64,000 bases of DNA from Panopea generosa (lineage: Eukaryota > Mollusca > Bivalvia > Adapedonta > Hiatellidae), in assembly GCA_029582155.1 (NCBI GenBank), contig CM055898.1:31078020-31142019 (forward strand). Direction: 5' to 3'. The notes beneath the pieces are model-generated. The model searched no databases and was not told the DNA's origin. It saw only the letters and a list, made by a program, of their open reading frames with translations. Shown here in pieces: positions 1-64,000 of the stretch (the first letter of the stretch is position 1; each line of letters starts with the position of its first letter). Made by a program: the position numbers and the translations under genes.

Positions 1-361
1 ATACATACGGTTATTATAATACAGTCAGCTCTCCATCAACATTCGCACAACAATCAACGGTTTGTGTAGACATGTAACAAATTACATAATTTAAAACGCA
101 AACAAGTAACAGCACAGTTAACAAAAGAATGTCCATTATTCATGTACAGGTACGTAATTACCAAGAGGGAAAAATATAGAAATATTTTGTATGTATAATT
201 TAGGTAGTAAGAAATAATTCGTGACACTGTGTCATAAATAGCTCTTGTGCATGATATAAGATTTGAATTAACAACAGATTTCTTTTCAAAATGACTATTA
301 TGAAATAAGATATAATAATCTACGAGTCCATGCCTTTTGTTTTGTTATTGTACTTTTTTAT

Positions 362-594
362 TGGGTGTTTTACACCATTTTCAACACTTCCCATGGGGCA
401 ATCTGTTTTATTTGTGGAATAAAAAACCTTGGGGTCTCGTGAATATGATTGGGAGTGGAACCATCTTCCTCTCGAAAGTGTTTGGTGGATTCCTCAGTTG
501 TTGGACTTAGCTAGGCTCCAACCCACAACCTCAGTGATGGAAAGTAAGTGATCCTGATACAGTGCCTTGGACCCCAAAGCCACGGAGGACCCGC
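362..594 (-). repeat. SINE family B, diverged copy
   Basis: Ends with the family head on the minus strand (GGTCCTCCGTGGC at 594 downward) and begins with the complement of the 3' body, GTTTTACACCATTTTCAAC. Middle part heavily mutated. Confidence 0.6.
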
Positions 595-1704
595 AAAGCT
601 AAGAAATAATGTGGTTAATAAAAATACAGTATAGCATATGGCAATGCAAGATTTACATTAAATTTTGCAAAATGCATTATTGTTTTACCAAATGTAAACA
701 TTAATAGACAACATTCAAATAGTGAAATGAATCTCAGAATGAAATAAATAGTGTTTGACAACACATCAAATAATGGAAAAAGTAAATGTCTGTTGACGTC
801 GAGCCAAATAAGTGCTTTAATGCCGCTTAGGAATCATGCTTTGCTTGCGGAAACGTATTCCGTTTTTTAATGATATGAAGTGTGCATTTACTTGTATTGA
901 TAATGAACGTTCAAGGTACAATTCATCAAGTCATGAAGTATGAAGAAAAGAAAATTCATTAACACAATTTTTTTGTGAAAACACCGTACGAACATCAACA
1001 AATACTTAAATATGATTTATCAAATTTTTATTTATATTTCAAAGTTGCAAGAATATTTGGTATGCATATGTAATTCTCATTGGCCTATCAAATAAATAAA
1101 CACCTTGATAAATTTAGTTATTTAAAAAAATATTTTCAAAAATAATTTCTGGAGGAAAGCCAAAAATTGAACATGTTCATTGAGCTAAAAGTTTCTAAAT
1201 TGTAATGGCTATGTTAAAGCCCCAAAACTTTCTGCCCAGTAGGAGTGGTTATTGTAAAACAGCTGTTTTCTGGTACGTTATGTTTCAGTGTTCTAAAATA
1301 CCCTTTTAACCATTTGCTTTCAAGACCTTCAGATCCCATATGTCTTTGTAAACTGCATTTATTATACATGTAAGTAAATGTATCAACAATAATCTAGTAG
1401 TTTGCAAAATTATAACAAAAAAAAAGCAGTGGTGACTGAAATCTTAAAAAAGGGTTCTTTGATTTTAATCATGTATAGAAAAATATAAAACCTGTCCTAT
1501 AGAGTGGTCTTGCAGCTTTTATATGCGAGTTGGGGCTTTAAAACAACTAAAGGTTTTCATTAAGGTGGTTTGGGTATGATATTGGTTACATCTTGCTTAT
1601 AGATATGTTAGTGAAACCAAAGTCTTTCCAATGCATTTATAATAAAAATTATTGTAAATAAGGTAAATAAGTTTTAAACTTATTCATTTTACTTCGATTG
1701 TGAA

Positions 1705-1877
1705 ACAAGTTATTACAACTTATACAAATCATGCTCAAAGTACTCCTGGGTAAATCCAGTACTAAGCATGGTTGGAAAATATTGTCCTGCTTAAGAATAC
1801 CACACAAAGCTGTGATGGAGGATCAAACCCTCTGACCATGGGTCCAATGCCCTACCACTGGACCATGTGCTCCACTT
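1705..1877 (-). repeat. tRNA-derived SINE (family I)
   Basis: On the minus strand the head reads as a tRNA: box A-like TGGTCCAGTGGTAGGGC and box B-like GGTTTGATCCTCC. The body (ATGCTCAAAGTACTCCTGGG on the plus strand) recurs at 27590-27735. Confidence 0.6.
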
Positions 1878-2087
1878 AAAAAAAGGAACTAAAGCATCAA
1901 TGAAGCTAATCTGACTGGATCAAATGTTCAAGTCCCATCATCAGCAGAGCCCATTGTTGACTACACATATGTCGTGCAGATAGCTATCATTTTGCAAGAG
2001 TTGTTTTTATCTTCAATCTATAAATTGTTTTGTTTTTTTTAAAAGACTTGTTAGTGAATGTAGGTTTAGTAAAGATCCATGATTTGC

Positions 2088-2340
2088 TTTATGCTTCACT
2101 TTTATGCCATCGATGGCAAACCGACGATCAGTTAATCACTCTTTCTTGGGATCCAGTGAGGTCAAACTACTCGAGCACACACATCTCTGCAAGTAACTGA
2201 TAACTTTCCCATTTGAATCAGAAGTATGAGATGAATAACAATTAGACTAAATGTTGTATATCGATCATCATGGAGTCCGTGGCTGGACAATGATTCACAC
2301 TTGCGATCCTAGAATTGATAGTCGGACGCTAATGACTACA
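2088..2340 (-). repeat. SINE family A copy
   Basis: Minus-strand copy beginning with the family tail complement (ATGCCATCGATGGC) and the segment AACTTTCCCATTTGAATCAG shared by all family A copies. The tRNA-like head is partly decayed. Confidence 0.65.
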
Positions 2341-3059
2341 TGAAATACAGACACGAGACGTCTTGGATACAAGATAAATACAAAATATAGCTTGGTTTAA
2401 ATTTTCTCCTTCAGTTTGCTTATAAATATGATTTTATTCCGATGAAGATTTATGATGATGAAGAGTTTAAAGATTGTACCTGACAGACAGAAACAACAAT
2501 GAAATAAAACAAGTGAGTAAATGTTCTTAACAATTATTATAATTTAGTTTAAGTTTATATAAACTAAAACAGAATAGCCAATAATGTACTAATTTCCGTT
2601 CCCCTCGCCTCCCTCAACCTCAAAAATGTAGTGAAAATATCATAAGCAAATGTTTTTCTTTTGTCAAATAAGTCTTTGACTAATGATAAGCATACTAACT
2701 ATTCATAAACACCAGTAAGTCAACTGTAAATAGCACTTTAAAGTACAACAAAACTCAAAACCTGAACTGATTGAAGCTGTGTATACTAGTATACATGTAG
2801 ACAACTTTCGATCTGTAATCTGTATTTTAAACTAAAACAAAAACACACTTTTAAAATGGTTAAATTCTTCAAAAACCTATACCGACCCATCAGTTTACCT
2901 TGTAACAGGCACTATTAATAAACATGTATCAAACCTTATGGGTTTAAACATTTTATGTTTAAAAATAATCGCACACTTACGCTTTTAGAACAGGTAACTG
3001 AAAATGTAAACTAAATAGTTTATGTTGTAAAATTCATTTTATAAATGGTACCATTATTG

Positions 3060-3115
3060 GTCCAGTAACTGATTGCCATATTGGCCCCAATAATTGGGCC
3101 AATATGAAATCAGTG
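3060..3115. repeat. Short palindromic MITE-like element
   Basis: Near-palindrome of CCATATTGGCCC and GGGCCAATATG around AATAATT, flanked by CTGATT and AATCAG. The arm GGCCAATATGAAATCA recurs in the element at 51477-51566, indicating one family. Confidence 0.45.
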
Positions 3116-4059
3116 AATTAATTACATATGAATTACAGAACATTTACTCCAATTAACAAGACATAATAAATCATTTATTTTTATTTCACCAGGATGTATC
3201 ATATACACAAGAGATAATAAGTAATCCCTATTTGAATAATATGATCTACTGATTTGTCACACTAACACTGTACTTCACCACAAAAATAAAGCCAATCCAC
3301 ATGTGTAACCTAGGTAATGATAAAAGTGGACGGACAAACACACACATTACTCACAAAATTGAATATACATTCACTGTACTTAGCTAAAACACACATTGTC
3401 AAGTAGTTTGTTTAACAGCAATATCAAATATAGAGAGTGAGATATGTACAGTAATTAAGAGAATAAATAATTACCTAATCTTATCAAATAATCAGTATAT
3501 ATATATATATATCAACACGTTTTTGCCATTTCCTTAAATTAATCGGTCATTCAAATGATTACCAATTACTGCAAGATTTCAATGATGCATGAAATAGAAT
3601 AGCACTTGGTATTGCTGGTCTTCCGCACGCATGCACATGTACCGGGATATATATGTAATTATACTCCAGTGGTTACTTCTCTTTTATAAAAACAAGAAAT
3701 AGTTGCCACAAATTTTTATTTGTATTTTTCAAATTTCAAATACTAATACACTAATATAACAAAAAAAATTATATCTCATACTAGTAACTAACAATTGCCA
3801 GAAGTGGGGCTTAATCAGCACCCAATGCCCACTGCTGAAAATCATGCAACAGTACAGCAGAATCAAAATGATAGGTGCATAATTTTCCGAAGATAAGGTT
3901 TCAATCCAAATTGGATTTGGAAAAAGGTATTTAATTGTGCATAAACAAATTAAATATATAATTTTATTAAATTCATTGCAATAAAACAAATTCAAACTTC
4001 ACTACCAAGAGAGAGATACATACATGTAAGACAGCACTGTTATTTATATTGTGGCATGG

Positions 4060-4160
4060 CGCACAAGAAACGGAGCACACGAAACAGACTCGAGAGTGAT
4101 TCACAAAAGCTCTGAATTTACTTTGCAATCAAGCTAAAATAAATTAGTATAAATTAAATC
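4060..4160 (+). repeat. SINE family H, 3' fragment
   Basis: Shares GAAACAGACTCGAGAGTGAT and the AATTAGTATAAATTAA-type tail with copies at 32170-32378 and 36170-36310. Confidence 0.5.
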
Positions 4161-5099
4161 AAAAGCTAATTAACAGAAGCTCTGAAATGTACATTATATG
4201 TATATAAACAATTTTTCCTCTATATCCAATAAAATAAAATAAATCACCCGCAGTCAATCCAGCAAATTATAAATAAACTTACCAAGGTATCATTTATTCA
4301 AGAAAATCTGAGCTCCATGATTATAAAAAAAAGTTTCAAGCTCAATGAAGAGTTTATACTTAACTAAAAAATTGAATGAACTTGTTTCAACAAAATAAAT
4401 GTAGAAAACCTTTAACTGTCTATTACAAATCTGCTTAAATACTTTCAAATTCAAGACTTAAGTGTCAAGTGTTTGTGCTCTCATTTATGTTTTATATAAA
4501 TCTTGGAAATTACGTTCGAGTATGAATTTGAGCTAAGCAAGAAAAATGTTTTATATAATCTCAGAGCCAGTTTACACGATTATCACTTAAAATAAACGTG
4601 TTTTTTTACAAAATTAACATTGTTTTTCACAAAATTAACATTGTTTTTCACAAAATTATCAAGGCTTTTCACAAAATCCATCATTCTGGGAAAATACTTT
4701 CATTTGGTTTGTTACAGACCCCCTATGGAAATATGAGGGGTTGTTCGGATAAACAGCAGGGTCATCATGTGACCGCTCTCATCCAATGAAAAGACAGGAT
4801 ACTTGTGATATAATTACTTTCAGAGAGATCTACTTGTTGGCCATACACCAAGCATAATAAAACAAGATATGAAAACAAATAAGTAATCATTTATTTTTTT
4901 CTTTGTCAGAAAATGTTTGATACACAAGCTATACATCAGTATTTATGACTTCACTTTATGGACCATTAAAAAGAGCATGAAAGTTAAATGTAGTTTATCT
5001 TATTAAAGATATATAGGAGTAAATTATAAAACATCAGGTCAACATTTTCTGTTTTATTTGTTAGGGTTTTAGTATACATGACTTAATCATGACCCACAA

Positions 5100-6575
5100 T
5101 TTATTATTTGATTAAATTAGCTCAAGAGTTCTAGTTTACACACATTATACAATATGGGTAACTGAATATGTTTTTTATAGAATACAAACTTTGATATACA
5201 AATATCGTCTCAGACATACAGGTGAGGCCTTTGCAAGATCAAACAGCACTTATATGACTCTCTCCCAGAATTAATTATGCTACACTCCATTAACTTTTGT
5301 CAGTGTTTCAAAAGGTAAAAGATGCTTTCAAAATGACTCGTACATCAGATGAAATTAACACTGGATGAAGTTTAACACATTCTATTAAAATTCAATCTGC
5401 ATTATTCCTTGAAAGAGTTTTTTTAACATTCCTGTTTACTCAGATTCACTTCCGTGTAATAAAATCCAATGTATACCTTGTTTAAACATTCATATTGAAG
5501 AAAATAAGGACGTAGAAATGCTGATTTGGTACAAATAAAATAATGTAAAACTGTTATATATCAAGATTTTGGCAATTGTGCGAGTAGATTTGATATTGTA
5601 AAGGACAAAACTTTAACAGAAGTTAATGGAGCTTAGAGTAGTGTACCCTAGGAGAGAATTGCACTAATGCACATATGTTTTCATGCACATGTTTGTAATG
5701 TATGTGGGGAGGGGTATTGTCCATTAACACATGTATGAGTATGACGACATACGGTGTACCAGAGTAAGATTTGAATTGCACATCACACCCACAACATAGC
5801 CATGACTAATTAACCTGAAAATGTACTCTCTAGCACACTCGGTCATTTGGAAAGGCTTCAAATGTCTGTATATCACAAAAATGTCAGGTTTGATCTATCT
5901 TTATAAACAGTGTGTTTATACATTACAGTATTACGTGAGTGTTTGTACATAACATGGGTGTTTGTATAATATGTGGAGACTACAACAGCAGTGTGTATTT
6001 GTAAATTAGAAATATTTGTTCAGATTTGGCTGTTATTATACTACAAAAGTGTTAGTACATAACACAAGTGCTCGTACACATGTCTGTATATAACAAAAAT
6101 GTTTGCACACATACATGTAACTGTTGGTCACAAGTATGTTACATATGTGTTTATACATAACACTTGTGCCTCGTGGTATATTGAGATAAGTACATAACTA
6201 CAGTGCCTGTAGCTTACAGCATTGATGGTACATAACAAATTGTATGTGTAGCGCAAGATCATGATGTGCATACAATAATGTTAATCTAGCTCCAACCTTT
6301 ACGAGTATTGTACTACTATTTAGCTCAGACCTAACCACAGTGTCTGTATAACCAGGCATTACTAATGACATCTATGCTAGAAAGCACATTTTCCTAGGAT
6401 AACAGGAAGGCATCCAAGATGGTCCTTTTCTATTAGATAATCTTCATGTTTTCAGTCTGCTGAAAAAATAACACACTGAACATAAAGTCCTGGCTTTTTT
6501 TCTTCTTTTTTGGTTTCTGTTAAGATATCCCAGGCCAATGTGCTCGTCCCATGTGTACAATCTTCAGCTATGATG
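5100..6575 (-). other. Probable RAB21 3' UTR with candidate poly(A) signal
   Basis: Downstream of the RAB21 stop, the first AATAAA on the minus strand is at 5105-5100, with another at 5058-5053. This would make a 3' UTR of about 1.5 kb. It contains a degenerate 30-40 bp repeat (about 5880-6250) built on GTGTTTGTACATAACA-like units. The end is inferred only from the hexamer; no transcript evidence is available. Confidence 0.35.
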
Positions 6576-24227
<17,652 letters not shown>

Positions 24228-24320
24228 TGTCTTTTTTTTTTTAAATCGATTAAATTATCAACGTTTAAAGTATTTTTCGAAACAGGATATCAAGGAATCA
24301 TATCTTTAACTACATATTAA

Positions 24321-24328
24321 CACTTCCT
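24321..24328. promoter_or_regulatory. ETS-type site (GGAAGTG on the minus strand)
   Basis: CACTTCCT lies about 50 bp from the CRE. ETS-family sites are common in TATA-less divergent promoters. A short motif like this also occurs by chance. Confidence 0.35.
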
Positions 24329-24376
24329 TGTCAATCAAAACATTACACCTCTTTTCTGAATGAAACATGGCGAATG

Positions 24377-24384
24377 TGACGTCA
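24377..24384. promoter_or_regulatory. Palindromic CRE (TGACGTCA)
   Basis: Exact eight-base consensus for CREB/ATF factors, near the middle of the RAB21-TBC1D15 intergenic interval. The palindrome could serve both directions. CRE sites near start sites are a known feature of housekeeping and divergent promoters; use here is inferred. Confidence 0.65.
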
Positions 24385-24592
24385 TCTGTCACGAGTAAGT
24401 CTCTTAAGCAAGTAATAAAATATTGAAATTAACATATTTTTAGTTTATTTATAAAACTATTATGATATATTAACATCAAACAACATACAGTGTGTGCGTT
24501 TTTAAATATAAATTTTTATTTATTTATTTTTAAATTGGTATTTTCATAACATATAAATAATTAATTTGTTAAGAACTTAAGCGATACCTGTC

Positions 24593-24643
24593 ATGAACCA
24601 AAATAAACTGTGTAATTCGGAAATGGAGAGTGAAGAAACAAAG
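24593..24643 (+). CDS. TBC1D15: TBC1D15 coding exon 1
   Basis: 51 nt, residues 1-17, MNQNKLCNSEMESEETK, donor GTATTT, phase 0. A TAA lies in frame four codons upstream, so 24593 is the farthest possible start in this frame. A second in-frame ATG at 24623 would give a 7-residue exon. The exon is chosen because its phase joins exon 2 in frame; the N-terminus is poorly conserved. Confidence 0.7.
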
Positions 24644-27600
24644 GTATTTTGCCTCAATTTAACAATTTGGTATTGCTTCATTGACCATAGTTACATGTAA
24701 AGGAAAGAAAACATGATAAAGAAATCGTTGAATTAAAATGTAATATGAATCAACCACAATTTTACGGAATAGTTTGACATTGAAAATGATGACATTTTCC
24801 ATTAAATTATCCGGAGAAGACGGGCAGGATAATCTGCTCATTACTAAAATCAGATTTCCTGATTATCACCATCGTCATTTGATCTTACAAACTGAAACAT
24901 CTTGGTTTAATTCACAATTCTATGTTGCATACATCCGTTACCTTATTAATGGTCAGTCATGTTTGTATACAATTGGGTGACACATTGACATTACTACAGT
25001 CAGATCTATAGGTGAGTTATGACTCATGATCAGTACACAACTTGTGATGTTGAGTTTGGGGTTAGTACATAATACCTGGTTGCTAGCCACTTGATTGTTA
25101 TAGGATTGAATATGTTGCAATACAAGGTTTCGAAATCTTTCAAATAATAGTTTAACAATACTTATATATAAATACACTGACACTTTCATTTTAATGCATT
25201 ATCGTATAAGTCTTGAGTTTTACATTTTGTGTTGAATTATATTTTGTATTGAGCATTTTTTTTTAAAAATTATACACTGTGGAAACAAACATTCTTGTAT
25301 CTGATGAAAAGTCAAGATTTACTGACAAAAAGACAAGTTTTACATAATGCCTGGTAAGATAAGGGTCCATGTTGGACTTCATGGCTCACACTTTGGTAGA
25401 AAAATGTTAAGTTTAAGAAAAAGAATTTATCCCAGAGACAAATCTTGTCGTATATATAGTTCACACCATAAGATGGATGGAATGGTATGTATGACTTTGG
25501 AATGATATATGTTTTGTTTTTTTATAAAGTTGATATATTCCAGGAATTGATTATTCATTTTAAATTCTGCATAAAACAAAGCTATATATTTGATAAATAT
25601 TTGTATAATCATCATTTATATATTTGTATATATACATAACACTCTAATCTGAATAAGCATATATATTTTCTTTTACAAGTACAATTACATATGTATTGTT
25701 TTGCCAATTGTACATTAGTTGGCAATACATGCCGGAGCTATGGATGATACTGGCACAAAAGTTAGAGTAACTACTTTGACAACTCAATTGAGCACTCAAT
25801 TTTGAATTTTAGCTCCAAAATGTCTGAAAAGCAACACTTATATTTACACAAAAATGTCATCTATGTTTATATTTTCAGACTATCTATGAGCGTGATGGTG
25901 TATATATACACATAAATGTGAACAGTCACACCTCAGACAGAGATGCTCATTTACCAGGACGTATATATCTACTTCAGAAGGTATGCCCATTTATACTCTG
26001 ACAGCTGTATAGATCTTCCATTTGCTTTTATAAATGCAGGATGCTCCATGGCCTATTTGTCTAAGGCACACTGTCTGAAGATCACTTGCATATGTACACT
26101 CAAAGCTGTGATCAATCCTTATAGAAAGTTTGCCAAATATTAATATACAAATACTCAAGTGCAGATTGATAGCCTAAGGTGCAAATATACAACTTAGATA
26201 TTTCTAACACTGCCTATTCTTATTTGTTTATATATAATCATGTACATGTATAAAGGACATAGCTTTCATCGTAGTTTAATATAAATCAAAATTGACGTCA
26301 AAATACAGCGGTGCCAATATGCAAATTTACCACAAAAAAAAGTTGTTTAAGTAGGATAAAAGCTTGATATTGTCATTATATACAAGCGTTCTATGTTATT
26401 GGTTTATTTTTATCTACTTCACATTTATTTTAACTCTGTTATTTGTGGATGAGTGGGCTAAAGCACTGCCTTGAGATCACTTACCTCTTACTGCTGATGT
26501 TGTGAGTCCGAGCCCATCACAGTCTGATGTGAAAAGTTAGCCACTTATTGTCAGGTTGAGAGGTGTATATAAATGCAGCGTGTAATGTGTTGAAAATGGA
26601 AAATGATGTCCTTTATTTTTTAAGCCTGAAGGGACATTTATAGAATGGAAGGCAGAAGAAGTGATGTCACTGGATGGACCATCTGAGCAGGATTGGGCTG
26701 TGATAAGTTCCGTGGGTTACCAACCTGACAGAGGATCAGATACTTGTAAGTATTTTAGTTTCTGGAGATGTATATTAAAGTCTCGATTCTATATGTAAGT
26801 ATGTATTTCATTATTATTAGATCTTTATTGAACTGGGTTATATTTATTTCATATTTACATCATGTAGTTATAAAACTTTCAGAAGTAGTGTCAAGTGCAA
26901 ACATACAAGCATGGATGTGTCATTTTAAACCAAGAATGTTATGTTGATTTAAGGTGATTTTCAGTGAAAAAATAACTCATGTTTAAATTAAGATTATGCC
27001 TAGTTTTGAAGACTGGTTTCCAGCTCTTTATCATATGTATAAAGGTCAAGGTTCATTTATTTTGCAGCCAATGACCAGAAACAGGAAAGGAAGAAGTACA
27101 ATTTGAGTTTTGACGTTTTGGACCTGAAGAGTTTCAAGAGAAGTGCTCCGAGCCATGGTTGGGCGTATATTATCTTTATACTGAAAGATGGCACCACATA
27201 CCCAGCTGTACACTTCCATAGTGGAGGCAGTAAGGCTCTTCTGAAGGAACTTGAGAAATTTGTACACATAAGAAGGTGAGGTTTACCTGCATGGTCAAAT
27301 GTATGTTTGTGCAAATACTAAAAAGGAACTTATGTTTAACATGTAAATTTAACATTTGTAATTTATCAAATTATTACATATTATACTTCTAGATTTGTCC
27401 AACATGTCCAATGTGTTTTTGTCCAGGGTTGCTAATTTGTCAATATGTTTGCATCAGTTATTCATTTTTTTAAATTCAACTCTGTTTAATGCTCTGCTAC
27501 TAAGCGTAAGAGATATAGCAAGATAATACCAGTTTGATTGGCATATGTTTGTACTCTTGCTGATCATTTGTTTAAAACTTTTTTACTTTATATCAGTTGT

Positions 27601-30600
27601 GAACCAAGTTTTAACAGCTTAGACAAAACATGCTCAGAGTCTTTCTGGGCAAAACAAGTGCAAAGCATATGTGGATAAACTGTTTTGCTGACAGACACAA
27701 CACATGGCCATTGGAGGGAATCGATTCCATCAGTTCATAATTATTAAGGATGGCAACGAATGGCAATATTGATATTCGAATATTCGGTCATTCTTTCGAA
27801 CGAATATTCGAATATATTCGGTCAAGATCTTAAAAATAAATAATCATCAACTTTCTATCTCGAACGTTTTTACTCGCCATTTTTGTTACTTTCTCTTTCA
27901 GCGGAAACGGTGCTGATGTATAAATACTAAAAAGCAAACAATTGGAATATCATTGTCGTCAAGATTCAACATGACGTGGAACTCGATGATGCATAATTAA
28001 TAATAATAAATTAATAAATGCTATGTTATATTAGCTTTACTAAGTTAAATGTTCTTATGTTTGTATAGTTTATAAGTAATTAACTATTTATAAATGAAAT
28101 TGAAAAAAAAACATAAAAAAAAAAATATATATATAAGTAAATTCGTCTACTACTTAGCGCATTCATTATTCACAAGTACATAAACGGCCTTCAAATCAAA
28201 GAAGTGTGGTCTTCAATTAGGTATAAGATTGGTAAATAAACAAACTTGCTCTCACCTTTTCAAAACAGGGTGATTTACAACGGACCGTAAAGGCAGATCG
28301 ATAATTAAAATTGCCTAAGGCAAACAATTAAAGGATTACCGATCAGGACTCCTTATCACCTTGACAACGTCCAATTGACACCCGTCTTTGGAGGAAATCG
28401 ATAATTACCGTGTCTTAACCTGGTTGATATAACACCTTTCGAAACCATTTGTGGCAAAAATATTGAAATTGAAAAAAAAAAAAGAAAACAACTTGAATTT
28501 ACTATACTTTTTTAATATTTTTTGTTGTTGCGAATATTCGAATATCAATATGACATTCGAATATTCGGACGTATGACCGAATATTCGAATATCTGAATAT
28601 TCGTTGACATCCTTAATAATTATATAAATGTAAAGATTTTACTGACTGTTTATTCCAGATCTCCAAATGACAGTCGACTCTTCATCATTCAGGAGCATGA
28701 CCCAGAGGCATTGTCTATGTCATTTGATGAGCTGAACTTGTTCCAGGACTCCCAGGGAGACTTAGTATCTGTAAGTCGTTATCAGTCCAGGCTTCTGCTT
28801 CACCAACATCTTAAATACTTTACTCAAGTTGACTGGCTATTTATTTATTTATTTATTTATTTACTCATTCATTCATTCATTCATTCATTCATTCATTCAT
28901 TCATTCATTCATTCATTCATTCATTCATTCATTCATTCATTCATTCATTCATTTATAAATTCATTCATTCATTTATTCATTTATTCATTCATTCATTCAT
29001 TCATTCATTCATTCATTCATTCATTCATTCATTCATTCATTTATTTATTTATTTATTTCATGGAAAACATATATGCAATTTTTAACTGGAACCAGTCTAA
29101 AATGATCACTTTGCTGCATTTCTTTGATTTAAGTTTTTAAGTATTTACCTAAATATGTTGGTGAAACAAGGGTCAGGCTTCTGTTTAATGAATATTTGAC
29201 TTAAATACTGAAAAACTTTACTCAATTTAACTGGTATTTATTTGTTTTTTTTATATAATAATATCAAAGAAAACATATGCATTCTTTTTACTGAAACCTG
29301 TGTAAAATCATGATCATTTATCTATTTTTTGTATATTTAAGTTTACAATGATACAATGGCGGGTCCTGCTCATCCAGCTATATTTTGTATATTTAAGTAA
29401 ACAATGAATGGTACAATGGCAGACCCCCTCCCCCCACCTCATTACTCCCATATATTATTAAAATCTACTATATTTTTTACTGACAAATATGTGTGCAACC
29501 ACCCCCCTTACTGAAATCCTGGATCCTCCCCTGGTATAATGCACAATGTTCTTCTGATGGGAAACATTGATAATTTTCAAACTTTGAATAATTCATAATA
29601 AAAATACCAGTATTATTTTTTGTATAAGAGATATTTCCCTTTTGTCACTCATACACAATCACAGACTTGTGTAAATGGTTTCCTTTGAGAATTTATCAAT
29701 CATTTTTTGCTTAAGAATTTCTCTAATTAGAGAGCATTCCTGTTAATGAATTGTACTTAAGATATCTCTTATGAATTGAAAATATTGTTTCAGAAATTTA
29801 TCAAAGACCCATATAGTACAACAATGGGTAGCTTTTCCAAGGTGACTAACTTCCTGCGGGATGTGTTGATGCAGCCCGATTCAGACGAGAATCAGCCATT
29901 GAAAGTTGAAGAAATTTTGAATGAGGACATTCCTGGTATGGAGGTTAGCAACCAAGATGAGCCTGGATATGAGTTTGTAACCAAGGTAACAAATGCTTTT
30001 TTTGTTTGAAATTGACATGTTTCATGTAAATTTAGCTCATCTGAGCTTGATGGGCTCACACATCATTTTAGTGTCAGCTACCACAGGCTTATGATGTAAC
30101 ACAATGCTTAGAAGGTAAAGCAGTGTATTAGTTAACAAAAAAAAAAGATTCTTTGATGTACATATATGCAAGAAAATATTAAACAAGAATATATGATTGT
30201 GCTGACAAAATTCCAGCCCTCAGTGTTGCTGTTTCGTTAAGCAGAGTATCAAATCTGACAGAAACAGTGACAACTCTTGTGAAATGTCATTTCCTTACAC
30301 ACCAGATAAGGATTTCTGCATTTTTACCAGGGTAAGATATTTTTATCTCACCCAAGGGCGGAGATAAAATTCTCACGCTGCCATGTTGGAATCATCTAGA
30401 TGATGTATACAATATGGCGTAAATCATATAATTAAATGTCTTAAAAGTGGTTGTTGTAAAATATATATTTATAAATTAAGTTAAAATAATTATTCAGTAT
30501 ATTTGGTATGCAAGAAAAAGAAGCATTCATTGCTTTTTTGGTTCAGATAAAAAATTCCTTCTCTTGGGAAAACTGTTTTTGCAGGAATTTGGCAAAACAG

Positions 30601-33600
30601 TTATCTCTCAGGACAGAAATTTCTATCTGAACTTAAAACCCATGTAAGATTCTTAACATCTGAACCTTCTACCCATGATAAAGGTTTTTTGTAATGTTTG
30701 ATGTACGTTTATTATTGCACCCCTATATCTGGACATGTATATAATGTATCTGTTGCAGACAAAACTACCACCACGCCCAGACGTTACTCGTGAGACGCCC
30801 CTCACATCACAGCAGTGGTCAAAACACATGGATAAGGAGGGGAGGATTATCAATGTGGATGAGGTCAAAGAACATATATTTAGAGGGGTAAGAGAATATA
30901 TAAAAAAACATGTGTGATATTGCAAATATTTTTTTTTGTCACTATGCAACATGGAGTCGTAATTTATCATTTTTAGCTCACCAGAACGAATGTCCAAGGA
31001 GAGCTACTGCTATGACCCTGGTGTTGTCAGGTTAAACTTTTGTGTTAAAGAAAACCGGTTTTGAACAGTAGAAACCGATCCCAAAACTGAAAAACCAGTG
31101 AGTTTAGAAGCCCTGGATTACACACACCTTGCATTTTATGTAAAAGAAGTCAGTTGCCTGTGAAATATGAATGATTAATTTGCCAGATAATTAATTCTTC
31201 CCCTGCTATTTTATCAACATTTAGGAGAGGGAGGTGCTTCTATATAAGTCCTTGTTGGAAAATATCCAAATTTTGACCTCTAAAAAGCCCAGACAATGCT
31301 AACATCTTGTGATTTATCGCCATCCATAAACTGACAACCTAATTTATCTACATATTTGCTGCCTGTTATACATGAATAGTAAATGCTTATTTTGTTGTTG
31401 TTGCTTCAGGGAATTGATGCTGCTATCAGGATAGATGTGTGGAAATTCTTGCTCGGTGTATATGAATGGGACTCTACATATGCCAGTAGAACTAAAACAA
31501 GAAAGCGTAGATTGTAAGTATTTAACATATATTGTAACTATTTAACATAGAATGCAAGTACAGCCGAACCTTTCTTAAGTAGCCAATCAAGGGAAGGAGC
31601 AAAAGTGGCCTTTTAAGACATGTTATTGCTTAATACAGGCTAATATGCACTGAAAGCATAACAATGGGGTATAGCAAATATGGCTGCTTAAGACAAGTGG
31701 CTGCTTAATGGAGGTGACCGCTTACACAGGTTTTACTGTATTTGACTTAGATCGTAAGTATTTAACATGTAGATATAAATAGATTATGACAGATTGTAAT
31801 AAAGTTATGCACTGTTAAAATACTGTACTTTAAGACTGTCAGCTGACATTAACCAGAGTGTGAGACCCAAGCTTGACCTGTACCTTTATGTCCTCTGTTT
31901 CTGAACGTGTGTGTTTATACACCATTAATCACTGCCAACTGCCAATTAGATCTGTTTTTATTTAGTATTAAATGATTAGAATGGGGAGACTATGTTATTC
32001 TATGATTCTCTGGGATGTATGCATGTTTTTGTAGTTTTGAATCACTTCTCAAGCATCCTCTGAATAGTAAAGTTTGTTATTAAAGAAGAATTGTTCCACA
32101 GATATGTGTTTTTGAATGTATTAAACCCCAGCCTCTGAATTACAAATAGTGACTTGTAACATGCACATACTTCAGTGATGGTAGTGTGTTCAATAAAGTG
32201 TTGCCCACTTATGCCAGATGTTGTGCGTCCAATCCCCAGCTCAATCCAATGCCTCTCAATAATAATACTCAGGACTGGTTCTACCCTTAAGGAAGTACTC
32301 GGGAGCGGTTCATTGTTATAAGTTCTTAGCTTCCAACGCAGTCGAGCTAAATTAAATTAGTGTAAATTAAACTAATGATGGAATCTAGGCTGTAACAAAA
32401 ATATTCATATATTATACAAATGTATATTTGTTTGGTTCTGTATTCCTTCATAAAACCTGGCCAGGTTAGCCCAAACTGTAGTACATATGACTATCAATCC
32501 TGCGGTGGTGATTGCGAATCCCTTCCAATCAGTCTTGTTGATGATTGATATACGACATTGCATCTCATTGTTATTTGTCTCTCACCGCTGATGGAAGTTG
32601 ATGAATTATCAGTTACTTTAAAAGACGGATGTGCATGATTACTGGTTTATCTTCCAGGATCCCAAAAAAGAGTAATTAGGTTAACTGATTGTCTGTTAGC
32701 CCTTGTAGGCATACAAATGGCGCTACATATCCAATAAAACAATTCCTGCACAAAAAAGATCTTGCCAAAGATAACTGCAGAGCTGTAGAACAAAAGACAA
32801 AAAGCGACCTTGGTGTTAGTGAATTTGCTGTACAACCAGAGATTTGTAACACAAAAATTACGAAAACAAAAAATAGATCTTGACTGCTTACAAAGTAGTT
32901 AAATGTATTTTTAAACCAGTTGCTTTTATGCTTGTAGGGGAAAAAAGTTAATATGAAATTCATATTTTTGTTTTAATCTGATGGTGTACAGTACAAAGTT
33001 TGCAAGTTTACATTTTCAGTGTAATATATGGTGGTCTAGTGGTACGCATGCCTGCTCCAAGATCCAGAGGTCCCTGGTTTGATTCCAGGTGTGGGTTTTC
33101 AAAAATGCTATCACATTATCTTAACCGGGCAAGGCTCTGTAAAAATATGCAATCTTTAGAAGTAGAAATAAAGCATTTGGTCCTGTATACAGGGAGAGTC
33201 ATACCCAGTGCACATAAAAGATCTCACTGATCTTATTATATGTCAATCAATGATTCAAATGCCCAAAATACCTCCCTTGAAAATGTGACTTCCTACATGC
33301 ATAATAATCAGATATTGATTACTGGAAGTGAAGGAAGGAGAAGAATAGTATGGTGGTAATAATGTAAGTTAAATAGAGTATAGTGGAAGTTTTTATGACA
33401 GATCATTAACCTACATATACTTGTTACAGAGACGACTATTTTCGTATGAAGTTACAGTGGACCACCATTAGATTAGAACAGGAAAACAGATTCTCTTTGT
33501 TCCGCGAAAGAAAATGCTTAATAGGTAAGTGATGTGTTTTATTTGGCTTCCATTTTGTTTGTGGATACCTCGCTACATCCAGTTCAATTATAGATCCTCT

Positions 33601-36600
33601 TTGGCAGAGTGATTTAAAGGATTTTTTTAAAAATTTAAAAAGCCAAAATGATATATTGAAAAAGAATTTCCTAACTTGGCCCATGTGCCAAGGTTAGACT
33701 AAAAACACTTGAAATTACAACATTTTTTATGAGGCCTGGCAAGGATAGCTGGGTACAGCATAAAGGTGTCCCATAAGCCCGTAAATTGTGGCTGGCCCTT
33801 TCAATAGGGATTACACTACAATAAACAAACACTTTACTTACTGCTGATATCTTGTGACTTATGTAATATTTTCAGAGTTGGGACTTTAAGGGATAATTCC
33901 TAAGATACTGGTGTTATTCTTTGGCAAATTTGCTAGCCTCTACTTTGTTATCAGCATGTAATAAAACTTTTCTAGTTGGAGGTAGTAAACTGGCATTTGC
34001 ACCTCTGTTTAGTATTGAACATATGATTTCCAGTCAACATTTTAGTAGCAAAGATGCAAATTTCTAAAACTAGTATTAATAAATCCACATTTGGTTGTTA
34101 TTTAGAATTGATTTATATTGGAGAGATATTTCCTTACAGAAAAAGACGTTACAAGGACGGACAGAACACACAAGTTTTTTGAGGGTGAGGGAAATCCAAA
34201 TCTTCAAGTACTCAACGACATTCTCATGACCTACTGCATGTACAACTTTGACCTTGGTAAGTCTTTGGAAATAGCTTTTAGATTAAAAGTATGTTTACAG
34301 ACGATAAAACATCAAAGATTGTAAATAATCTAGCATTTAGCATGATCAGCAGTATACAACCTGGTTTAAAAGTTACAAAATGTCACCAGAACCCGAGATT
34401 ACAAAACTTTGTTCAACTGAAACTTGAAAACAAATGGACTCATTATACAAATAAATGTAAATGTCTTAAATTTGTACTACAAATCTTGCCTTGAAATTTG
34501 AAGCTGACAATGGTTGAGTCAAATGTTTGCTCTTTAGTTTGTGGTTTTATATAAATCCTGGACATTATGTTGGAGTACAGAAACTGAGGTGAGCATGAAA
34601 ATCTGAACCCCCACCCCCTTCCTATACACACACACACACTCCTCTTTTTTTCATTCAATTTAAAATATAAAATGAGTTTAAACTATATTTTCTTGAATAA
34701 ATGACAAACGTGCCATCAGCTGACAACACAGGGTGATTGGAAACAATGTTGACAAGATCTTGGATAAGTTCTTCACACTGTCTGATCAGATCTTAACATG
34801 ACAGGTGATGCACATCATACATGTCTGGGTGTGCAATGTTTAACCATACTTAATTTAAGTTTATTATTTTATCTGATATTGAATTCATTAGTACTTCAGG
34901 TATATTTTATTTAGTACATAACCAATTGTTACAATTGGAGGTTTAAAAAAATATGACATCACAGTAATGTAGGGAAATATGTGGATATAGTCAAATCTAT
35001 GGAAGTGGTTAGCTCTGTCAAAAAGTCACGTGTCATAAGCAGCCACATTTTCTGTTTCCCATTTCTATGCTCTCAAAGCAAAGTAACCTGTATTTATTAA
35101 CAACCTGTCTTAAAATACCTATTTTGCTCCTTCCCTGACTGGTTGCTTAAGACAAGTTTGACTGTATAGCTTTCAATATAGCTAGTTGTACAGCAAATGA
35201 AGCCCACGTTGGTCTGCAATTTGGCACACTCTGGTTCAATTTTATTTTATTTTGACACAACATTATATACATGACTGTTTTTGTTTCAGGCTATGTGCAG
35301 GGCATGAGTGATCTGTTGTCACCCATCTTGGTTGTCATGGAGAATGAAGTGGACGCCTTCTGGTGTTTCGCTGGTTACATGGATAGAGTTGTGAGTACTT
35401 TGTAGTTTCCTTTCTTCGGATGGAGGGTTAATGTTATTTTTAACACATTTTAATTTAACAGTGCAGTGGATATTGAGGATATTTGTTTGGTTTGGTGTAA
35501 GAATGAATTATATTTAATCAATTGATCACCAAAAGTCAGCTTCACAAGTGGGTTGCTACGAGTGAGAATATAATTTTGGTGATCTTACACCAAAACAAAC
35601 AAATTTCCATGTTAGCTTGTCGGGATAAAGTCCAAGGAGAGCTATGGCCATGATCCCGGCATCGGCGTTGTCGGCGTCTGTAGACACCCAGGTTAAACTT
35701 TTGCGTTTAAGTTTAAGATATCTATGCAACCACTCATTGGATGTGAATGAAACTTTGCATGTAGGTTCACCATCATCAATGGAACACACAAAGACAAACA
35801 AGAACCATAACTCTGGATTGCATTTTGGCACAGTTATGGCCCTTTTTGGACCTAGACACCCAGATGTGAGCTTTGTTGTCTTCTGACAACTCTTGTTATT
35901 TTATGCATTTACATATTTTTTTGTTTATTTTGACTTCAATTCGACATTTAATAATATTGGACTAATAAAGAAAAATTAAAAAGTACTTTTTTTAAAAGAA
36001 ATTAAATTAATATCTAAGGACAAAAAAAATTGAAAATTTTTTTTTTCATAATTTCACTGTGTGAAACAGTGGATTACCATAAATAATCCACTGAGAAATG
36101 TCTGTAATTCATCAAATAGCATAAAATAAAGAGTGATTACTGCTCCCACTAAGAATTTGCATGTTGGATCTCGTGTTCAACTTGATAGTCTCTCAAAAAT
36201 AACACTCAGTGCTGGTTCTACTCTGGAAACAGACTCGAGAGTGATTTACCGTATATATAAGCTCTGAGCTTTCTCCCCAATCAAACTAAAAACAATTAAT
36301 GTAAACTACCGTTGATATTACATATATAATGTATTGCAATCAGTTTTATTGGTCTCCAGAGAGCTCCGACTTGCGCACATGGAACACTTCATTCATGTAA
36401 CCAGTAGGTGTTTCAGATGAGCTTTTCTTCAAAATGAGTATTTTACTCCTTAAATTTGTATGCAATGTTTATTTTTAAAATATTGCTATTTGAAATAAAC
36501 CAACCAACACTGAAATTGTCAGCATCCCGTGGTTATTTTACCACTTAGCCTAAACTTAACTGCTTTATGAAGAATAATGCTTAAATACACTCCCAAAACA

Positions 36601-39600
36601 TGCCTGTCCAGAACACTGAACCAGCCCTTCTGCAAGTAAATGGTAAACATTTCATTTGATTTTAGTTTAAAACTGAATTAAGTGATCTTGAAATAGCGCC
36701 TCAGAATTTGTAACCACAGAGGACCTCCTGTATTTACACCAATAATAGATTGTTTGATAAAACCTGAATTCTTGCAATGAGGTTGATGAATAAAGCTGAG
36801 ACATTATTAACTCCTGGCCTGCAGTTCTTGACAAATGGTATATATGTGTAAACAATGTTTTTGCCAGGGCCCAGTTTTCAAAGCTTGGTTTGCTTAACCT
36901 TGGGTTAAGTGAAATTTTCGAATTACAATATTTTCAGATGCACAACTTTTTAGGTTATTATTTTATTGAACATTTTGAAAATATATACGCCATTTTGTTT
37001 CTAAAAATGCATTTAAATTGCCATAAAATCATTAAGTATAGAAAATATTGAAGTTACAAAATTTCATTTAACCCAGAGTTAAACTACATGTAAACAAGCT
37101 TTGAACAACAGAGCTCTGATTTTGATTTTTTATTGTCATTTTGAAAAAAAATTGACAGAATTCTTAAATACAAAGACAATACTTTGTAAGTATATAAAAA
37201 ATTAGGAAACTGCAATTTGATTGGATAGTTAGAAGCATGGCAAACAAACAAGGATGGAATCTAGTCTGATGTCGATGTTCAATAAAGATATACATGTCGG
37301 TTAAACTAGAACATTTTGTCTGAGAGAGATCATTACATAATTATGTAAAATTTGTATTCCGTTCATTTGTGCAATAAACTAGATGCAAAGAGCAGTTCAT
37401 ATCAGACTGCAGTGTGAATTTATGCTAAACAAATTCAGTCACATCGGCATTAAAAGGTATTATAAACAACTTAATTTTATGGCAGAGATACTCAGTAGGT
37501 GTAATTAGTTCTAAATATGGCTTTTACTGCCTCATTTTAGATTGTCAAGGCAAGGCTACAATGATTATTAGGTGTGGATTCAGATTAAGGGTGGGGGTGA
37601 TTTTAGCTTAATTCTCAATAAAGGAAAATTGTAAGGGGGCTAATTTATTAGCTATGCATTCTTATTTGGGGGATTTTAGGGGGAGGGAGCACATAACATT
37701 TTGTGAGATTGGGAGGACATAATACAGTTTACACTTTTTTGGGGGATATATGCTGACCAATCTTCAACAAATGTTTATGTCCATGAAGTTCTTGAACAAG
37801 TTATATCAGACCAGAATGAACATAGTTATGGCCCTTGAATGATGAAAAATAACATAGTTATAGCCCTTGAATGATGAAAAAATGTTGTTTTTGTCACATA
37901 AACACTTACCATCTTTAGTTTTCATAAGATCTTCACCAAACTTGGTCAGAATGTTATTGACAATGAAAACTTGGACCAGTGCTTGGACCAGCCATATCGG
38001 GCTAAAATTGACAGAGTTATGTAATTGACTATGAAAGCTTGGACGCATTCATGAACTGGCAACATCAGACCAGGAGGGTCAGTGTTTGTGTTGTACCTAG
38101 AAACTAACAGAAATATATTGTAATACAATTGCCTTTAATTTTCAGGGTGATAATTTCCAAATGGACCAAGAGGGCATGAAACATCAGCTGGCCCAGATAC
38201 ACAAACTTATGCAGTACACAGATCCAGAACTCTGTAACTACCTAGGTATTAAACAATCTTTTTACACAATATACAAATGGTCATTTTGCACACTCATTGC
38301 CCGATGATGTAAAGATATCATTAGAATTAGTTGGTAGAAAAAAGACCCATATCCAAAATTTCTAACTGTTCCCCTGTTAGCCCTCAATGGCAAAACATTA
38401 CACTAAATATTCAAACAAACAAAACACACTTTGTTACATCATGAATAGACTTTAACGATTAAAGGGTCGTGGGTTCAATCCTCCACCACGGCTATGTGTG
38501 GTGTCCTTGAGCAAGACAATTTTCCGCATATGCTTACATATAGTACTGGTTTTATCCAGGAAGACTTCGAGCATGATTTGCCTAAGTTGTAAGAACTTGT
38601 TTCACAATAGAAGTAAAATAAATAAGTTTAAATTAAATTGTTCAGCTAACATTATAAGAATCTTACAAAGGTTGGAGGTTAGTATAACAAAATTCAGTCC
38701 TGAGGGATAACTGTTTTTGAGAACCGATTCCTGCGAAAACAGTTCAGAATTTGCTATCTTAACTGAAAAAATCATGTAACGTTATTTTTCTTGCCTGCCA
38801 AACACATTGGATACTTACTTTATTTGACATCATTAAAGACACTGTTAAGACAATAAAATAGATATATTACATCATATGTTTTAATAAGTCGAAGTCAGAG
38901 CAGGGTCAGATAAGTGCGTGATTGGGGTGTAGGATGAAGACTCTGTACGCGGTAAAAGTACACGGAAATTTAATTTTCACCCCATTCTCATATCATTCAT
39001 ATGCAGGGAATCTCTTTATCAAATTTATATATCATTTATTGGCCCAATCTTAGAATATGCCACTGCACTGTGATGGTAGTGTTGGATAACTGTTCCTACT
39101 ACGAGAAAGATAACCTAGAAAAAATTCAACATGAAGCTGCCAGAATTGTTACTGGTACAACAAGATCAATATCCATTTCAAAATTATAAAGAAATTGGCT
39201 GGTTATCTCTATCAGACAGAAGAATGTATCAAAAATTGATATTGGCATATAAAATAAAACATGGTATGACACCAAACTACTTAATAAATTTATTTCCCGA
39301 TACAGTAACAGAACAACATACAATCCTAGAAACTCACAATATCTTGATATCATAACCAGACGAACTGAGCTCTTTGCAAATTCTTTTATTCCATCAACAG
39401 TTTCGTTATGGATTCAACAACCAGTTGCTTTAAGGGAAGCACCACCATTATCAATATATAAATGAAACCTTATTAATACTTGCTTTCAACCAGTTATAGT
39501 TCCAAAACACTTTAACTATATGAATATTGTCTGCCCAGCATGCATGGCTAAAAGATAATTGTAGTTACTCAAATCGTGATTTTTTACATTAATCATATAG

Positions 39601-42600
39601 AAAAATTATCCAACATGTATCTATGCATTGAGTGGAAGATGCTGTACATTACTTTTTTAAATGCATTCTGTTTGTAAAACAAGTTTATTTCAAAACACAA
39701 GGTTGTTCCATCCACTCAATGTCAAAATGCTGTTATATGGATCAGAAGATCATCCATATGAAGACAACATAAATCTCTTCAGAAGTGTTCAAACTATCAT
39801 TCACGAATGAAGAAGATTCCAATAATTATTTTCGATATAGTATTTTGTTTTCTCCCCTGACTCTGTAACATTTACCACAACATGACCGATCACTTGAAAT
39901 CAGTGACCAAGCAGATAATACTTTATAATTTTTTTTATATATGTGTGTGTATATCTTCTAATAATTTCTTATTTAATTTCGTTTAAAAAAAACATTGAAT
40001 CATAAAATAATATGATTCCGGCTTTTCAGTTTAGATATTTCAATATTCATTTATGTGTGTGTGTGTGTATGTATGTGAATGCATGTGTATGTGTACGAGC
40101 GTGTGTGCATACATTAATGCAGATGTGTGTACATATGTGTGTGTGCATGCGTGTGTCTGTGTGTGTTGGCGTGAGTATGCATGTATAGTTTCTCATTAAT
40201 TACACTTTATGTCATTCATATTTAGCTGCCATGAATATTATTTACCTAAACCATTGTAAAAATTGCAAAATATAGTTGAAAGGGATGGCCGTATCTTATG
40301 TTGAGAGAGAACTTGTGGCCAGACCCTTTTGCCTTAAATTGTATTTGACTTATGTGCATGATATATGTTGTACTATGTGTTTATATGTCAATAAAATATG
40401 TTTAAACTAAACTATATCACTCACGTTTTATACTGATACTTTTTCAGAGAGTCACGAGTCTGGCAATTTTTACTTCTGTTTCCGTTGGATCTTGATTCAC
40501 TTCAAACGAGAATTCTCCTTCCTTGATGCACAAAGGTTATGGGAGGTAGGTGGAAGTCTTGATCTTGTTCTTTCATTTGTATAGGTTAGTCTTAAATAAG
40601 TTCTATAAGCTTTTGAGGTTTTTATCTTTATTACTTTTTAAGAATTCATAGACATTTAGTTTAAATTGCTGTCATAAGATCGCTTGCCTCTCATTGCTGA
40701 GATTGTGGGTTTGAACCCAGTATGTTTCCAGAATAATTATGTGAGAAAGTTTTGCCAGTTACTTGTGGAAGGGCAGTGGTCCTACTCTGTGTTTTGGGCC
40801 GGGCATGGTTGGCTCAGTCAGTAGCATGTCTGACTATCAATCCATGGATCATAAGTTCTAATCCTCACCCAGCCACAGTTTCCATGATCATTGAAATACG
40901 ACACTGTGTTTCATTGTCATTTGTCTCTGACCCCTGATTAAAGTGGGGAAGTTATCATTTACTTGTGGAGATGGGTGTACTAGATTGCTGGTTAACAGGT
41001 CACCGTGTTCTATGAAAGAGTGGTTAGGTTAACTTTTAATCTGTTGCCTTCAATGGTATGAACATGGAGCTAAATATTCAAACAAACAAGCAAAATGTCT
41101 AGGGGATGGTTACATATACCGTCTTCCATGGCCTAGTGGTTAAAGTGTCCACCTAGGAAGCGGAGGTCGAAGGTATGAATCCCGGTGGAAGCACTTGGAT
41201 TTTTTCTGACTACCATCCTGACTCCTGGCAGTGGTAGCGTTTGGGAAGTAACTGTGTACAACATAAAGGTTTCTCATAAGCCTGGTGTGGCTGGCCCTTT
41301 CAATAGGGGTGACACTATAATAAACAAACAGTTTTATATACCCATTGCATACTGATGGTAGTTTTATATATCCATTATTGCATACAGGTGGTAGTTTTAT
41401 ATATCCATTATTATACATACAGGTCGTAGTTATATATCCATTATTACATGCAGGTAGTAATTTTAATATCCATAGCTGTTTATTATTGTTCAAGGTGATA
41501 TGGACAGACAAACCATGTAAAAACTTCCATCTGTTGATATGCCTCGCTATACTGGACACTGAGAAAACTACGCTCATGGAAAACAAGTTTGGCTTGACAG
41601 AAATCCTGAAGGTTTGTTCGCTGATAATCTTTCTAATTTATTTACAATGCCATACATAATACCCTTTAGAGAATTTTGAGATTTATAAATGAATACTATG
41701 AAAAATATGAAAATGCTCTTTTTCTCATACATTTGTGCAAAAATATTGTTCAGTTTAAAATCTGAAACATTGTCATTGGAGAAATATATTGGATTGTATT
41801 GAATTTCCAAAAGTGGCTCAAAATGGTGAAATTTGAGAATTTTCAAAAATCTTTTTCACAACAATCAGTGAGTTAAATGTTTGGCATTAGTGAGTGAGGG
41901 TATAGGGTCATGTAAGAAAGGGGACTTTAAGTTTGATATAAACATACTATGTAGCCAGTAGAGCATCACCAGACCCTCTTGGGCCTCTTGTTATTTTATT
42001 CATTTAATACATACATAATTTAACATTTATTACTTTACTTAATATAATCCCAGAGCATATAGATAAATAGTATGTGCATTATTACAATCATTTACCTCCA
42101 CAGCTTATAACAGTTTTATCATTGTGTGTATGTTATATCTGCTTTCACATTAAGAAAGGTATATCTTTTTTTTTTCTTTTTTTTTTGAGTTACCGTAAGG
42201 TTGCCCGTTTATTACCCCGTAATGGGTCTGCAGGGGTCGGGGCCATCCCGCTGCAAACCACACAATAATAACATGTATACAAGTTTAGCAACATTTTGCA
42301 AAATATATATGATATTTAAATCACATTTATTTGTTATTCGTTTTGACTTGCATAGGTGCAAAAAATTCTCAAAACAGGATAGTTACACGTTAAATATTCA
42401 CTATATATACTGGAATATCTGCTCGGCTAAAACATACATGCTGATCATTACAGATATTCCAGCATATATAGAAATTATTTATTAGAATTAATGTTTTTCA
42501 TATTTCATATAAGTTATGTTAACTTGAAAAAAAGCGAAACAAAAGCATTAAGGAATTTATTATTTCGTTCTTTTTGATTTTGCATAATTGCAGTACGTTA

Positions 42601-43254
42601 ATATTCACTATATATTGAAATATCGGTTCAGATAACATGTACAAACTGATCCTTACCGACATCTCAGCATATAGCGAGAATGTTTAGTTGAATTAATGCT
42701 GAAAAAAAGGTATATCTTTCACTTCCACAGCTAATAACAGTTTTATTATAGTGTGTATGTTATATCTGCCTACACATTAAATAAGGTTCATGTATATCTT
42801 TATTTATATGTTCATTGTTGTGTGTATTTCATCACTACAGCACATAAATGACATGAGCATGGCAATACACCTAGAAGACACGATGAAAAAAGCTGAAGGA
42901 ATATACCAACAGTTAAAAAATGCTAAAAGACTACCTGATGTCGTTAAAGAAATCGTTGGGTTTCCCGTGTCTCCGGCTGGATCTGCTGCTAGTTCTGGCA
43001 AAAGCACACCAGTTCTTCCACCGATGCCAGCCAACACACCAATATCTGTACCGGCTAGTTCCGGTACCTCGACAGTGACTAATAATAGTGTGAGTGTCAG
43101 CTTTAGTAAAGAGAACAGTGCAAGACTTCAGTTACCAGACTTTCTGCGAGACAATGGACAGAAATCTAACAGCGGCACAGCATCTCCGGATGATAGCAGT
43201 ATTGAGATATTATCCGAGAATTGTACTAGCGGCACAAACTATTACTACAACTGA
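24593..43254 (+). CDS. TBC1D15: TBC1D15 Rab GTPase-activating protein, complete gene (15 coding exons)
   Basis: TBC-domain GAP; vertebrate TBC1D15 acts on Rab7 and is recruited to mitochondria and late endosomes. Fifteen exons with matching phases join to 2061 nt (686 aa plus stop), against 691 aa for a human isoform. The N-terminal part (residues about 18-200) matches the family's Rab-binding region, starting IYERDGVYIH and including PAVHFHSGG and MSFDELNLF. A linker carries SKVTNFL and IPGMEV. The TBC domain runs from about residue 303 to 550. Both catalytic fingers are intact: IxxDxxR as IEKDVTR at 371-377 (Arg377) and YVQ at 412-414 (Gln414), followed by GMSDLLSP and ENEVDAFWCF. The C-terminal tail is Ser/Pro-rich and low in complexity. 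TBC1D17 is the closest alternative name, but an invertebrate gene would be the common ancestor of both. Confidence 0.94.
25879..25980 (+). CDS. TBC1D15: TBC1D15 coding exon 2
   Basis: 102 nt, residues 18-51, TIYERDGVYIH through RIYLLQK. Strong match to the human IIYEQEGVYIH segment. Acceptor TTTTCAG, donor GTATGC, phase 0 on both sides. Confidence 0.92.
26440..26605 (+). repeat. SINE family B copy abutting TBC1D15 exon 3
   Basis: Plus-oriented, diverged: GATCACTTACCTCTTACTGC, box B-like GAGTCCGAGCCC, and 3' body GTGTTGAAAATGG. Its end lies about 20 bp before the exon 3 acceptor. Confidence 0.65.
26625..26745 (+). CDS. TBC1D15: TBC1D15 coding exon 3
   Basis: 121 nt, residues 52-91 plus one base, PEGTFIEWKAEE through DRGSDT. 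Acceptor TTTTTTAAG, donor GTAAGT, phase 1 out. A SINE (family B) ends only about 20 bp upstream of the acceptor. Confidence 0.88.
27068..27275 (+). CDS. TBC1D15: TBC1D15 coding exon 4
   Basis: 208 nt, residues 92-160 plus two bases. It includes VLDLKSFKRS, WAYIIFILKDGTTYPAVHFH and GGSKALLKELEKF, matching the Rab-binding N-terminal domain. Acceptor TTTGCAG, donor GTGAGG, phase 2 out. Confidence 0.95.
27590..27735 (-). repeat. SINE family I, partial
   Basis: ATGCTCAGAGTCTTTCTGGG and following sequence parallel the 1705-1877 copy; the tRNA-like head is lost. Confidence 0.45.
27742..28616. mobile_element. Non-autonomous TIR element, about 870 bp
   Basis: Inverted ends AATTATTAAGGATGGCAACG and its near-exact complement at 28602-28620 (GTTGACATCCTTAAT). 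Subterminal AATATTCGAATA-type motifs occur repeatedly at both ends. The target duplication cannot be separated from the palindromic end. Located in TBC1D15 intron 4. Confidence 0.6.
28659..28770 (+). CDS. TBC1D15: TBC1D15 coding exon 5
   Basis: 112 nt, to residue 198, SPNDSRLFIIQEHD through QDSQGDLVS. Acceptor TTCCAG, donor GTAAGT, phase 0 out. Confidence 0.93.
28785..29310. repeat. Duplicated repeat element split by a microsatellite
   Basis: The segment with GGCTTCTG and TACTTTACTCAAGTTGACTGG (28785-28835) recurs at 29172-29245, and the segment around ACATATGCA...ACTG recurs at 29059-29100 and 29266-29310. The related sequence GGAACCAGTCTAAAAT occurs again at 44040. Confidence 0.55.
28841..29058. 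repeat. (TTCA)n / (TTTA)n microsatellite
   Basis: About 215 bp of four-base repeats with TTTA at both edges and a TTTATAAA interruption, in TBC1D15 intron 5. The Phe-Ile-His-Ser frames across it are artefacts of the repeat. Confidence 0.98.
29794..29985 (+). CDS. TBC1D15: TBC1D15 coding exon 6
   Basis: 192 nt, residues 199-262, KFIKDPYSTTMGSFSKVTNF through EPGYEFVTK. Equivalent to human EPYTATMIGFSKVTNY and EEPGFEVITR. Acceptor TTTCAG, donor GTAACA, phase 0. Confidence 0.95.
30320..30630. repeat. Dispersed repeat family G, copy 1
   Basis: AAAACAGTTATCTCTCAGGA and flanking sequence match, in inverted orientation, the blocks at 38685-38985 and 53685-54015 (GAGGGATAACTGTTTT, then ACCAAACACATTG and GGTAAAAGTA/GGTAAAAATA). 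Probably a non-autonomous transposon family. Confidence 0.45.
30759..30887 (+). CDS. TBC1D15: TBC1D15 coding exon 7 (linker into TBC domain)
   Basis: 129 nt, residues 263-305, TKLPPRPDVTRETPL through EVKEHIFRG. Matches the pre-TBC segment EGRILNVDNMKQMIFRGG of human. Acceptor TTGCAG, donor GTAAGA, phase 0. Confidence 0.95.
31410..31513 (+). CDS. TBC1D15: TBC1D15 coding exon 8 (TBC domain start)
   Basis: 104 nt, residues 306-339 plus two bases, GIDAAIRIDVWKFLLGVYEW. This is TBC motif A (RxxxWxxLLG-like). The basic stretch RTKTRKRRL follows. Acceptor TTCAG, donor GTAAGT, phase 2 out. Confidence 0.95.
31559..31740. mobile_element. MITE family F, copy 2 (reverse orientation)
   Basis: Ends TACAGCCGAACC and GGTTTTACTGTA; internal AAGGGAAGGAGCAAAAGTGG and GCTTAAGACAAGTGGCTGC. 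182 bp. Confidence 0.7.
32170..32378 (+). repeat. SINE family H copy
   Basis: GTGCGTCCAATCCCCAGC (box B-like), CTCAGGACTGGTTCTACCC and tail AATTAGTGTAAATTAA shared with copies at 36170, 38455 and 58525. Confidence 0.6.
32460..32720 (+). repeat. SINE family A copy
   Basis: CTATCAATCCTGCGGTGGTG, GATATACGACATTGCATCTC, TCTCTCACCGCTGATGG and GGTTAACTGATTGTCTGTTA in family order. Confidence 0.75.
33030..33240 (+). repeat. tRNA-derived SINE (family E)
   Basis: Box A-like GGTGGTCTAGTGGTACGC and box B-like GGTTTGATTCCAGG, then a body containing GTAAAAATATGCAATC. Only one copy seen here. No cloverleaf closes well, so not a functional tRNA. Confidence 0.55.
33430..33524 (+). CDS. TBC1D15: TBC1D15 coding exon 9
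   Basis: 95 nt, to residue 371 plus one base, DDYFRMKLQWTTIRLEQENR through ERKCLI. Acceptor TTACAG, donor GTAAGT, phase 1 out. Confidence 0.95.
33720..33836 (+). repeat. SINE family C, 3' fragment
   Basis: GGGTACAGCATAAAGGTGTC, GTGGCTGGCCCTTTCAATAG and ending AATAAACAAACAC, as in the full copy at 41118-41333. Confidence 0.7.
34140..34256 (+). CDS. TBC1D15: TBC1D15 coding exon 10 (arginine finger)
   Basis: 117 nt, residues 372-410 plus one base. EKDVTRTDRTHKFFEGEGN carries the catalytic Arg377 of the IxxDxxR motif, then DILMTYCMYNFDL. Acceptor TTACAG, donor GTAAGT, phase 1 out. Confidence 0.97.
34988..35166. mobile_element. MITE family F, copy 3
   Basis: CATAAGCAGCCACATTTTCT, TTTGCTCCTTCCCTGACTGG and the end GACAAGTTTGACTGTA. 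About 179 bp, same orientation as copies 1 and 5. Confidence 0.7.
35290..35390 (+). CDS. TBC1D15: TBC1D15 coding exon 11 (glutamine finger)
   Basis: 101 nt, residues 411-444. GYVQGMSDLLSPILVVMENE carries catalytic Gln414 in YVQ. Acceptor TTTCAG, donor GTGAGT, phase 0 out. Confidence 0.97.
35590..35900. repeat. Dispersed repeat with GCTATGGCCATGATCCCGGC core
   Basis: Contains AGGAGAGCTATGGCCATGAT and AGCTTTGTTGTCTTCTGACA. Its end reappears inverted at 63957-63990 and its start, diverged, at 30975-31040. Sequences of this kind recur through the window; the class is not clear. Confidence 0.5.
36170..36310 (+). repeat. SINE family H copy
   Basis: ACACTCAGTGCTGGTTCTAC, GAAACAGACTCGAGAGTGAT, AGCTCTGAGCTTTCTCC and a tail like the other copies. 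Confidence 0.6.
36615..36728 (-). repeat. SINE family B, degenerate fragment
   Basis: CCCTTCTGCAAGTAAATGG, AAGTGATCTTGAAATAGCGCC and CACAGAGGACC keep the family order, but much of the middle is missing. Confidence 0.5.
36867..37118. mobile_element. MITE with long inverted repeats, about 250 bp
   Basis: Left arm GGGCCCAGTTTTCAAAGCTT... and the complement of the right arm share TTCAAAGCTTG, GGGTTAA, TGAAATTTT and CAATATTTTC in order over about 65 bp. Lies in TBC1D15 intron 11. Confidence 0.65.
37740..38060. repeat. Repeat with internal direct duplications
   Basis: AGTTATGGCCCTTGAATGAT and AGTTATAGCCCTTGAATGAT follow each other within 60 bp, and CTTGGACCAGTGCTTGGACC is internally doubled. Similar GTTATGGCCCTTAAAT text occurs at 53393. 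Confidence 0.4.
38146..38245 (+). CDS. TBC1D15: TBC1D15 coding exon 12
   Basis: 100 nt, residues 445-477 plus one base, GDNFQMDQEGMKHQLAQIHK through ELCNYL. Acceptor TTTTCAG, donor GTATTA, phase 1 out. Confidence 0.95.
38455..38640 (+). repeat. SINE family H copy
   Basis: GGGTCGTGGGTTCAATCCTC is a good box B region, then GTGTCCTTGAGCAAGACAAT and CTTCGAGCATGATTTGCCTA. Confidence 0.55.
38685..38985. repeat. Dispersed repeat family G, copy 2
   Basis: CAGTCCTGAGGGATAACTGT, TTTTTCTTGCCTGCCAAACA and GGTAAAAGTACACGG correspond to the block at 53685-54015 in the same orientation. Confidence 0.45.
38990..40410 (+). mobile_element. 5'-truncated non-LTR retrotransposon (LINE) 3' fragment
   Basis: Conceptual translation across at least two frame changes gives the C-terminal end of a reverse transcriptase: ISFIGPILEYAT, then DNCSYYEKDNLEKIQHEAAR, IVTGTTRSISISKL, EIGWLSLSDRRMYQKLILAY and KIKHGMTPNYLINLFP. 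The arrangement is typical of the thumb/tail region in CR1/L2/Jockey-type LINEs. The non-coding remainder has a TG-rich stretch (40055-40170) and ends with CAATAAAATATG at about 40391-40402. Frameshifted and 5'-truncated, so inactive. In TBC1D15 intron 12. Confidence 0.8.
40055..40170. repeat. Imperfect (TG)n microsatellite
   Basis: TG-rich run with GTATG and GCATG variants, in the LINE 3' region. Confidence 0.85.
40448..40545 (+). CDS. TBC1D15: TBC1D15 coding exon 13
   Basis: 98 nt, residues 478-510, ESHESGNFYFCFRWILIHFK through DAQRLWE. This is the conserved FCFRWLLIxFKREF motif of TBC domains. Acceptor TTTCAG, donor GTAGGT, phase 0 out. Confidence 0.96.
40676..40796 (+). repeat. SINE family B copy, 3' truncated
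   Basis: GATCGCTTGCCTCTCATTGC, box B-like GTGGGTTTGAACCCAG and ACTTGTGGAAGGGCAGTGGT; the 3' half is missing where a family A SINE begins. Confidence 0.65.
40797..41090 (+). repeat. SINE family A, full length
   Basis: Head GGTTGGCTCAGTCAGTAGCA (box A-like) and CATAAGTTCTAATCCTCACC (box B-like), body GAAATACGACACTGTGTTTC and GTCTCTGACCCCTGATTAAA, tail GCTAAATATTCAAACAAAC. The best reference copy of the family in this window. Confidence 0.85.
41118..41333 (+). repeat. SINE family C, full length
   Basis: Box A-like CATGGCCTAGTGGTTAAAG, box B-like GAAGGTATGAATCCCGGTGG, body GTGGCTGGCCCTTTCAATAG, end CACTATAATAAACAAAC. Confidence 0.8.
41335..41470. repeat. Minisatellite, about 33-bp unit, four copies
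   Basis: GGTAGTTTTATATATCCATT units with decreasing similarity, ending 25 bp before the exon 14 acceptor. Confidence 0.8.
41495..41611 (+). CDS. TBC1D15: TBC1D15 coding exon 14 (TBC domain end)
   Basis: 117 nt, residues 511-549, VIWTDKPCKNFHLLICLAIL through FGLTEILK. Acceptor TTCAAG, donor GTTTGT, phase 0. Confidence 0.94.
42085..42790. repeat. Direct duplication enclosing two related stem-loops
   Basis: CCACAGCTTATAACAGTTTT with GTGTGTATGTTATATCTGC at about 42098-42150 is repeated at 42726-42772, just before TBC1D15 exon 15. Between lie stem-loops 42397-42474 and 42603-42681, which resemble each other (TTCACTATATAT left arms). Confidence 0.6.
42841..43254 (+). CDS. TBC1D15: TBC1D15 terminal coding exon 15
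   Basis: 414 nt including stop TGA, residues 550-686. HINDMSMAIHLEDTMKKAEG matches human HINELSMKIDVEDILCKAE. From about residue 595 the tail is rich in Ser, Pro, Thr and Asn with no recognised domain, ending TSGTNYYYN. Acceptor CTACAG. Confidence 0.94.
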   Translation, partial: HINDMSMAIHLEDTMKKAEGIYQQLKNAKRLPDVVKEIVGFPVSPAGSAASSGKSTPVLPPMPANTPISVPASSGTSTVTNNSVSVSFSKENSARLQLPDFLRDNGQKSNSGTASPDDSSIEILSENCTSGTNYYYN

Positions 43255-43375
43255 TGTTAATATCTGTGATTTTAGGTTAAATTATGCTACAAATAAGTGC
43301 TAGATAGTTTTGATTCTTTTTGTTGGCATGCTCATAAGAGTTTGAAAATAAAAATTGTTGTTTTTTTAAAAAAAA
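43255..43375 (+). terminator. TBC1D15 3' UTR start and poly(A) signal
   Basis: AATAAA at 43347-43352, 92 bp after the stop, is the first canonical cleavage signal on this strand. A T-rich stretch follows at once. This gives a short 3' UTR; longer alternatives downstream cannot be excluded. Confidence 0.55.
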
Positions 43376-45430
43376 ACACCAACAAATATTGAGCTACAAA
43401 TTGTGGATGGAATTGTTCTTGTGTTTATTACTGATTAATAGCGAATATTGTAGTGACCTATTGTCAAGAATAATGTCAGATGAAATTTGTTTGATATGTT
43501 GATAATGTGGGGGCCACTCCTGAAATCAGTTTCAGGCTGTCGTATGAGGGAACCTGTTAGACTACATGTATGTATCAGTATTTTATACCATTATCCAAAG
43601 GCATGCTGGGAACTGTTAGAAATTTTGGATCCAGGAACCAGACAAAATATAGCTTCATGTATGTTCATGTGTTTAATGCATTCTATAAAACATGCTGGGA
43701 ACCAGGACAATACCCTGGTACCCAAACTGTAACTGATTGTATGTTCTTGTGATTTATAAATGATCTAATGTATGCTGAGAACCTGTACAACAAAGTTTGG
43801 AGTGTGGTACCAAGATTACAAGTGTCTGTGTTGATGTGATAACATATATTAAAACTGAAATCTTTAGTCTTGCATTTTAAGCTATGACTTGACATTCCAA
43901 ATGTGTGGTTTAAAGTAAAAAATAACTGTTCAAGAATCTGGCTTGTGTTTTATTAAACACATATCAACTTAACATCAGTTTTTACTGGGTAATTAATAAT
44001 TATTTAATGAATATCAATGAAACCATATGCAGTTGCACTGGAACCAGTCTAAAATCATGATCACCTGGATGTTTTTCCAAGACTTAAATTTTAAAGTATT
44101 CAAGTTTAAACTTAAATATGTTGGTGAAACAGAAGTCACATCCTTTGTGTGTTTTGTCAATCTGATTGAGACGTTAACCATACAGTTTTTTGTGTTAGAG
44201 ATTGATAGTGAGAGACAAAGCCCCTTCATATAGACCTGGCTTTTATTTCACCAATACATTTCAGTATATACCTAAATATTTAAAAAAACTTAAAGAAAAT
44301 CAGCTAGGTGATCATGATTTCAGACTGGTTCCATCACATAATAATGGTTTCATTAATTTTGATTGATGATCAATGAATACTAAATTGAGCTAAGTTTTTA
44401 AGCATTGAAGTAAAACTATAGAAAATGTTGGTACCAGATATTCATTTTTATATTTGCATGTGACTTCAATGTTATAGAGATCGGGTTATTTATGCCAGTA
44501 AAGCTCTTTAAAAATGTGTAGATTCCTGTATCAGAGCTTCAGATAAGATGCGTTGTTACGTTTTTACACATCATGCATTATTAATAAATATCAAGGTTAA
44601 AAAAACACTCTCAGAGATCACCAGTGTATCATGGTATCTACTAAACTGAGAAAGGAACATTTTAAATAGAGGATGCCTTAATGCATCATTTGTACACAAC
44701 AGGTGCGTGATTATAAAAAGTATATATATCAAAATGCTTGTCTTTCAATCTTGGTTTTCCAAAACAAAAGGAATAGTAACAGCGAAAAAGCATGGCCACC
44801 TCAGTATTGGATGAAATCATTATAATGGACGTAAATGGATCAGAAAAGTCATTAAAATAATGTTTTTATGATTCTGTATCCATTAAAACAGTTCTTTCAT
44901 AGAAGAGTCATGGGAATAAATTGTCATGGCTTAGATATCCGCTTAAAGGGTAGTCCTAACATTGTGTAGAATAAGTTAACACTATGGTTTATGATGGTAA
45001 AGGACGACAAATGTGAAAAAAATCAACAGAGGTTAAACAACATCCATAAAAATTATTTTATAAAAATTGAAATAAAAATAGGAGGTAAAATGCCCTTTGT
45101 ACTCAAAATCTTATCTGGGGCTCTGCTCGGAAATAGCGTTATTACATAAATCAGGGAGTATGCAGTTCTAATCTAATTTGCCATTTTAAAACTTTTGAGA
45201 TGGTGAGATATTGATAAAGTCTGACCTCCTAACTTAGCTGGATATATTTGTAAAAGTATGACGAGGGCTTGTATGGATAACGATGTTCACTTAGTATATT
45301 GCAGACTTGTTCAATCTTTCATATGTATCTGTGTTATTGTCGCGTGCCTTGGCTAGTGTCCTAGATGCAATTAATAGATGCTGTCACTGACATTTTGGAG
45401 TAATAGTTTTATCTTATTGTTAAGAATTTA
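43353..45430. other. Intergenic DNA downstream of TBC1D15
   Basis: No exon recognised. Contains an inverted-repeat element (about 44017-44360). The rest is unassigned. Confidence 0.4.
44017..44360. mobile_element. Inverted-repeat element, about 340 bp
   Basis: GGAACCAGTCTAAAATCATG at the left and its complement CATGATTTCAGACTGGTTCC at the right, with ATGAAACCAT and ATGGTTTCAT outside them. The left arm is also present at 29085. Confidence 0.55.
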
Positions 45431-45436
45431 ATTTGA

Positions 45437-45622
45437 TTGATATGACATTGGGTCTCATTATCATTTGTCTCTCACTGCTGGTTCAAGTGGGAAAGTTATC
45501 AGTTACTTGCTGAGATATGTGTGCTCAAGTACTGGTTAAAATTGCAGGAAACAGTGGTTAGGTGAACTGATAGTCTGTTAGCCCTCGATGGCATAAAAAA
45601 GACATTAAATATTCAAACATCA
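45437..45622 (+). repeat. SINE family A, 5' truncated
   Basis: TCTCTCACTGCTGGTTCAAG, AAAGTTATCAGTTACTTGC, GATAGTCTGTTAGCCCTCGA and tail ACATTAAATATTCAAAC. Confidence 0.8.
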
Positions 45623-46084
45623 AAATGTATAATTATGTAAAATTTCACTTTAAATAGTGTCCATCTTCAGAATTATACACAAACTGTTGTTTTTGTATAT
45701 GTCACGTATGTATTTAAATTAAATTGACCACCAGTTGAAATGATTAGTATATTTTATATAAATCTTGGGCAAGAGCAGGGTAGTATGAAATACTCCAGAA
45801 ACAAAGAGGATGGGAAAATGAAAAGTTAAAAAGTTTGAAAAACAATTGGGCATGGGGTACAGACTTAAACTTAAATTAGTTTTATTATGTTCATAATTAT
45901 GTGATTTCTAACAGACAAAAACAGCTCAATTTGTACAATACTCCTCCACCTGAAGTTATTTCTGTTTTGACCATGCTATACCCCTTTCAATAGTTACAGG
46001 AAAATAACCTCCTCTGCCTTTGCAACTTTGTGAAATATTTTTGTTTTAAGGAATAAAATCACATTTCTTTAGTTTTCATTAGTG

Positions 46085-46345
46085 GTGGTATTCACCAAAC
46101 ATTCTTAAAATTATTCTTAGACTTGAACTCAAGAATGAATTTTGAAACCACACTTAGAGTCCATTGTTTGAAGTTAAAACTTGCCAGCATGTAGAGACAC
46201 TTAATATAATTATAGTCAAATAAACTCTCACACTTGTTACATGACATTGTATATCTGTCATAGGAAACTAGATATCTAAGGTTGAAATTTGGATTTTCAA
46301 GCTTAAGTCTCAGAATGTTTTCAAGCACGGTTGGTGATTACGATA
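46085..46345. mobile_element. Possible MITE with imperfect inverted ends
   Basis: GGTATTCACCAAACATTCTT at the left against GAATGTTTTCAAGCACGGTTGGTGATTAC at the right, with TTAGACTTGAA and TTCAAGCTTAAG inward. A second inverted pair (46346-46382, 46410-46452) follows directly. Confidence 0.35.
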
Positions 46346-46452
46346 TTAGGTGATGAAAAACATTAGGCTAGTTTAATAGTTTAATGTTCATGGATGTCAG
46401 TGGTTTCTCTGCAACATTAAACTAGACTTATGTTTTTCATAACCTAATGAAA

Positions 46453-47950
46453 ACTCAAAATTGTGTTTTAATACTTATATTTCCATTATATTTCCTTACT
46501 GTTTAATAATGTAAAACCATTGTGTTTTTTCCCATTTTGAAATTTAAAAAGCATATTATACACATTTAACTGCAATGCCAATGTCATCATTGGAACAGCA
46601 ATGTCAACTCACTGAATGAGTGCAGGCATTTTTATAGCAACTAATGGCAAACATCACATGAAACTCACAACAATGTTACATCGCACAAACAAAACAACAT
46701 CGTGCCACCAATGAAATGCATACTGGTCCTTTATAGCTCTGCCCAGCTGGAGTTAATCTAGTATATAGTTCATTTAGACCCATAGCAGTAGATATGTCAA
46801 TATCTGCGATTAAGTCACATTCATTTGTAGATATCAATATGGTAATCATATTCAGTGTTTGAATTATTCATCATTTTCTGTCTAGTCAGATAGAGAAATA
46901 GTGTATATATCTGTGGTAATAGACAACATACTTAATGATGTATAGAAAATGTTATATTCATAACAACAGAACTGTAAATGAAATTGTTAAGAATGTTTAT
47001 TAGGGAATGTTGTAATTTGGCCTGATAAAACTTGGTTCTATGCAGCGTATGTATATAAACCAAACACTAAATGGTATGGACACTAAAATGGTATCTTTTT
47101 ATATTGTCAATCTATTCATTTGTTGTTTTCAGGACACCTGTTTTGTTTTATTTTAAAAACCACAAAAACAAAATATCAGTTAAATTCCACATATTACATG
47201 TAAGTGTAAGGGGACACCAATTTGCTGTAAATTTAATTGATTACCATGATTTGGCGATACAATAACATAGACTGATGTGATTAAACAATATCACTTTAAA
47301 ATAACTAATTGATAAAATCAAGTTTATCCATTTTTGTCCCGGTGTTATCATTGTTGACATTTATGTAAATCAGAGAGGGCATGACAAATTATTTTGTGAA
47401 ATATTAAAAGTCAAAAATTATTATTGTCCATACCATAAAATGGATTTTACACTGGGTTGAGCAAATATTATTAATTATCAGTATAAAAATTATTTTAGAT
47501 ATAATAAAAAAAGAGTTAATTGTGTATACTGATACAATACAGTGGGCAGGTATGAAGTTTCTAGGTCCATTCTGCATGTTGTTGTTGTTTAGATGGATTG
47601 AAATAAAGATCTGAATAAACTATCCCCTAAATGTATGGGTCTGGTAGTTGGGGTTAGGGTTAGGTTTCTGGTAGTTGTTACAACCTTTTAGGGTCAGGGT
47701 TAAACTACATTTCAATGAAATGTCCCCTGAATGTACTATTGTCTGATATTATCTTTATCTCCACTATAGTTTCCTGTTAAAATCACCTTTTCCCATCTTG
47801 ACCTAATGCATAATAGATGTGATTTTCTGTGATTTATTCAGTTTGTTGACCCACAATGTTGTACTGGATAGAGATCACTGATTTTAATAGAAGTACTTCA
47901 AGATAAATAAGAAAGGAGACATTGTGGCATGGAACGAATGCATTTTATTG
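46453..47950. other. Intergenic DNA without recognised features
   Basis: AT-rich; only a short GGGTTAGGGTTAGG stretch near 47650 stands out and it is too short to mean a telomeric tract. Confidence 0.4.
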
Positions 47951-47960
47951 TAAATTTAAA

Positions 47961-48640
47961 ATAAGGATATTCCAACCTGTGAAAATAAAAAATAAATGAT
48001 ATCTTTTTAGCATTCATGAGATTATAAGAATATTTGGTTGGCATCTAAGGTTAAGATAAGGATATTCCAACCTGTAAAAATAAAAAATAAATGTTATCGT
48101 TTTAGTGTTTATGAGATTATAAGAATATTTGGTTGGCATCTAAAGATAAGATAAGGGTATTCCAACCTGTAAAAATAAAAAATAAATGTTATATTTTTAG
48201 CGTTCTTGAGATTATAAGAATATTTGGTTGTCATCTAAAGATAAGATAAGGATATTCCAACCTGTAAAAATAAAAAATAAATGTTATCTTTTTAGCATTC
48301 GTGAGATTATAAGAATATTTGGTTGGCATCTAAGGTTAAGATAAGGATATTCCAACCTGTAAAAATAAAAAAATAAATGTTATCGTTTTAGTGTTCATGA
48401 GATTATAAGAATATTTGGTTGGCATCTAAAGATAAGATAAGGGTATTCCAACCTGTAAAAATAAAAAATATATGTTATCTTTTTAGCGTTCTTGAGATTA
48501 TAAGAATATTTGGTTGTCATCTAAAGATAAGATAAGGATATTCCAACCTGTAAAAATAAAAAATAAATGTTATCTTTTTAGCATTCGTGAAATGATAAGA
48601 ATCTTTGATTGGCGTCTAAGGTTGAGATAAGGATGTTCCA
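47961..48640. repeat. 95-bp satellite, about 7 copies
   Basis: Successive ATAAGGATATTCCAACC anchors lie at 47961, 48056, 48151, 48246, 48341, 48437, 48532 and 48627, a 95-bp period with one 96. Each unit has AAAATAAAAAATAAATG and GAGATTATAAGAATATTTGG. Monomers fall into three types that recur in order. Confidence 0.95.
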
Positions 48641-48649
48641 ACCTGAGAT

Positions 48650-49077
48650 AAGCTCTGTCGAGGTTCCTTAGTAACCAAGACAGCCATACCGAGGGCTGGA
48701 GTCTCAATATCTTGATTGTATACTCATTCTTTGCCTTGCATACCACTAACATTTTATATTTTTTATCAAACAAATACATGAACATTGATTTACCGTCTTC
48801 TAAGAAAAAGGTGAACTCATACTGTAGCACATGTATTTTATGAGGGATGAATTTTATCTCAACCCTGGGATAAGATATAATTTTTATCTCACACAAATAA
48901 GAAGGCAGAGATCAACATCCAGTATGTGAGAAACTTACTTAATCATAACCTGACCAAGTTTATACCTTGTTTATGGTTCACTCAAAGTTAAGAGTTCGTA
49001 AATTCTAACTAACTAAATACTATGGAACTGAAATAGCAGCAACATATTCACAATAGTTTTAATGCAATTCTTTATGA
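48650..49077. other. Intergenic DNA between two tandem arrays
   Basis: No exon recognised; AAATTTTTATCTCAC-like text near 48840-48900 resembles the edge of dispersed family G. Confidence 0.35.
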
Positions 49078-49462
49078 AGAATAAGTATACATTATGAAGT
49101 ATAAATATATATTATGAAGTACATTGTATAGATATACAAGAATGAATTTACATTATGAAGAATAGATTATGGAAAATAAATATACATGTACATTATGAAG
49201 TATAGACATACATTATGAAGTTCATTGTATAGATATAAAAGAATAAGTATACATTAAGAAAAATAAATCTACATTATGAAGAATAAGTTATGGAGAATAA
49301 ATATATATCATGAAGATTAAATATACAATATGAAGTATAGATATACATTATGAAGTATAGATATACAATATGAAGTACAGATATACATATATGTACATTA
49401 TGAAGTATAAATATACACTATGAAGTATAAATATACATTATGTAGTATAAATATACATTCTC
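49078..49462. repeat. Minisatellite of TACATTATGAAGTATAAATA-type units
   Basis: About 15-20 irregular units of roughly 20 bp with variants GAAGAATAAG and GAAGTACATTG. Confidence 0.85.
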
Positions 49463-51001
49463 TTACAGAATAATCTCAGCCACCAGCTTGTCATTCCTTT
49501 GATCTCTGATTTTCTTGTATTCAAAGGTAAAAGTTGTTTTTTTCCCTGTGTCTGATGCTAACAAAAGAAAAGGTCAAATGGCCTTGTGTTCTATGCCACC
49601 TGATGCAAAATAGTCTATCTGGAGAAAAAAAAAAATATATCATTATCAAATGTTTGTACTTGGTGTACAGCCACAATTAAAAATTGATTATGGTGACATT
49701 TAGTTATTCATGTTCTTAAAACACAAAGGCTTTGCGATATGTCAAGATGTCATTAACTTTTTTTTAAGAAAATTCACTTTTAAAACTCTTCAAGTTTCAA
49801 AAAATAATCCAAAAAATAAATCTGAATTTCTGTTTAATATAATAAAGTTTTGATAAATACATTATTTAGGTACAGATGTGACTTGCATGTGTGTCATATT
49901 GCTGGCAAACAAAGATGGTATGACAAGTACTATACAATATTTTGTTAACTGTATGATTTATTCTATACTCTACATGATTGTGAGAAACTGAGTCAGTCAT
50001 TTTAAAGAAGGATGGTGATTCTCTGCTTAATTGCCATATACTCCCACCCCCAGATAATCCCACAAGGGGTTGATGCATTTTGAAAAAGGGGGTGCTTGTG
50101 TTTGGACTGGAGAAATCAAATAGAATATTCTGTATAAAGTTAATGTAAACTTCATAAAACACGCTGCTGGTTTAGGGATATTCATTCAACAGACTTGAAA
50201 TCAGCTTGGTTTTTATTATTTTAATTTTAGACCAACTTCCAGAGTTTTTGTAAAAAAAAAATGGCTGAGGGAGCGTTTGTAATGGGTGAAGGGGTCAGGT
50301 TTGGGTTGGGAGATGTTGGAGAGCATTTACCATGTATTGGATGGTATATCATAGATAAGATGCATACTACTCTCTTTCAACAAGAGTTGAGCTGGATGCC
50401 ATATAAAACACAACATGAAATGAAAGTGGCATAAAATCTCAGCAGAAAGACAAATGAGTACTCTCCACATGCGTATGATTTTTTATACTAAAAAAGCAGA
50501 TAATTTACCTATGTTGCTTGTTAAATGTTTAATCATGTTGAATATACCAGTATTCAATCATTTAGCGAAATATTTGTAATCATATTTTTTTTTGTAATGC
50601 GTTCATGGAAATAAAATATGTTTGAGAAGAAAAATATCTTGTACTAATAATGTCAAATTCACATTTTTATTATCTTGTGTTTGTCATAATGTGATTAATA
50701 AAAAAAGGGGTAAGCTGCTGCGCAGATTTTGCCTGTCGGTGTATTTTGACTTGAAGTTCATCATAACATTATACTGGTTGTGAATCGATAATTTTTAAAA
50801 GAAAAAAACAATTGAGGGCCTTTATGTGATTTTGCTTGTTATGGATTATAAGTGTATGGTATGTACTTCACTATGTAGGGCAAGAATGTCGATTTAGACT
50901 AGGAAGATGTACAGAATCTATAATGACGTCGCATAATGAGCAAAGTGACTCTGTAACAGGGTTGCATTGTGGATGGGGAAATTCCATTGAAGTGTTAAAG
51001 A
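49463..51001. other. Intergenic DNA without recognised features
   Basis: No supported exon or repeat family. AT-rich. Confidence 0.35.
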
Positions 51002-51188
51002 TACAGTCATGCAAACCTGTCTTAAGCCACTCAAGGGAATGAGAAAAATTGGCTTTTTAAGACAGGTTGTTGCTTAATAAAGGTTAATTTTCTCTGAAAG
51101 CATAGAAATAGGAAATAGCAAATGTGGCTGCTTATTTAAGAGTTGAGACTGCTCAAAAGAGGTAACCAATTGCACCGGTTAGACTGTA
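51002..51188. mobile_element. MITE family F, copy 4 (reverse orientation)
   Basis: TACAGTCATGCAAACCTGTC at the left and CCGGTTAGACTGTA at the right; TTTTTAAGACAGGTTGTTGC inside. 187 bp. Confidence 0.75.
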
Positions 51189-51476
51189 CAAGCAAAAAAT
51201 GAGGTTGTGCCAAGTTCTTCACAAGTACCTTGTCCCCAAGATTTCAACTTCCTCATCTTTATAGTCATTATAGATTTTTTTTCTCACCTCGGTATGAAAA
51301 TACATGTATATCATGTTTTAAATTTGTCGTAGAAAACAGTAAATAAAAATGTGAGGCAACAACTAGCTGTACATGTACTTATCCATCCTAATTTCATTAA
51401 CTTACATACTAGTAATAAAATAATCAAAAACTCACCTGGTTATTGGAAGAGGTTAGTAAAAAAAATTGTCATTTAT

Positions 51477-51566
51477 TGATTTCATATTGGCTTAGTTGTT
51501 GGTCCTGGGAAAGTCATATTGGTCCATAGCCTAGTCTTTGGCCAATGACTTGGCCAATATGAAATC
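51477..51566. mobile_element. Short MITE, about 90 bp
   Basis: Inverted ends TTGATTTCATATTGGC and GCCAATATGAAATCAA are perfect over 16 bp. The inside repeats CATATTGG and TTGGCCAA motifs. Related to 3060-3115. Confidence 0.65.
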
Positions 51567-51924
51567 AATTAAATCAAAGAAATTGTTTTTTTAGTTTACA
51601 GTGACTTTTTATATTCTCTGATTATATAAATATTGTATATACTGTACATGTAATTATAACGTATATGTGTTAATGCACATGCAGTCATGTGAGGTTACTG
51701 TTTAGAAGCACGTAGCGTATGATGTAATTATTATTTTGCCTATATCATTATTTATACATGTATATTCATATCTTTATGGCATTGTTAACAACCATCAAAC
51801 TAAAAAAAAAACAAATAATGCTTAAATTTAAAATAAAAACAAAATTAAAAATTTAAATTGTACAGTTATTATTGAAGCTTTTTACCGGTATACCAAACTA
51901 TTTGGGAGGATGGGTGGATGGATG

Positions 51925-53060
51925 GAAGGATGGATGGATGGATGGAATGGACATCAGATGGACGTATTAGAATGATTATTGAAAAGACAGAATGAAATGG
52001 AGGGATGGCATGGCATGGATGGGATGGGGAGTTATTATTTAACTTTTTACTAGTATACCAAACCGTTGCAAGGATGGAAAAAATGGGTGGCGGATGGATG
52101 GAATGGACATCAGATGGACGTATTAGAATGATTATTGAAAAGACAGAATGAATTGGCGGGATGGCATGGCATGGATGGGATGGGGAGTTATTATTTAACT
52201 TTTTACTAGTATACCAAACCGTTGCAAGGATGGAAAAAATGGGTGGCGGATGGATGGAATGGACATCAGATGGACGTATTAGAATGATTATTGAAAAGAC
52301 AGAATGAAATGGCGGGATGGCATGGCATGGATGGGATGGGGAGTTATTATTTAACTTTTTACTAGTATACCAAACCGTTGCAAGGATGGAAAAAATGGGT
52401 GGCGGATGGATGGAATGGACATCAGATGGACGTATTAGAATGATTATTGAAAAGACAGAATGAATTGGCGGGATGGCATGGCATGGATGGGATGGGGAGT
52501 TATTATTTAACTTTTTACTAGTATACCAAACCGTTGCAAGGATGGAAAAAATGGGTGGCGGATGGATGGAATGGACATCAGATGGACGTATTAGAATGAT
52601 TATTGAAAAGACAGAATGAAATGGCGGGATGGCATGGCATGGATGGGATGGGGAGTTATTATTTAACTTTTTACTAGTATACCAAACCGTTGCAAGGATG
52701 GAAAAAATGGGTGGCGGATGGATGGAATGGACATCAGATGGACGTATTAGAATGATTATTGAAAAGACAGAATGAATTGGCGGGATGGCATGGCATGGAT
52801 GGGATGGGGAGTTATTATTTAACTTTTTACTAGTATACCAAACCGTTGCAAGGATGGAAAAAATGGGTGGCGGATGGATGGAATGGACATCAGATGGACG
52901 TATTAGAATGATTATTGAAAAGACAGAATGAAATGGCGGGATGGCATGGCATGGATGGGATGGGGAGTTATTATTTTACTTTTTACTAGTATACCAAACC
53001 ATTGCAAGGATAGAAAAATGGGTGGCGGACGGATGGAATGGGCATCAGATGGACAAATTG
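51925..53060. repeat. 156-bp satellite, 8 copies, dimeric higher-order pattern
   Basis: The anchor GGACATCAGATGGAC occurs at 51949, 52105, 52261, 52417, 52573, 52729 and 52885, with a variant at 53041: an exact 156-bp period. Each unit has a GGATGG-rich half and an AT-rich half (AACTTTTTACTAGTATACC). Internal copies are nearly identical apart from an alternating position. Confidence 0.97.
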
Positions 53061-53684
53061 GAATGAATAGAATGGCTGGATGGGATGGTGAGCTATTCTG
53101 AACACGTTGTCTTGTCATCTGTCCGTTCTTAAACCTTTTGTTGTGTGCATGCCCATTTTTCATTGGATCATCACCAAAAATATAAAGTTGTTATTTAACC
53201 ACAATATCTCGCACATTTTAGTTCTAGAACTGGCTAAGTTGGATAACCAATATCAGACCATTAAAAATGAAAAAAAAATCACCATTTGACCATATGTGCC
53301 CTGTAGCACCTTCATTTTTAATTTTAACTTACACAGTAGTAACCATAATTTCTTTGACAAGTTTTTGAACTGTCTAAACTAGATAATTAATGTTATGGCC
53401 CTTAAATTGTCAAAAATTGTATTATTTGAAGTTGTATGCACTCCACACCTGCACTGGTATCCATTGACATACAAGTAGTTATATATATCTCTAATATCTC
53501 AACCGACCAAATTTAAAGGTCAGAGGTATAGCCCTTTTATTACAAAAAAAAAGGCCTTCTTAAGTGTCTTCTGCTTAGTGATTGTCTGTTCGCTCTTGGA
53601 AAATGAGAAAGTTTACCAGTTACTTGTAGAAAGACAGTCAGTTCAGTTCAGATTATAAGAATTTTATATGACTTTGAGGTTGGA

Positions 53685-54015
53685 TTGAAAATTCCATCCC
53701 GAGTTATAACTGTTTTAGTGGGAACGAGTCTCTTCAAAGTTCCTGCAAAAATAGTTATCTTAAGAGACGGAATTTTTCTATTTGTACTGAAAAAAAACTA
53801 TGAAAGATTATTTTTCTTACATACCAAACACATTGAATATCTATTTTAATTTAAATTATCACTATAGTTTTACTATGATGGCCTTTAAGACATCAAATTA
53901 GTTGTTACATGATTTGTTTTAATACCCAACATTAAAAATGGTTGCAATGTTACAGAAGGGTGAAATGAGCATTTGAACACTCCTGGGTGTAAGATGAAAA
54001 TTCCATACCCGGTAA
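53685..54015. repeat. Dispersed repeat family G, copy 3
   Basis: CCATCCCGAGTTATAACTGT, TTTTCTTACATACCAAACAC and GGTAAAAATATG correspond to 38685-38985. Confidence 0.45.
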
Positions 54016-54150
54016 AAATATGAGGATATCCTGTTGTCTGGTATGCAAGAATCGTGTGTCTTCAATCTTGACCTCCGCCAATAAATGATAACCTATAATG
54101 TGTATGTATTGAAAATGATCATATCTATGGTGGCATATTTCTGGTGGCAT

Positions 54151-54871
54151 ATTTCTGCCACCCATTATCCACTTAACTAACGCAATAAGTTTCTAGTTAA
54201 ACATTTAATTTTCGCAAAACTTATCTAGTTAAATATCGCAATGAGTTTCTAGTTAGATAATTAACTAGAATAAATGTCTTGTTAGTGCTCATTACTGCCA
54301 CCACTTATCTAGTTAACTAATGTGATGAATTCCAATTAAGATAAATATCTTAATGCCTATTTACTGCTCTGTAACTGCCAACACATTATCTACTTTTCTA
54401 CTTTCTAAGAAAAAGGAAATAATTAGTGATTTATTAAGTAAAAACCGAAGTATTCCAAATATTAAATAACTGGTAGCAGAAACCTTATAGAGTTATTCAG
54501 TTAGCTGAGTAGATATGTGGTGGCAGTTGAGAGTAAGCATTAAGATATGTATCTTATCTGGAAACTTATCATGCAGGAACCTTATAGAGTTATTCAGTTA
54601 GCTGAGTAGATATGTGGTGGCAGTTGAGAGTAAGCATTAAGATATATATCTTATCTGGAAACTTATCGTGCAGGAACCTTATAGAGTTATTCAGTTAGCT
54701 AAGTAAATATGTGATGGCAGTGGTAGTGCAGTAAATTGGCAACTTGACGCATTAAGATATGTATCTTAACTGGAAACTTATTGCGTTAGTTAACTTGATA
54801 ATTTTTGTGAGAATTAAGTGGTAAAGTAAGAAGTTATTGCAGTTGTTGAGTGGATAACTGGTGGCAGAAAT
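54151..54871. mobile_element. Foldback-like element, about 720 bp
   Basis: Ends ATTTCTGCCACC and GGTGGCAGAAAT are exact inverted repeats. Imperfect complementarity continues inward (TTATCCACTTAACTAACGCA against the region near 54775-54860). The right half contains a 97-bp tandem repeat. No coding sequence. Confidence 0.7.
54478..54780. repeat. 97-bp tandem repeat, three copies
   Basis: AACCTTATAGAGTTATTCAG at 54481, 54578 and 54675; the third unit diverges after about 60 bp. Confidence 0.92.
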
Positions 54872-55287
54872 ATACTAATCCTCTCCCAGCACCCACTTAA
54901 TAAATAAATAATTAAAATATAAATGAACATGAACCAACATAGTGAAAAATTCCTATCCCTTAACTTGCAGATGTAGGCCGTGGATCTATTCTCATAAGAT
55001 TTCAATCTGACCAAAAATAGATTCGCATCAGATAAGTTTTGATCCATTGCAGTGTATTGTTTTGTATTTAAAAAAAAAATCATTCATATCACATATCTCT
55101 GCTTGGAATAGCACTAATGCTGCAGACGCATGTTAATGATGCCTTGCCTAGTTGCGAAATACTGACACAGTAGTATCATTAATTTTCAAGTGATTTTTAT
55201 TGAAGAATACTAAAGACCAGATTAAAACAAAGAAGCTTTTGTGACAACACATTCTGACAATTGGTTTCTTATAGCACTTTGATTAGT

Positions 55288-55400
55288 TTGGTTCGATCGA
55301 ATCCCCACCCGGCTAAGTCTCTTTGATGATTAATATATAACATTGTATCTCATTGTGATTCGTCTCTCACCGCTGAATCAAATGAGAAAGTTGAATCATT
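55288..55400 (+). repeat. SINE family A fragment
   Basis: GGTTCGATCGAATCCCCACC, TAACATTGTATCTCATTGTG and CTCTCACCGCTGAATCAAA. Confidence 0.65.
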
Positions 55401-55535
55401 TTGCCAAATATTTTTTTCCATATCTGTAAATTACACGAGTTGGAAGTAAAGACTATAACAAGTTCCATGCAGATGCCAATTGTTTTAATCATTAAAAGAT
55501 TCACATGAGGATTTGACTCTTGTCAATGTCTTGAA

Positions 55536-55803
55536 CCAACTGGATGTCGGACTATCAATCCCGGGGCTGTGAGTTTGGATCCCCACCCAGTCACAATATC
55601 AGTGATGATTAATATACGACATTGCATCTCATTATCTTTTGTCTCTAACTGCTGATTCAAATGGGAAAGTTATCAGTTACTTGCTGATGTAAAAACTGGT
55701 GTATCTGAGTGTTGGTTAACCTTCCGAAATCCCCTGAAAAAGTGATTAGGTTAACTGATCTTCTGTTAGCCCTCGACAGCATGATGCTAAATATTCAAAA
55801 TTA
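55536..55803 (+). repeat. SINE family A copy
   Basis: GGACTATCAATCCCGGGGC, GAGTTTGGATCCCCACCCAG (box B region), ATACGACATTGCATCTCATT, CTTCTGTTAGCCCTCGACAG and tail GCTAAATATTCAAAA. Confidence 0.8.
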
Positions 55804-56014
55804 ATCAACTGGAAATAATAAATAAACAAATACAAACAATAAAATTTTTTTATAACATATTTTATTTCAGTTTGAAGTATCTGATGGTTTACAATGAGAA
55901 TGGTATGTATATATGAGATTGACACTGCTGTAAGAAACAGCATCACAAAAACATGATAATAACATGATTATAAAAAAATCAATATGTATGACATTTAATT
56001 GACTCTGTATACTG

Positions 56015-56095
56015 ATTAAAATCTCCCAATTATTATCTAGACTGGTTTCCTAGACAATCAATATAATCAATATCTTCCAAATATGTTCTAGACTG

Positions 56096-56131
<36 letters not shown>

Positions 56132-56225
56132 TGATACAAATGTAATAAATATCTTCCAATTATTATCTAGACTGGTTTCCTAGATAATGAATATCTTCCA
56201 ATTATTATCTAGACTGGTGTCTCAG
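56015..56225. repeat. Short tandem units around a poly-C tract
   Basis: CCAATTATTATCTAGACTGG units occur on both sides, with AATATCTTCCAA linkers; about four irregular units. Confidence 0.75.
56098..56131. repeat. Uninterrupted run of 34 cytosines
   Basis: Pure C homopolymer inside the short tandem units. It could form a G-quadruplex on the minus strand or i-motif on the plus strand. Length may be affected by sequencing or assembly error. Confidence 0.9.
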
Positions 56226-56724
56226 ATCAACATAATCAGATAGTCATGTACTGTCCATACATGATACATGTACATGCATAGTAGACAATTCATACATGAA
56301 ACATGCACAAGTCATACAGTTATGTACATGCTATATGTATGCATATGCTTATTTAGAAAACAAGATCGCTGCTGGGATAAAATTACTTCCCCATTTGCAT
56401 CTTTGTCAATACAAATTATTATCATTCAGCATTTTTTAAATGTAGTTTAAAATCATTTAATATAATACTGGTTATATATTATGCCATCCATCCAGTGTTT
56501 AAGACCTCCATGGGTGTGTTTTACAAAAAGAAATGTTAAAACCATCAATTGTTTAATATAATCCTTTATATTCATCTAAATGATTTGAAGTTGAGTCAAA
56601 TCCAGCAGGAAATGCAATTATTTTAAATGTTGATCAAAATTTCAACACACAACAAAGAAATCTTAGTAATGTTACGGCAATTTTATAAATGTATAAATAA
56701 ATTCAAGAAGAACTTGTTACTGTC

Positions 56725-56850
56725 CATCCACAAGAAACTGGCAAACTTTCTTCCATAAAGCTTTTGTACCAAACAGGACTCAAAATGACATCCGTAGTAA
56801 AGAAATGCTGGAAAAAACAGCACCTTCAACCACTCATCTGTGGTCCAGGA
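56725..56850 (-). repeat. SINE family B, degenerate copy
   Basis: ACTGGCAAACTTTCTTCCAT, AAAGCTTTTGTACCAAACAG and CACTCATCTGTGGTCC keep the family order. Confidence 0.5.
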
Positions 56851-57870
56851 TCCAGTTTCACTAAACGTAATTATCAAGCTGAGATTTTCCTCAACTCAAA
56901 AATTTCAATTTCTCTAAATTATAACTTAAACTCATAATACAATAAAGGACCTCACATAATTAAGTATGAACATGTACTCACTAGTAGAGGATAACATCCA
57001 AAAATGATCAATATAAATAAAGTTGCTGTACGGAGAACACTAGAACATATTGTGAAGATTAACGAGTGACAGATAAATTCTTGTCGACAATACCGTGGAG
57101 CTGACAGTCTGTTAATATTGCAAGGTGTTTTTTAATTCTATGGAATTTTGTTGAATAAACAAAGTTATTGTACAATATCCACATTGTAATTCTGTTTTGT
57201 TTTTTAAATCATACAAAGAACAGATATTTTGCCAAAATGTTCTCAATTATAAGGCAATTCTCTGTAAATTATTCATGTGCCTACTGCTATATGATTATTG
57301 AAAATTCATAAACATCTAAATTCAGCACTAAAAATTTCATTTTAATACCACCTATTCATCTTAAAAAATTTTATGCATTTAATACTCCCTTAAATTATTT
57401 TTGCAGCCGTATAAATAATGATGTTGATGAATATTCAAACTTGGCACTATTATAACATTTGAATAGATCAATATTTAAACTCAGTTTAAAATAACATTTT
57501 AAAAGATAAACGTATGAATTCAGATTTCCCATCCACGCAACCCCGAAAATACTTTAAATTGAATTGATCACAAAAAAAATCTCCAAGTCACTGACTTAAA
57601 AAATGGAAGATGTTATTATATTAAAACAATTGTTGTAAATGACTTAAAATTTGCAAATGTAACATTCATGTAGCTTTTTCCAAATATATTTTATATACAA
57701 GACATCAGGGCTTATGCAAGGAATAAAGTCTTACACTAATGGCCAACCTTTACAGTTCTGATACCAGATGCCACTGTTATCAAAAGCAAACATGATTACA
57801 TGGTACTGTTCAAGTACAGGAAATAAATGTCTAAATTATCCACATGACTGGTAAAACCACAAAATCAATT
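56851..57870. other. Intergenic DNA without recognised features
   Basis: AT-rich with no exon or repeat family I can support. Confidence 0.35.
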
Positions 57871-57874
57871 CTTT

Positions 57875-57975
57875 AATGGGAGCGGCAAGACAGTCCTTTG
57901 TGTGTGAGGAAGAAATAACAGCAAGCTCTGAGCCTTCCTCCCCATCGGGCCAAACCAAATTAGTGTTAATCATTA
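57875..57975 (+). repeat. SINE family H, 3' fragment
   Basis: AAGCTCTGAGCCTTCCTCCC and AATTAGTGTTAAT tail. Confidence 0.45.
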
Positions 57976-58524
57976 TTCTTCAATGATCAGTGTAAAGCAA
58001 TTTCATCAATGAACCCATCTTAAAATTATGCTCTGCTCTCTTTTGTTTAATATAACTTCTCATATGTCTCCTTGCACTGGGAATATTCTCACAGGAGAAA
58101 TAAACAAACAGATTAATTATTATCAACAATGAGTTATTCTCCCAGGACTGGGCCCTTCCATTCTGCTCACTTAATGATTTGTTTCGCTGACAACTGACCA
58201 TTGGGGTAATCAGTCTCTCCTGCAGTAAATACTAATCCACATCTATCATTGGTCGTGTTTGTTTTTCTCTATGAGTCTGATGGGATTTTCCCATGTTTTT
58301 CTCCTCAACTGAACTACAAGTAATATGCAAATATGGATAAAGTGTCTTGCCCAAGGACACAGAATCTATCAGAGGTCAAGTTGTTTTCATCTCTTGTGCA
58401 CAATTAATAGTACTTAATGTGATTTTCCCATGTTTTCTTCTCGACAGCAGAAATAGTAAAAAAAAAAACAAATGTGGAAAAGTCTCGAGAGCACAACATA
58501 TATTTGGGCATATATGATGATATA

Positions 58525-58710
58525 ATGGAGAGTGTGTTGGCCACTCATGCTAGTGGTCGCAGGTCGGATCTGAGCCTCGGTTCAATGGCTTTCTCATAAA
58601 CAACATCCACCAGGTTCCACCTTAGAAACAGAATCAAGAGCATTTTTTATGAAATCTCTGAGCTTACTTTGCAATCTCGTTAAAACGGGTATAAATCACC
58701 CAATATCTGT
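58525..58710 (+). repeat. SINE family H copy
   Basis: CATGCTAGTGGTCGCAGGTC, CACCAGGTTCCACCTTAGAA, and TCTGAGCTTACTTTGCAATC as in the 4060 copy. Confidence 0.55.
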
Positions 58711-59134
58711 CGACCCTTACATAAAACCACTTTAATTGGAATTTGTAATATATTACTAGTATTTTCATTTACATTTAATTTTTTTAATTTTTTTACTAAC
58801 AATGTAACTTTTAAGTATTATATGGGGTATGCAAGGCCACACATTAAAATTATGTTTGTTTACTACTAGTATAACTCGATCCAAATAAAAAAATTTCAAT
58901 ATATATTTTTTTTAATTTATTTCTCTTAAGTAAATATTTTTTGTTGCAGTGGATTAAAAATATGATATATTAACTATTATCATACATGGAATTGCCTAAA
59001 CGAAAGAACAACAATACTTCTGTCTCCAAAATCTTATAAAAAAAAGAAGAGAGATTTTGAGTAGGCAGCCTTTTTAATGTTGTAGAATCATTTCGAGTGG
59101 CTTCCAACAATTTTTCAATCATATCATAACGGTG

Positions 59135-59235
59135 TTTACTTGAGACACTATTCTAAGTGCTGCCACACTGCAGTATCATGCAGCAGACACATGGTATGAT
59201 ACCCCACCCAGCCACATTATACTGACAACGGGCTG
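59135..59235 (-). repeat. SINE family D fragment
   Basis: ATTCTAAGTGCTGCCACACT and GGTATGATACCCCACCCAG match 15575-15640 closely. Confidence 0.65.
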
Positions 59236-59454
59236 AGCCTTGTTGATGGATAGGTAACAGGGAGAGAGCAAACAAACAATATTTTAATTAAAAGCCTAAA
59301 CTTGAATCTGAGTGTCAAACTTGAAAATTTGATGAATTCTGCCATGGTTTTAACATATCAATTTTAAACAACCAATTTGTGTGAAAAAAAAGCATGGGTG
59401 ACTAACACACATTTACAAATATGCAATATCAAACAGTAACCAATAACAATTTTA

Positions 59455-59880
59455 TAAAAAATGTGGAAAGATAAACAATTCATAAGGTGATAATATGCAA
59501 ATCATGTGGAAAGATAAACAAATCGTGCAATGATAAGCAAATCATGTGGAAAGATAAACAAATCGTGCAATGATAAGCAAATCATGTGGAAAGATAAACC
59601 AATCATGTGGTGATAAACAAATCATGAGGAAAGATAAACCAATCATGTGTTGATAAACAAATCATGAGGAAAGATAAACCAATCATGTGGTGATAAACAA
59701 ATCATGTGGAAAGATAAATCAATCATTGTGGTGATAAACAAATCATGGGGAAAGATAAACCAATCATTGTGATAATAAACAAATCATGAAGAAAGATAAA
59801 CCAATCATGTGTTGATAAACAAATCATGTGGAAAGATAAATCAATCATTGTGGTGATAAACAAATCATGTGAAAAGCAAA
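59455..59880. repeat. About 40-bp minisatellite of paired half-units
   Basis: AAATCATGTGGAAAGATAAAC alternates with CAATCATGTGGTGATAAAC across about ten periods; half-unit order is kept throughout. Confidence 0.93.
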
Positions 59881-60889
59881 CTCTACAATGAAACAGATCT
59901 ATTTAAAAAAAGCAAAAAAAAACTTACCGCATACAAAATACAATGTTCGAGATGCGGTTAAAGGGGAAAAAAAAACGGAGAAAAAACAAATATTTATAAT
60001 AAAAAATGCGGCAATATAATGAATGGTCTTCAGATACCCAATTATTTAAAGACAAATTCATGGGGTATTTATTCATATTTTCAGTAACTATTAACAATTT
60101 TTATTGAAATAAACGTACTGGAATATCATTAAAAAAAATTAAACATAGTTAACCTGTAACAAAATGACATTGTGGGTACCAGGTTAGTACTGGGCTTACC
60201 AGCATTCAATACAGTTAAAACATTTGCTCACATTATTCATTCTGATTAATATGTATTTTCCTGGACACTGGCTCAACCTCAAATTAGTGAGCATTACATG
60301 ATAAATCTAAGGTACCAGCAAGCAAAAGTATTTCCTGTTTAATGATACTTAATGCTGCACAGGTTACTGGAAATCTTACTAGAGGGTAAAGACAATGTGC
60401 ACAGAAGATGGCTTTCCAATTAGACATTGAATTGTTGTCCGATTATTCTCACAAAAAAACAATAACATAAACAATCATAAAGCGTTAAATTAAATAACAA
60501 TCATGTAGTCGTTCAAATGACAACTTTCAACAATTAAAAAACTTCTTTGATCTTATGAGACACCTGGTTTATAAAAACTTAAATTACTGGAAATGTCCAT
60601 CAATTGCACAATACAAATATGGAAAGATTTTAACTCATAGGCAGAAGTAAAAACAACAAACAACAATGAAAAAAAATAAAAGAAACATTCATGAACACAT
60701 TTTGTATACAATTCATGTACCGTTTCAATCCGTTTAAGGTCAGTTTTATTGTTTTACACACTGTCAAAATAACTTTTTATAAGTGCACTGCTGTCCCAAT
60801 ATTACGCAATATAGGTGGAACCGCTTAATAAAAACTGCAGCTATGGAAAGTCCTACATGAGGAATAAAACATCATCTGTGGAACTTTTG

Positions 60890-60938
60890 TATTTGTCCAA
60901 ATTAATGATACATATTGTATCATTAATTTGGACAAATA
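60890..60938. repeat. Perfect 23-bp inverted repeat with 3-base loop
   Basis: Arms 60890-60912 and 60916-60938 are exactly complementary around TAT. Left arm begins TATTTGTCCAAATTAATG. Not linked to a recognisable element. Confidence 0.95.
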
Positions 60939-61559
60939 TACTGTTGTTTTGAAACAAAAACATTCTGTGTCAGCCATTTTTATGCGCTTTACATCACATG
61001 ATCAACATGTGATTCTTTATAAGCCACCTGGTTCAAATTCTATATTTAGCCCCCATTGGCAATACTATATTTGTCATAAACTATTGATTTCTTACTGGTT
61101 CTAATACTGTTCATTCATGAAAAACATGACAATTAATCTGTGATAAACTAGACAGACCATTGTTTAAATTAAATTTGCAATTAAAAGCAATGTAATAGAT
61201 TCACAAATTAGACATGGTTACAGTTGTAAAAAACATAATTTAAAGCATGCAGTTTAGTTTAGATTTTTCAACCAATTGTAATAATGCCATTTTTCATGAA
61301 TCTGGTTGAAAATATTAATTTTAACAATATTCACGTTGTATCAGATCGCGTAATATGGAGACTGCAGTGTATTATTACAATTTATGAATCTCTGACTCTC
61401 ATTAATGCGCAGTTAAACATTATTTACACATGCATAAAAGCAATGAATAAATGAATGCTTACAATTTCAACCATTTGTCTAAGTTGAAAAGGTTTCTTAG
61501 TTATTTTTTATACCAGCAAGTTAACAAAAAGCAATACAGGCATGCAACTGTAACTTCAC

Positions 61560-61720
61560 TTCTGTATTTGAATTCCAAATGCATGCAATACACTTGAATT
61601 TCAAAATGCATGAAATTCTGTTGATTCAACAATGTGCTGGAATTCAGTTGTCAATTTCCAAATGCACAGCTAGAATTCCAAATATATGGAATTCTGCCGT
61701 TGAATTCAAGAAGCACAGAA
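61560..61720. repeat. Cluster of GAATTCCAAATGCA-type short repeats
   Basis: GAATTCCAAATGCATG, GAATTTCAAAATGCATG, GGAATTCAGTTG, TAGAATTCCAAATAT and TTGAATTCAAGAAG recur every 25-35 bp. Confidence 0.6.
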
Positions 61721-61875
61721 GTCCATTGTTTAGTGATAAATCATCATGGCTGTGAAAATTTCATTTATATAAATTAAAGGGACCCAGCTGCTCCAAATGC
61801 CACAAATTTAACCCAAAATAAAAGACACACTGCTTTCAGTGACCATTTTAATACTATTTTATACAATTATGAGTA

Positions 61876-62059
61876 TACAGTATAACCTGTGTATTAGTGG
61901 TCATCTCTGTTAAGCAGCCACCTGTCTTAAGCAGCCACATTTGTTATTTCCCATTTCTATACTTTCAAAACAAATTAGCCTGCATTGAGCAACAACCTGT
62001 CTTAAAAAGTCACTTTTGCTCCTTCCCTTGACTGGTTGCTTAATACAGGTTTGACAGTA
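61876..62059. mobile_element. MITE family F, copy 5
   Basis: TACAGTATAACCTGTGTATT at the left, GGTTTGACAGTA at the right; AAGCAGCCACCTGTCTTAAG inside, identical to a stretch of copy 1. 184 bp. Confidence 0.75.
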
Positions 62060-62259
62060 TATTATCAAATGGTCAGTTATGTTAAACATCAATATCTTTC
62101 AGTAATTTGATTTTATAACTTTCTGGCTGATGATTCCCTCAAATTTATACAATTATAATAATGCAAAAAAAATCATCCTCTTCCGAGAATTGATCAGTAT
62201 GAAGATTGCTGTACACTTTTTCTGGCCATATGATTATTTCACAGAAAACTGATTATTTT

Positions 62260-62510
62260 TGTATACAAAAGTCACATGTTTGTACATTGAATATTTCACA
62301 TTGACAGCAAACTGATTATTTCTGTGTACAAAAATTACATGTTTGAAGATTGGCTATTTAACAATGTCAACATGTGTACGAAAATTACTAGTTTGTAGAT
62401 TGAATATTTCACAATGTCAGAAGTGATTTTTTTTGTGTACAAAAATTACAAGTTTGAAGATTGAATATTTCAAACTGACAACAAACTGATTATTGTCTGT
62501 ACCGCGTTCT
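62260..62510. repeat. Irregular 60-75 bp tandem repeat
   Basis: GTACAAAAATTACATGTTTG, GAAGATTGAATATTTCA and AACAAACTGATTATT recur about four times. Confidence 0.7.
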
Positions 62511-62587
62511 GACCTACCATTTCATATTATATTGAAATCAACCTATATTGCCCAATAGGTACATTTATTTGTACAGCGATTTAGCAT

Positions 62588-62995
62588 GTTTGTAACATGG
62601 CCTGATCAACTGTTACATTATGTCCAGAAGTGTTTGTGATTTCGCCAATATACCGATTACTTTAATACTTGTAACGTAAAAAGACTGTACGAGTTTGTAA
62701 CATGTCCTGGTAAACTGTTTCTTTATGTCTTCTTGTGATGCTATAACCTCGAGAAGTGTTTGTGATTTCACCAATATATCGATTACTTTTATACTTGTGA
62801 AAAGACTGTACGAGTTTGTAACATGTCCTGGTCAACTGTTTCTTTACGTCTTCTTGTGATGCTATAACCTCAAGAAGTGTTTGTGATTTCATCAATACAC
62901 TGATAACTTCAATACTTGTAAAAAGGCTGTACAAGTTTGTATAATGGTCTGATCCACTGTTTCATTATGTTTACTTGTGACGCTAAAACCTCTCG
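62588..62995. repeat. About 121-bp tandem repeat, three units
   Basis: AAGTGTTTGTGATTT anchors at 62628, 62754 and 62875; each unit also has GACTGTACGAGTTTGTAACA and CTTCTTGTGATGCTATAACC or variants. Minus-strand open frames across it have internally repeated residues because of the tandem structure. Confidence 0.88.
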
Positions 62996-63302
62996 GAGTA
63001 AATAAAAGAGTCAACTGGATGCTTCCAATCCTTAAAAAAACTTCTGAATGACCTAAGTGATAAAGAATCACACTAATGTCATGTGTCTCATTATACGTTT
63101 TTGCGATTCTAATGTATTCTGTCACACTGGTCGAACACTTCCCTGCGTGCGATACACAGTAATATAATAGCTGTCTACAAGAACAAACAGTACATAATCC
63201 ATAGCACTACATTTAACCATGATCAACTGTGCTTACATCGAGCATAAAACTAGCTTAGCACACAATGCTCTGATTCACTCATATTCGCGTTTTTGTGATA
63301 AA

Positions 63303-63308
63303 TTTATT
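63303..63308 (-). terminator. Candidate poly(A) signal for the right-edge gene
   Basis: AATAAA on the minus strand, the first such hexamer downstream of the candidate stop codon at 63555. Supports but does not prove the exon call. Confidence 0.35.
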
Positions 63309-63554
63309 TGCACTTTCTTTTCATTATACTGCCTATGCAACAATAAGGGGTCTTCATTATTAAAATCGTACCATATAATACAATGGTGCTGAAAAAGTCT
63401 GCTATGAGCTAGGTGTTGCATAGCCAATACCACAGGGGCTATCAGATATTCGTAACTTAACTACTCGAAATCTGATCACCCACAGTGAATTTAAAGTCCT
63501 ACATAAATTTACATGGTTGCAGCGTCTTGTACGTTTTGTCACAGTTCGCTGTGA

Positions 63555-63691
63555 TCAAGTTTTCCTCTCTGGACATTTGGTTTGTACCATGGCTGGTTTC
63601 TCACCCCCGCGATACCCCTCCGGATCTTCGCAGACATGCACAACGATACCTGGCTGGTCTTTGGAAGGAGGATGTAATTCATGTGCCTCTC
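63555..63691 (-). CDS. Candidate terminal exon of an unidentified minus-strand gene
   Basis: A TTTCAG acceptor precedes 63691. Reading with two bases of a split codon gives 45 codons and stop TGA at 63557-63555, through EAHELHPPSKDQPGIVV, HVCEDPEGYRGGEKPAM and ending CPERKT. The stretch is clearly richer in G+C than its surroundings, as an exon would be. An AATAAA lies about 250 bp downstream on the same strand. I do not recognise the protein. The upstream exons would lie beyond 64000. The opposite strand also has an open frame here (63517-63891), but it lacks a recognisable domain and runs past the GC-rich part into AT-rich DNA. Confidence 0.45.
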
Positions 63692-64000
63692 CTGAAATGT
63701 ACGATGACTTTTTTAATACTGTATATATTTACATTTTTACTGCAAGTGGTCTAAAAGATCAACTGCATTTTCATTATCGAATGAAAAACAAATGCAGCTG
63801 GGTGGAGCTAAAAAGGACCAGTTTATATTTCACTGACTGCATGATCTTTATTTCTTGTGCTACGTCACACTGTCATAAAAGTTTCATGTGACGTTTGGCG
63901 CGAGTTGCCATAAAAATGTGTGTACTCATTCAGTATATTGACAATGTCGTTGTTACAACAAGAGTTGTCAGAAGACAACAAAGCTTGATGGGATAAAACC

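Follow-up and report, generated by a model that had tools for sequence, protein, structure and literature searches.

RAB21 and TBC1D15 in Panopea generosa start close to each other and run in opposite directions, which raises the question of whether they are transcribed from one promoter. Both gene models were built from the raw sequence of the window (the whole analysed stretch of 64,000 nucleotides, whose positions are used throughout), and the two genes are adjacent, on opposite strands (RAB21 on the minus and TBC1D15 on the plus strand) and with their 5' ends facing. Their start codons are separated by 365 bp and the genes diverge from there, so a common promoter may well serve both. An earlier note had placed the genes 365 bp apart on opposite strands, and the models bear this out as the distance from start codon to start codon, not between transcription starts. 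We consider it most likely, with a probability of about 0.6, that this is an ordinary head-to-head pair transcribed from one short shared promoter region. The features concerned are the following.

6576..24227, minus strand: RAB21 coding region of 6 exons and 212 aa, from GT-AG introns and homology (exons 24227-24090, 20607-20548, 12349-12242, 10627-10509, 8084-7996 and 6700-6576 in the exon model)
24228..24592, no strand: divergent gap of 365 bp between the start codons, putative bidirectional promoter
24322..24328, minus strand: ETS-type site, ACTTCCT on the plus and AGGAAGT on the minus strand (an ETS-type match occurs in 437 of 20000 gap shuffles)
24367..24411, plus strand: ATGGCG as a possible other start in frame, followed by candidate donors at 24395 and at 24412; with this start the CRE would fall inside a TBC1D15 exon
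24377..24384, no strand: perfect CRE palindrome TGACGTCA (89 of 20000 dinucleotide-preserving gap shuffles contain one)
24593..43254, plus strand: TBC1D15 coding region of 15 exons and 686 aa, first exon 24593-24643, last exon 42841-43254

The exons of both genes were placed by tblastn with the human proteins as queries, and their boundaries were set at in-frame GT-AG sites; identity checks against PDB and Pfam are independent of these queries and agree with the gene models. RAB21, whose start codon is at 24227-24225 on the minus strand, shows 75.2% identity over 210 positions with human RAB21. Among solved Rab structures its protein is closest to Rab-21 (1yzt, E = 1.4e-96), followed at a distance by the Rab5A family (E = 3.6e-45); the Pfam match is Ras, the GTPase domain is intact, and the C-terminus, GGCCS, carries the double cysteine. 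The TBC1D15 start codon (24593-24595) is the first ATG after an in-frame TAA at 24578-24580, and a second in-frame ATG at 24623, also a possible start, would lengthen the gap to 395 bp. TBC1D15 is 44.3% identical over 670 aligned positions with human TBC1D15. Its best PDB matches are TBC1D15 (5tuc, E = 7.2e-140) and TBC1D17 (E = 8.5e-119), with the next family at E = 1.3e-17. It has the RabGAP-TBC and PH_RBD (Rab-binding) domains of Pfam and the catalytic motifs IEKDVTR and YVQGM, that is, the IxxDxxR and YxQ of a TBC domain, all as found in the TBC1D15/17 group. Both gene models are intact by splicing and homology, and both proteins, judged from their sequences, look functional. In the genome of 1.47 Gb the only match of 24000-24660 is the region itself; neither another copy of the gap nor an allele of it was found.

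Elsewhere in the window, RAB21 intron 2 holds a minisatellite (13351-14360) of 70-bp and interleaved 31-bp units. A tandem array at 51936-53066 has a 156-bp unit in 7.3 copies with 98% matches, and an open frame of 368 aa on the minus strand is mostly made of this repeat. Ten of the many open frames listed were searched against Pfam (five to the right of TBC1D15, one to the left of RAB21 and four in introns), and none gave a match. No second gene was recognised in the 20 kb to the right of TBC1D15 (43255-64000), where the search covered the five open frames just mentioned and was not a full gene search.

If the two genes share a promoter, both transcription starts would be expected inside the gap. 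One start could instead lie elsewhere, owing to a non-coding first exon or a 5'-UTR intron in RAB21 or TBC1D15, or the CRE could fall within an alternative TBC1D15 exon; we regard this as rather improbable. Splice sites were scored with a table built from the 19 introns of the two genes, in which the real donors (n = 19) range from 0.93 to 10.79 and the real acceptors (n = 19) from 1.21 to 15.42. The donor at 24644, which closes the first exon of TBC1D15, scores 7.36 and is the best of the 25 plus-strand GT sites in 24228-24700, and the best plus-strand acceptor in 24300-24622 reaches only 3.31. These scores favour the first exon of TBC1D15 as the earlier note had drawn it, and speak against an upstream start of this gene. 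On the minus strand, however, the score of 7.34 for an acceptor at 24355 falls among those of the real acceptors, and RAB21 may therefore carry a 5'-UTR intron and begin further upstream. A start elsewhere would also be served by the ATGGCG at 24367, which opens an in-frame alternative exon. Its two candidate donors score 5.05 (24395) and 1.06 (24412), against 7.36 at 24644. For an exon from 24367 to join exon 2 in frame, the donor at 24412 would have to be used, and its score is close to the lowest of the 19 real donors; the donor at 24395 suits only a non-coding or out-of-frame leader. An alternative first exon in which the CRE is coding is disfavoured by these donor scores.

The CpG content of the gap points in the same direction as a shared promoter. 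The gap has a CpG observed/expected of 1.56 (8 observed and 5.1 expected) and the window one of 0.41, with 0.40 in the body of RAB21 and 0.42 in that of TBC1D15. The flanks (0.41 on the right and 0.45 on the left) are as depleted as the genes, and the depletion therefore extends beyond them. This depletion suggests gene-body methylation in this animal. In animals that methylate gene bodies, a CpG-normal gap between depleted genes is the trace of an unmethylated promoter. A region of this kind is what CpG observed/expected, an indirect measure of methylation, indicates here, and a CpG-normal gap within a CpG-depleted window fits a promoter. Among 634 windows of 600 bp, 24000-24599 ranks 13th in CpG observed/expected; 7 of the 12 higher-ranked windows overlap an inverted repeat at 27.7-28.6 kb, and the other 5 lie within 23.7-24.8 kb, where 3 of them overlap the inverted-repeat element at 23237-23960. 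Both elements are excluded from the figure of 1.56 for the gap.

Of these two elements, the first, of about 0.72 kb (23237-23960), lies in RAB21 intron 1 and has nested terminal repeats with 31-nt arms that are 90% complementary, and the motif GGACGAAGCGTACCA; by its sequence it looks like a MITE or foldback element. The second, of about 0.89 kb (27737-28623), lies in TBC1D15 intron 4, with arms of 25 nt (96% complementary) and 30 nt (90% complementary). It is rich in GAATATTCG, and the 600-bp windows with the highest CpG observed/expected of the whole stretch lie on it.

The earlier note had also reported a CRE palindrome and an ETS-type site inside the gap, and both are present, at 24377-24384 and 24322-24328. 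Jointly they occur in 3 of 20000 gap shuffles. It is worth noting that at least one motif from a list of promoter motifs of our own choosing appears in 17470 of 20000 such shuffles, so that finding some motif is expected and is weak evidence. Genome-wide, TGACGTCA has 45922 sites in 1.474 Gb, or about 0.011 per 365 bp, compared with 37650 sites for its reversed control. The window has a second TGACGTCA at 26293, within TBC1D15 intron 2 (25981-26624), and at least two per window are found in 11 of 100 window shuffles. On these counts, the CRE at 24377 appears uncommon here, yet not compelling. GABP, an ETS factor, is among the factors given as essential or typical for human head-to-head promoters in the part of PMC4089025 drawn on here. 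CREB has no occurrence in the main text of that paper, which leaves the CRE outside the factors given there as typical. In a reporter study, those genes which responded to GABP by activation in each of the four cell lines were already known as targets of CREB, according to the passage available from PMC3491394. Taken together, these two sources suggest that, for head-to-head promoters, an ETS site would be typical and a CRE compatible rather than typical.

The shared promoter would work as follows. A single promoter region of about 0.4 kb, open and unmethylated, would drive RAB21 one way and TBC1D15 the other. Activators bound to it, with an ETS and a CREB/ATF factor among the candidates, would maintain the open state, and transcription would begin at two core promoters placed back to back. 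The motifs in the gap would then be bound by factors, the two genes would be co-expressed, and their co-expression would matter to endosome traffic. We count in favour of a shared promoter the intact divergent models, the CpG value of 1.56, the donor at 24644, the rarity of a joint CRE and ETS match among the shuffles, and the literature on GABP cited above. Counted against it are the minus-strand acceptor at 24355, the commonness of motifs from the list, the fact that PMC4089025 leaves CREB unnamed in its main text, the CpG-normal inverted repeats nearby and the AT-richness of the gap, whose GC content is 24%. A shared promoter region is the most economical reading of a divergent gap of 365 bp. 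Of the earlier proposal of one bidirectional promoter for a Rab and a GAP of one route, the layout stands and the CpG signal fits, and the promoter itself is best called putative.

In a different reading, each gene has an independent promoter and the two simply happen to be neighbours: open chromatin is common to both genes, the regulators are separate and the expression levels are uncorrelated. Two core promoters would fit into the 365 bp of the gap. Moreover, the share of head-to-head pairs is put at 9.4% for human, 13% for medaka and 1.9-25.6% for insects in the consulted portion of PMC11676430; close divergent pairs are so common that closeness needs no function, and the layout alone says little on function. 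However, head-to-head pairs tend toward co-expression in the surveys covered by the same part of PMC4089025, none of them specific to RAB21/TBC1D15. We consider two independent promoters possible, though unlikely, and retain the shared promoter region as the preferred reading.

Could the GAP act on the Rab encoded next to it? TBC1D17 is reported to have in vitro activity on Rab1, Rab8a, Rab13, Rab21 and Rab35 (Fuchs et al. 2007, as cited in PMC13090580 and, for Rab21, in PMC3930140). Rab21 is among the suggested targets of TBC1D17 in the sections seen of PMC3930140, where the LC3 accumulation in TBC1D17-null cells is suppressed by Rab7 siRNA, pointing to Rab7 instead. By analogy with this close paralogue, which gives a precedent and no proof, TBC1D15 might act on Rab21. 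A more elaborate scenario, in which a Rab gene has stayed linked to the gene of its own GAP from early bilaterians onwards and both are here driven from one CRE-bearing promoter, with both rising with cAMP or stress signals and buffering active Rab21, strikes us as highly improbable. True co-regulation of the pair would make it a compact example in which gene layout keeps a GTPase and a likely GAP at a constant ratio. It would also give reason to try TBC1D15/17 on Rab21, a pairing reported, in the passages at hand, solely in vitro and for TBC1D17 alone. Without co-regulation, the pair would simply join the many other close divergent ones.

The head-to-head layout of RAB21 and TBC1D15 is not reported among the literature matches listed, as far as the titles and the beginnings of abstracts of these open-licence papers go. 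In the open-licence literature, no match was found for Rab21 microsynteny; Rab21 together with bidirectional promoters retrieved, to judge by the listing, only a review on promoters in rice and a paper on VE-cadherin, and TBC1D15 together with bidirectional promoters only a co-mention in which the two are unrelated. The main text of PMC8851819 names neither RAB21 nor TBC1D15. TBC1D15-RAB21 fusions in tumours are described in PMC12834770, PMC9039303, PMC8101136 and PMC7066141, in passages that do not give the gene layout.

Comparison with other animals bears on the age of the arrangement. In tetrapods, rab21 and tbc1d15 both lie near tph2, and in ray-finned fishes tbc1d15 is listed near tph2 and rab21 is not, in the portion of PMC6470480 used here. 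The two genes are near each other in P. generosa as in these tetrapod accounts, and since both lie near tph2 in tetrapods, their linkage may be old. The human genes share one strand instead of diverging; the head-to-head layout would then not be conserved even if the linkage is. The neighbourhood also differs in that the two matches of a genome search for DUF92 (tmem19-type) both fall on contig C16, with none on C5. A larger conserved block was considered and rejected: with DUF92 on C16 only, the tetrapod block is not kept whole.

TBC1D15 itself resembles the Rab GAPs TBC1D15 and TBC1D17 of vertebrates in being full length and in having the Rab-binding and TBC domains with the arginine and glutamine fingers. 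Vertebrates have these as two paralogues; here there may be one or two such genes, PH_RBD matches being found at two places in the genome, at TBC1D15 and on contig C6 (C6:62698550-62698708). The C6 match has E = 1.4e-16, against 7.4e-5 for the single-exon match listed for TBC1D15, and perhaps belongs to an SGSM-type GAP.

With the bidirectional promoters known from animals, the gap shares flanking genes on opposite strands, a spacing of start codons far below 1 kb, an ETS-type motif and a normal CpG content. It differs in being AT-rich, unlike the bidirectional promoters of vertebrates, and in being known from start codons rather than transcription starts. RAB21/TBC1D15 is thus one more case of a common animal layout, with an unremarkable, putative bidirectional promoter between two genes that make a functionally suggestive pair.
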